A stretch of 64,000 bases of DNA, taken from the NCBI GenBank assembly GCA_022822265.1, contig JAJECA010000008.1:1-64000 (forward strand), written 5' to 3'. Positions 1 through 64,000 of the stretch are shown here, in pieces (positions within the stretch are counted from its first letter, which is position 1; each line of letters begins with the position of its first letter). This DNA comes from Acidimicrobiia bacterium. GTDB lineage: Bacteria; Actinomycetota; Acidimicrobiia; Acidimicrobiales; Bin134. The notes beneath the pieces were generated by a model. It searched no databases. It was not told where the DNA came from and saw only the letters and a list, made by a program, of their open reading frames with translations. The position numbers and the translations under genes were made by a program.

Positions 1-897
1 GGTGGCGAAGTAGAGGTTGAGCATGGTCACCCGGTACTGGTCTTGGGCCAGATAGCGGATCTGGCTGGTGTACCACTCGGGCAGCTCCCACTCGGGCACC
101 ACGTTGAACACGTTCCACACCGGCAGGGTGGAGATGACCGCATCGCACTCGATCACCTCGCCCACGTCCCAGTCGTTGGGCACGTTGGGCTCATGGGGAA
201 TGGACACCCCGACCACCGCCCCGTTCTCAATCAGAACGCGTCCGGCTGCGGTCTTCATTCGCAGCTCGCCGCCGTGCTCGGTGAAGCCGTCGGCCAAGTC
301 TTGCCACATGCCGTCCCAGCCCTGGCCGGGCCAGCAGGAGTAGGCGGCCATGTGCCGCTCCTCGTAGTGCATCTTGCGCACCCAGAGGTTGTCGCTGGCC
401 GAGTGGTCGTACCACTCGTCGGTCATGCACTCCAGAACAGCGATGAACTCATAGAGGTCGTAAACGCCCTGGTCGGAGGTGTACTGGGCCAGCCACTCCC
501 GCATGGGACGGTCGTCCCACTCCTCCAGTTCGTCCCACGTGCTCTCGGTGATGGCCTTGATGACCTTTTTGACTTCGGTCTTGTCGGGGTAGCGGTCTCG
601 GATCGATCCCCAGGTCTGGGTGTCGTTGTCCCAGATCGGCATGTCGTGGGACACCTCGCCGTGAATGAGCTCCTTGCCGACGTGTTCGAACACCTTGGTC
701 AGACCCGAGCCGGGGTCCTCGATGAGGTGCCCGCCGAGGTTCACCTTGAAGCCCTCGTCGTCCACCGCCAAAGCCCGTCCGCCCAGGAAGGGGGATCGCT
801 CCAATAGGGTGACCGACTTGCCTTCAGCGGCCAGAAGCGCCCCGGCGCTCAGTCCGGCTGCCCCGGCGCCGATGACGACAACGTCGCATTTGGTCAT
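1..897 (-). CDS. FAD-dependent oxidoreductase, phytoene-desaturase-like (3' end outside window)
   Basis: The minus-strand frame is open from ATG at 897 to the window edge, so at least 299 residues are present and the C-terminus is missing. The protein opens with a dinucleotide-binding motif, VVIGAGAAGLSAGALLA at residues 5-21, followed by an acidic residue (LLERSPFLGGRA), the classic FAD-binding pattern of the NAD(P)/FAD amine oxidase or phytoene desaturase superfamily. The middle is rich in Trp and Tyr. It probably oxidises a carotenoid, amine or related hydrophobic substrate, but the family is broad and the substrate cannot be read here. It is upstream of, and could be separate from, the minus-strand catabolic genes that follow at 951-3688. 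Certain as a real gene; the specific function is not. Confidence 0.8.
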   Translation of the reverse strand, partial: MTKCDVVVIGAGAAGLSAGALLAAEGKSVTLLERSPFLGGRALAVDDEGFKVNLGGHLIEDPGSGLTKVFEHVGKELIHGEVSHDMPIWDNDTQTWGSIRDRYPDKTEVKKVIKAITESTWDELEEWDDRPMREWLAQYTSDQGVYDLYEFIAVLECMTDEWYDHSASDNLWVRKMHYEERHMAAYSCWPGQGWDGMWQDLADGFTEHGGELRMKTAAGRVLIENGAVVGVSIPHEPNVPNDWDVGEVIECDAVISTLPVWNVFNVVPEWELPEWYTSQIRYLAQDQYRVTMLNLYFAT

Positions 898-950
898 GAG
901 GGGATACTAAGAGCGGGCGGCGTTGGGAGGCACGTTATGAAGTCGGCCGC

Positions 951-1949
951 TCAGCGGGCCGCGATCCCACTGAGCGCATCCACTGTGGCTTGCGGGCCGA
1001 CGTCGTCGCCGACGTGGGCACCGGTTAGCAGCACGATTGGGAGGTCGACGCCCGCAGCCCGGTAGGCGGCAATTCGCTCGGCCAGCATGTCGGGTCCGAG
1101 GGCGCACTGTGCCAGCACGGCCTCATCGGGTACCAGCGAGAGGGCCTTGGCCCGGTCGCCCTCCTGCCAGGCCTCGGCGACCTCGGGCAGGTTGTCGAAG
1201 GTGCCAACGAATGCGGGCTGATGGGTAGGAACCATTGCGTAGGCCAGCACTTGACGGCGCATTCGCTCCAGGGCTTGTTCGGGATCGGGGCCGGCGTAGG
1301 CCCAGAACGACAGAACGGTGGCCACGTCGCCGGGATTGCGACCGGCCTCGGTGGCTGCGGTTTTGGCGATCTCTTGCTTGGGGCCAACTTCCCCTGGCGG
1401 GCACCACGTCATGAACACTGCATCGGCTATCTCGCCAGCCACAGCCAGCATGCGGGGGTTGATGGCCCCTAGCCAGACGGGCACATCTACCGCGGGCAGG
1501 TCGAGCCGGAAGCCGCGTGATCGGAACCGGGGGCCGTCGTGGTTCAGCTTCTCGCCGGCCAGTGCAGCCCGGAGCAGGCCGATGAACTCCCGCACCGTGG
1601 CTAGGGGTTGCTCAAAGTCACCGCCGTGCCATCGCCCGACCACGATGGGGCTGCTGGCCCCGATGCCGGCCACTATCCGGCCGGGAGCCAGGGAGGCCAA
1701 AGTGGCGAATCCCATGGCGGTGAGGGCGGGGGAGCGGGTGTAGGCGGCCACGATGCCCGAGCCCAGCTTGATGCGCTCGGTGCGGGCGGCCATGGACCCC
1801 AGGGTGGCGAACACCTCGGGACCGGCCACCTCGCCTACCAGCGCGGTGTCGATTCCGGCTTGTTCGGCGTGTACGACCAGGTCGGTTAGCCAGCCGATGG
1901 AGAGGCCGTCTTCCACCGGCATGGTGATGGCGACCGGGGAGTCGGTCAT
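951..1949 (-). CDS. LLM-class (luciferase-like) flavin-dependent oxidoreductase
   Basis: A 332-residue protein with the luciferase-like monooxygenase TIM-barrel pattern: an N-terminal strand ending in an acidic turn, then GSMAARTERIKLGSGI near residues 50-66, and the typical LASLAPGRIVAGIGASSP segment. This superfamily uses FMN or F420, and the sequence resembles the F420-linked reductases common in actinobacteria, although the cofactor is not proven by any residue visible here. The ATG at 1949 is close behind the VOC gene on the same strand (stop at 1974), so the two are probably co-transcribed. The substrate is unknown. Neighbouring thiolase and VOC genes point to acyl-CoA or aromatic catabolism. 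Confidence 0.85.
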   Translation of the reverse strand: MTDSPVAITMPVEDGLSIGWLTDLVVHAEQAGIDTALVGEVAGPEVFATLGSMAARTERIKLGSGIVAAYTRSPALTAMGFATLASLAPGRIVAGIGASSPIVVGRWHGGDFEQPLATVREFIGLLRAALAGEKLNHDGPRFRSRGFRLDLPAVDVPVWLGAINPRMLAVAGEIADAVFMTWCPPGEVGPKQEIAKTAATEAGRNPGDVATVLSFWAYAGPDPEQALERMRRQVLAYAMVPTHQPAFVGTFDNLPEVAEAWQEGDRAKALSLVPDEAVLAQCALGPDMLAERIAAYRAAGVDLPIVLLTGAHVGDDVGPQATVDALSGIAAR

Positions 1950-1973
1950 GGCTTGAGGGCGTTTGCGGTAGAG

Positions 1974-2507
1974 CTAGCCGGCGAAACGGTTGTGGAGCTC
2001 GTCGGCCAAAGGCTGGTTCTCGGCGTTGTCGGGGTGGGGGAGCCACTCCTCGCCCACCGACAGGTAACGGGTGGCCAACTCAATCAGCGGGCCGTGGGCC
2101 TTGTCGGGGGGAATGAAGTTCCACTTGAGCCACGGCTGGGTGTCGGGATGGCTGGGATCTTCCATCACCAGGGGGATGTCGGCATCGCGCACCCCGTCGA
2201 TCATGGTGTCGAAATCGTCGGAGCAGAAGGCTATGTGGTGGACGTACTCGCCCTTCTTGGCCAACACCTTGTCGGGCCAGTGACCGGGTTCAGCGGGCGA
2301 CCAGAGTTGGATGGACACTCCGGTGGGGTCGGGGTTTTGGAACGTGACCCACGCCATGGGGGTTCCGTCCATGTCGTCGGCACCCTCTCCCCGGGTGACC
2401 TTCATGGTGTGGCCCGGAGCCAGCACCTCGAGGATCTGGCGCCAGTCCTCCTCGGCTTGGGCTAGGTCTTTCACCAGCAATGAGATGTGGTCGATATGGA
2501 TGCCCAT
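1974..2507 (-). CDS. VOC-family protein (glyoxalase/epimerase fold)
   Basis: The open frame extends to 2588, but the family begins at MGIHIDHISLLVKDL, whose ATG is at 2507. This start also avoids running into the thiolase gene that ends at 2534. The 177-residue product has the vicinal-oxygen-chelate pattern: His in the first strand (HIDHISLLV), a central VHHIAFCSDD strand with a second His, and an acidic residue near the C-terminus (GPLIELATRY). Such proteins bind a divalent metal and act as methylmalonyl-CoA epimerases, lactoylglutathione lyases or dioxygenases. It lies between a thiolase and a luciferase-like oxidoreductase, which fits acyl-CoA metabolism, but the reaction is not determined. 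Confidence 0.85.
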   Translation of the reverse strand: MGIHIDHISLLVKDLAQAEEDWRQILEVLAPGHTMKVTRGEGADDMDGTPMAWVTFQNPDPTGVSIQLWSPAEPGHWPDKVLAKKGEYVHHIAFCSDDFDTMIDGVRDADIPLVMEDPSHPDTQPWLKWNFIPPDKAHGPLIELATRYLSVGEEWLPHPDNAENQPLADELHNRFAG

Positions 2508-2533
2508 GTTGTTGTCGGTCTCCTCGGTAATCT

Positions 2534-3688
2534 CTACGCAGCCAGATTCTCGATGATGGTGGCGTTGGCCAGTCCGCCACCCTCGCACATGGTCTGAAGC
2601 CCGTAGCGGCCGCCAGAGCGCTCCAGCTCATTGAGCAGCGTGGTCATGATCCGGGCACCGCTGGCTCCCAGGGGGTGGCCGAGGGCGATGGCCCCGCCGT
2701 TCACGTTTACCTTGTCCATGTCCACGCCGGTTTCCTTGGCCCAGGCCAGCACCACTGAGGCGAAGGCCTCGTTGCACTCGAACAGGTCGATGTCGTCCAG
2801 ACCCATGCCGGCCCGTTCCAGCACCTTGGCGGTAGCCGGGATGGGGCCGGTGAGGATGAGTACCGGGTCGCTGCCCACCACCGCCATGGTGTGGACTCGG
2901 GCCCTTGGGGTGAGGCCGTGGTCAGCCACCGCCTTCTCAGAGGCGATGAGCAGCGCGGCCGATCCGTCGGTGATCTGGCTGGAATTGGCCGCGGTCAGCG
3001 GGCCGTGCTCGGAGAAGGGGCGCAGCTTGGCCATCTTCTCCATGGAGGTGTCGGGCCGGATGCCCTCGTCGCGGGCGCATTCGTCCACCGCCAGCACTTC
3101 CCGCTCGAAGCGGCCCTCTTCCCAGGCCCGGGCCGCGTTCTGGTGGCTGCGCAGGGCCAGGCCGTTCATATCCTCCAAGGTGACGTCCCAGCGCTCGGCA
3201 ATCAGATTGCCGCCCCGGAACTGGTGGACCTCCTCGTCGCCAAAGCGATTGGCCCAGCCGTCGCCGTCGAACGGATAGCGCATGCCTAAATCGGGGCCCA
3301 CGTCGCCCTGGCTGTTGAGGTGTATGAGGCTCATGACCTCGACGCCGCCGGCCACCACCAGGTCTTGGGTGCCCGACATGATGCCCTGGGCGGCAAAGTG
3401 CACCGCCTGCTGCGAGGATCCGCACTGACGGTCGATGCTGACTGCCGGTACGTGCTCGGGCAGCCCGGCCGACAGCCAGGCGTTGCGGGCCACGTTGAAT
3501 GCCTGGGCGCCGATCTGGCCCACGCAGCCCATGATGCAGTCGTCCACCGCGGCCGGGTCCACGCCGGTGCGGTCGATCAGCCCGCTCAAGATGTTGGCGC
3601 CCAGGTCGGCCGGGTGGAGGTGGCTCAGCCCGCCGCCGAAGCGGCCCATGGGGGAGCGAACTGCGTCGATGATGTAGGCGTCAGCCAT
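2534..3688 (-). CDS. Thiolase / acetyl-CoA acetyltransferase family
   Basis: A 384-residue, full-length thiolase. Three catalytic elements are visible: the nucleophile Cys89 in DRQCGSSQQA, His338 in GGAIALGHPLGASGARI, and Cys368 in CEGGGLANA. It either cleaves 3-ketoacyl-CoA with CoA or condenses acyl-CoA units. The N-terminus MADAYIIDAVRSPMGRFGG is standard, and the ATG at 3688 follows an AGGAG-type site. The gene leads the minus-strand run with the VOC and LLM genes. Its leader holds three tandem 14-bp repeats, annotated separately. The exact substrate chain length is not visible. Confidence 0.93.
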   Translation of the reverse strand: MADAYIIDAVRSPMGRFGGGLSHLHPADLGANILSGLIDRTGVDPAAVDDCIMGCVGQIGAQAFNVARNAWLSAGLPEHVPAVSIDRQCGSSQQAVHFAAQGIMSGTQDLVVAGGVEVMSLIHLNSQGDVGPDLGMRYPFDGDGWANRFGDEEVHQFRGGNLIAERWDVTLEDMNGLALRSHQNAARAWEEGRFEREVLAVDECARDEGIRPDTSMEKMAKLRPFSEHGPLTAANSSQITDGSAALLIASEKAVADHGLTPRARVHTMAVVGSDPVLILTGPIPATAKVLERAGMGLDDIDLFECNEAFASVVLAWAKETGVDMDKVNVNGGAIALGHPLGASGARIMTTLLNELERSGGRYGLQTMCEGGGLANATIIENLAA

Positions 3689-3703
3689 GTCTGTGCTCCT
3701 GTT

Positions 3704-3745
3704 GATTCTCTTGGTCTAGTTCTCTTGGTTTGATTCTCTTAGTCT
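3704..3745 (-). repeat. Three tandem 14-bp repeats upstream of the thiolase gene
   Basis: On the plus strand the three units read GATTCTCTTGGTCT, AGTTCTCTTGGTTT and GATTCTCTTAGTCT, head to tail with no spacer, at 3704-3717, 3718-3731 and 3732-3745. The array begins 15 bases upstream of the thiolase ATG, so in the thiolase transcript it would be an A/G-rich leader. It could be a binding site for a regulator, an untranslated-leader element, or simple replication slippage. The units share 10 or more of 14 positions. Confidence 0.8.
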
Positions 3746-3795
3746 TCGATCTGGCTCGGACCTCGGTCCTACTTCTAGCGGCAGATCTTTGCCAT

Positions 3796-4653
3796 TCAGC
3801 CCACAGCCCGCTCAGCAGCAGCCACGGTGTTGGCCATAAGCATGGTACGGGTCATCGGCCCCACCCCGCCGATTCGAGGCGAAAGCCAGCCCGCCACCTC
3901 GGCCACGTCGTCGTCCACATCCGACACCAGCTTGCCGTCGGCGAAGCTCACCCCGGCAGCCACCACTGCCGCGCCCGGCTTGACCATGTCGGCCTTCACC
4001 ATGCGGGGCGCCCCGGCGGCAGCGATGAGGATGTCGGCGTTCTTGGTGTACCTAGAGATGTCGCCCGCCCCGGTATGGACCACGGTAACTGCGGCATTGG
4101 CGTTGGGTCGCTTCAGCGACAGCAAGTTGGCCAGCGGCCTTCCAATGGTGAGACCCCGGCCGATGATCACCACATGCTGGCCGGCGATGGGAATCTCATA
4201 GCGCTCCAACATGAGTTGAATGCCCCGCGGTGTACAGGCCAACGGAGCATCCACCCCCTGCACCAGCCGCCCCAAGTTCACCGGGTGCAGCCCGTCGGCG
4301 TCCTTCTCCGGCAACACCCGCAACAGTGCCGTCTCGTAGTCCAGTTGGTCGGGAAACGGGTACTGCATGATGTAGGCGTCCACCGCCGGATCGGCGTTGA
4401 AGTCGTCCACCACAGCATCGACCTCTTCCTGGGTGGCGTCGGCAGGCAGATGCACCTCCCGAGACCCCATCCCCAGTTCCTCGCTGTCACGGTGCTTCAT
4501 GGCCACGTAGTTGGCCGACGGTCCATCGTCGCCCACCAACAGCGTGCCCAACCCCGGGGTTACCCCCTTCTCAGCCAGCGCAGCAATCCGCTCGCGCAGC
4601 CCTTCCTTGATCTCAGCCGACAGCATTTCGCCGTCCAATTTGATAGCAGTCAT
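3796..4653 (-). CDS. folD: Bifunctional methylene-THF dehydrogenase / methenyl-THF cyclohydrolase
   Basis: A 285-residue FolD. It interconverts 5,10-methylene-, 5,10-methenyl- and 10-formyl-THF in the cytosol using NADP. The catalytic region has Tyr49 and Lys53 in YVAMKHRDSEELGM. The substrate loop reads QYPFP in place of the usual QLPLP. The cofactor loop is GRGLTIGRPLANLL, and the C-terminus has the IGGVGPMTRTML signature. The GRG in place of the common GRS and the QYPFP variant are mild departures from the family consensus. It joins the fhs and formate dehydrogenase genes 10 kb away into a one-carbon route, although they are not in one operon. ATG at 4653. Confidence 0.95.
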   Translation of the reverse strand: MTAIKLDGEMLSAEIKEGLRERIAALAEKGVTPGLGTLLVGDDGPSANYVAMKHRDSEELGMGSREVHLPADATQEEVDAVVDDFNADPAVDAYIMQYPFPDQLDYETALLRVLPEKDADGLHPVNLGRLVQGVDAPLACTPRGIQLMLERYEIPIAGQHVVIIGRGLTIGRPLANLLSLKRPNANAAVTVVHTGAGDISRYTKNADILIAAAGAPRMVKADMVKPGAAVVAAGVSFADGKLVSDVDDDVAEVAGWLSPRIGGVGPMTRTMLMANTVAAAERAVG

Positions 4654-4743
4654 CGCCCGGAATTCTCTCGCAAACGCTGCGGTTTCACAATGACCTACTA
4701 GCTAACTGTCATTTGGGCTTGCAGGACTGGGTCGGTCGCGCAG

Positions 4744-5058
4744 CTAGGCGGGGTTTGGGATGACGATTCGCTCGTCGTCGAAAACGGCTACCAGCTCGAG
4801 GCGACCTCCCATGCTTTCGATAGCCGCGCGGTAGGTGGACAACAGATTGTCGCCTGCGGCTTCCATGGCCGAGATCGAAGCCTGGGTGCGCTCGAGTCGC
4901 TGGGCCAGCTCGACCTGGGTCATCTCGCGGTGCCGACGGAGTTCGGCCAGGTTTAGAGCCACGGCATCTGCTCTGGCCTCTTCCTTGATGGCGTCGATGC
5001 GAGCGCGGCGCTCAGGGCTAATTTCGCCTGCAATATCGCTGAACTTGCGGCTTCCCAT
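4744..5058 (-). CDS. XRE-family antitoxin, HigA-like
   Basis: A 104-residue protein with a Cro/C1-type helix-turn-helix around residues 39-80: LAELRRHREMTQVELAQRL, then RTQASISAMEAA. The N-terminus carries ARIDAIKEEARADA, typical of HigA-type antitoxins paired with Gp49-like toxins. It begins 13 bases after the toxin frame on the same strand, giving the toxin-first order usual in HigBA loci. The family neutralises the toxin and represses its own promoter. The C-terminus (ELVAVFDDERIVIPNP) is a short beta region also typical of the family. Good confidence in the family; activity depends on whether the toxin upstream is still made. Confidence 0.85.
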   Translation of the reverse strand: MGSRKFSDIAGEISPERRARIDAIKEEARADAVALNLAELRRHREMTQVELAQRLERTQASISAMEAAGDNLLSTYRAAIESMGGRLELVAVFDDERIVIPNPA

Positions 5059-5071
5059 GTGAGATTCCTTT

Positions 5072-5329
5072 CTAGTCGGTGTCTTTGATCAGGCCATCGG
5101 CGGCCAGTTCCCCCAGATACTCCTCGTAGAGGTGCTCGGCCTGCGGAATGGCCTCCGCGTACCAACGATCCCACTGGCCGCTCTTGTCGCCCCCGATAAG
5201 GAGGATCGCTTCACGTCGAGGGTCGAATAGGAACAAGATCCGGAAGTTCTTGGCTATGCCACGCGGTCTCAGTTCTTTCATGTTGTGAAGCTTCGATCCC
5301 TTGACCCGATCCGCATATGGACGGTTCAA
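5072..5329 (-). CDS. HigB/RelE-like toxin (phage Gp49-like), probably damaged at its start
   Basis: The frame shows the C-terminal two thirds of a Gp49-like HigB toxin: the pattern MKELRPRG, then FRILFLFDPRREAILLIGGDKSGQWDRWY. Family members cut mRNA at the ribosome. The homology, however, continues upstream of the only usable start (TTG at 5329) through WEVNGTDEFADWFGGLTE and on to a residue that should be the start; that codon (5444-5446) is GCG. An in-frame stop lies at 5468-5470 with no ATG, GTG or TTG before 5329. Family members normally start M-A-W-E-V. A single GTG to GCG change would explain this, so the toxin may be a recent pseudogene or use a rare start. Translation from 5329 would lose about 39 residues. 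Confidence 0.6.
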   Translation of the reverse strand: MNRPYADRVKGSKLHNMKELRPRGIAKNFRILFLFDPRREAILLIGGDKSGQWDRWYAEAIPQAEHLYEEYLGELAADGLIKDTD

Positions 5330-5452
5330 CTCTGGACCTTGTTCGGCGAGGAGCTCAACGACGGCTATGACTTCGTCGGCTTCCGGCTCAGTGAGTCCAC
5401 CAAACCAGTCAGCGAATTCATCGGTACCGTTGACTTCCCATGCCGCTTGGAT

Positions 5453-5458
5453 AGTATA
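5453..5458 (-). promoter_or_regulatory. Possible -10 element for the toxin-antitoxin operon
   Basis: Read on the minus strand this is TATACT, one base from the sigma-70 -10 consensus, within an unusually AT-rich stretch (about 5450-5490) upstream of the toxin frame. It would start the transcript almost at the codon where the toxin should begin, consistent with leaderless translation. No convincing -35 was found. Confidence 0.35.
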
Positions 5459-5623
5459 GAGGGAAACCTATATAGATACTAATCTATAATGTGACTCGAT
5501 CGTCTCATATCACTCCGCAGTATTCGGGAAGTGAAGCCTGTTCCCTCTCCGCTTGACGATGTCCAGTTTTGGGAGGTTGAGAGTTGGAGGCTGGTCTGAT
5601 CCGACGTTGGCAAGCGCAATGCG

Positions 5624-6949
5624 CTAGGCGGCGACAGCTTCCGTTGGCCCCCGAGCACGACTTCGGCCAGTTGCGCGGGGTGGGGATTTCAGCTTGGGTC
5701 GCCCGGTACCGTCCTTAATCACCGCGTAGCCGTGTTTGTGGACTTTCTTATGGCACTTGGGGCATAGCAACACCAGATTGGTGATGTCGGTAGGGCCGCC
5801 GTCGTCCCACCAGATGATGTGGTGGGCGTCGCAGGCGCTGGCTCTCATGCCGCAGCCGACGCATTGCTTGTCGCGGGCGACCAGGGCGAGCTTTTGGGCG
5901 GCTGTGGCGGCCCGCTGCTTTCTGCCCATGTAGAGGGGCTGGCCGTCGGCGGCGAAAATGGCGGGCACGATGCCGGCGTCGCAGGCGATGTGGCGGAGTT
6001 CGTCGATGTCGATGGGGGTGCTGTCGATGAGCCCGGCGTTCTTGAGCTGGCCGCTGAGGGTGTCGTAGTCGACCGAGACGATCAGTGTCGTAGCTTGTGG
6101 AGCAATTTCGGAGCCGACGTCGTGACCCTCGGAATCATCGCTGGACACAGCGTCCGGGTCACCGACGGGGCCGCAACCGTTGCTGTTGGAGTTGGCATCG
6201 GAATTATCAACTCGGGACGGTCGTTGGGTGATGAGCGCGACCAGGGCATCGGCGTTGCGCTGCTCATGAGTACGGTCGCTCCCAGACCTGGCATCTTCGC
6301 GGAAGATGCGATCGCTCAGATCAAAGAGCGCTGACTTGACCCGCTCCCCGGCGATGCGATCGAACTCGGCGTGCAGAACGACCATGTCGTCATCGCCGTC
6401 AAACACTTTGCCGCTGCGCCGCTCCCGCTGGCGCTCATGGCGGGTCAACCCGTCGTCGGCCCGTCGCTGGTCTTCGCTGCGGGCCACAGTCTTTTTGAAC
6501 TCATCGAGGTCCTCAGAAATGGCCACGACGACCAACTCCAACTCCTCGTCTTTGGACAGCGGCGCCCGCAGATGCGACTCGCCCATCACTCGGGCATGAT
6601 CAATCGAAATCCACCCCTGCTTGGCAGCCTCCAACGTGTCGGGCAACGCCTTGAGAGCACTTGAGGCCTTGGCCTGTTGACGGGCCTTGTGGCGACCGAG
6701 CCCAAATTGACGGCAAAGTTCCTCAACCGCGTCCTGCCCCTCCAGATCCCCAAACCGGCCCAGCAGCGCGGCCAAATACCCATCCAGCTGCCGCCGGGCA
6801 CTGTCAGCCTGAAGGATCAACTTGACCACTTCACCCGACCCCAGCCCATCAAATTCAGCCAGCTGAACATCCACGGTGGGTCTTTCGCCGCCTCGTGGCC
6901 CGCCTCGGTCCTTTGTAGTATTTCCCCTGGTGAGGGTACCCAAATCCAT
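5624..6949 (-). CDS. DUF222 / HNH endonuclease-domain protein
   Basis: A 441-residue protein of the actinobacterial DUF222-HNH family. The N-terminal two thirds is the helical DUF222 region (for example LGRHKARQQAKASSALKALPD and HARVMGESHL). The C-terminus is a zinc-stabilised HNH domain: CVGCGMRASACDAHHI, then WWDDGGPTDITNLVLLCPKC and HKKVH. HNH folds nick or cut DNA, and the family often occurs in many copies per actinobacterial genome, partly linked to REP13E12-like elements. Its real role is not known. A low-complexity Asn/Ser/Asp linker (about residues 245-280) separates the two parts. It stands alone between the toxin-antitoxin pair and a small membrane protein. Confidence 0.85.
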   Translation of the reverse strand: MDLGTLTRGNTTKDRGGPRGGERPTVDVQLAEFDGLGSGEVVKLILQADSARRQLDGYLAALLGRFGDLEGQDAVEELCRQFGLGRHKARQQAKASSALKALPDTLEAAKQGWISIDHARVMGESHLRAPLSKDEELELVVVAISEDLDEFKKTVARSEDQRRADDGLTRHERQRERRSGKVFDGDDDMVVLHAEFDRIAGERVKSALFDLSDRIFREDARSGSDRTHEQRNADALVALITQRPSRVDNSDANSNSNGCGPVGDPDAVSSDDSEGHDVGSEIAPQATTLIVSVDYDTLSGQLKNAGLIDSTPIDIDELRHIACDAGIVPAIFAADGQPLYMGRKQRAATAAQKLALVARDKQCVGCGMRASACDAHHIIWWDDGGPTDITNLVLLCPKCHKKVHKHGYAVIKDGTGRPKLKSPPRATGRSRARGPTEAVAA

Positions 6950-6991
6950 GCCCCAAGTCTACCGAGGCCAGTGACAGTATCCCCGCGGTAG

Positions 6992-7414
6992 TTAGGTTGG
7001 GGGCAAAGGCTTATGGCCGCGTTGTGGTCGGTGGTCATCCATAGCTCTTGCGGAGATACCGAGTCCGATAGCAGCAGCTCCCGCTACTGATGCTGCAGTC
7101 AACAGCCCAGTCACCATTCGATTCCGATCATCAGCCTGCATGCACTTCTTGACGACAACGCTCGGGACATCCACCTTCCCCCACATTGCCGCTAGTACGC
7201 CACAGTCAGATTCGAGTTCGTTGGCCACTTCGTTCACTCTCTCTGCTGCTACGAACAGTGCTATCGACACTAGAGCGGTGATCGCTGTGAACCAGATGGC
7301 GAGGCTCTTGAGGATGTTGCGCTTCCAGCGCAATTCATATTGGTAATTGTCATGGGGCGAATCTGGTCCGACCACTGGGCATCCTTCGTCTAGCGGAAGT
7401 CGTGGAGTTTGCAA
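6992..7414 (-). CDS. Small two-helix membrane protein, unknown function
   Basis: I do not recognise a family. The 140-residue frame has two clear hydrophobic segments, about residues 34-59 (LAIWFTAITALVSIALFVAA) and 101-121 (VTGLLTAASVAGAAAIGLG). Between them is a loop with two cysteines (ESDCGVLAAMWGKVD, VKKCMQADD) that may form a disulphide outside the membrane. The only in-frame starts are TTG at 7414 or GTG near 7375, so the start is uncertain. The frame ends 42 bases from the DUF222 gene start. It is likely real because its composition is that of a membrane protein and nothing else occupies the region. Confidence 0.55.
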   Translation of the reverse strand: MQTPRLPLDEGCPVVGPDSPHDNYQYELRWKRNILKSLAIWFTAITALVSIALFVAAERVNEVANELESDCGVLAAMWGKVDVPSVVVKKCMQADDRNRMVTGLLTAASVAGAAAIGLGISARAMDDHRPQRGHKPLPPT

Positions 7415-7559
7415 TGAGCACCGGGTGGCCAGCGCGCGGATTGGCTTTGACTATGTGGGCACACCTGAGCGCTCAGCACGGTGGTTTAGGTCATCGTTGC
7501 AGACTCTCCTTCGTCTTGTGGTCAGATGACAATGAATGTGAGACAATTATGATGATATC

Positions 7560-8537
7560 GTGACAATAGTGCATGTGGTTAACAAGTGGTTCGCCCCCGT
7601 TCTCTTTGCCTTGCTCCTTTTCGCTGTCACCTTGGCCATGCCGCCAGCAGCTGCCCAGACACTTGGCGATGTAGCGGCCCGAGATCGGCTGATTGCCGAG
7701 CAAGAGAATCTCTTGAATGTCTATAGATGTCGTTTCGGAGTCGACACCCAAATTGTGCCCGGAGGCTGTGCCGCAGGTACGCCTGTCCAGCCACCTGCCA
7801 GCCCACTGGTGTTCAAGGGCACTCCTACAGCGCATGAGTTGCGTACACGCGACGAGTTGATCATTTCTCAGGAGGATCTGCTGAATGCCTACCGATGCCG
7901 TTTCGGAGTCGACACCGAAGTCGTGCCGGGTAAGTGCAGCCCTCAACCGCAGATCCAGCCTGATCAACAACAAGGAGCACAACCAGATTGGACCATTTGG
8001 CACCCAGCTGACTGGACAAGCGACCTAGGAGAGCACTACCGCTCCGCAGGAGTCGTTGCAGATGAGGTTCGAGGCAGGTACCCGGCCAACACCGACAAGC
8101 CGATAATGAGAGTGCAGTGCAATCCTGACAACACGCTCTATGTCTATGTGTGGGCTGGTGGTCAAGTATTCCCTGACGATGGTCGCGGCTTCGCCCTCGT
8201 GGACATCACTATCCGATTCGATGACCAGCCTTCGATGGCCGAACACGGATCCGCTCCTGGCGGTCAGTTTCTCCACCTATCGGAACTTGTGGGACCAGGA
8301 CCGCACGAACTGGAGAATCTCGTGCCGATTCTCGGAACTATCCAGTCGCTGGGACTGAGGGTAAACCACCTGGACCAGACCTATTGGTTCAGTTTCGAGG
8401 GCTTCCACCGATACGCGCAGCCGATCATTAGTGGTTGCGGAGAGCATGAGACCCCGTACTCGGCCGCCTTCTGGAACCACATGTCTGACACCCTGGCTGA
8501 CGTTGGCTGCCTGATGGGATTCACCCCGTGCTCCTAA
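7560..8537 (+). CDS. Secreted protein with two YRCxFGVDT repeats
   Basis: A 325-residue protein from GTG at 7560. Residues 8-32 form a signal peptide (hydrophobic FAPVLFALLLFAVTLA, then PPAAA). Two copies of a roughly 30-residue repeat follow, at residues 41-70 and 97-126, each with the pattern RD-x-LI-x2-QE-x-LLN-x-YRC-x-FGVDT-x2-VPG-x-C. Each repeat has one Cys in YRC and one at its end, so each may close with a disulphide. The C-terminal 190 residues form a separate globular domain without a recognised family and with a few Cys (for example MRVQCNP and ISGCGEHE). No enzyme motif is visible. The CBS-domain gene starts 19 bases downstream and is probably in the same transcript. Confidence 0.75.
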   Translation: MTIVHVVNKWFAPVLFALLLFAVTLAMPPAAAQTLGDVAARDRLIAEQENLLNVYRCRFGVDTQIVPGGCAAGTPVQPPASPLVFKGTPTAHELRTRDELIISQEDLLNAYRCRFGVDTEVVPGKCSPQPQIQPDQQQGAQPDWTIWHPADWTSDLGEHYRSAGVVADEVRGRYPANTDKPIMRVQCNPDNTLYVYVWAGGQVFPDDGRGFALVDITIRFDDQPSMAEHGSAPGGQFLHLSELVGPGPHELENLVPILGTIQSLGLRVNHLDQTYWFSFEGFHRYAQPIISGCGEHETPYSAAFWNHMSDTLADVGCLMGFTPCS

Positions 8538-8556
8538 ACGAAATGAGGTTGATGTA

Positions 8557-8979
8557 ATGACAAATGAAGGGCAAGTGTGCCCAACTATCTACGAGGCGAT
8601 GGAAACCGAAGTTGAGACGGTACGCGGCGATGAGACCCTAGATAGGGCTCTCGACGCTATGCGGGACAACAGCTACGACCAGGTGCCGGTTGTGGACGAG
8701 CACGGATCACTGACAGGAGTGATTTGTCATCGGTGGCTCATCGAGGACCGCCACGCCCTGAACCCGCCCGCTGCCCGGTCTACCCGTATTCGCAACGTAA
8801 TGCGTCAACGGGAAGAGCTTCCTTCGAGAATGGTCCTCCAGGAAGATGCCAATGTGTGCGATCTGCTCGATTACTACTACAACCACGACTTCGTGATCGT
8901 CGTGGGAGAAGGGGATAGGGTGGCTGGAATTGCCCAGCTGTGGGATGTCGCCCGGACCTTTTGCAACCGGCTTGACTAG
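8557..8979 (+). CDS. CBS-domain pair protein
   Basis: A 140-residue protein consisting of two CBS motifs and little else. The first is at about residues 9-63 (AMETEVETVRGDETLDRAL, then QVPVVDEHGSLTGVI), and the second at about 78-136 (MRQREELPSRMVLQEDANV, then FVIVVGEGDRVAGIAQ). Such pairs bind adenine nucleotides or nucleotide second messengers and regulate a partner. No catalytic domain is attached. It sits directly behind the secreted repeat protein, so the two may be co-expressed, but a functional link is only inference. ATG at 8557 is preceded by AATGAGGTTGATGTA, a weak ribosome site. Confidence 0.8.
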   Translation: MTNEGQVCPTIYEAMETEVETVRGDETLDRALDAMRDNSYDQVPVVDEHGSLTGVICHRWLIEDRHALNPPAARSTRIRNVMRQREELPSRMVLQEDANVCDLLDYYYNHDFVIVVGEGDRVAGIAQLWDVARTFCNRLD

Positions 8980-9097
8980 CTGGTTGCCAGTTACCCGATT
9001 CCCGTCCTAACAACAATCGAAATCGCCTCAGCCTTCGTCTTGTGTGATCAGCGGGTTGCCTGGCGACCAGTCATTTGGTAGCACAGCAAAACCCCTT

Positions 9098-9242
9098 CAC
9101 ACGTAGTTCCTGCCGAAGCGGCCTTTCTTACAGAGGTTGCCTTTGTTACGTCGTGTTCGTCGGGGGAGGTGCACTTCACAATCTGGTTGTCTTGCACGAG
9201 GAGCTCTAGGTTGCATCTCACGCCCCATAGGGAGCAATTGAT
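9098..9242 (-). pseudogene. Decayed copy of the C-terminal end of the NuoG-like formate dehydrogenase subunit
   Basis: On the minus strand this stretch reads CNLELLVQDNQIVKCTSPDEHDVT and then, after a one-base deletion, the equivalent of NLCKKGRFGRNYV followed by a stop. It matches the end of the gene at 10299-11138 (CNLELHVQDNQIVKCTSPDDHDVTSG... ending RFGWNYV) nearly codon for codon. The first cysteines are altered (CSLWGVRC in place of CSYCGVGC), the frame is broken, and no start is present, so it cannot make a working cluster domain. It is a short duplicated scar about 1.1 kb downstream of the intact copy. Confidence 0.8.
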
Positions 9243-9283
9243 TGGGCGGTGGGAGCGCACCACCGCCGGGTACACTACTGGTG

Positions 9284-9490
9284 ATGGCATTGGTTCACGA
9301 TTTTGGCGGGCGGTCTCCGTCCCGGCTTGCCTTTATGACGGAGACACAGGTGGTCGGTTCTGGGTTTGTTGACGCGCCAGTTCCCGGTCTTGATGCCGCC
9401 ACTCGCGAGGCACTTGCACAACTTGGAGAAGAGTACTTTGAATTGTGCGAGCGGCTCTTCCCCCAGGGTTCAGAATTCAGTTTGACCTAA
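9284..9490 (+). CDS. Small hypothetical protein
   Basis: An open frame of 68 residues from ATG at 9284 (MALVHDFGGRSPSRLAFMTE). It has a plausible amphipathic C-terminal helix (DAATREALAQLGEEYFELCERL). No family is recognised and no good ribosome site is present (GGTACACTACTGGTG precedes it). It lies between two decayed fragments of the formate dehydrogenase gene, so it may be chance. The rest of the 8980-9627 gap contains only these fragments. Confidence 0.3.
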   Translation: MALVHDFGGRSPSRLAFMTETQVVGSGFVDAPVPGLDAATREALAQLGEEYFELCERLFPQGSEFSLT

Positions 9491-9534
9491 GTCTCCAGGC
9501 GGACTCTGGATCGCACGGTAAGAGCCCTGCGCCC

Positions 9535-9571
9535 GTTCCCAGCCGAAGTGGCTTCTCTTGTAGAGGTTGCC
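9535..9571 (-). pseudogene. Second, shorter remnant of the same formate dehydrogenase segment
   Basis: Over 31 bases this stretch matches the intact gene at about 25 positions, covering the codons of G-N-L-C-I-K-G-R-F-G-W near the end of the NuoG-like subunit. On the minus strand it reads GNLYKRSHFGWE. It is too short to code for anything by itself. Together with the copy at 9098-9242 it indicates repeated duplication of the same end. Confidence 0.5.
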
Positions 9572-9627
9572 CCGGTGAAGACAGGCTGGTCACCAACCTC
9601 TTCCGCTGGGCGAGTCTGCCGAGACGT

Positions 9628-10197
9628 TCAGGCGAAGATGGTGCTGACGGGGCAGGTGAATCCGGGGAGGACGTGGAGGCCGTCGAGGGAGTCGTCTTCT
9701 TGCAGGGTCGTGGGGTCTGCGCCGGGGCGGTACACATCGATGGTTCGGGTGTCGGGGTGGACTATCCACACCAGGGGGGCGCCGTGGCCGAGCCACATCT
9801 GCGCCCGGTCGCGGGCCCAGCGGCGGCTGTCGCTAGGCGAGACGATTTCTACCACCAGGTCGGGTACGACTTCCGCGTAGCCGTCGATCTCTGCGTCCAG
9901 TGGAATCTTCTCTGCTGAGGTGAACGCCACGTCGGGCTCGCGCACGGTGTCGGGGTCACGCTCCAACCACACGCCCGAATCGGAGGCAACGAGGGTGCCC
10001 AGCTTCCTGGGCTTTGCGAAGTTGCCCAGTTCCATGACGATGTTGACAGCGATCTTGCCGTGTCGGTGTCCTGATGCCATCGTCTCGTGAAGTACTCCCC
10101 GCACCAGTTCGCCGCGCACGCCTTGGTAGCTCAACCGCAGCAAGTCGTCGGCAGTCAGCAGCCTCGTGTCGGCCAATCCTGTTTCAGTCGTAACCAT
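9628..10197 (-). CDS. Uma2-family (DUF820) PD-(D/E)XK nuclease-like protein
   Basis: A 189-residue protein of the Uma2/DUF820 family, which adopts a restriction-endonuclease-like fold. Visible family features are YQGVRGELVRGVLHE near the N-terminus, HGKIAVNIVMELGNF, VREPDVAFTSAEK with the conserved Pro-Asp, and VVPDLVVEIVSPSDSRRWARD containing the expected Glu and downstream basic residues. The family is common in cyanobacteria and actinobacteria. Its cellular role is not established, although its folds suggest DNA binding or cleavage. The gene lies between the formate dehydrogenase operon and its scars, on the same strand. ATG at 10197. Confidence 0.85.
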   Translation of the reverse strand: MVTTETGLADTRLLTADDLLRLSYQGVRGELVRGVLHETMASGHRHGKIAVNIVMELGNFAKPRKLGTLVASDSGVWLERDPDTVREPDVAFTSAEKIPLDAEIDGYAEVVPDLVVEIVSPSDSRRWARDRAQMWLGHGAPLVWIVHPDTRTIDVYRPGADPTTLQEDDSLDGLHVLPGFTCPVSTIFA

Positions 10198-10298
10198 ATA
10201 CTTTAGATAACTTTCAGCCTAGCCTGTTGATTCCTAAAATGACAAGTGCGCCCGATGGCAACGAGAGCAGCGGGTCCATGCCTAAATCCTACGTTGCC

Positions 10299-11138
10299 CT
10301 ACACGTAGTTCCAGCCGAAGCGGCCTTTTATGCAGAGGTTGCCGCTTGTTACGTCGTGGTCGTCGGGGGAGGTGCATTTGACGATTTGGTTGTCTTGGAC
10401 GTGGAGTTCGAGGTTGCAGCCTACGCCGCAGTAGGAGCACACGGTTTGGGTGACGGTTTGGTCTTCGGGGCGCCAGTCGTCGGTTTGGCGGAGGTCGAAC
10501 TCGGTTTTGAACTGGAGGGCGTTGGTGGGGCACACGGCTACGCAGTTGCCGCAGTAGACGCAGGCCGAGTCGGGCAGGGTCACGTCGAACTCGGTGGAGA
10601 TGCGGGCGCCGAAGCCCCGGCCGGCCACCGAGATGGCGTAGGTGTGCTGGGCGTCGTCGCCGCAGGCCTCCACGCAGCGGTAGCACAGCACGCACTTGTC
10701 GTAGTCGCGGATGTAGAGGTTGTCCTGCACCCGCACCGGCTCGTCCATGGTCTGGCCGCCGGGAACGTAGCGGTCGGGGTCGGCGCCGTAATGCTCGGCC
10801 CACTGGCTCAGCTCGACGGCCTGGGACACGTCGACCCCAGTGGCCAGGAACTCCAGCACCATTTTGCGGCTGTGGCGTACCCGCTCGCTGTCGGTGTGGA
10901 CCACCATGCCCTCTTCGGCGGGGCGGGAGCAGGAGGGGACTAGGGCCCGGCTGCCGTCGAGCTCCACCACGCACACCCGGCACACGTTCACCGGGGTGAG
11001 GGTGGGGCCGTAGCAGATGGTGGGGGTCTCCACGCCGGCGGCGTCGCAGGCATCCAGGATGGTCGCACCATCGGGCACGGCCACCTCTTGGTCGTCGACC
11101 CGGATGGTCACCGCGGTCTCGGTGATGACGCTGCTCAC
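10299..11138 (-). CDS. NuoG-like iron-sulphur subunit of formate dehydrogenase, carrying the first molybdopterin-subunit [4Fe-4S] domain
   Basis: A 279-residue iron-sulphur protein. A [2Fe-2S] domain has Cys42, 53, 56 and 70. Two ferredoxin clusters follow: Cys149/152/155/159 (CVLCYRCVEAC) and Cys193/196/199/203 (CVYCGNCVAVCP). The last 46 residues are the Molybdop_Fe4S4 domain: Cys234/237/241 (CSYCGVGC) and Cys269 in CIKGRFGWNYV, with the conserved Lys after the last Cys. In usual NAD-linked formate dehydrogenases all of this is the N-terminus of a single FdhA. Here the frame stops right after the cluster domain, and the catalytic part is a separate gene two positions upstream in the operon. 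It must therefore dock to the catalytic subunit to complete the electron path. It starts with GTG at 11138, overlapping the NuoEF stop by 4 bases. Confidence 0.88.
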   Translation of the reverse strand: MSSVITETAVTIRVDDQEVAVPDGATILDACDAAGVETPTICYGPTLTPVNVCRVCVVELDGSRALVPSCSRPAEEGMVVHTDSERVRHSRKMVLEFLATGVDVSQAVELSQWAEHYGADPDRYVPGGQTMDEPVRVQDNLYIRDYDKCVLCYRCVEACGDDAQHTYAISVAGRGFGARISTEFDVTLPDSACVYCGNCVAVCPTNALQFKTEFDLRQTDDWRPEDQTVTQTVCSYCGVGCNLELHVQDNQIVKCTSPDDHDVTSGNLCIKGRFGWNYV

Positions 11139-12913
11139 TGGCTATTTCCTATCAGGCCCAGCGAAAGCGCGGAGCGCACCGCAGAAGCGGCGGTGTGGCC
11201 CAAGCCGCAGATGGAGGCGTCCACCATGGCCAGAGCCATGTCGTCGATGAGCTCGGCGCGCTGAGGAGCCAGAGGCTGGCCGGAGCTTTGCAACTCCACC
11301 AGCACTTCGTGTTGGCGCTGGGTGCCCACCCGACAGGGCACGCACTGGCCGCACGACTCGTCGCGAAAGAACTCGGCGATGCGGACGACCACAGCCTCCA
11401 TGTCCACGGTGTCATCGAACACCATCACCACGCCTGACCCCAGTGTGGCCCCGGCCTCGCGGGTGTCCTCCAGGGATAGGGGCATGTCGAGGGCGTCGGG
11501 ACCGACGAACACTCCGGCCGCGCCGCCCAACAGCACAGAGGCCAGCGAGCCGGTCGGCCCTCCCGCCAAATCGAGCAATTCGCCCAGTGTGGTGCCGAAC
11601 GGCACTTCGTAGAGCCCGGGTACCGCCACTCGACCAGACAAACAGAAAAGCCGAGTGCCGGGGGAGCGCTCGGTGCCCACCGAGCGGTAGGCATCGGGCC
11701 CATCGACCAGGACGTCCAACACGTTTATGAGCGTCTCGGGGTTGTTGATGGCGGTGGGTTGGGAAAACAGTCCGTGGGTAGTGGGGAAGGGGGGCTTGTT
11801 GCGGGGCTCGCCCCGGAAGCCCTCAATGGAGTTGAACAGCGCCGTCTCCTCGCCGCAGATGTAGGCACCGGCTCCACGGCGAACCTCGATGTCGAAACGC
11901 TGCCCGCTGCCGGCCACGTCGTCGCCCAACAAACCGGCCACCCGAGCTTGGGCGATGGCGCTTTCCAGTCGGGCGGTGGCCCGGGGGTATTCGCCCCGGA
12001 TGTAGATCCAGCCGTGGGGCGAACCGGTGGCCAATCCTGCGATGGTCATCGACTCGATAACCGCGAACGGGTCGTGCTCGCACACGATGCGATCTTTGAA
12101 GGTGCCGGGTTCTGACTCGTCGCAGTTCGCCACCACGTGCTTGTCCGGGCCGGGCTCGTCGGCCACGGCTCGCCATTTGATCCCGGTGGGAAAGGCCGCA
12201 CCGCCCCGACCCGACAGCCCGGCGTCGGAGATGGCAGCGATTACCGCGTCTGGTCCCATCTCAATGGCTCGGGCCAAAGCCTCATAGCCGCCGTGGTCCA
12301 GATAGGACTCTAAGGAGGTGGGATCAACTTCACCCAACCTGCGCAGCACCCTCAGGCCGGGGTCGCCCGCTTGCGGCAGTGAGAATTCCTCATCGTCATC
12401 GTCGGGCACTCGGTCGGGCCGTCCCACACCTTGGACAAACAGCGCAGGGGCTCGTTCGCACTGGCCGAGACAGGGACTGTCGTGGACCCTGGCCCCTTCC
12501 GCCTCCAGAGACGTTCGAAGGTCGTTGTTGCCCGCCATGGCACAGGCCGGATCGACGCACACGTGAACGACGTCGTCGCGGTGGCCGGGGTCGGTGGTGC
12601 GCAGCAGCTCGTAGAACGTGGCCACGCCGTAGGCCTCAGCGGGGGGTACCCCCAGCCGCTCGGCGGCCCCGTTCAAGCCGCCGGGACTGATCCAGCCGAT
12701 CTCGTGCTGGAGCGAGTGCAGCACCGGCAACAACAGGTGGCGTAGGCCGTGTCGTCTGCTGCGGCCCCCGCGGACTATCCGCTCGGTTTCGACGACGGTG
12801 GCCGCGTCTGCTGGGGGGACGATGGCGTCGATGGCGGCCTGTTCGGCTTCGGTGGGCTGATCGTCCCCAAAGTGCAGGTCAGCCAACGGGTGCCCCCGCA
12901 GTCTCGGGGGCAT
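11135..12913 (-). CDS. NuoE-NuoF fusion, NADH-oxidising (diaphorase) subunit of formate dehydrogenase
   Basis: A 592-residue fusion. The N-terminal NuoE part (about residues 35-165) has the thioredoxin-like [2Fe-2S] ligands CVDPACAMAGN and CLGQCERAP. The NuoF part (about 200-590) has the NADH/FMN loop GRGGAAFPTGIKW, the flavin region GAGAYICGEETAL, and the [4Fe-4S] ligands SCGQCVPCRVGTQ plus a later Cys (SICGLG). It passes electrons between NAD and the iron-sulphur subunits, as FdsB plus FdsG or HoxE/F do. The ATG at 12913 lies 35 bases inside the upstream fdhA gene, and its end overlaps the next gene by 4 bases, so the three genes are translationally coupled. NuoE-NuoF fusions are known in some NAD-dependent formate dehydrogenases and hydrogenases. 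Confidence 0.9.
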   Translation of the reverse strand: MPPRLRGHPLADLHFGDDQPTEAEQAAIDAIVPPADAATVVETERIVRGGRSRRHGLRHLLLPVLHSLQHEIGWISPGGLNGAAERLGVPPAEAYGVATFYELLRTTDPGHRDDVVHVCVDPACAMAGNNDLRTSLEAEGARVHDSPCLGQCERAPALFVQGVGRPDRVPDDDDEEFSLPQAGDPGLRVLRRLGEVDPTSLESYLDHGGYEALARAIEMGPDAVIAAISDAGLSGRGGAAFPTGIKWRAVADEPGPDKHVVANCDESEPGTFKDRIVCEHDPFAVIESMTIAGLATGSPHGWIYIRGEYPRATARLESAIAQARVAGLLGDDVAGSGQRFDIEVRRGAGAYICGEETALFNSIEGFRGEPRNKPPFPTTHGLFSQPTAINNPETLINVLDVLVDGPDAYRSVGTERSPGTRLFCLSGRVAVPGLYEVPFGTTLGELLDLAGGPTGSLASVLLGGAAGVFVGPDALDMPLSLEDTREAGATLGSGVVMVFDDTVDMEAVVVRIAEFFRDESCGQCVPCRVGTQRQHEVLVELQSSGQPLAPQRAELIDDMALAMVDASICGLGHTAASAVRSALSLGLIGNSQ

Positions 12914-14798
12914 CGACCAGCTCTACCCTCACCGCGGCAGCCTTGAACTCGGCTGTACCGGATTTCGGATCCCAGTCGGGGTTGGTGAGCACGTTCACAT
13001 CGATCAGCTCGGGATGGTGAAGCGTGGTGAAGGCCAGCCCTCGGGGCAGGCTTGACACCACCCGGGCGTTCATCTCCACCGATCCTCGGGGGGAGCAAAC
13101 CCGCACCCGGTCGCCGTCGGCGATGCCCAGGCCCGCGGCATCCTGTGAGTTCAAGTCCAGACCGGCGAACCGCAGCGGCGAGTCGTATTGACCGCTCTGC
13201 ACGCCGGTGTTGTAGGAGTCCAAGGCCCTTCCGGTGGTGAGGCGCAGGGGGAACTCCTCGCTCAACTCCTCAGTGGGCCCCTCGTGCTCCAGCACCGAGA
13301 ACGGGGCCGGTTCTCGGCCCTCAAGGTCGTCAGCCCACAACCACCCGTGCAAGAAGGTGCTGCCGGGGTGATCCTCGTCGGGACACGGCCATTGGAGGCC
13401 CCCGGCAGCCTCCAGACGCTCCCAGGCCATGCCTCCGTGCATAGCCGACAAACTGCGCAGCTCATCCCACGCGGCCTCAGGGTCGCGGGGGCCGAGTTCG
13501 TCACCCATGGCCTCGGCCATGTCGCACAAGATGTCGATGTCGTGGCGGGCCTGGCCGGGAGGGGAGACCGCAGGCCGCACTCGCTGCACCCGGCGCTCAC
13601 TGGAGGTGACGGTGCCGTCGCTCTCCGCCCAGGCCACCGAGGCGGGCAGCACCACGTCGGCCATCTCTGCGGTGCGGGTCATCAAAATGTCCTGCACCAC
13701 CAAGATGTCCAAGCTCTTGAGCTGGGCCCGGGCGTGGAGCACATCAGCCTCGGAATCAGCCGGGTTCTCGCCGATCACATAGAGCGCCCGGAGGTCGCCT
13801 CGCTCCATGGCCTCGAACATCAGCGTGAGGTGCCAGCCGGGCACAGGGTTGAGCTCCCGGCCGTAGGCGGCTTCAAACCGGGCCCGGTGATCAGGGTCGT
13901 CCACGCCGGCGAATCCGGGGAACTTGTTGGGGATGGCCCCCATGTCGCCTCCGCCCTGCACGTTGTTCTGGCCTCGCAGAGGCACTAGGCCCGAGCCCCA
14001 CCGCCCCACATGGCCGGTGAGCAGAGCCAGGTTGCACAGCGACAGCACGTTGTCCACCGCGTTGTGGTGCTCGGTGATTCCCAGGGTCCACAGGATCTGG
14101 GCCGTATCGGCAGTGGCGTAGGCGTGGGCCATCTCCACCACCACCTCGGCGGGGATACCGCAGATGGCGGCCACCGCATCAGGGGTGAACGGCTCCACCG
14201 AGGCGGCGTACGCCTCGAATCCCTGGGTGGAGTGGGTAATGAAGTCTTGGTTGGCCAGACCGGCGTGGATGATCTCTCGTCCGATGCCGTTGGCCAGGGC
14301 GATGTCGGTGCCCACGTCGATGCCCACCCACACGTCGGAGAATTGGGCCGACGAGGTGTAGCGAGGATCGACGCAGTACATGCGGGCGCCGTTGTCGATG
14401 CCTTTGAGCACGTGGTGGAAGAAGATTGGGTGGGCCTCGCGGGCGTTGGATCCCCACAGGAGGATCACGTCGGTTTCCTCAACCTCCTGGTAGGAGCATG
14501 TGCCCCCTCCCGCTCCGAACACTGTCGCCAGACCGACGACCGAGGGAGCGTGTCAAGTTCGGTTGCAGGAGTCGATGTTGTTGGAGCCCACCACCGTGCG
14601 GATGAACTTCTGGGCGATGTAGTTCATCTCGTTGGTGGCCTTGGAGCAGCTGAACATCCCGAACGCCTGCGGCCCGTGCTCAGACAGCACCTGGTTGAAA
14701 CCAGTCGCAGCCCGTGCCAGAGCCTCTTCCCACGTCGCTTCCCGCAGGCTCCCGTTGTCCCGCACCATCGGCACGGTCAAACGTTCCCGCCTCGCCAT
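12879..14798 (-). CDS. fdhA: Selenocysteine-containing formate dehydrogenase catalytic subunit (lacks its own Fe4S4 domain)
   Basis: A 639-residue molybdopterin oxidoreductase read through an in-frame TGA at 14553-14555 (residue 82). The context is DSCNRT-U-HAPSVVGLA, aligning with the Sec/Cys active site of formate dehydrogenases (such as the E. coli FdhF pattern ARV-U-HGPSVAGL). The frame is intact on both sides, and a SECIS-like hairpin follows. Upstream are WEEALARAATGFNQVL and FSCSKATNEMNY; downstream are LLWGSNAREAHPIFF, and at the end the dinucleotide-binding domain (GRALDSYNTGVQSGQYD, FTTLHHPE). It oxidises formate to CO2 or the reverse. The N-terminal Fe4S4 domain is absent and is supplied by the gene at 10299-11138. 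ATG at 14798 has GGAAAGGGGG upstream, making it better than the GTG at 14804. A gene caller treating TGA as stop would split it at 14553. Confidence 0.92.
14524..14540 (-). promoter_or_regulatory. Probable SECIS hairpin of fdhA
   Basis: On the minus strand the RNA reads GUCGUC-GGUCU-GGCGAC: a 6-bp stem with one G-U pair and a five-base GGUCU loop, starting 12 bases after the UGA. The E. coli fdhF SECIS also presents GGUCU at its tip at about the same distance. Bacterial SECIS elements lie inside the coding region directly after the UGA, as here, and recruit SelB with Sec-tRNA. The codons here also encode the conserved V-V-G-L-A-T, so the element is constrained twice. Confidence 0.8.
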
Positions 14799-14869
14799 TT
14801 TCACCCCCTTTCCTCAGAGGCACCCTGAGGTAGATCAAGCCTATCTGTCCTCGGCCTTCTCGGCCGCGG

Positions 14870-16567
14870 TCAGCTCAGGCCGACGATCTCGCCGTTCTCG
14901 TCTAGGTCGATACCCATGGCGGCGGGTTGGCGGCCGAGGCCGGGCATGGTGCGCATGTCGCCGCAGATGGGGTAGACGAACCCGGCACCTACCGAGGCCC
15001 GCACTTCTCGCACCGGCAGGGTCCAGCCGGTGGGGGCGCCCTTGAGGGAGGGGTCGGATGAGATCGACAGGTGTGTCTTGGCGATGCACACCGGGAGGTG
15101 GCCGAAACCGGCGGACTCGTAGGTGTCGAGCTGGCGGTTGGCCGTGGCTGAGTACTCCACGTCGTCGGCGCCGTACACGGTGGTGGCTACCGCGGCGATC
15201 TTGTCTTTGAGCGACAGATCATCTTCATAGAGCACCTTGAACGAGCTGGGTTCCTCGCAGGCCTCGGCAACTGCCTCGGCCAGCTCGGCCGCGCCCGCGC
15301 CGCCGTCGGAGAAGTGGGTGGTGATCGCGCAGCGGGCGCCGTACTCATCGGCGATCTCGCCGATGGCGGCTAGATCGGCGTCGTGGTCACCGGGGAAAGC
15401 GTTGATGGCCACCACCGGGGTCACGCCGTGGGCTTTCATGTTTGAAAGCTGCTTGCGGAGGTTGTCACCCCCGGCGTGTACCTCATCGGGATTCTCGGCC
15501 AGCAGCGCCTCGGGCAGGGGACGCCCGGCCACGATGCGGTGGTTGCCGGAGTGGGCCTTGAGCCCCCGCACGGTAGCCACCATCACCGCAGCATCGGGAT
15601 CGATGCCCGAGTAGCGGCACTTGATGTTGAAGAAGCGCTCAGCGCCCATGTCGGCCCCGAACCCGGCCTCGGTTACCAAGAAGTCGCCGGTGCGAATGGC
15701 TATGCGGTCGGCCACGATCGAGGAATTGCCGGTGGCGATGTTGCCGAACGGTCCGGTGTGTACCAAGGCGGGACCGCCCTCCAGGGTCTGCATCAGGTTG
15801 GGCTTGAGGGCGTCCTTCAACAGCACGGCCATAGCCCCGGCGGCCTTCAGGTCCTCGGCGGTCACTGGGTCGCCCGCTTTGGTGTAGCCCACCACGATCC
15901 GGCCCAGCCGGGCCCGTAAGTCCGACAGAGAAGTGGCCAGCGCCAAGGTGGCCATCACCTCCGACGCAGCAGTGATGTCGAAGCCGCTCTCCCGGGGGAC
16001 TCCGTCGAGCCGCCCGCCCAGGCCCACGACGATATTGCGCAACGCCCGGTCGTTGATGTCCACCACCCGGCGCCAGGTGATGTTGTGCAAGTCCAGCCCT
16101 GATTCGTTGCCGTGGTAGATGTGGGCATCCAGCATGGCCGAACACATGTTGTGGGCTGCGGTCACCGCGTGCATGTCGCCGGTGAGGTGGAGGTTGAACA
16201 GCTCCATGGGCACCACCTGGCTGTAGCCGCCGCCGGCCGCGCCGCCCTTGATGCCAAATGTCGGCCCCAGGGAAGGCTGGCGGATAGCGATTGTGGCCCT
16301 TTTGCCGATGTGCCCGAAACCTTGGCCCAGTCCTACCGTGGTGGTTGTTTTGCCCTCGCCCAGCGGCGTGGGGGTGATGGCGGTCACCACCACATAGCGG
16401 GCTCGGGGACGGTCGGCCAGCGCCTCGATGGCGTCCAGGCTGATCTTGGCCGCCCCCGCCCCGTAGGGCTCCAGCATCTCAACCGGGATGCCGGCTTCTT
16501 CAGCGATTTCAGTAAGCGGTCGGAGATTCGCCCCGCGGGCGATCTCGAGGTCAGAGGGAAAAGACAT
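14870..16567 (-). CDS. fhs: Formate-tetrahydrofolate ligase (10-formyl-THF synthetase)
   Basis: A 565-residue FTHFS. It joins formate to THF with ATP, or runs in reverse to release formate and ATP. Signatures include ITPTPLGEGKTTTTVGLGQG (the ATP-binding loop), RQPSLGPTFGIKGGAAGGGY, HAVTAAHNMCSAMLDAHI, and TEAGFGADMGAERFFNIKC. The open frame goes to 16582, but the ATG at 16567 (MSFPSDLEIARG) has GAGGCGGG upstream and fits the family's usual start. It ends 71 bases before fdhA on the same strand, so fhs, fdhA, nuoEF and the NuoG-like gene form one operon: formyl-THF to formate to CO2, or the reverse. Confidence 0.96.
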   Translation of the reverse strand: MSFPSDLEIARGANLRPLTEIAEEAGIPVEMLEPYGAGAAKISLDAIEALADRPRARYVVVTAITPTPLGEGKTTTTVGLGQGFGHIGKRATIAIRQPSLGPTFGIKGGAAGGGYSQVVPMELFNLHLTGDMHAVTAAHNMCSAMLDAHIYHGNESGLDLHNITWRRVVDINDRALRNIVVGLGGRLDGVPRESGFDITAASEVMATLALATSLSDLRARLGRIVVGYTKAGDPVTAEDLKAAGAMAVLLKDALKPNLMQTLEGGPALVHTGPFGNIATGNSSIVADRIAIRTGDFLVTEAGFGADMGAERFFNIKCRYSGIDPDAAVMVATVRGLKAHSGNHRIVAGRPLPEALLAENPDEVHAGGDNLRKQLSNMKAHGVTPVVAINAFPGDHDADLAAIGEIADEYGARCAITTHFSDGGAGAAELAEAVAEACEEPSSFKVLYEDDLSLKDKIAAVATTVYGADDVEYSATANRQLDTYESAGFGHLPVCIAKTHLSISSDPSLKGAPTGWTLPVREVRASVGAGFVYPICGDMRTMPGLGRQPAAMGIDLDENGEIVGLS

Positions 16568-16704
16568 GGACCCGCCTCTCATGCTCGATGCTTGATGTCA
16601 ACCCCGCAAGCGTACACGGACAATCAGCCGGTGATCGGGCGACTGCGGCAGGCGATCCTTAGAATCGGGCGGTGGCAGCAACGGCCCCATGACGGAGGCT
16701 CAAC

Positions 16705-18042
16705 ATGACTGAATTCTTCGACACTGTTCCCGAGCCGGTGGCCTTTGCCGGACGCAGGGCGGGCCTCGGCCAATTGGCCTACCGGGTGTACGACCCCGAG
16801 CGGATGGTTATGGGACGGCGCATGGAGGACCATCTGCGCATTGCGGTGTGCTATTGGCACAGCTTCAACTGGCCGGGCAGCGACATCTTCGGGCACGGCA
16901 CGTTCGACCGGCCCTGGCTGGAACCGGGACAGGATCCGATGGCCGCGGCCCGGGCCAAACAGGATGCCGCCTTCGAGTTCTTCGAGAAGTTGGGCACCCC
17001 GTTCTTCTGCTTTCACGACGTGGACATGGCCCCAGAGGGCAGCACGCTGGCCGAGAGTCGGGCCAACCTGGACGCCATGGTGGAGCGAGCGGCCAACAAG
17101 ATGGAGGCCACCGGCGTGCGGCTGCTGTGGGGCACGGCCAACCTGTTCTCCCACCCCCGCTACGCCGCAGGGGCGGCCACCAACCCCGACCCCGATGTGT
17201 TCACCCACGCGGCGGCCCAGGTTCGCCACATGCTCGAGGCCACCCACCGCCTAAACGGGGCCAACTACGTGCTGTGGGGCGGACGTGAGGGCTACGAGAC
17301 GCTGCTCAACACCCGACTGCGCCAAGAGGCCGACCAGCTTGCCCGCTTTCTGACCCTGGTGGCCGAGCACAAGCACAAGATCGGGTTCACCGGAACCCTT
17401 CTCCTTGAGCCAAAGCCCCAGGAGCCCACCAAGCACCAGTACGACTACGACTGCGCCTCGGTTCACGGGTTCTTGGATCGCTACGGCCTCGTCGACGAGT
17501 TCAAGGTGAATATCGAGGTGAACCACGCCACTTTGTCGGGCCACTCCTTTCACCACGAGGTGGCCTACGCAGTGGACAACGGCATCTTCGGCAGTGTGGA
17601 CGCCAACCGGGGCGATCCCCAGAACGGATGGGACACCGACCAGTTTCCCAACTCGGTGGACGAGCTCTCCCTGGCTCTCTACGAGATCCTGCGAAGCGGA
17701 GGATTCACCAGCGGCGGTTTCAACTTCGACACCAAGCTCCGGCGCCAGAGCATGGCCCGGGACGATTTGTTCTGGGGTCACATCGGCGGCATCGACACGT
17801 TGGCCCGATCCCTGCTGGTGGCCGAGGCCATGCTGGCCGACGGGGCTATCGAGCAGGCCCGGGCCGACCGCTATGGCAAGTGGGACTCGGGTCTGGGCGC
17901 CGAGATCATGAAGGGCGAAGTGGACCTGGCCGCGTTGGGCGACCAGGCGGTGGCCGACGGGCTCGACCCCCAGCCGGTGTCAGGACGCCAGGAGCGGCTG
18001 GAGAACGAGGTAAACCGCATCATCTGGTCCACACCGAACTGA
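16705..18042 (+). CDS. xylA: Xylose isomerase
   Basis: A 445-residue xylose isomerase of the long (class II, E. coli-like) type. It converts D-xylose to D-xylulose with two divalent metal ions. The active-site segments are [12 protein letters not shown] (His104 and Asp107), [47 protein letters not shown], and [18 protein letters not shown] strong ribosome site, GGAGG, precedes ATG at 16705. The xylulokinase gene starts 67 bases downstream on the same strand. No XylR-type regulator or xylose transporter is in the window. The gene is divergent from fhs, with a 137-bp spacer that must hold both promoters. Confidence 0.97.
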
Positions 18043-18109
18043 TTTGGGGCTTAGTAACCAAATGTTAGATTGACTGGCTGATGACGGGCGTTGCTGCGAT
18101 TGGCTACTG

Positions 18110-19591
18110 ATGGTTGGCCGTGCGCTGGTGGCCGGAGTGGACTCCTCCACCCAGTCCACCAAGGTCGAATTGCGAGAAATCGACTCAGGCCAGCTGGTGG
18201 ACCGGACCAGCGCCCCGCACATCCACGCATGCTGGGAACCGCCGGTGAGCGAGCAGGAACCGGCAACCTGGTGGGAAGCGTTGTCGGCCTGTCTTGCCCA
18301 ATTCACAGATGCCGACCGATCCAACGTGGTGGCAATGAGCGTGGCCGGACAGCAGCACGGATTGGTGTTGGTGGACGAGGATGGAACGGTCTTGCGGCCA
18401 GCCAAGCTGTGGAACGACACAACCTCCGCGCCGCAGGCCCGAAATCTGGTTGCCCGCCACAGCGCAGAGCAGTGGGCCCAGCGCTGCGGATCGGTACCGC
18501 TGGCATCGTTCACCATCGCCAAGCTGGCCTGGGTGTTGGAGCACGAGCCTGGGTTGGGCGACCGGATCGCTCAGATCATGCTGCCCCACGATTGGATCAC
18601 CTGGCGGCTGACCGGCGCCCATGTCACCGACCGTGGTGATGCCTCGGGCACGGGATGGTTCGATCCCGCCAGAAATGAACTGGCTGATGAACTTCTAGGA
18701 TCGGTTGTGGGTGACCCGGAGAACTGGCTGCCACGCCTGCCCCGAGTACTGGCCCCCGACGCCGCTGCCGGGGAGATCACCCCTGACGCGGCCGCCGCGC
18801 TGGGGCTGCCCGAGTCGGTGCTGGTCGGCCCCGGGACCGGGGACAACATGGGGGCGGCCCTCGGTCTGGGGCTGACGCCGGGCGACGCGGTCATCTCTCT
18901 GGGTACTTCTGGCACGGCCTATTCAGTGTCCCTCGCACCGACCAGCGACCCGACGGGCGCGGTGGCCGGATTCGCCGACGCCGCTGGCGGCTTCTTGCCC
19001 CTGGTGTGCACCCTCAATGCCACCCGGGTCACCGACACGGTGGCCCAATGGCTCGGTGTGGACGCCGCCGGTCTGGCCGAGCTGGCTCTAGCCGCGCCCG
19101 GCGGCCCGAACCCACCGGTTCTGCTGCCCTACTTCGATGGGGAGCGCACCCCCGATCTGCCCGACGCCGCCGGACTAGTTGCCGGACTGCGCAACGACAC
19201 CACCCGCGAGGAGTTGGCTCTGGCCGCCCACGATGGGGTGCTTTGCGGGTTGTTCGACGGTCTCGACGCGCTGCGGGCCGCCGGGGTGGACGTAGGCGGA
19301 ACGCTGCATCTAATCGGAGGCGGGGCCCGCTCGAAGGCCTATCGACTGAGAGCCGCCGCGCTCCACGGTGGGCCCGTCACCGTGCCCGACGACGATGAAA
19401 CGGTGGCGGTGGGAGCGGCGGTGCAAGCTACGGCAGTTGCCACCGACCGCCATCCGGCTGAAGTTGCCGCCGACTGGCCGCTGGGGATGGGAGAGCGGGT
19501 GGAACCTCCAGCCGGCATCGCAGGCGATGAGGTGAGAACCCGGTACGCGGAGCTGCGCCATAGATCGTTCCCACTTCAATCCGATCGGTAA
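18110..19591 (+). CDS. xylB: Xylulokinase
   Basis: A 493-residue FGGY-family sugar kinase. It phosphorylates xylulose to xylulose 5-phosphate for the pentose phosphate pathway. The N-terminal phosphate loop reads VAGVDSSTQSTKVELRE, a xylulokinase feature. The sugar-binding segment SVAGQQHGLVLVDEDG follows. The catalytic Asp lies in GPGTGDNMGAALGLG, the adenosine loop is SLGTSGTAYSVS, and the C-terminal ATPase segment is LIGGGARSKAYRLRAA. It is directly behind xylA, so both act in one pathway. ATG at 18110 has little Shine-Dalgarno character. Confidence 0.95.
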   Translation: MVGRALVAGVDSSTQSTKVELREIDSGQLVDRTSAPHIHACWEPPVSEQEPATWWEALSACLAQFTDADRSNVVAMSVAGQQHGLVLVDEDGTVLRPAKLWNDTTSAPQARNLVARHSAEQWAQRCGSVPLASFTIAKLAWVLEHEPGLGDRIAQIMLPHDWITWRLTGAHVTDRGDASGTGWFDPARNELADELLGSVVGDPENWLPRLPRVLAPDAAAGEITPDAAAALGLPESVLVGPGTGDNMGAALGLGLTPGDAVISLGTSGTAYSVSLAPTSDPTGAVAGFADAAGGFLPLVCTLNATRVTDTVAQWLGVDAAGLAELALAAPGGPNPPVLLPYFDGERTPDLPDAAGLVAGLRNDTTREELALAAHDGVLCGLFDGLDALRAAGVDVGGTLHLIGGGARSKAYRLRAAALHGGPVTVPDDDETVAVGAAVQATAVATDRHPAEVAADWPLGMGERVEPPAGIAGDEVRTRYAELRHRSFPLQSDR

Positions 19592-19616
19592 AGCCGAGCT
19601 GTGGGAGAGTAGGCCC

Positions 19617-20774
19617 ATGTCAAGTGACCAAGTGATGCGCGACATGATGGCCAACTTGCCGGTGCCGGAGTTCGAAACCACCCCGTGGGCTTCGCCGCCG
19701 CCGCTCAGCGAAGCCACGGTGGCCATTGTGACCAGTGCGGGATTGCACCGGGCCGATCAGGATCGCTTCGAGGGTCGTGGTGACACCAGCTATCGGATGC
19801 TCGACCGGGGCGACCGGGAGCTGATCTTGGGCCATTGGAGTTCGAACTTCGACCGGGCTGCGTATGTGTCCGACCACAACGTGGTGTATCCCATCGACCG
19901 GTTGGAGGAATTGGCCGCTGACGGGACCATCGGAGCGGTGGCACCCCGGCATGTGGCGTTCGCCGGCAACCAGCCCGACACGGTGTCGGAGGTGCGTCTT
20001 GACACTGGACCGGCCGCGGCGGCCGAGTTGCGGGCCGATGGGGTGGATGTGGCCATCTTGACGCCGGTTTGACCACTGTGCACGCGCACCGTGTGTGTGC
20101 TGGCCCACGTGCTGGAAGACGCTGGAATTGCCACGGTGGTGCTGGCGTCGATGCGACCGGTGGCTGAGCGGATGAACGTTCCCAGGGTGCTGTACTGCGA
20201 GTTCCCCCTGGGCCGCCCGCTGGGCATGCCCGACAACGCCCGATTCCAACACGGTGTGCTCGGCGCGGCATTCGACCTGCTCAACGCCCCCTCGGGCCCC
20301 GTGCTGGAGGACTATCCCGAGGTGGTGGAAGCGGTGGAGACGCCCCTGGCCTGTGCGCTGCCGCCCCGCTATGACCCCGATATCGCGCCGTCCATTGATG
20401 AGGCCCAGGGTCTGCGGGCCGCCTACAACCGGGCGGTGGCCCGAAGGGGCGCCACCGAGGTGGGCCGGGCCGTGGATGCCGACGGCGTGACCGGAGCGCT
20501 GGCTGACCTCGAGCGAGTGGCTGCCGGAGAACACTGGAAAGAGGTGTACGGACCCCGGCTGGACACCATCGCGATCGCCCACGACATCCGGGCCTACTAC
20601 CAGGAGGCCGCCTTGGAGTTGGCCGGGGGTCCGCCTCCGGGTGCACGACAGGCGGAGGCCTGGTTCTACGAGGAGACCGAAGCGGGCAAGACCTTGGCGG
20701 CGGCCCGCGACGCCCTCACCGAGCAAGAGGCCCCCAGCGGCATCACCTTCTACATGCAGCCTGTGGGGCGCTGA
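19617..20774 (+). CDS. PrdB/GrdB-family reductase subunit with predicted selenocysteine (U-x-x-C)
   Basis: Two frames in the same phase, 19617-20069 and from 20073, are joined by a TGA at 20070-20072. Read as Sec the product has 385 residues with Sec152 in VAILTPV-U-PLC-TRTV, a U-x-x-C motif. The surroundings fit the glycine/sarcosine/betaine/D-proline reductase B-subunit family: VAIVTSAGLHRADQ, VVYPIDRLEELAADGTIG, APRHVAFAGNQ, then LEDAGIATVVLASMRPVAERM and EFPLGRPLGMP. Known members have Sec or Cys there. The substrate is unknown. It may act as a redox enzyme on a thiol or amine rather than in Stickland metabolism, since no GrdA/GrdC or PrdA partner is near. It follows xylB by 25 bases and may share its transcript. 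The alternative, a frame broken by a nonsense mutation, is less likely because both sides remain conserved. Confidence 0.85.
20080..20100 (+). promoter_or_regulatory. Candidate SECIS hairpin of the PrdB-like gene
   Basis: Starting 7 bases after the UGA, 20080-20088 can pair with 20092-20100 (GCACGCGCA against UGUGUGUGC, including two G-U pairs) around a three-base CCG tip. If the upper pairs open, the loop exposes G and U as bacterial SECIS elements do. This is weaker evidence than for fdhA, and bacterial SECIS elements vary widely. Confidence 0.45.
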
Positions 20775-20787
20775 GCTCTAGCTAGCT

Positions 20788-21948
20788 TCAGCCCACCGCA
20801 GGCAACGGATCGCCGATGCGGGCAAAGCAATCGGCGGCCGTCGCCCCCATGAACGCGGTCCTGACGTTGTCGTCGAGCTCATCCAAAGCGGGTTGGTAGA
20901 GCTCGATCGGGTCGGCATTGCCCTCCTGATGGGGGTAGTCGGAGGAGAACACCACCATGTCGGGCAGCTCAGCCAGCACATCGAGGGCGTCGGTGTCGCC
21001 GAAACCGGGTAGGGGAGTGAGCCGCAGGTTGCGGTGCAGCATCACCTCGCCGCTGACCGGCCACGGCCAATCGCCCAGCGACGGCGACGACAGGCACTGG
21101 CGCGAGAGCGTGGCCACGTACCAGGGCAGCCATCCAGCTCGCATCTCCTCCACCAGCACGGTGAGGTTGGGGAACCGATGGAACACCCCGCCGAAAAGCA
21201 TGCTGGCTATGAGGTTCTGGGCGGCATGGAGCCGCTGGGTGTTGGCCAGCCGGATCAGCCCGCCCACGCCGGCCCCGTCGGGCAGATCCCAGCCGATGTC
21301 GGCCCACTTTGAGAAGTCCGACTCGGTGTTGCCCACATGGATCACCGCCACCATGCCCAAAGAGGTGGCTGCGGCCCACACCCGGTCCCAGTCGGGATGG
21401 CCCGGCGGACCGCCAATGGGCGCGCCCCGCAGGGTGTAGAGAAAGAATGCTCGGGCCCCTCGCTCCCGGCACCGCTCCAGTTCAACCACCGCGTCGTCCA
21501 GATCGGAGAAGTCGACAGTGGCCACCGAGTGGAGCCGGTCGCGCTGGTCCCAAAGCTGCTCGGTGAGAAAGTCGTTGCACCGCTGGGCGGCGATGACCCG
21601 ATCATCGGGTCTCAGGTAGTCGAGCTTCTGCCAGTAGCCGCCGGGGTTCACCAGGCAGTGGGCGATGCCCACCGAGTCCATCCAGGCCACTCGCTCGGCC
21701 GCGGTGGAGTCATGGCGGGGGTGCAACACCACCGGCCCGCCGGAATCCTTGGCCCGCTCGAACAGTTTGGGCAACAGCTCAGCCGGGCTGGGCAAACGCT
21801 CCGCAGGCAGCACCTGGAGCAGGTCCCCAGCGATGGCGTTGGCCAGATGCGTCCGGTTGTCAGGAATTTGATCCGCCCACGGCCTCATCGGGTCAACCCC
21901 CGCCGAGTCCCCCGTGATCTCCCAGTGGGTATCCACATCGATGATCAT
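20788..21948 (-). CDS. Amidohydrolase-2 family metal-dependent hydrolase
   Basis: A 386-residue protein of the amidohydrolase-related (PF04909-type) TIM-barrel group. It has VDTHWE near the start in place of the more usual D-x-H-x-H, MDSVGIAHCLVNPGGYW, RCNDFLTEQLWDQRDRLHSVA, AVIHVGNTESDF with the barrel His, and FSSDYPHQEGNADP with the late metal-binding Asp and His. Relatives are decarboxylases or hydrolases of carboxylated aromatic or cyclic compounds. It is the first of three members in this window (others at 24698 and 38794). It is convergent with the PrdB-like gene, with a 13-bp gap. The substrate is unknown. Confidence 0.85.
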   Translation of the reverse strand: MIIDVDTHWEITGDSAGVDPMRPWADQIPDNRTHLANAIAGDLLQVLPAERLPSPAELLPKLFERAKDSGGPVVLHPRHDSTAAERVAWMDSVGIAHCLVNPGGYWQKLDYLRPDDRVIAAQRCNDFLTEQLWDQRDRLHSVATVDFSDLDDAVVELERCRERGARAFFLYTLRGAPIGGPPGHPDWDRVWAAATSLGMVAVIHVGNTESDFSKWADIGWDLPDGAGVGGLIRLANTQRLHAAQNLIASMLFGGVFHRFPNLTVLVEEMRAGWLPWYVATLSRQCLSSPSLGDWPWPVSGEVMLHRNLRLTPLPGFGDTDALDVLAELPDMVVFSSDYPHQEGNADPIELYQPALDELDDNVRTAFMGATAADCFARIGDPLPAVG

Positions 21949-22062
21949 CCGCCGAGTCTATGGGGCAGCAAACGGCGCTGCGGGCGGCTGGTGCGGAGGG
22001 GGACGCACCAACCGCCTACAGCAGTTCCGCCGTCCTGCCCGAGGTGGGGGACGGGTTCATCG

Positions 22063-24066
22063 TCACTGCACGGTGGCGATGAACCAGCGGGCGGGCTCGC
22101 CGGTGAGCATTAGGCCGTCTTCGGTATTGGAATCAGAGGGATCGACTTGGTAGGGCTGGACACGGGCGATCACGAAGTCGCGGCCTACCGCGAGATCAGC
22201 GCCTACGTGCCTTTTCTCCACTGCGGTGAGCTCGGTCAAGCCGAAGGCCTCCGACAGGGTGTGCCAATCCCAGGCGGTGCCATCGGCTGACCAGCCAACC
22301 CATTGCTCGAGTTGCTCGGGAATGACGTCGGCGGTGGCCAAGAAGCTGGGGTCGTCGATCCAGGGCTCCAGCTCATCCATGGTGAACGTCACCAGCAACT
22401 CGCCGGTGTTGGGATCGTAGAACTCCAGCGTGTCGGACTCGCCGTCGCCGCCGTCCACCTCCTGAACGCCTTCGGGGACCATACTGCTCTGAGCGTTTGG
22501 AGCGTCGAACACGAACACGGCGGTGTCCTCGGCCAAGTCCCACAAGGTGATGCCGCCGACGGGCTCGTTGTAGCGCAGTTCGTAGCCGTTCTTGGAGACC
22601 TGGAACGTGGGCATGACGTCGGCGTCGGGGACACGGCCCGGCACGGCAACCATGGCAACTCCCGCAGGCCCGACCGAAAGGCGGTCCACTCTTCCGATGC
22701 CGTTAGGGAGACCCGCCACCAGGGCAGTGGCGTAGGCGCCGTCGAAGCGCGGGACTCGGTAGCCGCTGCCAGACTGGCCCGAGATCCACACCGTCGCCTC
22801 GGTGGTGCCGTAGTAGGTGTAGAAGCGACCGACGGGCGTGCCATCGCCAGTGGTCAGAAGCGCTTCGCTCCATTGGCGGCCATCAGACGACGTGAGATGC
22901 ATCTCTTCTTGGGTGCCGAGCATCAAGAGATGGAACCCGTCATCGGTGCCGTAGCCCCCGACTTCCCAAGCGGCGTATTCGACCGTCAGAACAGGGTCGC
23001 CGCCGCTGCTGTGGAATAGGCGGACGAAGTCTCGATCGCCGCCGTAGAGCAACTCTTCCTCTTCTGGTGTCAGCTGAAACGACTCGGGTTCCGAGGACTC
23101 GTCCTGGGTGAAGCTAACCGTGTCGCCCTGCACGCTCATCCAGCCCTTGATCGAGTCTCTCGTGGGGACCAGCCCTCGGCCCACGATCACCGATGCGATA
23201 TCGGGATGGAAGCGGGTCTCCACCGCGATCACCATGTTTTCCCCCGACACAGCGGCGGCGGCCACCGAAGATGTTACGTCGGGGCCTCCTAGGTTCAAAG
23301 GAAGCTGAGACCAAGTTGCACCCTGATTGTCGGAATAGAAGGCCGAGATGGCGTTGTCGAGGCTTGTCGTATCCCACCCGGTGACCAGCCATCTCCCGCC
23401 GGCCAGGTCGAACCGCTCGGGATCGAAATCGGCCGGCATGGGGATCACGGTCCAATCGGCGCCGTTGCCGGTGACCAGAACCTGGTTGCCGTCGTCCCCA
23501 TATGCCTCAACCAGCACCCTTCCGTCGCCCAGCGACACCACATTGTGGACGTCGATGACGTTTGGCCCGAAGGCGACCGAGGCGTCAAGCTCGGCCCATT
23601 GGAGGGCTGGGCCGGTGGAAATGACGTCCGGTGTGATGGGCTCGGGGCTGATCTGGGTGCTGGCCGGCGGCACATCGTCTGTTTGCTGGAGCTGTCCGGC
23701 CGGGTCGGCGGTGGGAACCGCAGTGGGGACAGCGGTCGGGGCCGCGACCGGCTCCGAGGACTGAGGGGATTCGGGGCTGGTTGTGGGCTGGTCGACCACG
23801 ATCACCTCGGTGGGCTGGTCGTTGTCCAATGCGTTCCATACTGCGAATCCTCCGGCAACCAAAGCGAGCGATGCGGCTATGCCCACCACCGCTTGGCGGG
23901 TATGGCGGGCCCTGGCCTGGGCGGCGGCCCGCTGGGCAATGGCCGAGACCGGAGGGCGAACGGCCGGGGCCTCGACCCTCTTGCCGATGGCTGAGCGCAG
24001 GGCCGCGCCAAGAGCCTGGTCGTCGGTTTCGGTCAGATCTTCTGGAGCTCGGCGGTCGTCGCTCAT
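22063..24066 (-). CDS. Membrane-anchored protein, likely anti-sigma partner with a large extracellular domain
   Basis: The open frame extends to 24378, but the real start is ATG at 24066, which overlaps the stop of the sigma gene (ATGA). The 667-residue product has a cytoplasmic N-terminus of about 55 residues (DDQALGAALRSAIGKRVE), one transmembrane helix at about 58-76 (AVVGIAASLALVAGGFAVW), a Pro/Thr/Ser-rich linker, and a 500-residue extracytoplasmic region. The latter has strands like HNVVSLGDGRVLVEAYGDDG and SDNQGATWSQLPL that resemble sialidase/BNR-type beta-propeller blades. Anti-sigma factors commonly follow ECF genes in this layout. I do not see a zinc-type H-x3-C-x2-C motif, so the mechanism is uncertain. 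A sensor role for the outer domain is inference. Confidence 0.75.
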   Translation of the reverse strand: MSDDRRAPEDLTETDDQALGAALRSAIGKRVEAPAVRPPVSAIAQRAAAQARARHTRQAVVGIAASLALVAGGFAVWNALDNDQPTEVIVVDQPTTSPESPQSSEPVAAPTAVPTAVPTADPAGQLQQTDDVPPASTQISPEPITPDVISTGPALQWAELDASVAFGPNVIDVHNVVSLGDGRVLVEAYGDDGNQVLVTGNGADWTVIPMPADFDPERFDLAGGRWLVTGWDTTSLDNAISAFYSDNQGATWSQLPLNLGGPDVTSSVAAAAVSGENMVIAVETRFHPDIASVIVGRGLVPTRDSIKGWMSVQGDTVSFTQDESSEPESFQLTPEEEELLYGGDRDFVRLFHSSGGDPVLTVEYAAWEVGGYGTDDGFHLLMLGTQEEMHLTSSDGRQWSEALLTTGDGTPVGRFYTYYGTTEATVWISGQSGSGYRVPRFDGAYATALVAGLPNGIGRVDRLSVGPAGVAMVAVPGRVPDADVMPTFQVSKNGYELRYNEPVGGITLWDLAEDTAVFVFDAPNAQSSMVPEGVQEVDGGDGESDTLEFYDPNTGELLVTFTMDELEPWIDDPSFLATADVIPEQLEQWVGWSADGTAWDWHTLSEAFGLTELTAVEKRHVGADLAVGRDFVIARVQPYQVDPSDSNTEDGLMLTGEPARWFIATVQ

Positions 24067-24599
24067 TGCTCGATCACCTTTCGCAATTCGGCCAGACCCC
24101 GGGAGGTGGCGCTCTTTACCGTGCCGGGACGCACTCCCATGGCCTGGGCGATCTCCTTTTCGGTCATGTCGGCGTAGAACTTCAGGATGAGGACGGTTCT
24201 CTGGCGGCTTGAGAGATGATCCAAGGCATCGAGCAGGTAGTCCTGCTCCTGGGGATCGGGCGGTAGCAGGGGCCGCAGGCCGATTCGGCGCCGCACCTGG
24301 CGCTTCCTCAGCTCGCTGCGGGCGCCGTTGACCACAGTGGTGCGTAGATACGCTCCGGGCTGGTCGAGGCGACTCCATCGGTCGAGAACCTTGGCGAAGG
24401 CCTCCTGCACGATCTCCTCGGCGGCCTCGGTGGTGTCCACCAGCCCTCGGGCCAGCCGGACCATAGGCTCGTACTCCCTGCGGAACAGGTCGTCGAAGCT
24501 GGCCAGCTCGAGAATCTCGCCAGCCTGCGTCGGCTCATGAGCCGGTGTGTGCTCGCCCTCAGAGATTCCCGAAGCCATCCAAGGGATAGTCTTCATCAC
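24063..24599 (-). CDS. ECF RNA polymerase sigma factor (SigE-like)
   Basis: A 178-residue ECF sigma factor. Region 2 covers about residues 34-100 (FDDLFRREYEPMVRLARGLV, EEIVQEAFAKVLDRW, GAYLRTTVVNGARSELRK). Region 4 covers about 123-175 (LDALDHLSSRQRTVLILKFY, MTEKEIAQAMGVRPGTVKS). It directs RNA polymerase to a small regulon. The downstream membrane protein overlaps it by 4 bases and is its probable regulator. Other in-frame starts exist: MKTI or MASG near the beginning. ATG at 24599 gives the longest form, and the first 30 residues are poorly conserved. No matching promoter motif was found upstream. Confidence 0.92.
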   Translation of the reverse strand: MMKTIPWMASGISEGEHTPAHEPTQAGEILELASFDDLFRREYEPMVRLARGLVDTTEAAEEIVQEAFAKVLDRWSRLDQPGAYLRTTVVNGARSELRKRQVRRRIGLRPLLPPDPQEQDYLLDALDHLSSRQRTVLILKFYADMTEKEIAQAMGVRPGTVKSATSRGLAELRKVIEQ

Positions 24600-24697
24600 C
24601 CCACAACGACGCCTGGTGATGCCGGATGGTTCCCTGTTCTCCGGGCAGGGGCGCGAAGGAGCCCGAGAAGCTCACACAATGGAAATCGCCGGCCCGG

Positions 24698-25903
24698 TCA
24701 GGCGGCGACGGCGTTCTTCAGCAGGGCTTCGTTGGGCTCAGCGGGGAGTTGATCGAGGGGGACGGCGATCTCGCTGTGGGTTGGGCCGTGTTGGGCGGCC
24801 AGCGGGGCCAGGGCGTCGAGGTCAAAGCCGTACAAGTCGGCGGCGTTGCCGGCCAGGATCTGCTGGAGTTCCACCGGGTCGGTGTCGCAGAACACCTGGC
24901 GCAGGTGCTCGCGGGTAAAGGGACCGGTTCCCTCGTTGTGGGGATAGTCCGAGCCCCACATCACCTTGTTCACGCCCAGTACTTCGCGGGCGGCGGCGTC
25001 ATCGTGGCCCGGCTGGCTGATTCCCACCCAGCAGTTCTGCTGGAAGTACTCGGTGGCGCTCTTGGGAAGGATGTGGCTCTCGTCGTAGCGCATCTCGCCC
25101 ATGCGCCCGGTGTCGCGGATCTTGGCCAGGGTCTCGTCCATGTGGGACAGAGCCCCCAACAGCCAGGCACAGCCCTGCTCGGTCATCACGAACTTGAGCT
25201 TGGGGAAGCGCTCGAACACCCCCGACAGCAAGAGCTGGTAGAAGGGCCGGTGGGAGTAGAAGCTCACCTCGGTGATGAACAGCAGGTCGGAAACCGAGTA
25301 TTTGCCGTAGTTGGGAACGCCGGTGCCGCCGTGGCTGTTCACGATCACACCGAGGTCTTCGCAGGCGGCCCAGAACGGGTCGTACGCCGGGTCGTACAGG
25401 GGGGCGAGGTCTTTGCAGTCGGGCGGGATGGCCGAGATGAGCACGCCGCCCCTGAGGTTGTTGGCCGCGATGAACTCCACGTCTTTGATGGCCTCATCCA
25501 CATCGTTCAAGAAGGTCTGGCCGATGCCGGCCCGCTGGTCGGGGTACTGGGCGCACCAGTCGGCCAGCCAGCGGTTGTGGGCCCGGATGCCGGCCAAGCG
25601 GTGCTCAAGCTGATCGGCCCGGGGCGGGCGGGCAAACAAAATGAAGCTGGGGAAGAAGGGGGGCACGGTGTTGGGGAACACCACCTCGCCCACCTGCCCG
25701 TCGGCGTACAGGTCGCCGAGTCGGCGCTCGTTGTCCCAGTTGCGCACCCGGCCGCCGTCTTGGAGGTCGCGGAACGGATTGCGGTACTTCTCCCGCCAGG
25801 CGTCGAAATCGTCGTGGTACTTCGACTCGAGAAATCCGCGGTAGGTCTCGTGGTTGGCGCCGGCATGGCAGTCAGCCGAGATGATGGTGTAGCGGTCGCT
25901 CAT
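24698..25903 (-). CDS. Amidohydrolase-2 family hydrolase
   Basis: The open frame continues to 26023, but the family starts at MSDRYTIISADCHAGANHET, whose ATG is at 25903; 401 residues result. The D-x-H motif at the start (SADCHAG), the barrel His in GVIVNSHGGTGVP, TEQGCAWLLGALSHMDETL, and MWGSDYPHNEGTGPF are those of the amidohydrolase-2 superfamily (ACMSD-like decarboxylases and hydrolases). It resembles the gene at 38794 more than the one at 20788, judging by the SADCH/SADGH opening. Its start codon is only 18 bases from the divergent gene at 25922, so both are probably translated from leaderless or very short leaders. Confidence 0.85.
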   Translation of the reverse strand: MSDRYTIISADCHAGANHETYRGFLESKYHDDFDAWREKYRNPFRDLQDGGRVRNWDNERRLGDLYADGQVGEVVFPNTVPPFFPSFILFARPPRADQLEHRLAGIRAHNRWLADWCAQYPDQRAGIGQTFLNDVDEAIKDVEFIAANNLRGGVLISAIPPDCKDLAPLYDPAYDPFWAACEDLGVIVNSHGGTGVPNYGKYSVSDLLFITEVSFYSHRPFYQLLLSGVFERFPKLKFVMTEQGCAWLLGALSHMDETLAKIRDTGRMGEMRYDESHILPKSATEYFQQNCWVGISQPGHDDAAAREVLGVNKVMWGSDYPHNEGTGPFTREHLRQVFCDTDPVELQQILAGNAADLYGFDLDALAPLAAQHGPTHSEIAVPLDQLPAEPNEALLKNAVAA

Positions 25904-25921
25904 TGCACTAGTTTGCCAATT

Positions 25922-26293
25922 GTGAGCAACTCGCCGGGCATCGTGGAGGGGGAATGGGACGACCAACCCCGCAACTGGCGGACGTTCTTCAAGCGGTGGC
26001 GCCGAAGCAAAGAGTTGTTCCAACTTGAGGTGGTGCGCACCGAGGCCATGTCAGCCGACGAGTTCTTCGTGATCGGCCGGGCCACCGCCGGCCGAGTCCA
26101 AGTGGGAGACGCCCTTGTGGTTGACGTGGGCGATCAGGCAGTGGCTACCCGGGTTGTCTCCATCGACCACACCGTGCAAGGCGATAGCGGCGACGGTGGA
26201 GACGAGTTCCACATGCTCATGGCCCTCAAACTCGACGGCATCGGCCCCGACTCCGGCATAGAGCCGGGCACCGTTATCCGCCAGCCCGGCTGA
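25922..26293 (+). CDS. Small protein resembling an EF-Tu domain 2 beta-barrel
   Basis: A 123-residue frame from GTG at 25922. The segment VVRTEAMSADEFFVIGRATAGRVQVGDALVV followed by TRVVSIDHTVQGD resembles the second domain of translational GTPases, a small beta-barrel. The N-terminus (WRTFFKRWRRSKELFQLEVVR) is basic. No GTPase domain is attached, so this is not a translation factor. The long open frame that extends upstream is antisense to the amidohydrolase and is not used. The role is unknown. Confidence is moderate because it fills the gap exactly and its composition is protein-like. Confidence 0.55.
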   Translation: MSNSPGIVEGEWDDQPRNWRTFFKRWRRSKELFQLEVVRTEAMSADEFFVIGRATAGRVQVGDALVVDVGDQAVATRVVSIDHTVQGDSGDGGDEFHMLMALKLDGIGPDSGIEPGTVIRQPG

Positions 26294-26308
26294 AATCTCC
26301 CCGAACAC

Positions 26309-27136
26309 TCACGGCGTGAGCAATTGGCCGAGGCGGCGGCTGGCTATGGCGGCGCCGGCGGCGGCTAGGGCTAGCAGGTAGGCGATGTGGGTGATCAGGT
26401 CGAGGCTGATGTCGCCGGCGATGAAGGCTCGTTCCATGGCGACGCCGTGGTAGAGGGGGGTGGCCTGCACCAGGAACTGCACGGCCCGGGGGTAGGTGTC
26501 GAGCGGGAAGAAGGTGGCGGAGAACAGGAACTGGACTATGAGGGGCACGGTGACGAGGTCGAGGTCGTTCCAGCTGCGCATGTAGCTGGTGGCGGCCATG
26601 CCCAGGGCGGCGAACGTGAAGCCGATGAGGGTGGCGCCGGGCAAAGCGGCGATGGCCCACGGGGAGTCCACCAGGCCGAGTCCGGCCATGATGCCCAGGA
26701 AGCCGCCGGAGTAGAGGGTGGCCCGCAGCACCGACCAGCCCATCTCGCCGAGGGCCAGATCCACGACACCGACCGGAGTGGCTAGGACCGCGTCGTAGAT
26801 CTTGGCCCAGGTGAGCTTGTAGTACATGTTCATCGTGCTGTCGTAGAAGGTGCCGTTCATGGCCGAGGTGGCCAGCAGTCCCGGGGCCACGAACGTGCGG
26901 TAGTCGACGGTGCGCCCTCCCACGGTCACGTCGCCCACCAGCTCGCCGATGCCGATTCCGATGGACAGCAGGTAAAACACCGGCTCGAAGAACCCCGACA
27001 GCAGGGTGACCCAAGTGCGCCGGTACACGGTGATGTTGCGCTCCACGACGCGGGCGAATCGCCGTGACGGCAACAAGCCGGCCGTCGCGGCCAATCCCAG
27101 CCGATTGGGGCGGCGCCCTTGGCCCACCAGGCTCAT
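26309..27136 (-). CDS. ABC-2 type permease (NodJ/DrrB-like), second of pair
   Basis: A 275-residue membrane protein from ATG at 27136 (MSLVGQGRRP); the longer open frame is antisense to the upstream permease and unlikely. The ABC-2 pattern shows an N-terminal amphipathic arm (RFARVVERNITVYRRTWVTLL), then six hydrophobic segments, including FFEPVFYLLSIGIGIGELV and VPLIVQFLFSATFFPLDTYP. The latter is the NodJ-like signature before the last helices. It would form a heterodimer with the first permease and use the ATPase at 27927. Start and stop overlap the previous gene (ATGA). The exported substrate is unknown. Confidence 0.9.
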   Translation of the reverse strand: MSLVGQGRRPNRLGLAATAGLLPSRRFARVVERNITVYRRTWVTLLSGFFEPVFYLLSIGIGIGELVGDVTVGGRTVDYRTFVAPGLLATSAMNGTFYDSTMNMYYKLTWAKIYDAVLATPVGVVDLALGEMGWSVLRATLYSGGFLGIMAGLGLVDSPWAIAALPGATLIGFTFAALGMAATSYMRSWNDLDLVTVPLIVQFLFSATFFPLDTYPRAVQFLVQATPLYHGVAMERAFIAGDISLDLITHIAYLLALAAAGAAIASRRLGQLLTP

Positions 27137-27927
27137 TCGTACAGCCTCTTGGTAAAGGTCCGGCTGGCTATCAGCGTGCCGGCGAGTATGAGCGCCACCA
27201 GATAGGCCAGATGCCCGGCTAACTCCCAGTTCATTCCGCTGCCGGTGCTCAGCGCCCGGCACAGCCTCACTCCGTGCCACACCGGGGTGAGCCAGGCGAG
27301 CTGCTCGAGCACGATGGGGAGTTGGGATACCGGATAGAAGATCCCCGAGAACAAGAACATGGGCATGATCACGAATCGGGTGTAGGTGCTGAAGTTGTCG
27401 GCGTTGATCCGGGTGGCCACGAAGGCCGCGGTGGGGGTGGCGAAGGCCATGCCGCACAGGGCGGCGCAGAACGGGGCCAACACCGCCAGCGGCGATGACA
27501 CCGACCCGAAGGCGGCCATAACCCCCAAGAACACGAAGCTGGCCAACGTCACCCGGAAGGCCATATAGGTGAAATGGCCCAGCAGGATGTCGCGGCCCCT
27601 CAGCGGGGAAGCGGCCATGGCCATATAGGTGCGATACCACTTGAATCCGCCTAGCACTGGATAGGTGGATTCGTTGACCGCCAGCATCATGGCGTTGCCG
27701 GCCAAGAGCCCAGGGGCCAGGAAGTCCAGATAGTCGAGCCCGCCCAGGTCGCGACCGGAACCGACCTCGGCATCGACCAGCGATCCCAGGCCCAATCCCA
27801 TGGCGGCCAAAAACAGGACCGGGCTCAAGAAGCTGGTGAGTATCGATCCCTTCCAGTTGCGGCGATACGTAAGGAGCCAGTACTCCACCGCCAGCCTTGT
27901 ACTGGGAACCACCGCGGCGCGGGCCAT
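27133..27927 (-). CDS. ABC-2 type permease (NodJ/DrrB-like), first of pair
   Basis: A 264-residue membrane protein with the same architecture as its downstream neighbour: RLAVEYWLLTYRRNWKGSIL, SFLSPVLFLAAMGLGLGSLV, and MPMFLFSGIFYPVSQLP before the C-terminal helices. The pair probably arose by duplication and works as a heterodimer. The ATG at 27927 shares its A with the last base of the ATPase stop (TGATG), so the three genes are translationally coupled. NodIJ/Drr-type systems export lipids, lipo-oligosaccharides or hydrophobic drugs. Which applies here cannot be told. Confidence 0.9.
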   Translation of the reverse strand: MARAAVVPSTRLAVEYWLLTYRRNWKGSILTSFLSPVLFLAAMGLGLGSLVDAEVGSGRDLGGLDYLDFLAPGLLAGNAMMLAVNESTYPVLGGFKWYRTYMAMAASPLRGRDILLGHFTYMAFRVTLASFVFLGVMAAFGSVSSPLAVLAPFCAALCGMAFATPTAAFVATRINADNFSTYTRFVIMPMFLFSGIFYPVSQLPIVLEQLAWLTPVWHGVRLCRALSTGSGMNWELAGHLAYLVALILAGTLIASRTFTKRLYE

Positions 27928-28874
27928 CAGTCCACCAGCGAGCGGCCGGTTAGGTGCAAGAACACGTCTTCGAGGGTGCTGCGGCGGACCAGCACGCTCT
28001 CATGCTCGACCTCGCCGAGCAGGGCAACCAGCCGTTCGCCCTGATCGGTGTAGAGCAGTACCCGATCGGGCAGCTCCTCTACCCGTTCATAGAGCTCCTC
28101 CCTCGCCTGCGCTTCGGGGCTCTCGCCCAACCGGCGCAACGCTTCAGCCATCACGGTTACCTGGCCGTGGGTTCGCACTTCCACTACTTCTCGGGTGGAG
28201 TAGCGCTCGATGAGTTGGCGGGGCGATCCCTCGGCCACGATCTTGCCCCGGTCCATCACCACCAGGCGATCGCAGAGCTGCTCGGCCTCGTCCATGTAGT
28301 GGGTGGTGAGCACCTGGGTGACCCCTTGGCGCTTGAGGGTCCACAGCCGCTCCCACACCACGTGGCGGGCCTGGGGATCGAGGCCAGTGGTGGGCTCATC
28401 CAGCAGGAGCACCTCGGGCTCGCTGATCAGCGCCCGAGCGATGGTGAGGCGGCGCTTCATGCCTCCCGACAGCGGCTCAACGTGATCATTGGCCCGCTCG
28501 CTGAGCTGCACAAACTCCAATAGCTCAGCGATCCGAGGGCGCAGCACAGCGCGGGGAAGGTCGAAGTAGCGGCCGTACACGTACAAGTTCTCGGCCACCG
28601 AAAGCTCTTCGTCGAGATTGTCCTGCTGGGGGACCACCCCAAGATGAGAGCGGATCTTTGTTCCCTCGCGGGCGGGGTCCATACCCAAGATGCGCAGGGC
28701 GCCACCGGTGGGGTCGGACACACAGCCGATCATGCGCATAGTGGACGACTTGCCCGCGCCGTTGGGTCCCAAGAAGCCGAACACCTCGCCTCGTTCGACT
28801 TCGAAGTCGATGCCGTCGACCGCGGTGAAGTCGCCAAACTGCTTGGTCAGCCCCCACGCTGCGATCAAAGACAC
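27927..28874 (-). CDS. ABC exporter ATPase (NodI/DrrA-like)
   Basis: A 315-residue ATP-binding subunit. Walker A is GPNGAGKSS, the Q-loop GVVPQQDNLDEELS, the signature LSGGMKRRL, Walker B LLLDEPTTGLDP, and the switch His is in VLTTHYMDEA. The QDNLD pattern and the NLYVYGRYFDLP segment are typical of NodI-type proteins. It powers the two permeases encoded directly downstream. Translation probably starts at GTG 28874 (SLIAAWGLTKQFGDF). The C-terminal 90 residues form the extra domain common in this subgroup. Confidence 0.95.
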   Translation of the reverse strand: MSLIAAWGLTKQFGDFTAVDGIDFEVERGEVFGFLGPNGAGKSSTMRMIGCVSDPTGGALRILGMDPAREGTKIRSHLGVVPQQDNLDEELSVAENLYVYGRYFDLPRAVLRPRIAELLEFVQLSERANDHVEPLSGGMKRRLTIARALISEPEVLLLDEPTTGLDPQARHVVWERLWTLKRQGVTQVLTTHYMDEAEQLCDRLVVMDRGKIVAEGSPRQLIERYSTREVVEVRTHGQVTVMAEALRRLGESPEAQAREELYERVEELPDRVLLYTDQGERLVALLGEVEHESVLVRRSTLEDVFLHLTGRSLVD

Positions 28875-28980
28875 GCAGGGAGACTACGGCCATGCCAGGA
28901 CTGGCTAGCAGTTTTATGCTGAGAGCTCTTCGGATCAGCCCCAATCTGACCCGATTGCTCCGATGGGCAATGATGGGGCC

Positions 28981-29025
28981 ATGAGCTACGAGCGTTTATT
29001 AGCTAGGAGCATCTATGAGCTATGA
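28981..29025 (+). other. Short upstream reading frame that repeats the start of the next gene
   Basis: ATG at 28981 opens a 14-codon frame (MSYERLLARSIYEL) that ends at 29025 inside the following gene in another phase. Its first codons, MSYERLL, nearly copy the real N-terminus MSYEHLL at 29015; the DNA ATGAGCTAYGAGC is repeated 34 bp apart. It is probably a small tandem duplication. It could act as an attenuating upstream frame, but the strong AGGAG site at 29005-29009 belongs to the ATG at 29015. Confidence 0.4.
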
Positions 29026-31021
29026 GCATCTGCTGTCACCGGGTCGCATCGGCACTCTGGAGCTGCGCAATCGGCTGATAATGGCCCCCATGGGCGAGGA
29101 GTTGGGCGACGAGAACGGCGAGGTCTCCGACGACCAGGCCGCGTACCTGGAGGCCCGGGCCAAGGGCGGGATGGCCGTGGTCATGCTGGGCTCGGTGGGC
29201 GTGGCCCATCCGGTGGGCTGTTCCAACAAGCGCCAGACCGCTATCTCCGAAGACCGGTTCATCCCGTCGTGGCAGCGGGCCGCCGATCGGGTCCACAACC
29301 ATGGCGGCAAGATCGCCATGCAGCTCACCCACGCCGGCAAGATGGGTCTTCAGGACACCATGGCAGGGCGCCCTATGTGGGTGCCGTCGGAGCCGGGGCC
29401 GATGACCGTCGACCCCCTCTACGGAATGGTCACCGCCGAGGAGGGGGCCATGATGGCCGAGCCCTTCATGGCGCCCACGTCCAACCCCCATTACCGGGTG
29501 ATGGACCACGACGACATCGCCACGGTTATCGACCAATTCGCGGCAGCCACCGTGCGGGCTCGGGAGGCCGGAGTGGACGCGGTGGAGCTGCACGGTGGCC
29601 ACGGCTATCTCATAGACGCCTTTTTGTCGCCCACCATCAACTCCCGAGACGACGAATACGGCGGGTCGGTGGAGAATCGGGCTCGTTTCCTGTCGGAGAT
29701 CCTCACCGAGATCCGCCGCCGGGTGGGCGATGACTATCCGGTGTGGGTGCGGCTCAACAGCACCGAGGTGGGCATTGACGGCATTGTCTTGGACGACGCC
29801 CTATACAACGCCCGGGTGGCCGCGTCGGCGGGTGCCGACGCCATCCACGTGTCGGCCTACCACGATCCCGGCATCGCCACCGGGCCCACCGACTCCTATG
29901 GACCTCACGTGCCTGAGCTGCTGGTACCAAACGCAGCCGCGGTCAAGGCCGAAGTGGACGTGCCGATTATTGCCGTGGGCCGGATCAGTCCCGAAGCTGC
30001 CGACCAGCACATTGCCGATGGGAAGTACGACTTTGTGGCCATGGGCCGCAAGATCCTGGCCGACCCTGATCTGCCCAACAAGCTGGCCGCGGGTCAGTCC
30101 GAAGACGTGCGACCTTGCGTGTACCACTACCGCTGCATCGGCAACATCTTCTTGCGGGTGGGAACTCGGTGCGCGGGCAACGGCTTTTTGGGCCGGGAGG
30201 ACGAGCTCACCGCCGAGGCCGCGACGGCAGCCAAGAGGGTGCTGGTGATCGGAGGAGGGCCCTCGGGCATAGAGACTGCCCGGGTGGCCGCCCTACGGGG
30301 CCATGAGGTGATCCTGGCCGAGGCGTCTGATCGGCTCGGCGGTCGTTGGGCGCTGGCGTCGGCCACCAGCGACGTGAACGCGGAGCTCATGGAGTGGTTC
30401 GAGCGTCAGCTCGACCAACTCGGAGTGGAGGTGCGGCTCAACACCCGGTTGGACGCATCCGCCGCAAGCGCGCTCTCGCCCGATGCCGTGGTGGTCGCAG
30501 TGGGCGGCCGCTGGGGCCGCCCCGATGTGGACGGCATCAACGGCCCCCAGGTTTGGGGGGTGGACGACTTGGCCCCCTGGTTGCTCGACGGAGCTTCATT
30601 GGATGCCGCCCGGGTGGCGGTGCTGGGCGGCGACCTGCCCGGCATCGGGGTGACCGAAACCGCCCACCACCAAGGGGCGGAGGTAACGCTCATCGAGTCC
30701 GGTCCGGCGTTCGGGTTTTCTCTCGGGTTGCCCGGACGCTGGCGGGTGGTCAATGACCTCGGCCAAGCCGGGGTGAACCTGGTCACCGGCGCGCAGGTGG
30801 TAGCAGTCACCGACGAAGGGGTGGTGTGGCGCACCAATGGTGACGAGCAGACGACGCCCGCTGACCTGGTGGTTGTGACATCTGAGCTGGCCCCGGACAC
30901 CTCATTGGTCGACGAGCTGCGGTCTGCTGGTGCTGAAGTCCATGCAGTGGGCGATTGTGCTCAGCCTGGTTTTCTGGAGGGCGCCATGAAGTCAGCGGTC
31001 GAGCTGGCCGCCACGCTGTAG
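29015..31021 (+). CDS. NADH:flavin oxidoreductase, Old Yellow Enzyme / 2,4-dienoyl-CoA reductase type
   Basis: A 668-residue three-domain enzyme. Residues 1-370 form an FMN TIM barrel of the OYE family (NRLIMAPMGEELGDENGEVS, MQLTHAGKMG, VELHGGHGYLIDAFLSP, INSRDDEYGGSVENRARF). A cysteine-rich [4Fe-4S] region follows at about 367-392 (RPCVYHYRCIGNIFLRVGTR, C in CAGNGF). Then come FAD and NAD(P) domains (VLVIGGGPSGIETARVAALR, then VAVLGGDLPGIG). This architecture matches 2,4-dienoyl-CoA reductase (FadH), trimethylamine dehydrogenase and bile-acid baiCD-type reductases. The substrate is not assignable. AGGAG at 29005 supports the start. A gene of the FAH family follows after 18 bases. Confidence 0.92.
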   Translation: MSYEHLLSPGRIGTLELRNRLIMAPMGEELGDENGEVSDDQAAYLEARAKGGMAVVMLGSVGVAHPVGCSNKRQTAISEDRFIPSWQRAADRVHNHGGKIAMQLTHAGKMGLQDTMAGRPMWVPSEPGPMTVDPLYGMVTAEEGAMMAEPFMAPTSNPHYRVMDHDDIATVIDQFAAATVRAREAGVDAVELHGGHGYLIDAFLSPTINSRDDEYGGSVENRARFLSEILTEIRRRVGDDYPVWVRLNSTEVGIDGIVLDDALYNARVAASAGADAIHVSAYHDPGIATGPTDSYGPHVPELLVPNAAAVKAEVDVPIIAVGRISPEAADQHIADGKYDFVAMGRKILADPDLPNKLAAGQSEDVRPCVYHYRCIGNIFLRVGTRCAGNGFLGREDELTAEAATAAKRVLVIGGGPSGIETARVAALRGHEVILAEASDRLGGRWALASATSDVNAELMEWFERQLDQLGVEVRLNTRLDASAASALSPDAVVVAVGGRWGRPDVDGINGPQVWGVDDLAPWLLDGASLDAARVAVLGGDLPGIGVTETAHHQGAEVTLIESGPAFGFSLGLPGRWRVVNDLGQAGVNLVTGAQVVAVTDEGVVWRTNGDEQTTPADLVVVTSELAPDTSLVDELRSAGAEVHAVGDCAQPGFLEGAMKSAVELAATL

Positions 31022-31039
31022 CTCTCTAAGGGGTAGGCG

Positions 31040-31864
31040 ATGAGCTATCGACTGGCAAACCGGGCCGGAGAGGCGGTTCTGCTGGACGGCGCCGACTTTT
31101 GGGCGATGGGTATCGATCCGATGGATGCCCTAGCCGACATCGACCAACTCCACCGCCTCTGGGCCGCCCGGGGCGTGCCTGACGGTCAGCTGAGCCCAGC
31201 GGAGCTAGGCCCCCCGGTACCCAACCCACAGCAGGTATTCGGCTACGGACTCAACTACCGAGACCACATCGAGGAGATCGATCGGGTCGATCCCATGGGC
31301 CGGACTGCCAGCGAGGCGCCGGTGGTGTTCACCAAGTTCCCCACATGTCTGGTTGGGCCAGCTGCGCCGGTGAAGCTGGTGGGTGACCACTGCGACTACG
31401 AATGCGAGCTGGTTGCGGTGATCGGCACCGAGACCCGCGAGGTGGACGAAGCTCAGGCTTGGGACCGGGTGGCCGGGCTGATGATCGGCCAGGACATCTC
31501 CGACCGGGCTTTGCAGACCGCGGCCTCCCCGCCTCAGTTTTCCCTGGGAAAGTCACGGGAAACGTTCGGCCCCACCGGCCCTGCACTGGTGAGCACCGAC
31601 TTGGTGAACGACCCCGACGATCTCGCCATTTCCTGCCAGGTCAACGGCGAAGTGCGCCAGAACAGCCGCACCAGATTCCTCATGCGCCCAGTGGCCGAGA
31701 TGGTGGCCTACCTGTCAACCATCCTCACCCTGCACCCCGGAGACCTCATTTTCACCGGCACCCCCGGAGGGGTCGGCCATGCCCAAGGCCTCTATCTCAA
31801 ACCGGGCGATGTGATCCGCTCCGAGATAGAGGGCCTCGGCGCAATGGAGAACCCCTGCGTCTAA
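31040..31864 (+). CDS. Fumarylacetoacetate hydrolase family protein
   Basis: A 274-residue FAH-fold protein. Features: a metal-binding core around VFGYGLNYRDHIEEID, VVFTKFPTCLVGP, and CDYECELVAVIGTETREVDE, which supplies the Glu pair; then GQDISDRALQTAASPPQFS, GKSRETFGPTGPALVS, and GDLIFTGTPGGVGHAQG near the C-terminus. The family cleaves C-C bonds in beta-diketo acids or hydrates/decarboxylates ring-cleavage products. It directly follows the OYE-type reductase, and both probably serve the same degradation. ATG at 31040 has AAGGGG upstream. Confidence 0.93.
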   Translation: MSYRLANRAGEAVLLDGADFWAMGIDPMDALADIDQLHRLWAARGVPDGQLSPAELGPPVPNPQQVFGYGLNYRDHIEEIDRVDPMGRTASEAPVVFTKFPTCLVGPAAPVKLVGDHCDYECELVAVIGTETREVDEAQAWDRVAGLMIGQDISDRALQTAASPPQFSLGKSRETFGPTGPALVSTDLVNDPDDLAISCQVNGEVRQNSRTRFLMRPVAEMVAYLSTILTLHPGDLIFTGTPGGVGHAQGLYLKPGDVIRSEIEGLGAMENPCV

Positions 31865-31868
31865 GCCG

Positions 31869-32768
31869 CTAGGGCAGCTCCAACATCTCGGCCGTTTCGT
31901 CACAGGTGGCCAGAGGTCGGCCGACCTCGTTGCAGAGGGCCACGGCTTCGGACAAGAGCTCTTGATTGGTGGGGGAGCGGTCGGGATCGTAGAACTCCTC
32001 GATGCCCACGTGGAGGTGGCCGCCCATCTCTAGGGCAAGCCGGGCCACCGGGGTGGCCATGAGGTCGCCGCCCCACACCGACACCGACCAGGGAATGTCG
32101 GTGCCCTCCAGCATGTCCAGATAGGCCAGCAGGGCGTGCTTGGTAGGGGGCAGCCCGAAGGTGACCCCCTTGGTGCGGCGGGAGAGCCCCCACTCGGCGC
32201 CGAAGTAGAGCTTGGCCATCGATCCCGCAGGCAACTGGCCGACGCGGTGGTAGGTGAGCACGCATTGCAGGAATCCGGGCTCGTAAATGGCCATCGCCGG
32301 GGCCCAGCGGTTGTCGCGGCACAAGTCGAAGCTGGCCCGGATCTCGGCGTAGTCGTTCTTGTAGGTGCCGCCCACTGGGAGGCCGTCGGGTCCGGCGCCG
32401 CCGATGTTGGTGGAGCCGGGGTCCACGGCCACCATTCGCAGGGGCAGTTCCTCGGCGATCATGGCCATGTGGGCGTACTTGGCCTGATGGTCTCCGGAGG
32501 TGAGCGTGGGGTACCACAGGGCGTCAGGACGGGCGGCTAGCACCGGGGCCATGGCCTCGATATAGGGGTCGGCGGCATCGCGGCCGGTCAGGCTGATGTC
32601 GTGGTTGTGGGTGTGAATGATGGCCGCACCACCTTCGATGCAGTCCAGAGCATCGGCGGCGATGGCCTCGGGGCTCAAGGGCACGTTGGGATTGATGTCG
32701 GGGCTGGTGATTCCGTTGATGGCCACCTCGATGATGGCCGGGATTTCGTCGCGTGCAGCTGCTGGCAT
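31869..32768 (-). CDS. BKACE-family protein (3-keto-5-aminohexanoate cleavage enzyme-like)
   Basis: A 299-residue protein of the beta-keto acid cleavage enzyme family, which uses zinc and acetyl-CoA to turn a beta-keto acid into acetoacetate and a CoA ester. Visible features are IIEVAINGITSPDINPNVPL, the zinc pair in AAIIHTHNHDISLTG, DPGSTNIGGAG, GAEWGLSRRTKGVTFGLPP, VSVWGGDLMATPVARLALEM, and GGHLHVGIEEFYDPDR. The substrate within the family is not predictable by eye. It converges with the FAH gene (5-bp gap) and is divergent from the MaoC-like gene, with a 68-bp spacer. Confidence 0.92.
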   Translation of the reverse strand: MPAAARDEIPAIIEVAINGITSPDINPNVPLSPEAIAADALDCIEGGAAIIHTHNHDISLTGRDAADPYIEAMAPVLAARPDALWYPTLTSGDHQAKYAHMAMIAEELPLRMVAVDPGSTNIGGAGPDGLPVGGTYKNDYAEIRASFDLCRDNRWAPAMAIYEPGFLQCVLTYHRVGQLPAGSMAKLYFGAEWGLSRRTKGVTFGLPPTKHALLAYLDMLEGTDIPWSVSVWGGDLMATPVARLALEMGGHLHVGIEEFYDPDRSPTNQELLSEAVALCNEVGRPLATCDETAEMLELP

Positions 32769-32836
32769 GGGCTGAACCTAATGGACAATGGGAGCCGGTT
32801 CAGGTGACCAGCGGCTGGCGTGGTTTACTTCGGGGC

Positions 32837-33823
32837 GTGGTTGCACCGGCAGGAGACGGTCCCTGGTTTGAGGACTTTGCCCAGGGTGAGCAACTCGACC
32901 CCGCCCCGGCCATCACTATAGGTTCGGGTGAAGCGGCCGCCTACCAGGCAATTTGCGGCGATCCTTTGGCCATTAGCCTGAGTCGCCCGCTGGCCGAGGC
33001 CATTACCGGTGAGCCCGGTTCAGTGGTCAACCCCGCTCTGGTGTTGCAATTGGCTATCGGCCAGTCCACCGTGGCGACCCGCAAGGTAGTGGCCAACCTG
33101 TTCTACCGGGGAGTGCGCCAGCTGCGCACGGTACGAGTGGGGGAGACCCTCACCACGACGGTGACCGTTCGGGGCCTGCGAGAGGCCTCTGCCCGCCCGG
33201 ACCGACCTCCTCGGGGCTTGGTGCTACTCGGCATGCAAACGGTCGACGATCAAGGTCGCTTGGTGCTGGACTTCGAGCGGTGCGCCCTTGTCCGCCGCCG
33301 CTCTGATGCCCCCACAGGGCATGAAGATGATCTCGGAGAAACCCCCGTTGAGATCGACATGGCCTCATTCGCGGAGGCCGCCCCTGTTGACTGGGATCTG
33401 TCCCCATTGGGAGACCCCCAGGAGTGGCCGATCGGGGAAACTCGCCGCGATCCTCTGCGCGACACGGTGACCGATGCCCTCGCGCTGGTACGGCTCACGC
33501 AGAACTTGGCCCCAATTCATCGGGATGCGTCGCTGGGTCAGGGGGGAAAGCGCCTGGTGTACGGCGGGCACACCGTGGGACTGGCCCAAGCCGGATTGAT
33601 CCGTCTGCTGCCCACCGCGGCCACCGTGGTGGGCTGGCATCTCTGCGATCACAGCGGACCGGTGTTCGAGGATGATGTGGTTGACGTGGCCGCCACCCTC
33701 GATGCGTCCGAGCCGTTGGCTAATGGCCGCCTGCTGGCTTTCACGGTGATTGTGCGAGCCGAGCGAGACGGGGCAGATCCAGTGCCCGTGCTCGACTGGC
33801 GTCCGATTGTGCTGGCCCCGTGA
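32837..33823 (+). CDS. MaoC / hot-dog dehydratase-like protein
   Basis: The open frame begins at 32753, but the protein family starts at about GTG 32837 (VVAPAGDGPWFEDF), leaving 328 residues. Two hot-dog units are suggested: the first with GPWFEDFAQGEQLDPAPAIT and NPALVLQLAIGQSTV; the second with LVRLTQNLAPIHRDASLGQ, KRLVYGGHTVGLAQAGLI and GWHLCDHSGPVFEDD. The latter resembles the usual hydratase loop (N-x-x-P-x-H and VVGG-like H-T). Double hot-dog proteins hydrate enoyl-CoA or mesaconyl-CoA substrates. It overlaps the phosphatase gene downstream by 4 bases, so they are coupled. Confidence 0.82.
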   Translation: MVAPAGDGPWFEDFAQGEQLDPAPAITIGSGEAAAYQAICGDPLAISLSRPLAEAITGEPGSVVNPALVLQLAIGQSTVATRKVVANLFYRGVRQLRTVRVGETLTTTVTVRGLREASARPDRPPRGLVLLGMQTVDDQGRLVLDFERCALVRRRSDAPTGHEDDLGETPVEIDMASFAEAAPVDWDLSPLGDPQEWPIGETRRDPLRDTVTDALALVRLTQNLAPIHRDASLGQGGKRLVYGGHTVGLAQAGLIRLLPTAATVVGWHLCDHSGPVFEDDVVDVAATLDASEPLANGRLLAFTVIVRAERDGADPVPVLDWRPIVLAP

Positions 33824-34581
33824 CCGAGACCCGGGAAGCGAGTGACCACGAACTTGCCCACTGGTTGGCCCAGCAGGCAGGGGAACAGCTCCAGGCCCTT
33901 TCAGATGAGATGGAGGAATCCCGCGCTGGCTACCTCCACCGGGAGATGGCGGGCGATCAGCTCAGCCATCGCTATCTCACTGGGGCGTTGGCCCAGCTCA
34001 GGCCCGGCGACATGGTGCTGTCGGAGGAGGGGCGTGATGACGGCGCCCGCTTGGATGCCGAAAGGGTGTGGATTGTCGACCCGTTGGACGGCTCATCCGA
34101 CTACGCCGACCAGTGGAGCGACACTTGGGCCGTCCACGTCGGGTTGGCAGTGAACGGCGAACCAGCAGCCGGGGCGGTTTCGGTGCCTCCCTGGGGCCGC
34201 ACATTCAGCACGGTGAGCGCTGACGGGCCCCCCGCCGATTCCGGCCGAAAGCGGCCGCTGGTGGTGATGTCGCGCTCCCGGGTGCGATGGGATGGCCACC
34301 GTCTGGCCCGCCATTTGGATGCCGATGTGTACGGCGTGGGTTCCGCCGGTGTCAAGGCCATGGCAGTGGTCACTGGTGAAGCCGATGCCTGGGTTCACGC
34401 CGGGGGGCTCTACGAGTGGGATACCTGTGCCCCGGCCGCTATCGCATTGGCCGCCGGGCTGCATGTTTCCCACCTTGACGGATCCCCGCTGCGCTACAAC
34501 CGCCGCGATCCGGCCCAATGGGGCATCCTCATCTGCCGACCAGAGTTGGCCTCTGATCTCAAGGCGGCATTTGCCGCCTAG
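33820..34581 (+). CDS. Inositol monophosphatase family protein, CysQ-like
   Basis: A 253-residue metal-dependent phosphatase. The first metal-binding part is VLSEEGRDDGARL, and the signature VWIVDPLDGSSDYADQW matches the DPLDG-T/S pattern of 3'(2'),5'-bisphosphate nucleotidases and inositol phosphatases. The later motif YEWDTCAPAAIALAAG (W-D-x-x-A) completes the active site. CysQ removes PAP formed in sulphate activation. An inositol phosphate substrate is equally possible by sequence. It starts at GTG 33820 with a 4-base overlap with the MaoC-like gene. Confidence 0.88.
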   Translation: MTETREASDHELAHWLAQQAGEQLQALSDEMEESRAGYLHREMAGDQLSHRYLTGALAQLRPGDMVLSEEGRDDGARLDAERVWIVDPLDGSSDYADQWSDTWAVHVGLAVNGEPAAGAVSVPPWGRTFSTVSADGPPADSGRKRPLVVMSRSRVRWDGHRLARHLDADVYGVGSAGVKAMAVVTGEADAWVHAGGLYEWDTCAPAAIALAAGLHVSHLDGSPLRYNRRDPAQWGILICRPELASDLKAAFAA

Positions 34582-34594
34582 CTAACCTGCCGCT

Positions 34595-35632
34595 ATGCGA
34601 ATCGGCATTTTGGGGGCGGCGTGGATCGGTCCGATGGGCCTCATCGAGCCGGCGAAAGAGGTCGATGGAGTGGAGGTGGCCGCGGTGGCGGCCCGCGATC
34701 GGGAGCGGGCTCGGGCTTACGCCGATGAACACGGCATTCCTCTGGTGTTCGACAGCTACGACGATCTGCTGGCCTCGGACGAGATCGACGCGGTGTACAA
34801 CCCGCTGCCCAACTCCCACCATGCCCGCTGGACAATCGCCGCGCTGGAGGCGGGAAAGCCGGTGCTTCTGGAAAAGCCGTTCACCGCCAATGCAGATGAG
34901 GCCCGCCAGGTGGCAGAGGCTGCTGAGCGCACCGGGCTAGTGGTGATGGAGGCTTATCATTGGCGCTTCCATCCCCAAGCCGATCGGGCTATAGCGCTGG
35001 TGGCCGATGGCGCGGTGGGGGAAGTGGCGCATGTGGAGGCCGCCATGGTGTTCCCATCGATGCACGGCCCCGACGACATTCGCTACCGCTACGACCTGGC
35101 CGGCGGCGCCCTAATGGACACCGGTTCCTATGCCCTCAGCAATCTGCGGGCTTTTGGCGAGCTTGAGGTGGTGCGGGCCGAAGCCGAGGAGATGGCCCCC
35201 GACGTGGACGTCCGCATGACCGCAGAGCTCCGCTATGTGGACCGCGGGGCCACCGCAGCCATCACCTCGGCGTTCACCGGCACCGATCGGAAGGCGGAGT
35301 TGGGCGATCCCGAAGCCGTGGACCCTGAGGCGTTCGAGTTCGAGTTCCAGGCCGATGTGGTGGTGACCGGCACCGAAGGGCGGCTCCTCATCGACAATCC
35401 GCTGGCGCCCATGTGGGGCAGCGGGCTGACGGTGGCTGATTCAAATGGAGAGGTAGTCCTTCAGGAAGCGGCCCAGCAGGTGGCCACCTATACCAGCCAG
35501 CTCCAGGCTTTTCGAGCTTGCGTCGAGAATGGCGGCCCCAACCTGTATCCGCCATCGGAGTCGATCAAGACTATGGAGTTGATCGACGCGGTCTACCGGG
35601 CCGCTGGATTACCGGTGCGGATGGGGATCTAG
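34595..35632 (+). CDS. Gfo/Idh/MocA family oxidoreductase
   Basis: A 345-residue NAD(P)-dependent dehydrogenase. The Rossmann start is MRIGILGAAWIGPMGLIEPA, with the family features DAVYNPLPNSHHARWTIAAL and GKPVLLEKPFTANADEARQV (the E-K-P motif with catalytic Lys). The substrate-side loop is MEAYHWRFHPQADRAI, and AGGALMDTGSYALSNLRAF holds the catalytic region. Substrates are usually cyclic polyols or sugars. It lies 13 bases behind the CysQ-like gene, and a TIM-barrel epimerase gene faces it, which fits a sugar or inositol derivative. Not assignable more closely. Confidence 0.92.
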   Translation: MRIGILGAAWIGPMGLIEPAKEVDGVEVAAVAARDRERARAYADEHGIPLVFDSYDDLLASDEIDAVYNPLPNSHHARWTIAALEAGKPVLLEKPFTANADEARQVAEAAERTGLVVMEAYHWRFHPQADRAIALVADGAVGEVAHVEAAMVFPSMHGPDDIRYRYDLAGGALMDTGSYALSNLRAFGELEVVRAEAEEMAPDVDVRMTAELRYVDRGATAAITSAFTGTDRKAELGDPEAVDPEAFEFEFQADVVVTGTEGRLLIDNPLAPMWGSGLTVADSNGEVVLQEAAQQVATYTSQLQAFRACVENGGPNLYPPSESIKTMELIDAVYRAAGLPVRMGI

Positions 35633-36457
35633 CTAACCGCCGGCGTCAGTGAGAACTTGACGGGTGGCATCTCCTAACAGCCGGGCAAAGCCCACCGGAC
35701 CCAGTGCCTCCAAGCGGCCCGAGTCGAACACCTCCAGTGTGAGGGGCGCTTGGCAGCCGGCACCTCGAATGGTCCGCAGCGCGCCGGTCAAGTCCATCGC
35801 CCCCTCACCGGGCACACAGCGGAGATACCGAGTCGCGAACGCCAAGTCATCAGGTGGCTCCACGGGGGCGTCGTTGAGCTGGATTGCCCCGATCAGATAG
35901 CCGGGAATCGAGCCAAAATCAGCAAAATCTCCGGGTCCGTAGAACACATGCCAAAAGTCCACGGTGAGCCCGCAGTTGGCCCGACCGGTGGCGGCCACCA
36001 CCTCGGCGCTGGCCAGCGGGTCGGGAACGGGCCGATTGCGGCTGAACTCCATGTACACGTCTACGCCGACCGAGGCCCCCTGGTCGGCCAGTTCGGCCAA
36101 GGCCTCCACCACCTGATCCCTGGTCGCCGAGCCCGGGCACACCAACAGCGAGTTCACCCCGGTGGCCCCCAGCGCGGCGGCCGCCTCGAACACCGCTTCT
36201 CGGGGAGCCTCCTCGTAGTAGGGCCCGCCGGGGTCGTCGGGTCCCACCCATACGATCACGGCGTCCATGTCCACGACCTCCAGACCGGCATCGCGAATGC
36301 GCCCGCCGATGGCCGGATCGGGCGGGTAGACCGCGGGCCACAACGTCAGCCCCGCGAACTCGCCCGCGACCGCGGCTTCCACCAGCACTTCGATAGGGGG
36401 ATTGTCCACAGAGCCCGAGCTGAGCACCAGATCGTCAGGGCCGAGGGTCACTCCCAT
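35633..36457 (-). CDS. Sugar phosphate isomerase/epimerase-like TIM-barrel protein
   Basis: ATG at 36457 (MGVTLGPDDLVLSSGS) is preferred over the frame start at 36502 because the longer form would overlap the divergent gene. The 274-residue product has the AP-endonuclease-2 fold pattern: LVEAAVAGEFAGLTLWPAVY, GVNSLLVCPGSATRDQVVEA, VDVYMEFSRNRPVPDP, CGLTVDFWHVFYGPGDF, AIQLNDAPVEPPDD and LTLEVFDSG. These strands carry the Glu/Asp/His that bind metal in xylose isomerase-like epimerases. It adjoins the Gfo/Idh-type dehydrogenase tail to tail, and the pair may act on one sugar. The substrate is unknown. Confidence 0.85.
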   Translation of the reverse strand: MGVTLGPDDLVLSSGSVDNPPIEVLVEAAVAGEFAGLTLWPAVYPPDPAIGGRIRDAGLEVVDMDAVIVWVGPDDPGGPYYEEAPREAVFEAAAALGATGVNSLLVCPGSATRDQVVEALAELADQGASVGVDVYMEFSRNRPVPDPLASAEVVAATGRANCGLTVDFWHVFYGPGDFADFGSIPGYLIGAIQLNDAPVEPPDDLAFATRYLRCVPGEGAMDLTGALRTIRGAGCQAPLTLEVFDSGRLEALGPVGFARLLGDATRQVLTDAGG

Positions 36458-36470
36458 AGCATGGCACCTC

Positions 36471-37442
36471 ATGTCCGCTGATCTCTCTACTGGCCACGCC
36501 ACTCATCCTGACGACGAGTTCCATCCGCCCACCTCCGACGACCCCTACTGGACCGAGACCTGCTGGTTCACCTTTGCCGCCCCCGAGCACAAGCTGTCGG
36601 GCCAGCTCTACCCATTTTTCCGACCCAACCAGGGGGTCACATCCGGGGGAGCGTTCTTCTGGGACACCGGCGGCGACCAGATCTGGAACTGCCGCTACGC
36701 CAAGAACTTCTGGCACCTGCCGCTGCCCGACCAGCCGTTGAGCGACATCGAGCTGCCCAACGGAATCCGCTACCAGGCGATCGAGCCTCTCAAGCAGTAC
36801 CGGATCAGATTCCTGTGCCAAGACGACGGGGAGGCCGAGGTAGACCTGACATTCACCGCGGTGTGCCCGCCCAACTATCTGGGGGACGGCCACCTCGACC
36901 AGCCGGGCCGCTATCAAGGCACCATCCGGCTAGGCGACGATATCTGCGAGGTGGACGCCTACGGGATGAGGGACCGGTCGTGGGGACCGCGCAGCCAGTT
37001 CGGCGCCACGCTCCACGGCGCGGTTCGGGGTGGCTACAGCTATGCCACTGCATCGGACACCGACGGCTTCCACGCCCTGACCATGGCCTACGGAGAGGGG
37101 GATGACCCCGACTGCATTGTGATCCACGGCTACTACCTGCGTGATGGCGAATACTCCCGACTGGTGCCCGGCCAGGGGCAGCGCGACGTGCTGGAGCGCG
37201 ATCCCAGCACCGGCGCTCCCACCGTGGTGCATATCACGGCCACCGACGAGCTAGGCCGCAGCCTTGAGGCCACAAGTAGGGCCGTCAACAGGATTGGCGT
37301 GCACCTCAACCCCAACCTGTGGACTTGGAACTGCCTCAGCGAGTGGACGTTCGGGAACGCGGTTGGCTGGGGCGAAGACCACGACAACTGGAGTGCGGCT
37401 GGCTATCGCCGCTTCGTCCGGGGCCACCTCGGATTGGACTGA
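36471..37442 (+). CDS. Conserved protein with CrtC/AttH-like (DUF7064/7065) lipocalin-type domains
   Basis: The frame opens at 36402, but ATG at 36471 (MSADLSTGHATHPDDEFHPP) avoids the divergent gene and fits the family; 323 residues. Visible pattern: DPYWTETCWFTFAAPEHKLS, a beta-rich first half, then ICEVDAYGMRDRSWGPRSQF. The last motif, G-M-R-D-x-S-W-G-x-R, is the signature of the DUF7064/7065 and hydroxyneurosporene synthase-like group. These are common in actinobacteria with steroid or aromatic degradation genes, but no reaction is established. Trp-rich overall. It is alone on its strand between two minus-strand genes. Confidence 0.75.
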   Translation: MSADLSTGHATHPDDEFHPPTSDDPYWTETCWFTFAAPEHKLSGQLYPFFRPNQGVTSGGAFFWDTGGDQIWNCRYAKNFWHLPLPDQPLSDIELPNGIRYQAIEPLKQYRIRFLCQDDGEAEVDLTFTAVCPPNYLGDGHLDQPGRYQGTIRLGDDICEVDAYGMRDRSWGPRSQFGATLHGAVRGGYSYATASDTDGFHALTMAYGEGDDPDCIVIHGYYLRDGEYSRLVPGQGQRDVLERDPSTGAPTVVHITATDELGRSLEATSRAVNRIGVHLNPNLWTWNCLSEWTFGNAVGWGEDHDNWSAAGYRRFVRGHLGLD

Positions 37443-37448
37443 GTGCCC

Positions 37449-38771
37449 TCAGCCCCCCTCGCGGTAGTCGGCCAGCTCGACACCATCGATGAGGTCGGCG
37501 AATTCCGGGGTGACTCCAGCACCGGGGCGACCAGCCAGGCTGGCCAGGAAGAATGACGTTGCCAAGTGCTTTAGGGCAGCGTGCATGGCGAGGGGGTCAG
37601 CGTTTTCCGGCGTGCATCCGTCTTCGGCCCGGGCTACCTGCTCAGCGCCGAGGAGAGGTTCGAGCATGCCCAGACCGCCTCCCGCAAGTATGACGGGACA
37701 GCTATCGGTGAAGCTGTTGTGGCCGGCCTGAGCCAGGTTGACGAAGGTCTTGGGTCCGGGGGCTGAGTCGTAACTTTCCAGGCTTCTATCGGTGGGCACG
37801 GTGAGATCCAATTCTGCCACCACCACCAGAATCGGCTTGTCGGTGGCCTCCGCGGGAGCCTCCCCGCCGCCGGCCAGCGGCAAGGCGGCCAAGACGGACT
37901 CATTGGCCAATGCGTCCAGCGCAGTTCTGGCACCGGCAGAATGGCCGATCACTCCCACCCTGTCGGTGTTGACGGCGTCTCCGAGTGCCGATTCCAGGGC
38001 AGCCAGGGTGTTGGCCACATCGGTTTGGTCTTTCTCGGGGTTGGACTCTGCGGTTCCGAATGCCTGGGCAGGGAGATTCCTGTGAATGTGTTCAGGCGAG
38101 GCCACGATGAAGCCGTGGGAAGCCAAATGAGTAGTCAAGAAGATGGCAACGTCGCGGTGGCCCCCAAACCCGTGGCTGTAGATGACCACCGGATAGGGCC
38201 CCCCGTCGGCCAGCGGTGCGTCGCGATGGGAGTTGGTCTCGACCGCGCTCTGCATGCTCTCGGGGATCAGAGCTCGGAAAGCGGCCGGAATGGCCTGTGC
38301 GGAGTCATAGACCTCCGTTTCCAAACCGGCTACCGCGGCAGAATCGGCGGGGTACCAGACCGAAAGGGGCTGTTCGCCGGGTTCTTCTCCCAGCTCAAGG
38401 GTTCTCACCCCTACGGATAGGTCGCCGAACTCGGTGAAGACCTGGAGGGGAGCGGACGTGGGCGCCGGGGTGGGTTGTGGCGTCGGCTCGGGAGTCGGCA
38501 CTGATGCCTCCGTGGGTTCAGGTACGGGCGTCGGTGCCTCGGTGGGTTGAGGTCCGGGCGTAACCGCTGGCGTGGGTGCTTCGGTTGGCGCCGGCGCCTC
38601 GGTCGGGGCGGGCGTGGGTGCCACGGTGGGCTGCTCGACGGCGGGCGCGGCGGGCTGCGAATCGTCATCGTCGGAGGAGCACCCTGCGGCGAGAAGAGCC
38701 AGGACAAGCCCGAGGGCGATGCAGACGGCGAGCGCCCTGCGCTTGAATAGTCCAGGTTTACTTGGTTCCAC
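37449..38771 (-). CDS. Secreted lipoprotein, alpha/beta hydrolase with Pro/Thr-rich linker
   Basis: A 440-residue lipoprotein from GTG at 38771. The signal peptide RRALAVCIALGLVLALLAAGC gives lipobox Cys31. A low-complexity segment of about 65 residues follows, built from repeats of the type PTEAP/PEPTP. The catalytic domain begins near residue 105 and has an oxyanion segment YPVVIYSHGFGG and the nucleophile in VGVIGHSAGARTALDAL, as in platelet-activating-factor acetylhydrolase-like enzymes. The later VVVAELDLTVPTDRS region could supply the Asp, and LAQAGHNSFTDSC the His. It would hydrolyse an ester outside the cell. An alternative ATG at 38795 overlaps the start codon of the divergent gene, which is why the GTG is preferred. 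Confidence 0.82.
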   Translation of the reverse strand: MEPSKPGLFKRRALAVCIALGLVLALLAAGCSSDDDDSQPAAPAVEQPTVAPTPAPTEAPAPTEAPTPAVTPGPQPTEAPTPVPEPTEASVPTPEPTPQPTPAPTSAPLQVFTEFGDLSVGVRTLELGEEPGEQPLSVWYPADSAAVAGLETEVYDSAQAIPAAFRALIPESMQSAVETNSHRDAPLADGGPYPVVIYSHGFGGHRDVAIFLTTHLASHGFIVASPEHIHRNLPAQAFGTAESNPEKDQTDVANTLAALESALGDAVNTDRVGVIGHSAGARTALDALANESVLAALPLAGGGEAPAEATDKPILVVVAELDLTVPTDRSLESYDSAPGPKTFVNLAQAGHNSFTDSCPVILAGGGLGMLEPLLGAEQVARAEDGCTPENADPLAMHAALKHLATSFFLASLAGRPGAGVTPEFADLIDGVELADYREGG

Positions 38772-38793
38772 CTGAGAAGAATAAGCTCCGAAC

Positions 38794-39960
38794 ATGGGCC
38801 GAAAGTACAAGGTAATCAGCGCTGATGGGCATGTGGAGACGCCGCCCGATGTATTCGTGAAGTATGTCCCTGAGAGGTGGAAGGACCGGGCACCCCGTTT
38901 GATCCACCTGCCCGAAGGGGGAGAGGGTTGGCTCATTGAGGGCCAACCACTGCTTCGCAACGGCCAGAACATCGCCGGGCGCGACAAGGTGAAGTTCTCC
39001 GGCGGTACCTATTTCAACTCCGACGGCAGTCCTGCCGAAGGTGCCGGTCCCGCCGAGCAGCGCCTCCGGGAGCAAGATCTCGACGGCATCGATGCCGAGG
39101 TGCTGTTCCCACCGGTGTTCGCCAGCCGATTCCTCGAGGGCATCAAAGACCCCGACGTGTACCGCTCCATGATCCGGGCCTACAACACCTTTTTGGCCCA
39201 TGACTACTGCTCGGTAGCCCCCGACCGGCTCATCGGCAACGCGGTGACCCCCATCACCGACATCGACCACGCGGTTGAGGAACTGGAGTTCGTCGCCGAG
39301 GCCGGCTTGCCCTCGGTGGCGTTCTACAACTTCCCCAACGGCACTCCCTATGCCGACCCGGTGGACGACCGCTTTTGGGAGAAGAGCCTGGAACTGGGCC
39401 TCAAGCTGGCCCCCCACTTCGGCTTCGGAGCGGGGCAGGCCCCGCCCCAATCAGCGGCCAAGGGAACGTCCGACAGCCCATGGGCTTCCGCTCTGGTGCA
39501 GCGGGCCGGCAATCACTCCCCGGTTTACTGCATGGCCCAGCTCATCGCCGCGGGAGTGCTGGAGCGGTTCCCGGAGATCAAGTTCTACTTCGCCGAGACC
39601 AACGCCAGCTGGTTGCCGGGCACGCTCTATTTTATGGACGACAACTACGAGCTGTTCGGCGACTGGTTCAAGGTCAAGTACGAGCGCAAGCCCAGCGAGC
39701 AGATACTCGACCACTTCCACTTCAGCGTGATCCGCGACCCGGTGGTGTTCGACATGGTCGACATCATCCCGTGGGACAACATCATGTGGGGCACCGACTT
39801 CCCCCACTCGGTGGGCTCGTTCCCCGACTCCCAGGAGTTCATCGAAGAGAACTTCACCAAGGTGGACGATTCGATATCCCGCAAGGTGCTGCTGGAGAAC
39901 CCGGCCAAATACTTCGACTTGGACCTCGACGCCGACATCACCGAGACGCCGGCGGCCTGA
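38794..39960 (+). CDS. Amidohydrolase-2 family hydrolase
   Basis: A 388-residue metal-dependent hydrolase, third of its superfamily here. MGRKYKVISADGHVETPPDV gives the metal-binding D-x-H at the start. Then come DLDGIDAEVLFPPVFA, AYNTFLAHDYCSVAPDRLIG, KLAPHFGFGAGQ, YFAETNASWLPGTLYFMDDN, and IMWGTDFPHSVGSFPDS with the late Asp and His. The family includes decarboxylases and ring hydrolases. Its ATG (38794-38796) overlaps in antisense the ATG at 38795 of the lipoprotein frame, so a promoter pair must be very close and transcripts are probably leaderless on this side. The substrate is unknown. Confidence 0.87.
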   Translation: MGRKYKVISADGHVETPPDVFVKYVPERWKDRAPRLIHLPEGGEGWLIEGQPLLRNGQNIAGRDKVKFSGGTYFNSDGSPAEGAGPAEQRLREQDLDGIDAEVLFPPVFASRFLEGIKDPDVYRSMIRAYNTFLAHDYCSVAPDRLIGNAVTPITDIDHAVEELEFVAEAGLPSVAFYNFPNGTPYADPVDDRFWEKSLELGLKLAPHFGFGAGQAPPQSAAKGTSDSPWASALVQRAGNHSPVYCMAQLIAAGVLERFPEIKFYFAETNASWLPGTLYFMDDNYELFGDWFKVKYERKPSEQILDHFHFSVIRDPVVFDMVDIIPWDNIMWGTDFPHSVGSFPDSQEFIEENFTKVDDSISRKVLLENPAKYFDLDLDADITETPAA

Positions 39961-39974
39961 CCCTCGGCTGGAGT

Positions 39975-41099
39975 TCAGCTCAGGTCGAGCACGCCTCGGG
40001 CCAATTTCCCGGCCTCAAGGTCATCGAACGCCTTGTCTAGCTCGGCGAGGTCATAGGTGGCTGAAACCAGCTCGTCGAGCAGCAGGCGGCCGTCTAGGTA
40101 CAAGTCGACCAGCGCGGGGATGTCGAACGCGGGGCGGGCTGATCCGTAGCGGCAGCCCATGATCGACTTGTTCTGGTAGAGCTTGAACGGAGCAAGTTCC
40201 ATCACCGCGTCCATGCCGGCTACTCCCAAGATCACCATGTTGCCGCCGGGGCGCAGCATCTCCACCGCGTCCATCATGAGTGAGGTGTGGCCCACGCACT
40301 CCACCGAGCAGTCCACCCCGCCTCTGGTGAGCTCCCGCACGGTATCGACCGACGGGTCTTGGCCGGAGTCGACGAAGTGGGTGGCGCCGAATTGGCGGGC
40401 GAATCCCTCCTTGGCCGGGTTGTTGTCGACCGCGATGATCTTGGTGGCACCGGCTATGCGGGCGGCCTGGATCACATTGAGGCCGATGCCCCCTACGCCG
40501 ATCACCGCCACGCTGTCGCCCCGGTACACCTGGGCCCGGTTGAAGATGGCACCGGTGCCGGTGAGCACACCGCAGCCGATGAGGCAGGCGCTTGTGAACG
40601 GCACCCGGTTGTCGATGGCCACCACTTGGCCCTGGCCCACCACAACCTCCTCGGCAAACACGCCGGTGTTGGCAAAGCCCATGATTTCCTCGCCCTGGTA
40701 GGTGAAATAGGCCGGCAGGTCGCCGGGGCCGGGCTCCTCGCCGGTCTCGTTGCGCTTGGCGATGGCTGCCCCCAGCTTGGAGTTCTGGCACAGGGTGGGA
40801 TGGCCGGTGGCGCACACCGAGCAGTGGCCGCAGTTGTCGATGGTGGCGATCACCACATGATCCCCGACATCGACGGTGGTCACGTCGCTGCCCACCGCCA
40901 CGACCTGGCCGGCACCCTCATGGCCCATCACGAACGGTGGTGAGAACATCTGTCCAAAGGTCCCATTGATCACCGACACGTCGGAGTGGCACACCCCGGC
41001 TGCCCCGATCCGCACCCGCACTTGGTGGGACTCGAGCTCGGTTACTCCGAGACCATCGACCACAACTGCGCCCTCACCGTCGAACAAGATGCCCCGCAT
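39975..41099 (-). CDS. Zinc-dependent alcohol dehydrogenase (class III-like MDR)
   Basis: A 374-residue medium-chain dehydrogenase. Catalytic zinc ligands: Cys in VCHSDVSVINGT, His in MGHEGAGQVVAVGSDV, and the later Cys in SACLIGCGVLTGTGA. The structural zinc site is NCGHCSVCATGHPTLC. The NAD-binding loop is VAVIGVGGIGLNVIQAARI followed by IIAVDNNPAKEG. The GCGVLTGTGA and YGSARP segments resemble the S-hydroxymethyl- or mycothiol-dependent formaldehyde dehydrogenase group as well as aryl alcohol dehydrogenases, so a formaldehyde role is possible but not shown. It lies 19 bases upstream of nothing else on its strand except the NIPSNAP-like gene that precedes it. Confidence 0.93.
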   Translation of the reverse strand: MRGILFDGEGAVVVDGLGVTELESHQVRVRIGAAGVCHSDVSVINGTFGQMFSPPFVMGHEGAGQVVAVGSDVTTVDVGDHVVIATIDNCGHCSVCATGHPTLCQNSKLGAAIAKRNETGEEPGPGDLPAYFTYQGEEIMGFANTGVFAEEVVVGQGQVVAIDNRVPFTSACLIGCGVLTGTGAIFNRAQVYRGDSVAVIGVGGIGLNVIQAARIAGATKIIAVDNNPAKEGFARQFGATHFVDSGQDPSVDTVRELTRGGVDCSVECVGHTSLMMDAVEMLRPGGNMVILGVAGMDAVMELAPFKLYQNKSIMGCRYGSARPAFDIPALVDLYLDGRLLLDELVSATYDLAELDKAFDDLEAGKLARGVLDLS

Positions 41100-41118
41100 A
41101 GCTGATGCTCCTCTCTGC

Positions 41119-41862
41119 CTAGTTCCGATTGATATACGTGTCGTCTTCGTAGGCCTCGGGGCCGGTGAGCGTGCCGGGGGCCGGGGTCATCAGCTCCTCG
41201 CGAAAGCGGGTGGTGAACTGCTGGGCCGTGGCCCGCCAAGCCACAAGCCGGTCGTCGCCGTCGACCCCCTCGGCGAATCCACTGGCCGCGTCGGCGGCCT
41301 TGTTCAACCGGATGTAGGCCTCCGGAGTGGCGGCCCATACGGTGCACACCTCGTAGTCGTGGTGCAGCACCTCCCAAAGCCCCATGCAGGTGTAGCCGTA
41401 GTCGGCGGCAGCAGGCAGGTAGTCGCGGGCCATGGCGGCCAGGTAGTCACGGGCCGACCCCGGCCGCACCTCGGTCAGCTCGTGGATGTACAGAGTGCCC
41501 CGCACCTCTCCGGCCAATACCGACGCCACTGGGGGCGATTCGGGTACCGAGCCCAGCACCCGGTCGTATCCTCCCGTGCGGAGCTTGTAGGCCTCTTCCC
41601 ACCACTCGTCGAGCAGGTCGTTGGACTTCCGCTTGAGGTTGAGCCTGTCCACCCGCTCTAGCCATCCGTCCCATCCGCCGGAGTCCCAGAGATTCACCAC
41701 CTGGGGCCAGCGGGCGGTGATCCCCATGGTGTACCAGGTGCCGAGCAGTTCGAAGCCGACCCGGGCGTCGCGATTCTGGATTTTGATGTGCTCCATGTAC
41801 GGCCATGCCGCCTGACCGGTGATGTCGACGTACTCGTGCAGGATGATCTCTCGCTGGGCCAC
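41119..41862 (-). CDS. Two-domain ferredoxin-fold (NIPSNAP/Dabb-like) protein
   Basis: A 247-residue protein made of two similar halves. The first has REIILHEYVDITGQAAWPYM and FELLGTWYTMGITARWPQVV; the second has GTLYIHELTEVRPGSARDYL and YGYTCMGLWEVLHHDYEVCT. Each half has the strand-helix-strand layout of NIPSNAP or dimeric alpha/beta barrel domains, with many Trp and Tyr. Such proteins are common in actinobacterial degradation clusters without a known reaction. It ends 19 bases before the alcohol dehydrogenase start on the same strand, so the two are probably one transcript. Confidence 0.75.
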   Translation of the reverse strand: MAQREIILHEYVDITGQAAWPYMEHIKIQNRDARVGFELLGTWYTMGITARWPQVVNLWDSGGWDGWLERVDRLNLKRKSNDLLDEWWEEAYKLRTGGYDRVLGSVPESPPVASVLAGEVRGTLYIHELTEVRPGSARDYLAAMARDYLPAAADYGYTCMGLWEVLHHDYEVCTVWAATPEAYIRLNKAADAASGFAEGVDGDDRLVAWRATAQQFTTRFREELMTPAPGTLTGPEAYEDDTYINRN

Positions 41863-41901
41863 GGGCAGGACACTACTGCCAATCTGCTAGACCACCTACC
41901 C

Positions 41902-43185
41902 ATGAAGCGAAGCTCGATGGCCGCCGGGTTGGCTGCTGCACTGGTCGTCTGCGTGCTGCTGGCTGGGGGGTGCAGCGACTCTCCCAGCGACTTGGCTTCC
42001 CAAGAGGGGGGCTCGCTGGGCATTGTGCGGGTCGGTCCCGGCCAAGGAGTGCAAATTCGGTCTATAAGCACGCTCACCACTCGGTCCGACGAGCCGACTC
42101 AGATGACCGTCAGACACGCGGTCGCCTTTGCGCTTGAGGACCACGGCCCAATCCACGGGCGATTCGCCGTCGAACTGGGCGAACCTCTCGATGGCCGCTG
42201 CTCGGCCGATGGCGGGCGGGCCGCAGCCGAGGAAGTGGTGGCTGACGGATCTGTAGTGGGGGTCGTCGGTCCTTCGTGTTCAGTGACGGCTACCGAAGCT
42301 GCCCCGCTGATAACCGCGGCAGGCATGGTTCTGATCTCGCCTTCCAACACCTCGCCCGTCCTAACCTCGAACCTTGCCGGCGTCCCAGGCGACCACTATT
42401 TCCAGGGGTACTACCGCACTGCCCACAACGACCTTTATCAGGGCAGGGCGGTAGCAGCCTTCGTCCACGAAGAACTTGGCCACGAGCGGGTTGCCGCGAT
42501 CCACGTCGGCGATCCCTACACCGAGGGACTAGCCCAGGCTTTTAAGGACGCTTTTGAGGAGCGTGGGGGTGTTGTCACCGGGTTCATCGAGATGGACCCC
42601 GCAGCAACCGACCTGTCTTCCTTGCTGACCCAGGTATCAAGCGGATCACCCGAGGCCTTGTTCATGCCTCTATACAGTGAGGAAGGCAGCAGGCTTGGCG
42701 AACAGGCCCGGCAATTCGGCGGTTTGGAGGACTTGACGCTGATCGGGGCCGACTCGCTGCTCTCCAGCCAATTCCTGAGCCAGGAGTTCACCCGAGGGAT
42801 GTACGTGTCCGGACCCGATCTGCGCTTCGGTGAGAATGCCAATTGGGCTACAGGGGCAAATGCTGAACAGATCATCCAGCGTTTTGTGACGCGGGTCGGA
42901 GAGCCACCTGACAATGCCTTCTGGGCCCATGCATACGATGCGACCACCCTGCTCTTGGATGCCATCACGGCCTCGTCTCATCTCGAAGGACGAGAACTCG
43001 TTATCGACCGGGCGGGTGTCCGTCGGCACCTGAACCAGGTAGAGGGTGTGGAGGGGGTTATCGGCACCATCGCCTGCGATGGGTTCGGGGATTGCAGCCC
43101 GGGAAAGATCTCCATCATTTTGCATCTAGAACCCGATCAGCCTGAGGCTTCTCGCAGCAACGTTGTCTACGAGTTCTCTCCTTGA
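41902..43185 (+). CDS. Periplasmic-type substrate-binding lipoprotein (LivJ/branched-chain type)
   Basis: ATG at 41902 gives 427 residues with a lipoprotein signal: KRSSMAAGLAAALVVCVLLA followed by GGC, lipobox Cys24. The mature part has the two-lobe type 1 ligand-binding fold: CSADGGRAAAEEVVADGSVV, GVVGPSCSVTATEAAPLI, AAGMVLISPSNTSPVLT, AAFVHEELGHERVAAIHVGD, and FEERGGVVTGFIEMDP. The last segment is the classic linker of amino-acid-binding proteins. It would capture an amino acid or a related small molecule at the cell surface. No ABC permease or ATPase of this class is adjacent, so it may be an orphan receptor. Confidence 0.88.
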   Translation: MKRSSMAAGLAAALVVCVLLAGGCSDSPSDLASQEGGSLGIVRVGPGQGVQIRSISTLTTRSDEPTQMTVRHAVAFALEDHGPIHGRFAVELGEPLDGRCSADGGRAAAEEVVADGSVVGVVGPSCSVTATEAAPLITAAGMVLISPSNTSPVLTSNLAGVPGDHYFQGYYRTAHNDLYQGRAVAAFVHEELGHERVAAIHVGDPYTEGLAQAFKDAFEERGGVVTGFIEMDPAATDLSSLLTQVSSGSPEALFMPLYSEEGSRLGEQARQFGGLEDLTLIGADSLLSSQFLSQEFTRGMYVSGPDLRFGENANWATGANAEQIIQRFVTRVGEPPDNAFWAHAYDATTLLLDAITASSHLEGRELVIDRAGVRRHLNQVEGVEGVIGTIACDGFGDCSPGKISIILHLEPDQPEASRSNVVYEFSP

Positions 43186-43193
43186 GATCCCCC

Positions 43194-43496
43194 TCAGCCG
43201 AGGAGGGCCACCACCACAACCAGGACGATCACCGCGACGAGGGCTACTGAGGCCAGCAGCATGGCTCCGGGCAGACGCCGGCCGAACAGTCGGATCATGC
43301 GTCGGCCGGGAATGGGCGAGGCCGGCTCGTTTAGGGGCACTCCTCGGGGGGCAACGGCGATGCCGGGAGGGTCGATGCCGGTCTGCTCCCCGTCGCGGAC
43401 CTTCTCGGTCCACTTTGAGCCGTTCCACCAACGGGCCTCATGCCGCCCGAATGGGTCGATGTGCCATGAGGCCTCGGGCTCGGGGTTCGCAGCCAC
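43194..43496 (-). CDS. DUF2510-domain membrane protein
   Basis: A 100-residue protein. The N-terminal half has the DUF2510 pattern WHIDPFGRHEARWWNGSKWT, the actinobacterial version of the W-x-x-D-P-x-G...RWWDG-x-x-W-T motif. The C-terminus is one hydrophobic helix (AMLLASVALVAVIVLVVVVA) that would anchor it in the membrane. The function of the domain is unknown. Its presence is one reason to think of an actinobacterium. It is convergent with the binding-protein gene, with 8 bases between. Confidence 0.85.
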   Translation of the reverse strand: MAANPEPEASWHIDPFGRHEARWWNGSKWTEKVRDGEQTGIDPPGIAVAPRGVPLNEPASPIPGRRMIRLFGRRLPGAMLLASVALVAVIVLVVVVALLG

Positions 43497-43577
43497 CTTG
43501 CGCTGAGTCTAACCAGACGAATGGCGCCGTGGTCACGCCGGTCGGGATCGCTGCGAACCAGTAGACCACGGGGCAAA

Positions 43578-44135
43578 ATGACGGGCGTGGATATGTCAGA
43601 CAGCAAGGGCGAGTTGGCCGAGATCTTGGCCAAGCAGGAGATCACCGAGCTGCTGTATCGGTACTGCCGGGGGGTGGACCGCCTCGATATGGAGCTGGTG
43701 CGCTCGTGCTACCACCCCGACGCCACTGATTCCCACGGCACGTTCGAGGGCTCCGTGGACGAGTATCTGGAATGGAGCGAGCGCCTGTTGCGTCGCTATA
43801 CCGGCTCGGTCCACAACGTGTTGAACGTGTTTGTGGAAGTCGACCCCGAGTTGGCGACCTCGGCTGACGGAGGCACAGTGCAGTGGGCTCGCTCCGAAGC
43901 CCACGGCATCGCCCGCCACTGGACCGAGGGAGGACCCCCAGAGCTGAACCTGTCGGTGGGCTTCCGCTTTATCGACGACGTGTCTCGGCGCAACGACGGC
44001 CCGTGGCTCATTTCGCGGCGGGTAGCCACCACCGAATGGGTGCGAGAAGAGCAGTTTCGGCCCTTTGACGAGCGCTTCTTGCGGGGTACCCGAGACCGCT
44101 CCGATCCGGTTTATGCTCCCCGTCCTGACCAATAG
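43578..44135 (+). CDS. SnoaL-like / NTF2-fold protein
   Basis: A 185-residue protein with the SnoaL_4 pattern: EILAKQEITELLYRYCRGVDRLDMELVRSC is split here as ITELLYRYCRGVDRLDMELV, then YHPDATDSHGTFEGSVDEYL. The central WARSEAHGIARHW and C-terminal VATTEWVREEQFRPFDERF complete the cone-shaped fold. Family members are isomerases, hydroxylase partners or dehydratases, and many have unknown substrates. ATG at 43578 (with GGGG upstream) or ATG at 43593 could be the start; the first five residues are not conserved. It is followed by dienelactone hydrolase and 3-hydroxyacyl-CoA dehydrogenase genes on the same strand. Confidence 0.85.
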   Translation: MTGVDMSDSKGELAEILAKQEITELLYRYCRGVDRLDMELVRSCYHPDATDSHGTFEGSVDEYLEWSERLLRRYTGSVHNVLNVFVEVDPELATSADGGTVQWARSEAHGIARHWTEGGPPELNLSVGFRFIDDVSRRNDGPWLISRRVATTEWVREEQFRPFDERFLRGTRDRSDPVYAPRPDQ

Positions 44136-44170
44136 GCCACTGGTCGAACCGAGAACTACCATCGGCTGCC

Positions 44171-44887
44171 ATGCAAACCGAGAACGTAGAACTCTCCACC
44201 GCTGACGGCCCGATGAGGCTGTATGTGGCCCGGCCCGATGGCGAGCCGCAGGCCGCGGTCATCGTCATCATGGAGGCCTTTGGGCTCAACGGCCATATCG
44301 AGGACGTCACCCGGCGGTTGGCGGCCGAGGGCTATCTGGCGGTGGCCCCTGATCTGTACCACCGCTATGAGAACAATCTGGCCGGCTACGACGAAATGGA
44401 CAAGATCTTCGAGATGATGGGGAATCTCCTCGACGAGCATTCCCTCATGGACGTAGACGCCGCCCTCGACTATCTGGCAAGCCAGGGAATCTCCTCGAAC
44501 AAAGTGGGTATCACCGGGTTCTGCATGGGCGGCCGGGTGACCTTCCTCACTGCCATCAGCCGCCCAGTAGGTGCGGCGGTCACCTATTACGGCGGAGCCA
44601 TCGTCACCGATGGTTTCACCCCCGGGATGCCCAAGCTGGCCGATCGCCACGGCGACCTCCAGTGCCCGTGGCTGGGTCTCTTCGGCGACCTCGACGGCAT
44701 GATCCCCGTCGAGGGTGTCGAGCAGCTTCGGTCCGACCTTGAAGGCAACGCCCAGGCTACCGACATCGTGCGCTACGCCGACGCTGACCACGGATTCCTA
44801 TGCGACGAGCGCCCGTCGTACAACGCCGACGCCGCGGCTGACGGCTGGTCGCGCATGGCAGCCTGGTTCGGGACACATCTGTCGTGA
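44171..44887 (+). CDS. Dienelactone hydrolase family protein
   Basis: A 238-residue alpha/beta hydrolase. The nucleophile is Cys118 in GITGFCMGGRVTFLTAI, as in dienelactone hydrolases. VIVIMEAFGLNGHIEDVTRR supplies the Glu36-like region, LFGDLDGMIPVEGVEQL the acid, and YADADHGFLCDERPSYN the His. In classical pathways it opens dienelactones from chlorocatechols, but many family members act on other esters. It overlaps the next gene by 4 bases (GTGA), so both are translated together. The gene set SnoaL, DLH, HADH and ADH on one strand looks like an operon from 43.6 to 46.8 kb. Confidence 0.92.
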   Translation: MQTENVELSTADGPMRLYVARPDGEPQAAVIVIMEAFGLNGHIEDVTRRLAAEGYLAVAPDLYHRYENNLAGYDEMDKIFEMMGNLLDEHSLMDVDAALDYLASQGISSNKVGITGFCMGGRVTFLTAISRPVGAAVTYYGGAIVTDGFTPGMPKLADRHGDLQCPWLGLFGDLDGMIPVEGVEQLRSDLEGNAQATDIVRYADADHGFLCDERPSYNADAAADGWSRMAAWFGTHLS

Positions 44888-45642
44888 CCTCCGGCCAAGA
44901 GAAGATCGGGGTCATCGGCTCGGGGGTGATGGGCTCGGGCATCGCCCAGGTGATGGCCATCGCCGGCCATCCCGTGGTGGCCTTCGACATCGATCCCGAC
45001 ATCGTTGCGGCCGCGCCCGGTCTGGTTGCCGAGGGCCGGTTCGGCATCCAAGGGGCGGTGGCCCGGGGCAAGATGACCGAGGCCGAGGCCGAAGCTGCGC
45101 TGGCCCGCATTCACTTCACCACTGACCGGGATGCGGCTGCGAGTGTCGATGTGATCATCGAGGCGGTCCCCGAGCGCTTGGACCTCAAGATCGAGCTGTT
45201 CCGAGACCTGGACAAGGAGTGCCCCGACCACACCATCCTGGCGTCCAACTCCAGCGGGTATCCGGTGCAGGCCCTGGCGGTGGCCACCGACCGCGCCGAC
45301 CGGGTGATCGGTTGGCACTGGGCATCGCCGCCGCCGGTCATGCGACTTGCGGAGATCGTGCGCGCCCCGCAGACCTCCGACGAGACCACCGAGACCATCT
45401 GTCGTATGGCTGCTGACGCAGGCAAGAACCCCGTGGTGATCAAGGACTCAGCCATGAGCTGGGGCTACGTCACCAACCGGGTGTACGGGGCCATGATCCG
45501 GGAGGCCAACGCGGTGGTGGCCGAGGGTGTGGCCAGCCGGGAAGAAGTAGACCAGCTCATGGTGGACTGCTTCCGGTGGCCGTCAGGTCCCTACGGCATG
45601 GTCTCCGGTGCCACCACCGGTTGGAAGGCCGGCAAGAAGTAA
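44884..45642 (+). CDS. 3-hydroxyacyl-CoA dehydrogenase
   Basis: A 252-residue NAD-dependent dehydrogenase. The NAD-binding loop is IGVIGSGVMGSGIAQVMAIA, followed by DVIIEAVPERLDLKIELF (the E-x-x-x-E region), ILASNSSGYPVQALA, and VIGWHWASPPPVMRLAEIV. The latter carries the catalytic His in the H-x-x-x-P-P pattern, although the family usually reads H-F-F-N-P. The C-terminal domain is short but present (WGYVTNRVYGAMIREANAVV). The variant H-W-A-S-P-P suggests a substrate other than normal fatty acyl-CoA. GTG start at 44884 overlaps the upstream gene. Confidence 0.9.
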   Translation: MTSGQEKIGVIGSGVMGSGIAQVMAIAGHPVVAFDIDPDIVAAAPGLVAEGRFGIQGAVARGKMTEAEAEAALARIHFTTDRDAAASVDVIIEAVPERLDLKIELFRDLDKECPDHTILASNSSGYPVQALAVATDRADRVIGWHWASPPPVMRLAEIVRAPQTSDETTETICRMAADAGKNPVVIKDSAMSWGYVTNRVYGAMIREANAVVAEGVASREEVDQLMVDCFRWPSGPYGMVSGATTGWKAGKK

Positions 45643-45660
45643 CCCCAAAGAGAGGTTTCC

Positions 45661-46758
45661 ATGAAGGCTGCACTCCTGGCATCGCCGGCCACGCCGTTGG
45701 TGATGGCCGATGTGGATTGCGTCGATCCCGGACCGGGACAGGTGCGGGTGCAAGTTACCCACTGCGGCTTGTGCCACTCCGATCTGACCATGATCGATGC
45801 CCCCGAGATGATGACCCCGATCATCCTGGGCCACGAGGCCGCCGGGATTGTCGACGCGGTGGGTCCGGGGGTGGACTCCCTGGCCGAAGGTGACCATGTG
45901 ATGCTGTCGCCGTTCGGCCCTTGTGGGACGTGCTACTGGTGCGTGCGAGGGGAGACGACGCTGTGCGCGTCGGCGGCGTCGATGTTCATGGGAACGATGC
46001 CCGACGGCTCGATTCCGTTTTCGATGGGCGGCCAGCCGGTGTATCGGGGCTTGGGAGTCGCCGGATTCGGCGAATTGACCCTGGTGGCCGAATCAGCCGC
46101 GGTGAAAATCGATCCCGACGTGCCCCTGGAAGTGGCCGCGGTAATCGGATGCGCCATCCAGACCGGCGTGGGCGCGGTGCTCAACACTGCCCGGGTGGAA
46201 GAAGGCGCCACGGTGTTGGTGATGGGGCTCGGGGGCGTGGGCATGTCGGTGGTGCAGGGTGCCCGCCTGGCCGGCGCGTCGCGTATCTTCGCCTCCGACC
46301 CGGTGGCCGACCGCCGCAACGCCGCGGTGGCCTTTGGGGCAACTGACCTCCTCGATCCCAACGAGACCGACGTGGTGGCCCATGTGCAGGAGGCCACCAA
46401 GGGGATCGGCGCCGACTACGCCTTTGACGCCGCGGGAGCTGGCCCGCTGGTAGAGGCCGGATTGGCCGCCACCCGCAACGGCGGCACCACGGTGATGGTG
46501 GGCGCTCCGGCCGTCGAACACACAGTGACCATCAATCCCGCGGTGATGTACCTCACCGCCGAGAAAAAGCTGCTCGGCTGCCTGTACGGCGGCTGCAACT
46601 CCCAGCGAGAGGTTCCCCGCCTGCTGGCCCTGTGGCAGAACGGCCGCCTCGACCTGGAACCCATGATCACCGCCCGCCGTCCCATCGACGAGATCAACGC
46701 CGGACTCGACGACCTCCGAGCCAGCATCGGCATCAGAACCGTTTTCAATTTGAGCTAA
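45661..46758 (+). CDS. Zinc-dependent alcohol dehydrogenase
   Basis: A 365-residue medium-chain dehydrogenase. Catalytic zinc ligands: Cys in THCGLCHSDLTMIDAPEM, His in LGHEAAGIVDAVGPGVD, and Cys in AAVIGCAIQTGVGAVLNT. The structural zinc site is GPCGTCYWCVRGETTLC. The NAD loop is VLVMGLGGVGMSVVQGARLA and FASDPVADRRNAAV. It is a paralogue of the gene at 39975 (same GC-I/V-x-TG region and the G-C-L/R-Y-G segment near the end). It is 18 bases behind the hydroxyacyl-CoA dehydrogenase, with AGAGAGG upstream of its ATG, and probably acts in the same pathway. Confidence 0.93.
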   Translation: MKAALLASPATPLVMADVDCVDPGPGQVRVQVTHCGLCHSDLTMIDAPEMMTPIILGHEAAGIVDAVGPGVDSLAEGDHVMLSPFGPCGTCYWCVRGETTLCASAASMFMGTMPDGSIPFSMGGQPVYRGLGVAGFGELTLVAESAAVKIDPDVPLEVAAVIGCAIQTGVGAVLNTARVEEGATVLVMGLGGVGMSVVQGARLAGASRIFASDPVADRRNAAVAFGATDLLDPNETDVVAHVQEATKGIGADYAFDAAGAGPLVEAGLAATRNGGTTVMVGAPAVEHTVTINPAVMYLTAEKKLLGCLYGGCNSQREVPRLLALWQNGRLDLEPMITARRPIDEINAGLDDLRASIGIRTVFNLS

Positions 46759-46807
46759 CCCCGCGACAAGGGCTGGCCACTCTACGAATGGCCAGTGAAA
46801 GCTTGAG

Positions 46808-47350
46808 CTAGAGAATTGCGCGTCGAAAGAGGCGGGCAAATCGGTCGACAACTTGGTCGATGGGCGGGGCTTCGCCGCTGGCCAGGGGATCGAGGGTGAA
46901 CTCGACTCTGGCTTCGCCCCGGCTGGCTCGGGACGGCATTGAGACGACCGTGGCCGCCAGTTGGCAGACAACCCCGTTGTGGGCGGTGAATGTGACCTGC
47001 ACGATTCCGGCGTCGCGGTCGATGTAGCTCACCTCGCCCAGTTGGTGTCCTGCCTCGACCAGCCGGGCGAATATGTCGCCCGGGGGGAGCCGAAGTGCAT
47101 AGCTGTCGTCGGCTTTGGCGGTCGCGGGCGGGTCTGGCTGAGAAGGGGGAGGAGGCGTGGGAACTTGGGGAGGTTCAACTCCGGCCCGCTGAAGCCAGTG
47201 ATAAGCCTCGGTTATTCGGGCCGCCACCGCGGTGCTGCCCCCTGCGTCGGGATGGGCTTGGCGGATCAGCGCCCGGTATGCCCGGTTGACGTCGTCGGCC
47301 TGTGCCCCCTCTTCCAGCCCCAGCGTCCTGAGCGCCCGCTCTCGGTCCAC
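46808..47350 (-). CDS. J-domain (DnaJ-like) protein
   Basis: A 180-residue protein. Residues 4-60 are a J-domain: RALRTLGLEEGAQADDVNRA, then RALIRQAHPDAGG with the HPD motif at 33-35. The J-domain stimulates Hsp70 ATP hydrolysis. No Gly/Phe linker or zinc-finger region follows; a Pro-rich linker leads to a C-terminal domain (residues about 90-180) that I do not recognise. It is therefore a specialised co-chaperone rather than DnaJ itself. It stands between the operon ending at 46758 and a hydrolase gene. Confidence 0.85.
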   Translation of the reverse strand: MDRERALRTLGLEEGAQADDVNRAYRALIRQAHPDAGGSTAVAARITEAYHWLQRAGVEPPQVPTPPPPSQPDPPATAKADDSYALRLPPGDIFARLVEAGHQLGEVSYIDRDAGIVQVTFTAHNGVVCQLAATVVSMPSRASRGEARVEFTLDPLASGEAPPIDQVVDRFARLFRRAIL

Positions 47351-47378
47351 GACACCACCGTAGGGCGTTAGGCCACCA

Positions 47379-48167
47379 TCAGTCTTCGGCCAGGAACTCC
47401 AAGATGGTGGGGTAGGCGGTGGGGTCTTGCATCATGAAGATGTGGCCGCCGTCGAAGGTGGCCAGGCGGGCGCCCGGGATTCGGTCGCGCAGCAGTTCGC
47501 TGTTGCGCATGGGGGCGATGCCGTCGTGGATGCCGGCACACACCAGGGTGGGCACGTCAATCTCGCCCAGGCGGTCGACCACGTCGTGGCCTCGGCGGGC
47601 TTCTAGTTGGCCCAACGCGCCGGGGGTTTCCAGCGGCAGGGCGGGGCCGTCGGGGCGCGCATTGACCACGAATATCTCTACTCCGGGAGGCAGCGGACCG
47701 CCCCGCTCGTAGCGGGTGTCCATGATCTCCAGGGCCACCTCGCCCCGCTCGTCGGGGTCGAGGTCGGCCAGGGTGTGCAGAGGCCAGGAGCTGTAATCGG
47801 GGCCACCAGGAGAGGTGCAGTTGAGCACCAGCTTGGCGATCCGTCCCGGATGGAGCACGGCCATGTTCATGCCCACCATCCCGCCGAAGCTGGTGCCCAC
47901 CACCGGAACCGACTCCCAGCCCAAGAAGTCCAAGAAGGCGACGGCATCGGTGGCGTAGTCGGCCATGGTCCACGGCAGCGGCGGCGTGGAGGTTTGACCG
48001 AGACCCCGCTGGTCGTAGTGGGCCACGGTGAAGGCACTGTTAAGCGGGTTCAGGTCGGGGGCGGTCATGCGCAGGTCGCCCCCGCTGCCGCTGATGTTGA
48101 GCAGGGGCGGCCCTGAGCCGTGCAGCTCGAAGTAGAGGTCGAGGTCTCGGACTTTGGCTATCGGCAT
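47379..48167 (-). CDS. Alpha/beta hydrolase
   Basis: A 262-residue alpha/beta hydrolase. Features: the oxyanion strand GPPLLNISGSGGDLRM, VAHYDQRGLGQTSTPPLPW, the nucleophile Ser in VVGTSFGGMVGMNMAV (G-x-S-x-G), the acid in LVCAGIHDGIAPMRNSELL, and the His in ATFDGGHIFMMQDP. It resembles 3-oxoadipate enol-lactonase or haloperoxidase-like enzymes. The substrate is unknown. It is on the same strand as the pyrophosphatase gene upstream, with 40 bases between, and precedes the J-domain gene. Confidence 0.9.
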   Translation of the reverse strand: MPIAKVRDLDLYFELHGSGPPLLNISGSGGDLRMTAPDLNPLNSAFTVAHYDQRGLGQTSTPPLPWTMADYATDAVAFLDFLGWESVPVVGTSFGGMVGMNMAVLHPGRIAKLVLNCTSPGGPDYSSWPLHTLADLDPDERGEVALEIMDTRYERGGPLPPGVEIFVVNARPDGPALPLETPGALGQLEARRGHDVVDRLGEIDVPTLVCAGIHDGIAPMRNSELLRDRIPGARLATFDGGHIFMMQDPTAYPTILEFLAED

Positions 48168-48207
48168 CGGGTCATGTTGCCACGTTCGATGCCGCTGCGG
48201 GGCCGGA

Positions 48208-50304
<2,097 letters not shown>

Positions 50305-50414
50305 ATTGACCCCCTGATTGAGAGAACTAGGCGAAGTTAGCCAGCGAGAATATGACCTGCCAAGGTTGCCATTTGGGATGACCAATTTCGGGGCATTGAC
50401 GATAATCTTGAGCT

Positions 50415-51020
50415 GTGGTCAGCCTCAGCCGGATGCGGGCCGAAGCCCGGGAGGCTCGTCGCTCTTTTCCCGATCCTCAGAAAGCGGCGCGGGCGGTATC
50501 CAATGCGGTTACGTCGCTCGGATGGCTTGATGGCGTGGGACGGGTGTCGGCCACGGTGGCCGACGACGGCGAGCTTGATCCGGCCCCTTTGGTGACCGCT
50601 TGCCGTCTGCGGGGCATAGAAGTGTGTTTCCCGGTGATGCGCGATCCCGCCCCCATCCAGTTCGCCCCCGCCGGGCCTGACACCCCGTTCGCGCCCAATC
50701 GGTTTGGGATTCCCGAGCCTGATGTCGATGTCGAGCTTCTGGTGTCGGCCCGTGAGCTTGATGTGGTGTTCGCGCCTGTGGTGGTGTTTGACGCAGCTGG
50801 TCATCGCGCCGGTCGGGGCCAGGGTTACTACGACCGGGCGCTTTCCTTTTTGCTCAACGGGCCCCGGCCAGCCAAGCCGCTGGTGGTGGGCTTGTCCTAT
50901 GAGTGCCAGCTCGTTGACGGGGTGCCCTGCCACCCCGGTGACGTGACCATGGACGCGGTGATCACCGAAGAACGGGTGAGGGTGTTCAGCTCGGCTCTGG
51001 CGCGCCGGGTCCGGCGGTGA
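50415..51020 (+). CDS. 5-formyltetrahydrofolate cyclo-ligase
   Basis: A 201-residue protein of the 5-FTHF cyclo-ligase (MTHFS) family, which converts 5-formyl-THF to 5,10-methenyl-THF using ATP. Visible features are the basic N-terminal helix SLSRMRAEAREARRSF, VDVELLVSARELDVVFAPVV, and the signature GHRAGRGQGYYDRALSFLL. The end has GLSYECQLVDGVPCHPGDVT with the family's Asp/Val-rich segment. Together with folD, fhs and formate dehydrogenase it keeps the folate one-carbon pool in circulation. GTG start at 50415, with little Shine-Dalgarno character. The trkA gene follows after 66 bases. Confidence 0.92.
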   Translation: MVSLSRMRAEAREARRSFPDPQKAARAVSNAVTSLGWLDGVGRVSATVADDGELDPAPLVTACRLRGIEVCFPVMRDPAPIQFAPAGPDTPFAPNRFGIPEPDVDVELLVSARELDVVFAPVVVFDAAGHRAGRGQGYYDRALSFLLNGPRPAKPLVVGLSYECQLVDGVPCHPGDVTMDAVITEERVRVFSSALARRVRR

Positions 51021-51086
51021 TCGGCGTGCGAGCCCAGAACCGGGGGAGTGCTCGCACCCAACCGGTTTTTCAGTAAGGATGTAGCA

Positions 51087-52430
51087 GTGCGCATCGTGGT
51101 CGTGGGCGCTGGCGAAGTGGGCTCTCACGTTGCTCAGATTCTGAGCGAAGAGGGCAACACCGTTTCGGTAGTGGAGTTGAACGCCAAGAAGCTGCACAAC
51201 TTGGCTGAAGACCTGGATGTGCTGGCTGTGGAAGGCAGCGGCACCCATCCTCACGTCCTGGTCGAGGCAGGCATCAACAAGGCCGACCTGCTAGTGGCTG
51301 TCACCGCCCACGACGAGGTGAATCTGGTGGCCTGCTTGCTGGCCAAGCAGCACGGCGTGGGACGCACCATTGCTCGCATCCAGGCCCGCAACCTGCGAGA
51401 GAAGGACGCCCGGGAGCTGCGGGAGGCGATGCAGGCCGACACCATCATCGATCCCGATGAGGAGACGGCCCACGAGATCATGGACCTCCTGTCGTATCCC
51501 GGTGCCACCGACGTCACGGTTATGGCCGACGGCGAGGTGTTTGTGGTGGGAGCCACCCTCACCCCCGACGCTCCCTGGGCCAATCGGCGGTTGGCCGACA
51601 TCGCCGAGGAGTACGAGCCCGACTGGGACTTCTTGGTGGCGGTGATCACCCGGGCAGGCGAGACCCGGATCCCCCGGGCCGACACTACTCTTGAGCCCGG
51701 CGACCTTCTGCGGGTGGTGTGCAAGCGGCGGGCTCGAGGAACCCTGCTGCCGCTCTTGGGCCTGGCGCCGGGCACCCACCGCCGGGTGATGCTGCTGGGA
51801 GGGGGACGTACGGCCGAGATCGTGGCCCGCCGATTGAGCGAGCGCCATGCCGAGGTGGTGCTCATAGAGCGGAATTTGGAGCGGGCCCAGACGCTGAGCG
51901 AGAAACTGGATGCCGTGCTGGTGATACATGGCGATATCACCGACGCTGATTTGCTGGAATCTGAGGATGTCGGCAAATTCGACGCGGTGATTGCCCTCAC
52001 CGGCAAGGACGACGCCAACATCTTGGCCTGCCTTTACGCCAAGTCGATGGGAGCGAGCGAGACCATTGCGGTACTGCACAACTTGGCGCTGCGCACGCTG
52101 CTGCGGGATGTGGGCATCGACGTGGCGCTTTCACCCCGCACGGTGAGTGCAAACGGAGTGCTCCGCTACGTGCGGGGCGAGGTGGCCCAAGTGGCCACCT
52201 ACCTGTCGGGCGACTTCGAGATTATCGAGGCTGAAATCAAGGCAGGTTCAAAGGCCGACGGAGCCATGGTGGAAGGGATGGGCCTGCCCAAGGATGTGCT
52301 CATCGGCGCCTATGTGCGCGACGGCAAGCCGCAGATCGGCCGGGGTCGAAGCCAGCTTCGCAGCCGCGACCACATTGTGGTTTTTGCGCGGCCCGACACG
52401 GTGGACGAAGTGAAGCGCTTCTTCGGATGA
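51087..52430 (+). CDS. trkA: Trk potassium uptake regulatory subunit
   Basis: A 447-residue TrkA with two RCK (KTN) units. Both nucleotide loops are visible: RIVVVGAGEVGSHVAQILSE at the N-terminus, and HRRVMLLGGGRTAEIVARRL at the start of the second half. Each half ends in a TrkA-C domain (AIARIQARNLRE-like and AVLHNLALRTLLRDVGIDV). It binds NAD(H) and gates TrkH channels in the membrane. GTG at 51087 with AAGGAT upstream is the best start. Two trkH genes follow, so one TrkA may serve both. Its last 43 bases are repeated just after its stop. Confidence 0.95.
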   Translation: MRIVVVGAGEVGSHVAQILSEEGNTVSVVELNAKKLHNLAEDLDVLAVEGSGTHPHVLVEAGINKADLLVAVTAHDEVNLVACLLAKQHGVGRTIARIQARNLREKDARELREAMQADTIIDPDEETAHEIMDLLSYPGATDVTVMADGEVFVVGATLTPDAPWANRRLADIAEEYEPDWDFLVAVITRAGETRIPRADTTLEPGDLLRVVCKRRARGTLLPLLGLAPGTHRRVMLLGGGRTAEIVARRLSERHAEVVLIERNLERAQTLSEKLDAVLVIHGDITDADLLESEDVGKFDAVIALTGKDDANILACLYAKSMGASETIAVLHNLALRTLLRDVGIDVALSPRTVSANGVLRYVRGEVAQVATYLSGDFEIIEAEIKAGSKADGAMVEGMGLPKDVLIGAYVRDGKPQIGRGRSQLRSRDHIVVFARPDTVDEVKRFFG

Positions 52431-52489
52431 GTTCATTGGCCTTTGGGCGGCCCGACACGGTGGACGAAGTGAAGCGCTTCTTCGGGTGA
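52388..52489 (+). repeat. Tandem duplication of the trkA 3' end
   Basis: The last 43 bases of trkA (52388-52430, ending in the stop) occur again at 52447-52489, with one difference near the end (GGATGA against GGGTGA). A 16-base spacer separates the copies. Both copies would encode RPDTVDEVKRFFG plus stop in the same relative frame, but only the first is inside the gene. The second copy ends 7 bases before the trkH start, so it forms the leader of trkH. Confidence 0.9.
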
Positions 52490-52496
52490 GCCGCCG

Positions 52497-53801
52497 ATGA
52501 GCGACCCCTCTAGGGTTCGCTTTCCCTGGCACCGCTCCGCAGTCAGGGTGCTGACCACGGTGGTGGCCACGGCCTCCTCCTTCGTGGTGACCTCCACCGT
52601 CGTCTATTTGGCTTCCGGGGAAGTCGACCGAGTGGATGACGCCATGTTCGAGTCGGTGGCCGGGTTCACCACCACCTCGCTTACCGTGGTGGACCCTGAG
52701 GCGCTTTCCACTTGGCTTCTCACATGGAGGGCCTTGACTCAGTGGCTAGGAGGTCTGGGCGGATTGGTCTTCGCCTTGGTGCTGGTGCCCACCTTCGGCG
52801 GGCAGCGGCGCCTGAGCGAGGTTGCCGGAGGTCGGGGGCGACGCGCCGTTCTGACCAGAAGGTGGTCGCACACCACCCAGCGGGTGGTCTTGACCTATGC
52901 GGTCTTCACAGTACTGGTGTTCGGGGCTTACGCCGCGGCTGGCATGGGAGTGTTCGACGCCGCCACCTTTGGTCTCACCACTGCGTCCACGGGCGGGTTC
53001 GCCAATTATCGAGACTCGTTCGCCCACTTCGATTCGGCGGCGATCGAGTGGGTGGGGGCGTGGGCCATGGGGCTGGCTGGCATGTCGGTGGCCGCCCTTG
53101 TGTGGCTCGTGCGGGGGCAAGTGCGAAGTCTGTGGAGATCGACGGAGTTGAAGTTCTACGCCGGCTTGATCCTGCTGGCCACTGTCTTGGTAGCCGCCTG
53201 GACCTGGCAGGACACCGGCGGGGGCGCGGACGCCGTCCGCCACTCGTTCTTCACCGTCACATCGGCCATCAGCACCACTGGGTTCCGAGTTGTCGACTGG
53301 GGCCACTGGATATTCGCTCCCCAGGCCATGCTGCTGTTGCTGATCGGGGTGGGGTCAATGGCCGGATCAGCGGGGGGCGGTTTCCGGGTACTGCGGGTAA
53401 TCGAGGTCTTGGGCATTGTGCGGCGGGAACTGGTGTTGCAGCTTCACCCCCAAGCGGTGGTGCCGGTGAAGGTCTCGGGGGCGGCCGCGTCGGAGGCGTC
53501 TCTTACCCGAGTTCACAACTTCCAGATACTGTGGGTACTGGCCGCGGCGTTCGGAGTGTTTGGAATCGCCTCGCTGGGTGGGGACCTGCTTACCGCGGTG
53601 TCGGGAGCGATTTCTGCGCTTGCTACCGCCGGACCCGGTCTTGGCGACCTGACGGGATTTGCCGATGCCACCGTGCTCGCTGCCCCTGCCCGGGGGGTGT
53701 TGATTGCGCTGATGTTCTTGGGCCGGCTGTCGATCTACCCGGTCGTGGTGGTAATCGGCTGGGGCATTGGCGAGGTTCAGCGGATGAAGCTGAGACGATG
53801 A
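52497..53801 (+). CDS. Trk/Ktr-type potassium channel subunit TrkH (first copy)
   Basis: A 434-residue membrane protein of the TrkH/KtrB superfamily. The pore loops that replace the K+ filter are recognisable: VDDAMFESVAGFTTTSLTVV, FGLTTASTGGFANY, FFTVTSAISTTGFRVVDW, and AVSGAISALATAGPGLGDL. It passes K+ under control of TrkA. It is shorter than most TrkH and more like KtrB in length. It is 67 bases from trkA and 24 bases from a second trkH, all on one strand. ATG at 52497. Confidence 0.93.
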   Translation: MSDPSRVRFPWHRSAVRVLTTVVATASSFVVTSTVVYLASGEVDRVDDAMFESVAGFTTTSLTVVDPEALSTWLLTWRALTQWLGGLGGLVFALVLVPTFGGQRRLSEVAGGRGRRAVLTRRWSHTTQRVVLTYAVFTVLVFGAYAAAGMGVFDAATFGLTTASTGGFANYRDSFAHFDSAAIEWVGAWAMGLAGMSVAALVWLVRGQVRSLWRSTELKFYAGLILLATVLVAAWTWQDTGGGADAVRHSFFTVTSAISTTGFRVVDWGHWIFAPQAMLLLLIGVGSMAGSAGGGFRVLRVIEVLGIVRRELVLQLHPQAVVPVKVSGAAASEASLTRVHNFQILWVLAAAFGVFGIASLGGDLLTAVSGAISALATAGPGLGDLTGFADATVLAAPARGVLIALMFLGRLSIYPVVVVIGWGIGEVQRMKLRR

Positions 53802-53825
53802 GGCGGGGACGATGAGGCTGGGGCT

Positions 53826-55406
53826 ATGACCGGGGTAGTGGCGGCTGCCCGTCAGGGCAGGACCGCGGTGAAGTGGGCCGTGTCCCAACTGCTGGTGGAC
53901 CGATCCTGGAATGTGACCAGCCGGGTTGGATTCGTGGTGGGACTGGGCCTGTTGTTCATGGTTCCGGGAATGCTGGTTGCCACCTTGGTCGAGTGGGGTA
54001 GTTCGACGTCCAACGAAGAGGTGGCTATGGGGCTGGGGGCGCTGGTAACCCTGGCCGGGGGCACACTGCTGGTGACGTTTACTCGCCTTGACCAAGACAT
54101 GCCGCCCGCGTCGGTGTTCGCCGCGGTGGCGTGGACCTGGATCTGCTCATCGATCTTCGGATCTCTGCCGCTGTGGTTTTCTGGCGAGCTGGGCAGTTTC
54201 GACAACGCGCTTTTCGAATCGGTGTCAGGTTTCACCGCTACGGGCTCCACAGTGCTCAGCCCCATCGAGGGAGTCGGCCGGGGCGTGCTCATGTGGCGCC
54301 AGATCATCCAGTGGTACGGCGGCATGGGGATGGTGGTGCTGGCTGTGACCATCCTTCCGTTTTTGGGCGTGGGGGGGCTCAGCCTCATCACCGCGGAAGC
54401 CCCCGGTCCGACGTCTGATCGGTTGGCGCCTCGAGTTAGTTCCACCGCCCGACGGCTGTGGGCGCTATACGGCGGCATCACCCTCGCGATTGCGGCCGCC
54501 CTGATGATCGCCGGGTTGAGCCTGTACGACGCAGTGGCCCATGCCTTCACCACCGCAGGCACCGGGGGTTTCTCGCCCTACGACGACTCCATCGGACACT
54601 TCGACAGCTTCGCGGTGGAAGCGGTGATGATTGTCGGGATGCTGGTGGGCGGAGTGAGCTTCACCCTCCACTGGCGGGCGGTGTCGGGCAACCCTCGGGC
54701 CTACGGACGGTCTTCTGAGTTTCGCACCTATCTCCTTTTGATACTTGCGGTCGCGTTGTTCGCGTCGCTACTGAACTGGCTGAACGACCTGTCCGACCTG
54801 CCCAACAGCCTCCGCAACGGGATCTTCGGTGCGGTGACCCTGGGCACTAGTGGCGGTTTCGGCAACGCCTCCAGCGGCAATCCGGGCGGCGATTTCGCGG
54901 CTTGGACGCCGGGGGCACAGGCGTTGCTGCTGCCCCTCATGGTGATGGGGGGCATGACTGGCAGCACCGCCGGGGGGCTGAAGGTGTTGCGCGCCCAAGT
55001 GATGGCGAAATACATGCGGGTCGGGCTGCTGCGAGTGAAGCACCCCAGGGTGGTGGCCCGGGTGAAGCTCGGTCAAATGGTGGTGGCCGAGCCGATACTC
55101 CAGCGGGTGGCGGGGCTGGTGGCCCTCTACGCTTTGTCGGCGCTTGTGGCCACTTTGGTTCTGGCCGCGTTGGGCCAAGACCTGATCACCTCCTCGTCTG
55201 CGGCCATCAGCGCGTTGAGCAATATGGGACCCGCTCTGGGCGACGCCGGGCCCACCTCCAGTTATTTGGTGTTCTCCCGTCCGGCCCGGGCGGTGCTGAT
55301 GGCGATGATGCTCATCGGCCGCCTCGAGTTCTTTGCCATCTTCTTGGTGTTGGTGTCGGCCTACGAGCGAACCCGCCGGGTGAGCAGGGTCAGGCTGCGG
55401 AGCTGA
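53826..55406 (+). CDS. trkH: Trk-type potassium channel subunit TrkH (second copy)
   Basis: A 526-residue TrkH. Pore elements: FDNALFESVSGFTATGSTVL, AFTTAGTGGFSPYDDSI, GAVTLGTSGGFGNASSG, and AAISALSNMGPALGDAG. Helix pairs flank each, as in the family. IIQWYGGMGMVVLAVTILPF is the conserved TrkH segment between the first repeats. It is about 90 residues longer than the upstream copy, with extra N-terminal helices (SRVGFVVGLGLLFMVPGMLV). The two copies are clearly different, so this is not a recent duplication; they could form heterodimers or have different affinities. It overlaps the convergent aminopeptidase gene by 17 bases. Confidence 0.95.
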   Translation: MTGVVAAARQGRTAVKWAVSQLLVDRSWNVTSRVGFVVGLGLLFMVPGMLVATLVEWGSSTSNEEVAMGLGALVTLAGGTLLVTFTRLDQDMPPASVFAAVAWTWICSSIFGSLPLWFSGELGSFDNALFESVSGFTATGSTVLSPIEGVGRGVLMWRQIIQWYGGMGMVVLAVTILPFLGVGGLSLITAEAPGPTSDRLAPRVSSTARRLWALYGGITLAIAAALMIAGLSLYDAVAHAFTTAGTGGFSPYDDSIGHFDSFAVEAVMIVGMLVGGVSFTLHWRAVSGNPRAYGRSSEFRTYLLLILAVALFASLLNWLNDLSDLPNSLRNGIFGAVTLGTSGGFGNASSGNPGGDFAAWTPGAQALLLPLMVMGGMTGSTAGGLKVLRAQVMAKYMRVGLLRVKHPRVVARVKLGQMVVAEPILQRVAGLVALYALSALVATLVLAALGQDLITSSSAAISALSNMGPALGDAGPTSSYLVFSRPARAVLMAMMLIGRLEFFAIFLVLVSAYERTRRVSRVRLRS

Positions 55407-56682
55407 GGAATGCGCTGAGGGCCAGCGAAAAATCCAGGGGGTCTTGAGACCCGCACATCTCGCGGGCGGAGTGCATGGAGAGCTGGGCGACGCCGGCATC
55501 CACTGTGGTCACCCCAGTCGTGGCCGCCGCGAAGGGCCCGATGGTCGAACCGCAGGGCATGTCGTTGCGGTGGGCGTAGATCTGGTGGCCTACTCCGGCC
55601 TTCTCGCAGGCAGCGGCGAATGCGGCCTCGCCAACCGCGTCGGTGGCGTAGCGCAGGTTGGCATTGCGCTTGATCACCGGGCCGTGGCCGATGGCGATGT
55701 CGTGGTCGGGCTCGTGGCGCTCGGGATAGTTGGGGTGGGTGGCATGAGCGCCGTCGGCCGAGAGGCACAACGACCGGGCGAGGGCGGGATGCAGCGAGTC
55801 ACGGCTGCCGGCGATCCGCTCCAACACGGTGGGCAGTAGCGGGGACGTGGCGCCCTGGGCCGACACGCTGCCCACCTCCTCATGGTCGAACAGGCACAAC
55901 ACCGCACTGGGAACCGCGTCGGCGGGGGCATCGAGCAGGGCCTGGAGCCCGGCCCAGCACGACACCTGGTTGTCGATCCGGGGGGCGAAGATGAACTCGC
56001 CGTCGATGCCGGCCACGGTCGAGGGAGTGAGATCGTGGAGCATGGCATCCCAGGCCAGCACCTCGTCGGCGGCCAGACCGGCGGCCTCAGCGACCACCGC
56101 GGCGAACTCGCCGGGCGTCCGCAGCCCCAGTCCCCATACCGGGGCCAGGTGGGTCTGCGGATTGAGCAGCAAGCCCTTCTGGTTGACCTCGCGGTCCAAG
56201 TGGATGGCCAGCTGCGGCACCCGCAACACGGGCTGGTCAATATGAAATAGCCGGGTGCCCGACGGGGTGGCCAGCCGGCCAGCCACCCCCAAATCGCGGT
56301 CGAGCCAGCTGTTGATCAGCGCTCCGCCGTACACCTCCACCCCGAGTTGGCGGTAACCGGCCTGGCCGGTGTCGGGCTGGGGGGTGATGCGCAGGTTGGG
56401 GCTGTCGGTGTGGGCGCCAATGACGCGAAAGCCCGCCTCGCAGGAGTGGTGACGCCAAGCCACCAGGCTGCCGTCCCGGCACACGAAGCGGCTCCCGGAG
56501 GCGTCGGGCCAATCGGCGGCCTCGTCCATCGGGGTGAATCCGGCCGCCCTAAGCGCGGCTGCGGCCCGCTCCACCACGTGGAACGGCGTCGGACAGGCAT
56601 CAATGAAGGCCAAAAGCCCTTCAAGCCCCTCGAATTGGCCGTCTACAGTCACTCCAGCCCCATCTGCCACAGGCACATCCAC
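55390..56682 (-). CDS. M18 family aminopeptidase
   Basis: A 430-residue aspartyl-aminopeptidase family protein. It releases N-terminal acidic or other residues using two zinc ions. Metal and catalytic segments: RVIGAHTDSPNLRITPQPD, AILCLFDHEEVGSVSAQGA is represented here as VLCLFDHEEVGSVSAQGA with the Asp/Glu pair, SLCLSADGAHATHPNYPERH, and GVAQLSMHSAREMCG near the end. The last is the conserved His-Ser motif. The frame start at 56682 (MDVPVADGAG) is likely, although ATG positions further in are not excluded. Convergent with trkH, overlapping by 17 bases, which is possible only if both stops are used as drawn. Confidence 0.93.
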   Translation of the reverse strand: MDVPVADGAGVTVDGQFEGLEGLLAFIDACPTPFHVVERAAAALRAAGFTPMDEAADWPDASGSRFVCRDGSLVAWRHHSCEAGFRVIGAHTDSPNLRITPQPDTGQAGYRQLGVEVYGGALINSWLDRDLGVAGRLATPSGTRLFHIDQPVLRVPQLAIHLDREVNQKGLLLNPQTHLAPVWGLGLRTPGEFAAVVAEAAGLAADEVLAWDAMLHDLTPSTVAGIDGEFIFAPRIDNQVSCWAGLQALLDAPADAVPSAVLCLFDHEEVGSVSAQGATSPLLPTVLERIAGSRDSLHPALARSLCLSADGAHATHPNYPERHEPDHDIAIGHGPVIKRNANLRYATDAVGEAAFAAACEKAGVGHQIYAHRNDMPCGSTIGPFAAATTGVTTVDAGVAQLSMHSAREMCGSQDPLDFSLALSAFLSSAA

Positions 56683-56724
56683 CCCTCAATCATGCCCGTC
56701 CGCCCCCTACGGCACGAAACGGAC

Positions 56725-56769
56725 TTGGAAGGCGGCAGAGTTTCAACGGTAAAATTGCCCTCCTGCCGC
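56725..56769 (+). promoter_or_regulatory. Possible gltB promoter with an inverted repeat
   Basis: TTGGAA at 56725-56730 and TAAAAT at 56750-56755 resemble -35 and -10 elements, although the 19-base spacer is longer than ideal. A perfect 7-base inverted repeat (GCGGCAG at 56732-56738 and CTGCCGC at 56763-56769) brackets the -10. It could be an operator or a leader hairpin controlling gltBD. Weak evidence. Confidence 0.3.
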
Positions 56770-56818
56770 TGGCCAATGTCGTCTCGGCGCGCACTGCAAA
56801 CACGCTGGAAAGGACGCA

Positions 56819-59800
56819 ATGAGGAACTGGCCGCAGCTTCCCGGTCTGCCACACCCCCAGGGGCTTTATGACCCCCGAAACGAGCACGACGGTTGCGGGG
56901 TGGGCTTTTTGGTGGACCTGAAGGGCCGGCCGCGTCACGAGATTGTGTCGGTGGGCTACGGGGCGCTGTGCAACCTCCAACATCGGGGGGCACTGGGCGC
57001 GGAGGTGAACACCGGCGATGGTGCGGGATTGCTGATCCAGGTGCCTGACGACTTCTACCGCCAAGTGTGCGACGTCGATCTGCCGCCGGCAGGACACTAT
57101 GCCACCGGTATCGGCTTTTTGCCCGACACCCCCGAGGCGGCCGCCCATGCCCGAGAGGCCATGGACGCCATCGCTGCCGACGAGGGGCTGACTCCCTTGG
57201 GGTGGCGAGAGGTTCCTACCAGTCCTGACGGGCTGGGGGCCCAGGCGCTGGCCACCATGCCCTCGTTCTGGCAGCCGTTCTACTCCGGTGACGGACTCGA
57301 TGCCGACGCGCTGTTGCGGCGGGCCTACATCGTGCGCACCCGGATTCGCAACGAGGTCGCCTATGAGACCGATGATCAGGCCGACGCCGGCGCGCTGGGA
57401 TCCAAGACTCGCAAGCTGACCTACGGCTACTTTGCCAGCCTCTCCAACCGGACCATCGTGTACAAGGGCATGCTCACCACCCCGCAGCTGGGGGAGTTCT
57501 ATCCCGATTTGAGCGACACCCGGGTGACCAGCGCCTTGGCCATGATCCACTCTCGGTTCTCCACCAACACTTTCCCGTCTTGGCCGCTGGCCCACCCTTA
57601 CCGCTTCATCTCCCATAACGGCGAGATCAACACTGTTCAGGGCAACCGCAACTGGATGCGGACCCGTGAGGCGCTGTTGAGCTCGCCCCACCTCCCCGGC
57701 GACCTGGAGCGGCTGTTCCCGGTTTGCGCCGAAGGGGTGAGCGACACCGCCAGCTTCGACCAGGTGCTGGAGCTGCTTTACATGGGCGGTTACTCGCTCC
57801 CCCAGGCGGTGTTGATGATGATCCCAGAACCGTGGGAGAACCACGAGTCGATGTCGCCAGAGCTGCGGGCCTTCTACCGCTACTACGCCTCGCTTATGGA
57901 ACCGTGGGACGGTCCCGCCGACATCGTGTTCAGCGACGGCACCCTGATCGGCGCGGTGCTCGACCGCAATGGCCTGCGCCCGTCCCGCTACTGGGTGACC
58001 GACGACGACCTGGTGATCATGGCGTCGGAAGTGGGGGTGATGGACGTCGACCCGGCGGCCATTGTGGAGAAGGGCCGCTTGCAGCCCGGCCGCATGTTCT
58101 TGATCGACACCTCTGAGGGGCGCATCGTTCGGGATGCCGAGATCAAGGAGAAGATGGCTTCAGCCCATCCTTACGGGCAGTGGCTGGCCGATAACCAGGT
58201 AGATCTCGACGACTTGGCCGAGCGGGCAATGCCCGAGCCCGACGACACCCCTCTGCTAGTTCGCCAGCAGATGTTCGGCTACACCCACGAAGAGCTCAAG
58301 ATTCTCTTGGCTCCTATGGCCCGCGACGGCAAAGAAGCCCTCGGTTCTATGGGAACCGATACCCCGGTGGCAGTTTTGTCCAATCGGTCCCGGCTCCTAT
58401 ACGACTACTTCCAACAGCTGTTCGCTCAGGTGACCAACCCTCCGCTGGACGCCATCCGGGAGGAGATCATCACCGCCACTTGCGGTTGGCTCGGCCCCGA
58501 GGGCAATTTGCTCGATCCCCAGCCCGAGTCATGCCGCCAGATCTTCACCCCGCACCCGGTTATCACCGACCAGCAGTTGGCCAATCTGGTGGAGGTGGAT
58601 GGGCCGGGCGGCCACGACCATTGGCACACTGAGGTGGTTCCCTGCCTTTACGCGGTGGACGACGGTGGCCCGGGTCTGCGAATCGCCATCCAGCGCATCC
58701 GGGAGCAGGTCAGCCGGGCTATCGAGGCGGGCAAGAACATCATCGTGCTGTCGGACCGGGGCGCTGGCCCTGACTCAGCCCCGATACCCTCGTTGCTGGC
58801 CACCGCCGCGGTACACCACCACCTCATTAGAGAAAAGACCCGGACCCGGGTGGGCTTGGTGGTGGAGACCGGTGATGCCCGAGAGGTACATCACATCTGC
58901 TTGCTGCTGGCCTACGGCGCCACCTCCATCAACCCCTATCTGGCATTCGAGACCATCGACCAGATGATCGACGAGGGGCTATGCGGCTTCTCGCCCGACG
59001 ACGACAGGGATCTGGCCCATCGCAACTACATCAAGGCATGCGACAAGGGCGTGCTGAAGGTCATGTCCAAGATGGGCATCTCTACGGTGAAGTCGTATGT
59101 GGGAGCCCAGATATTCGAGGCCATCGGCCTGGGGCACCCCATCATCCAGGAGTGCTTCACCGGGACGGTCAGCCGCCTGGGCGGAATCGGCTTCCCGCAA
59201 CTGGCCGAGGAGGTCAGGCTGCGACACCGCATCGCCTTCCCCGAGAATCCCGACGAGCGGGCCCACCGCACCCTGGAAGGAGGAGGGGAGTACCAGTGGC
59301 GCCGGGAGGGCGAGTACCACTTGTTCAATCCCGAGACGGTGTTCAAGCTCCAGCACGCCACCCGGGAAGGCCGCTACGACATCTTCAAGCAGTACACCGA
59401 GAAGGTAGACACCCAGTCGGAGCGCCTGGCCACCCTGCGGGGGCTGTTCCGATTCCAAACCGGGCGACGAGAGCCGATTCCCATCGAGGAGGTGGAACCG
59501 GTCTCCAGCATTGTCATCCGGTTCTCCACTGGGGCCATGTCATACGGATCGATTTCCGCTGAGGCCCACGAGACCCTGGCCATCGCCATGAACCGCATCG
59601 GTGGCAAGTCGAACACCGGAGAGGGAGGCGAAGACCCCGCCCGCTATGTTCCCGATCCCAACGGCGACCTGCGCCGTTCGGCCATCAAGCAGGCGGCATC
59701 AGGGCGGTTCGGGGTGACCAGCGAGTATCTGGTGAACAGCGACGACATCCAGATCAAGATGGCTCAAGGGGCCAAGCCGGGTGAGGGCGGCCAGCTTCCC

Positions 59801-61438
59801 GGCCACAAGGTGTGGCCCTGGATCGCCGAGGTCCGCTACTCCACCCCCGGCGTGGGGTTGATCTCGCCGCCCCCGCATCACGACATTTATTCCATCGAGG
59901 ATCTGGCCCAGCTCATCCACGACCTTAAGAACGCCAACCCTGAAGCCCGCATCCACGTGAAGCTGGTTTCGGAATTGGGCGTGGGCACGGTGGCCGCGGG
60001 GGTGTCCAAGGCCCACGCCGACGTGGTGCTCATCTCGGGCCACGACGGCGGTACCGGCGCCTCGCCGCTGACCTCCATCAAGCACGCTGGCACCCCATGG
60101 GAGCTGGGTTTGGCGGAGACCCAGCAGACGTTGCTGTTGAACCGGCTGCGGGATCGGATCGTGGTGCAGACCGACGGCCAGCTCAAGACCGGCCGGGACG
60201 TGATGATCGCGGCGCTGCTGGGGGCCGAGGAATTCGGTTTCGCCACCGCCCCGCTGGTGGTTGCGGGATGTGTGATGATGCGGGTGTGCCATCTGGACAC
60301 CTGCCCGGTGGGGGTGGCCACCCAGGATCCCGAGCTGCGCAAGAAGTTCACCGGCGAGCCCGAGTTCGTCATCAACTTCATGGAGTACATCGCGGAGGAG
60401 GTGCGCGAGCTGCTGGCCATGCTCGGCTTCCGCACTCTGGCGGAGGCTATCGGGCGGGTGGACTGCTTGGACGTGAGCGACGCGGTGGACCACTGGAAGG
60501 CGTCGGGGCTCGACCTGTCGCCCATCCTGTATGCCCCAGACATCGATCCTGAGGCCGATCGGCATTGCACGCAACCCCAGGATCACGGCCTGGACCGCGC
60601 CCTCGACCAGCAGCTCATTTTGATGGCCGAGGCCGCCTTGGAAGATGGTCTCCCGGTGGAGATTGATCTCCCCATCGGCAACGTGAACCGAACAGTGGGC
60701 ACCATGCTGGGCCATCAGGTGACGTCCAAATGGGGGGCCGACGGCCTGCCCGACGACACCATCCGTATCAATTTCTCCGGGTCGGCCGGCAACAGCTTCG
60801 GAGCGTTCCTGCCCCGGGGCATCACCATGAAGCTGGTCGGCGACGCCAACGACTACGTGGGCAAGGGCCTGTCGGGCGGGCGCATCATCGTGACCACGTA
60901 TCCACAGGCCCGCTTCGTGGCGGAGGAGAACGTGATTGCTGGCAACGTCATCGGCTACGGCGCCACCAGCGGGGAGCTGTTCCTGCGCGGGTTGGTGGGG
61001 GAGAGGTTCTGCGTCCGCAACTCCGGAGCCGTCGCGGTGGTGGAAGGGGTCGGCGACCACGGATGCGAGTACATGACCGGCGGGAGGGCCGTGGTGCTCG
61101 GGCCCACCGGCCGGAACTTCGGGGCTGGCATGTCGGGGGGAGTCGCCTACGTACACGACCCCGATGGGGTGTTTCCCGCCAAGGTGAATCGGGAGATGGT
61201 CGACTTGGAGCAGCCCGACAACGGAGACCGGGAGTGGTTGCGGGACCGCATAAGCCAGCACATGGTAAACACCGACTCGGCCGTGGCAGAGCGGATCTTG
61301 GCCAACTGGGCCACTGAGGCTGATCGCTTCGTGAAGGTGATGCCCAAGGACTACAAGAGGGTCCTGGCCGCGCTGGCCGAGGCCGAGCGCACGGGCACCG
61401 ACGCGGAAGCAGCCATCATGGCGGCCGCCCATGGGTGA
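56819..61438 (+). CDS. gltB: Glutamate synthase large subunit
   Basis: A 1539-residue glutamate synthase. The N-terminus has a class II glutaminase domain whose catalytic Cys lies in [13 protein letters not shown] (about residue 26), so the protein should be processed just before it. Other glutaminase features are [16 protein letters not shown] and [20 protein letters not shown]. The central domain and FMN synthase domain contain [44 protein letters not shown] and the [3Fe-4S] cysteines in [15 protein letters not shown]. The C-terminal GXGXG helix is [11 protein letters not shown] and [20 protein letters not shown]. Makes glutamate from glutamine and 2-oxoglutarate. GGAAAGGA precedes the ATG. 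It overlaps gltD by 8 bases. Confidence 0.98.
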
Positions 61439-62891
61439 TATCCGGGGATTCATCAAGCACGGTCGGGAGCTGCCCGTTCGCCGAGCGGTGCCGGTGCGGA
61501 TCAAGGACTGGAACGAGGTCTATCGGGACTTCGATGCCGAGTCGGTGCGCACCCAGGCGTCGCGCTGCATGGATTGCGGCATTCCGTTCTGCAACAACGG
61601 CTGTCCTTTGGGCAATCTGATCCCCGACTGGAACGATCTCGTCTATAGGGACCACTGGCGGGAGGCCATCGAGCGGCTTCACGCCACCAATAATTTCCCC
61701 GAGTTCACCGGGCGGTTGTGCCCAGCCCCGTGTGAGGCGGCCTGTGTGCTGGGCATCAATGAAGATCCGGTGACCATCAAGCAGGTCGAGGTGGAGATCG
61801 TCGACCGAGCTTGGGAAGAGGGGTGGATCACCCCGGTGGTGTGCGACGACCGAACCGGCCGTTCGGTGGCGGTGGTGGGGTCGGGGCCGGCCGGTTTGGC
61901 CGCGGCCCAACAGCTCACCCGGGCAGGCCACGATGTGGTGGTGTTTGAGCGGGCCGACCGCATCGGCGGGCTGTTGCGCTACGGCATTCCTGAGTTCAAG
62001 ATGGAAAAGCGCCATCTCGACCTCCGGCTGGCCCAGATGGAGGCCGAGGGCACGGTATTCAAAACAGAAGTGAACGTAGGAGTGGACATCAGCGCGGCCG
62101 AGTTGACCGAGCAGTACGACGCGGTGGTGTTGGCCGGTGGGGCCACCCAGTGGCGAGACCTGCCCATCCCGGGTCGGGAGTTGGAGGGCATTTATCAGGC
62201 CATGGAGTACCTGCCGCCAGCCAACCGGGTGCAGGAAGGCGACCTGGAAGAGCACCCGTTCTCAGCCGAAGGCAAGCACGTGATCATCATCGGCGGAGGC
62301 GACACCGGCGCCGACTGTCTGGGGACCGCTCACCGCCACGGAGCGGCCTCAATCCACCAGTTCGAGATCCTGCCCCGCCCGCCCGACGAGCGGGACGATT
62401 CCACCCCGTGGCCCACGTGGCCGCTGATGTACCGGTCGTCGTCGGCCCACGAAGAGGGCGGTACTCAGATTTACGCCATCAACACCGTGGAGTTCACCGG
62501 GTCGGGCGGCAAGGTGGAGGCGCTGCACACCATTGACGTGGAGCAGTCGTTCGAGGGTGGGCGAATGACGTTCAACCCGATTGAGGGCACCGAAAGGGAG
62601 TTTCAGGCCGATCTGGTGCTGTTGGCCCTCGGATTCGTCGGCCCCGAGACCGGCGGCTTGCTCGACGAGTTGGGGGTAGGGATCACCGACCGGGGCAACG
62701 TGGCCCGCGACGACAATTGGATGAGCACTGTTCCCGGCGTGTTCGTGGCCGGCGACATCGGCCGCGGCCAGAGTCTCATCGTGTGGGCTATCGCCGAAGG
62801 TCGGGCCGCCGCGGCCGCAGTCGACGAATACCTAACCGGCGACACCCTCCTGCCCGCCCCCCTGGTTCCGACCGCCCAGCAGCTCCGCTGA
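61431..62891 (+). CDS. gltD: Glutamate synthase small subunit
   Basis: A 486-residue NADPH-oxidising partner of GltB. The N-terminus has the two [4Fe-4S] motifs: [19 protein letters not shown] and [14 protein letters not shown]. The FAD-binding loop is [19 protein letters not shown], with [20 protein letters not shown]. The NADPH loop is [20 protein letters not shown], and the late FAD motif is [20 protein letters not shown]. It feeds electrons from NADPH through FeS centres to FMN in GltB. ATG at 61431 lies inside the end of gltB. A complete gltBD operon is therefore present. Confidence 0.98.
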
Positions 62892-63584
62892 TCAGAAGGG
62901 GCGGGCGTCGAGGAAATCGAGGGCGGCGTCTATGAAGTCGAACGACTTGGGGGTGGCGAAGTGGTCGACGCCCCTAAGGACCACGAGGCGGGCGTTGGGT
63001 AGGGCCTCGACCAGTTGGTCGGCGGGGTAGGCGAAGTCTTTGTCGCCCACAACCACAAGGGTGGGCACCGCGACATCGGCCAAGCAGTCGGTGTCGAAGG
63101 CGGTACGGCTGGACAGGAGGGCAGCGAGTGCCTCACGGTCGGCCTCGGGATCGTCGGCCAGGGTGGAGAAGTGGAGGGCTTCGGGGTTCTCGGGGTCGGG
63201 TTCGCCAGTGACAGCGTGAAGGATCATGCGACTGTGGGCCTCGTCTCGCTCGAACAGGTTCTTGCCCACCCCGGAGACAACCAGCTTGTGGAATTGCTCC
63301 GGGGTCTTGGAGGCGATGGACAACAGGGTGTAGGCGCCCAAGGAGAACCCGATGGCGTCGATGGGTTCGCTGGGGAAGTGGTCGATCACGTGCTGCTCAA
63401 AACCCGCGTAGCCCTCGGGATTGTGGGGCTTGGGGGCCGTTCCGTGGCCCATCAAATCAACCCCGATCACCTCTCGCCCCGCGTCGGCCAGAAGGTCGAT
63501 CCACGCGTTGTCTCCCCAAGTCCGCCGGGCCGAGCCGGCCAGTCCGTGCAGCAATGCCACCGCGGGTCCACTCACGGCGCTCAC
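62892..63584 (-). CDS. Alpha/beta hydrolase
   Basis: GTG at 63584 (VSAVSGPAVALLHGLAGSARR) gives 230 residues; upstream codons of the open frame run into the RNA gene and are unlikely. The fold shows the oxyanion segment VALLHGLAGSARRTW, GVDLMGHGTAPKPHNP, the nucleophile Ser in DAIGFSLGAYTLLSI, the acid in VVVGDKDFAYPADQL, and the His in RGVDHFATPKS. Similar to soluble esterases/lipases; the substrate is unknown. It converges with gltD with no gap. It has no obvious ribosome site, so it may be leaderless, or GTG at 63575 could be used. Confidence 0.85.
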   Translation of the reverse strand: MSAVSGPAVALLHGLAGSARRTWGDNAWIDLLADAGREVIGVDLMGHGTAPKPHNPEGYAGFEQHVIDHFPSEPIDAIGFSLGAYTLLSIASKTPEQFHKLVVSGVGKNLFERDEAHSRMILHAVTGEPDPENPEALHFSTLADDPEADREALAALLSSRTAFDTDCLADVAVPTLVVVGDKDFAYPADQLVEALPNARLVVLRGVDHFATPKSFDFIDAALDFLDARPF

Positions 63585-63621
63585 ACTAGTGACGGCTGAG
63601 GAGCAAGTAGTGAAGCGCCAG

Positions 63622-63679
63622 AGAAAAGCAGGAGGCCCCGAGTAGCCTCCCGGTCGAAACCGGTCGACTTCTCGGGGCC
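63622..63679 (-). terminator. Intrinsic terminator of the RNA gene
   Basis: On the minus strand GGCCCCGAG (63679-63671) pairs perfectly with CTCGGGGCC (63642-63634), a 9-bp GC-rich stem. Inside it CCGG-UUUCGA-CCGG forms a second small stem. A T-containing tract (CTTTTCTC) follows at about 63622-63628. It ends the transcript from the promoter at 63903-63930 before the hydrolase start at 63584. Confidence 0.7.
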
Positions 63680-63896
63680 GTCCCATTCGGTTCCGGAGCC
63701 TCAGCGGGCTTGCGCCCTCCGGTTCCCCGGTACCTACCCCCCAGACACTTGCGGCACCTGGCCGCCTTCCCGGTCCTCGGCTTTCGGTGGTGCCACCGAC
63801 TTCCTCGGCCCGTTCCAGTGACCCTGCGGACTCTTGCGAACCTTCGCCCTTTCGGGCGCTTGCTCTCTCGAGTCACCCCGCTTGTCTCTGGTAGGT
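63622..63896 (-). ncRNA. Probable structured non-coding RNA, about 275 nt
   Basis: No plausible protein frame covers this interval, yet it is dense in hairpins when read on the minus strand. CGCCC-GAAA-GGGCG is at 63845-63858, and a CGGUG-GCAC-CACCG stem at 63785-63798. A CCGGAG/CUCCGG stem at 63693-63722 encloses GGGC-GCAA-GCCC (63706-63717), and the terminal 9-bp stem with an inner CCGG/CCGG stem is at 63634-63679. Two of the loops are GNRA tetraloops (GAAA, GCAA). A sigma-70-like promoter precedes it and a terminator ends it. I looked for RNase P RNA, tmRNA, SRP RNA, cobalamin and other conserved cores and did not find their fixed motifs. It may belong to a lineage-specific RNA or to a family too divergent to see by eye. 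Confidence 0.65.
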
Positions 63897-63902
63897 GGGC
63901 AT

Positions 63903-63930
63903 ACCATAGCGCGGAAAAAACCCAGGTCAA
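63903..63930 (-). promoter_or_regulatory. Sigma-70-type promoter of the RNA gene
   Basis: On the minus strand TTGACC (63930-63925) is followed after 16 bases by TATGGT (63908-63903), one and two mismatches from the consensus. Transcription would begin near 63896. A poly-T stretch lies between the boxes. Read with an 18-base spacer, TGGTAT could also serve as the -10. Confidence 0.6.
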
Positions 63931-63941
63931 GCGAAAAAATG

Positions 63942-63983
63942 AAATCCACAGGGTTTTCCACCGCTGTGAGTAGAAATCCCCAA
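63942..63983 (-). repeat. Three G-rich direct repeats resembling DnaA boxes
   Basis: On the minus strand TTGGGGATTT (63983-63974), CGGTGGAAAA (63963-63954) and CTGTGGATTT (63951-63942) lie just upstream of the RNA promoter. The last differs from TGTGGATAA, the complement of the DnaA box TTATCCACA, at two positions; the others are weaker. They could bind DnaA or another regulator of the RNA promoter. Confidence 0.35.
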
Positions 63984-64000
63984 GAAACCTCGAATTAACC

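Follow-up and report, generated by a model that had tools for sequence, protein, structure and literature searches.

Does the TGA that interrupts a formate dehydrogenase-like reading frame in this DNA encode selenocysteine (Sec), and does that frame represent a whole catalytic subunit? The window, that is, the whole 64,000-nucleotide stretch analyzed, belongs to a draft genome of an Acidimicrobiia bacterium (3.48 Mb in 64 contigs, rated 94.7% complete). A previous reading of the sequence alone had placed there a catalytic subunit of formate dehydrogenase encoded through an in-frame UGA. The features needed to answer the question are as follows.

12879–14798, minus strand: fdhC (name used here), C-terminal part of a formate dehydrogenase alpha subunit, assigned from the frame, Pfam and TIGR01591 profiles, and AlphaFold and Foldseek analyses.
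14553–14555, minus strand: in-frame TGA, predicted Sec codon of fdhC, assigned from relatives and from alignment with E. coli fdhF.
14524–14540, minus strand: predicted SECIS apical hairpin, GUCGUC-GGUCU-GGCGAC, starting 12 nt past the TGA, assigned by comparison.
11135–12913, minus strand: NuoE-NuoF fusion (NuoEF), diaphorase subunit of 592 amino acids, assigned from profiles and conserved cysteines.
10299–11138, minus strand: fdhN (name used here), 279 amino acids, with [2Fe-2S], 4Fe-4S, and Molybdop_Fe4S4 regions, assigned from Pfam and TIGR01591.
14870–16582, minus strand: formate-tetrahydrofolate ligase (FTHFS), 570 amino acids, the next gene upstream of fdhC.

The fdhC frame passed through the TGA at 14553–14555, continued intact beyond it, and stopped at a TGA at 12879–12881, which agreed with the proposal of a single interrupted frame. 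The product consists of 639 amino acids when counted from the ATG at 14798 and 641 from the GTG at 14804; the ATG is the likelier start because it is preceded by the Shine-Dalgarno-like AAAGGGGG. The in-frame TGA is codon 82 from the ATG, as first numbered, and codon 84 from the GTG. The peptide around it, SNNIDSCNRT-U-HAPSVVGL, contained both flanking segments pointed out in the sequence-only reading (DSCNRT and HAPSVVGL) and corresponded to the place where E. coli formate dehydrogenase H carries Sec; residue 82 aligned with codon 140, the Sec codon, of the E. coli gene fdhF. A catalytic Sec or Cys, a His, and an Arg characterize formate dehydrogenases according to one report (PMC8808070). 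All three were found in FdhC, where C/U84, H85, and R277 (numbered from GTG) were invariant in 40 aligned rows, comprising the window and 39 of 40 candidate rows; L167, with two stops in its stretch, was skipped. We infer that R277 is the catalytic Arg.

Close relatives of FdhC, with an identity of 59% or more, were present in 94 of the 298 genomes of the order, the window's own included. At the site in question, TGA was found in all 90 loci of the order fetched besides the window. The three relatives of the order outside the fetched set were fragments, two of which (G042 and G106) were listed with one TGA and the third of which (G036) begins after the site. Outside the order, 20 loci were fetched from 396 genomes drawn from the phylum: 14 close relatives with TGA, four with Cys (L157–L160), and two more distant, fused loci with TGA (L175 and L176). 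Overall, 104 of 108 close relatives had TGA and four had Cys; L173, in which the TGA is followed by a run of N, was counted as TGA. Second stops occurred in L092, L102, L117, and L167, all at residues 632–638 near the gene end. Named records near the window were mostly from Acidimicrobiia ('Candidatus Poriferisocius', marine group Sva0996, 'Candidatus Microthrix', and Ilumatobacter nonamiensis YM16-303). Ten distant paralogues, L140–L149 (33–37% identity), were dropped from the orthologue counts, having TGC at the site; eight of them had been picked for a listed TGA, which lies elsewhere in these sequences.

When FdhC was compared with the 672-position profile TIGR01591, it matched positions 50–672, and the product of the downstream gene fdhN matched positions 1–48; therefore, the two genes together cover the profile almost exactly once. 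Neither half reached the curated cut-off of 666.25 (FdhC, 609.8 bits; FdhN, 49.3 bits). The assignment of a formate dehydrogenase with a Sec codon was thus upheld, but not that of a whole catalytic subunit, since positions 1–48 sit on a separate gene at 10299–11138. Pfam placed Molybdopterin and Molydop_binding on FdhC, and Fer2_4, 4Fe-4S, and Molybdop_Fe4S4 on FdhN. Along the 957-amino-acid alpha chain of the formate dehydrogenase 9wxb, FdhN aligned with residues 24–302 and FdhC with residues 305–937. The gene for NuoEF lies between the two halves; its listed start overlaps the fdhC end, and NuoEF and fdhN overlap by 4 bp. Cysteines 119, 124, 148, 152, 521, 524, 527, and 569 of NuoEF were identical in all rows aligned there, and the protein is expected to carry FMN, iron-sulfur clusters, and an NAD site. 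The gene cluster therefore includes both components looked for in an NAD-dependent multi-subunit formate dehydrogenase, a NuoE/NuoF diaphorase and a NuoG-like relay.

The order FdhC, NuoEF, FdhN was observed in 96 of 110 loci. The other 14 comprised six cut by a contig end, six without partners, and two fused; in the two fused-type loci (45–50% identity), the N-part is directly upstream of the C-part. All six partnerless loci (L111, L117, L120, L125, L126, and L130) belong to one genus and lacked any match to NuoEF or FdhN in the roughly 6.7 kb that follow FdhC downstream, indicating that the partner arrangement is not universal. The four Cys relatives share the same split gene order, so the split is independent of selenocysteine. 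The genus with partnerless loci is what speaks for an alternative in which the enzyme uses Sec but is not truly split, with FdhN a member of another complex and FdhC obtaining its Fe4S4 domain from elsewhere or functioning without it. Against it, FdhN ends where FdhC begins on TIGR01591, the gene order recurs in the great majority of loci, and C234, C237, C241, C269, and K271 of FdhN, i.e., the Fe4S4 ligands and the Lys, were kept in all 94 sequences aligned there (of 96). Furthermore, the distant paralogues L148 and L149, with Cys at the site, have NuoF, the N-part, and the C-part consecutively in the usual order. We consider an apparent split improbable, although it survives better than the other alternatives considered below, and we retain the reading of FdhC and FdhN as two parts of one chain.

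Structure prediction agreed with this division. The AlphaFold2 model of FdhC, made from a 40-sequence alignment, had a mean pLDDT of 86.8 and a pTM of 0.86, and its best Foldseek matches were E. coli FDH-H (1fdi; TM 0.90 by query length) and Methylorubrum FDH1 (7vw6; 0.91). The model thus suggested that FdhC has the catalytic fold minus the Fe4S4 domain.

Two kinds of sequence remnant were observed near these genes. A degenerate copy of the fdhN 3' end, with 139 aligned bases at 84% identity, lies at 9099–9236 on the minus strand, about 1.1 kb downstream of fdhN, and similar remnants are also present downstream in L182 (10072–10170) and L191 (11283–11328). Such copies may reflect recurrent duplication or insertion where fdhN ends. 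In L056, a second piece, at about 5461–5619, matches only the last 53 residues of FTHFS (94%); it is located about 3 kb from the complete FTHFS gene, in the interval that separates this gene from fdhC. It may be an end duplication similar to that of fdhN.

The hairpin past the TGA was examined in the same set of relatives. The 6-bp stem and GGUCU loop described in the sequence-only reading at 12 bases past the TGA were recovered with that stem, loop, and spacing, and so was their likeness to E. coli fdhF: counted from the T of the TGA, GGTCT is at offset 21 in both genes. Bacterial SECIS elements are described in PMC13188914 by a loop of 3–9 nt with G in its first two positions, a stem of 4–16 bp, a UGA-to-loop spacing of 16–37 nt, and a minimum free energy (MFE) of −7.5 kcal/mol or lower. 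The fdhC element falls within these bounds, with a 5-nt loop (GGUCU), a 6-bp stem, a spacing of 18 nt, and an MFE of −14.7 for 44 nt; the 17-nt hairpin alone gave −6.8. Relative to shuffled sequences, the folding energy of the stretch was ordinary (z = −0.47 for 61 bases and −0.08 for 44 bases), and the 17-base hairpin alone stood out (z = −2.57; 4 of 200 shuffles). An Rfam scan of the window gave no match at gathering scores. Support for the hairpin comes from comparison and not from folding energy.

This comparison covered 106 TGA-bearing sequences (the window, 90 of the order, and 15 outside it, with L173 left out). In every one, all six stem pairs were standard and the loop was GGTCT. The second pair was U-A in 96 and U-G in 10, the third was C-G in 93 and G-C in 13, and the fifth was U-G in 93, C-G in seven, and U-A in six. 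On a tree of 111 proteins, in which the state of the stem pair was read in 104 rows, the C-G/G-C pair changed six times, and the partner followed in six of six independent pairs (sign test, p = 0.031). The tree was a quick LG+G4 tree with long-branch warnings on outgroup rows; it was built without L138 and L139 (truncated), L173, and L140–L147, and it retained the alignment columns surrounding the Sec codon. Among 253 conserved degenerate codon columns in 103 orthologues, zero synonymous variation was found only at V90, G91, and L92, which are the two loop codons (G91 and L92) and the stem codon before them (V90). The V90 codon was identical in all 98 sequences with Val there, L92 was CTG in 103 of 103, and G91 was GGT in 103 of 103, although GGT makes up 18% of the Gly codons of the gene (1059 of 5885). 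These patterns of substitution indicate selection on the SECIS hairpin at the RNA level.

The first reading had noted that the window holds no sel genes, so that the machinery must lie elsewhere in the genome, and it had set a total absence of Sec machinery as grounds for giving up the Sec assignment. No sel gene over cut-off was found on the window's contig (C27), and selA, selB, selD, and tRNA-Sec (selC) were all found on two other contigs, C60 and C11. In the profile search of the genome, SelA on C60 scored 327.5 bits and SelB, whose gene adjoins selA, scored 273.8 bits (cut-off, 242.25). A tRNA-Sec on the same contig scored 67.5 bits (gathering score, 47) and was called as tRNA-Sec with anticodon tca by ARAGORN; because the family model is loose, exceeding its cut-off in five of 14 control genomes, this assignment leans on the gene's own score and on ARAGORN. 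SelD on C11 (356.1 bits) has one in-frame TGA in SHGAG-U-AGK (L019; 1531–1533), and the position of this TGA at the presumed active site makes selD a second predicted selenoprotein gene of the genome.

Of the 298 genomes searched in the order, 179 had SelA; it was found in 90 of the 94 that carry the enzyme versus 89 of the 204 that do not (Fisher p = 2.6e-20, kinship uncorrected). The 89 genomes with SelA but no counted match to the enzyme are likely to have other selenoproteins. In four enzyme-bearing genomes (G125, G170, G242, and G261), neither SelA, searched at E up to 1, nor SelB was found over cut-off. G170 is rated 83% complete. The other three keep a tRNA-Sec over the gathering score (66.0–71.7 bits), a TGA-bearing SelD, and a TGA-bearing formate dehydrogenase with its hairpin. 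G242 and G261 are two species of one genus, rated 96% and 94% complete, and we consider it likelier that the region of the adjacent selA and selB was missed in both by assembly or binning than that it was really lost. The SECIS loop was lost in all four Cys relatives, which have GGGCT or GGACT in its place. SelA was not found in three of the four genomes of these relatives and was present in G640 and in the other 16 genomes of the same search. The four loci (genus g201; genomes of 6.1–9.7 Mb) lie on one side of a tree branch, and this looks like a natural Sec-to-Cys conversion of the split enzyme.

Taken together, the genomic machinery, the conservation of the TGA and its hairpin, the co-occurrence with SelA, and the alignment with fdhF supported Sec decoding. 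On this comparative evidence, the TGA at 14553–14555 is the selenocysteine codon of a molybdenum/tungsten formate dehydrogenase. If instead the UGA were read with an ordinary amino acid, or in a code with UGA as sense, nothing would speak for it save the tolerance of Cys at the site in four relatives. The fdhC and FTHFS genes themselves end in TGA, the Sec machinery and the SECIS hairpin are present, and the loop is lost where Cys replaces Sec; this alternative was rejected as very unlikely. A sequencing or assembly error, which had been named at the outset as a possible refutation and for which the draft state of the genome would speak, or a pseudogene with a genuine stop codon inside it, was rejected as having next to no probability, because the TGA recurs at the same codon in 104 of the 108 close relatives fetched from other genomes and, with the same hairpin, in the record of the named isolate I. 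nonamiensis YM16-303, because the frame is intact past it, and because the synonymous sites of the hairpin are frozen.

From these results, we propose that the locus very probably encodes a bis-molybdopterin Sec formate dehydrogenase whose catalytic chain is made of FdhC and FdhN and which is NAD-linked through NuoE-NuoF. SelB and Sec-tRNA, directed by the downstream hairpin, would insert Sec at the UGA at 14553–14555, a step strongly supported by the sequence. By homology, Sec would then be a ligand of the Mo or W held by two pterins. Sec and the two pterin-binding regions would come from FdhC, and the [4Fe-4S] cluster beside the cofactor, together with the NuoG-like relay, from FdhN, so that the two halves would assemble one active site. 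Formate would be oxidized there, and electrons would pass through the 4Fe-4S cluster of FdhN and its further clusters to NuoEF and NAD+, as homologous enzymes suggest; the overall reaction would be formate + NAD+ → CO2 + NADH, with both the acceptor and the direction predicted in the same way. The neighboring FTHFS gene fits a role in C1 metabolism, and in eight loci of the same genus (L051–L058) an FTHFS gene likewise precedes fdhC on its strand, at a distance of about 0.07 to 4.4 kb. In a marine Acidimicrobiales group, formaldehyde oxidation via mycothiol and formate dehydrogenase has been reported (PMC6003095); the word selenocysteine does not appear in the main text of that paper.

The Sec chemistry and UGA recoding seen here are ordinary and well known. 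For the split, permuted catalytic subunit, and for a Sec formate dehydrogenase in Acidimicrobiia, no description was recognized among the titles and abstract starts of one open-access library. We think it rather probable that this is a conserved architecture of this bacterial phylum, in which one active site is built from two separately translated chains, one bearing Sec and the pterins and the other the adjoining [4Fe-4S] cluster, with the genes in reversed order, NuoE-NuoF between them, and the arrangement persisting when Sec is replaced by Cys. Both the TGA and the split would lead gene callers to break such an enzyme into unrelated-looking pieces, in which case annotations of Acidimicrobiia and their relatives may understate the occurrence of formate oxidation to NADH. 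The locus also provides a large comparative case for selection on a SECIS element, in which the loop and the preceding codon are frozen, stem pairs are swapped in a compensatory manner, and the loop is lost with the change to Cys. In addition, it would represent a natural two-part formate dehydrogenase whose halves are testable apart.

Among known systems, E. coli FdhF (1fdi/1fdo) resembles FdhC in having Sec at the aligned residue, the same UGA-to-loop distance, and GGTCT, but it is a single chain with its own Fe4S4 domain. The part matching the first 55–60 or so residues of FdhF is on another gene here, residue 7 of FdhC aligning with residue 60 of FdhF. The NAD-dependent formate dehydrogenases of the Rhodobacter FdsABG and Methylorubrum extorquens FDH1 type have NuoE/NuoF-like partners, which are fused in FDH1. 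The alpha subunits of these enzymes (6tg9 and 7vw6, the latter with a TM of 0.91) share the NuoG-like N-terminal iron-sulfur and catalytic domains, but each is a single protein of 958–989 amino acids in the solved entries, whereas here the subunit is split, its order is permuted, and the predicted ligand is Sec. The solved sequences closest to FdhC were FdhF of HDCR (7qv7) and F420-type and other formate dehydrogenases (9t1s and 7bkb), in which the part matching FdhC begins at residue 57–64 of one chain and the electron partners, judged from the entry names, are different. Since the match begins only there, these enzymes have an N-terminal part ahead of it within that one chain. Formylmethanofuran dehydrogenase FwdB also appeared among the sequence matches to FdhC. 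In FwdB/FwdD, a related catalytic chain is likewise carried on two polypeptides, but it is split at the other end, at the dinucleotide-binding domain, and the reaction differs from that of formate dehydrogenase.
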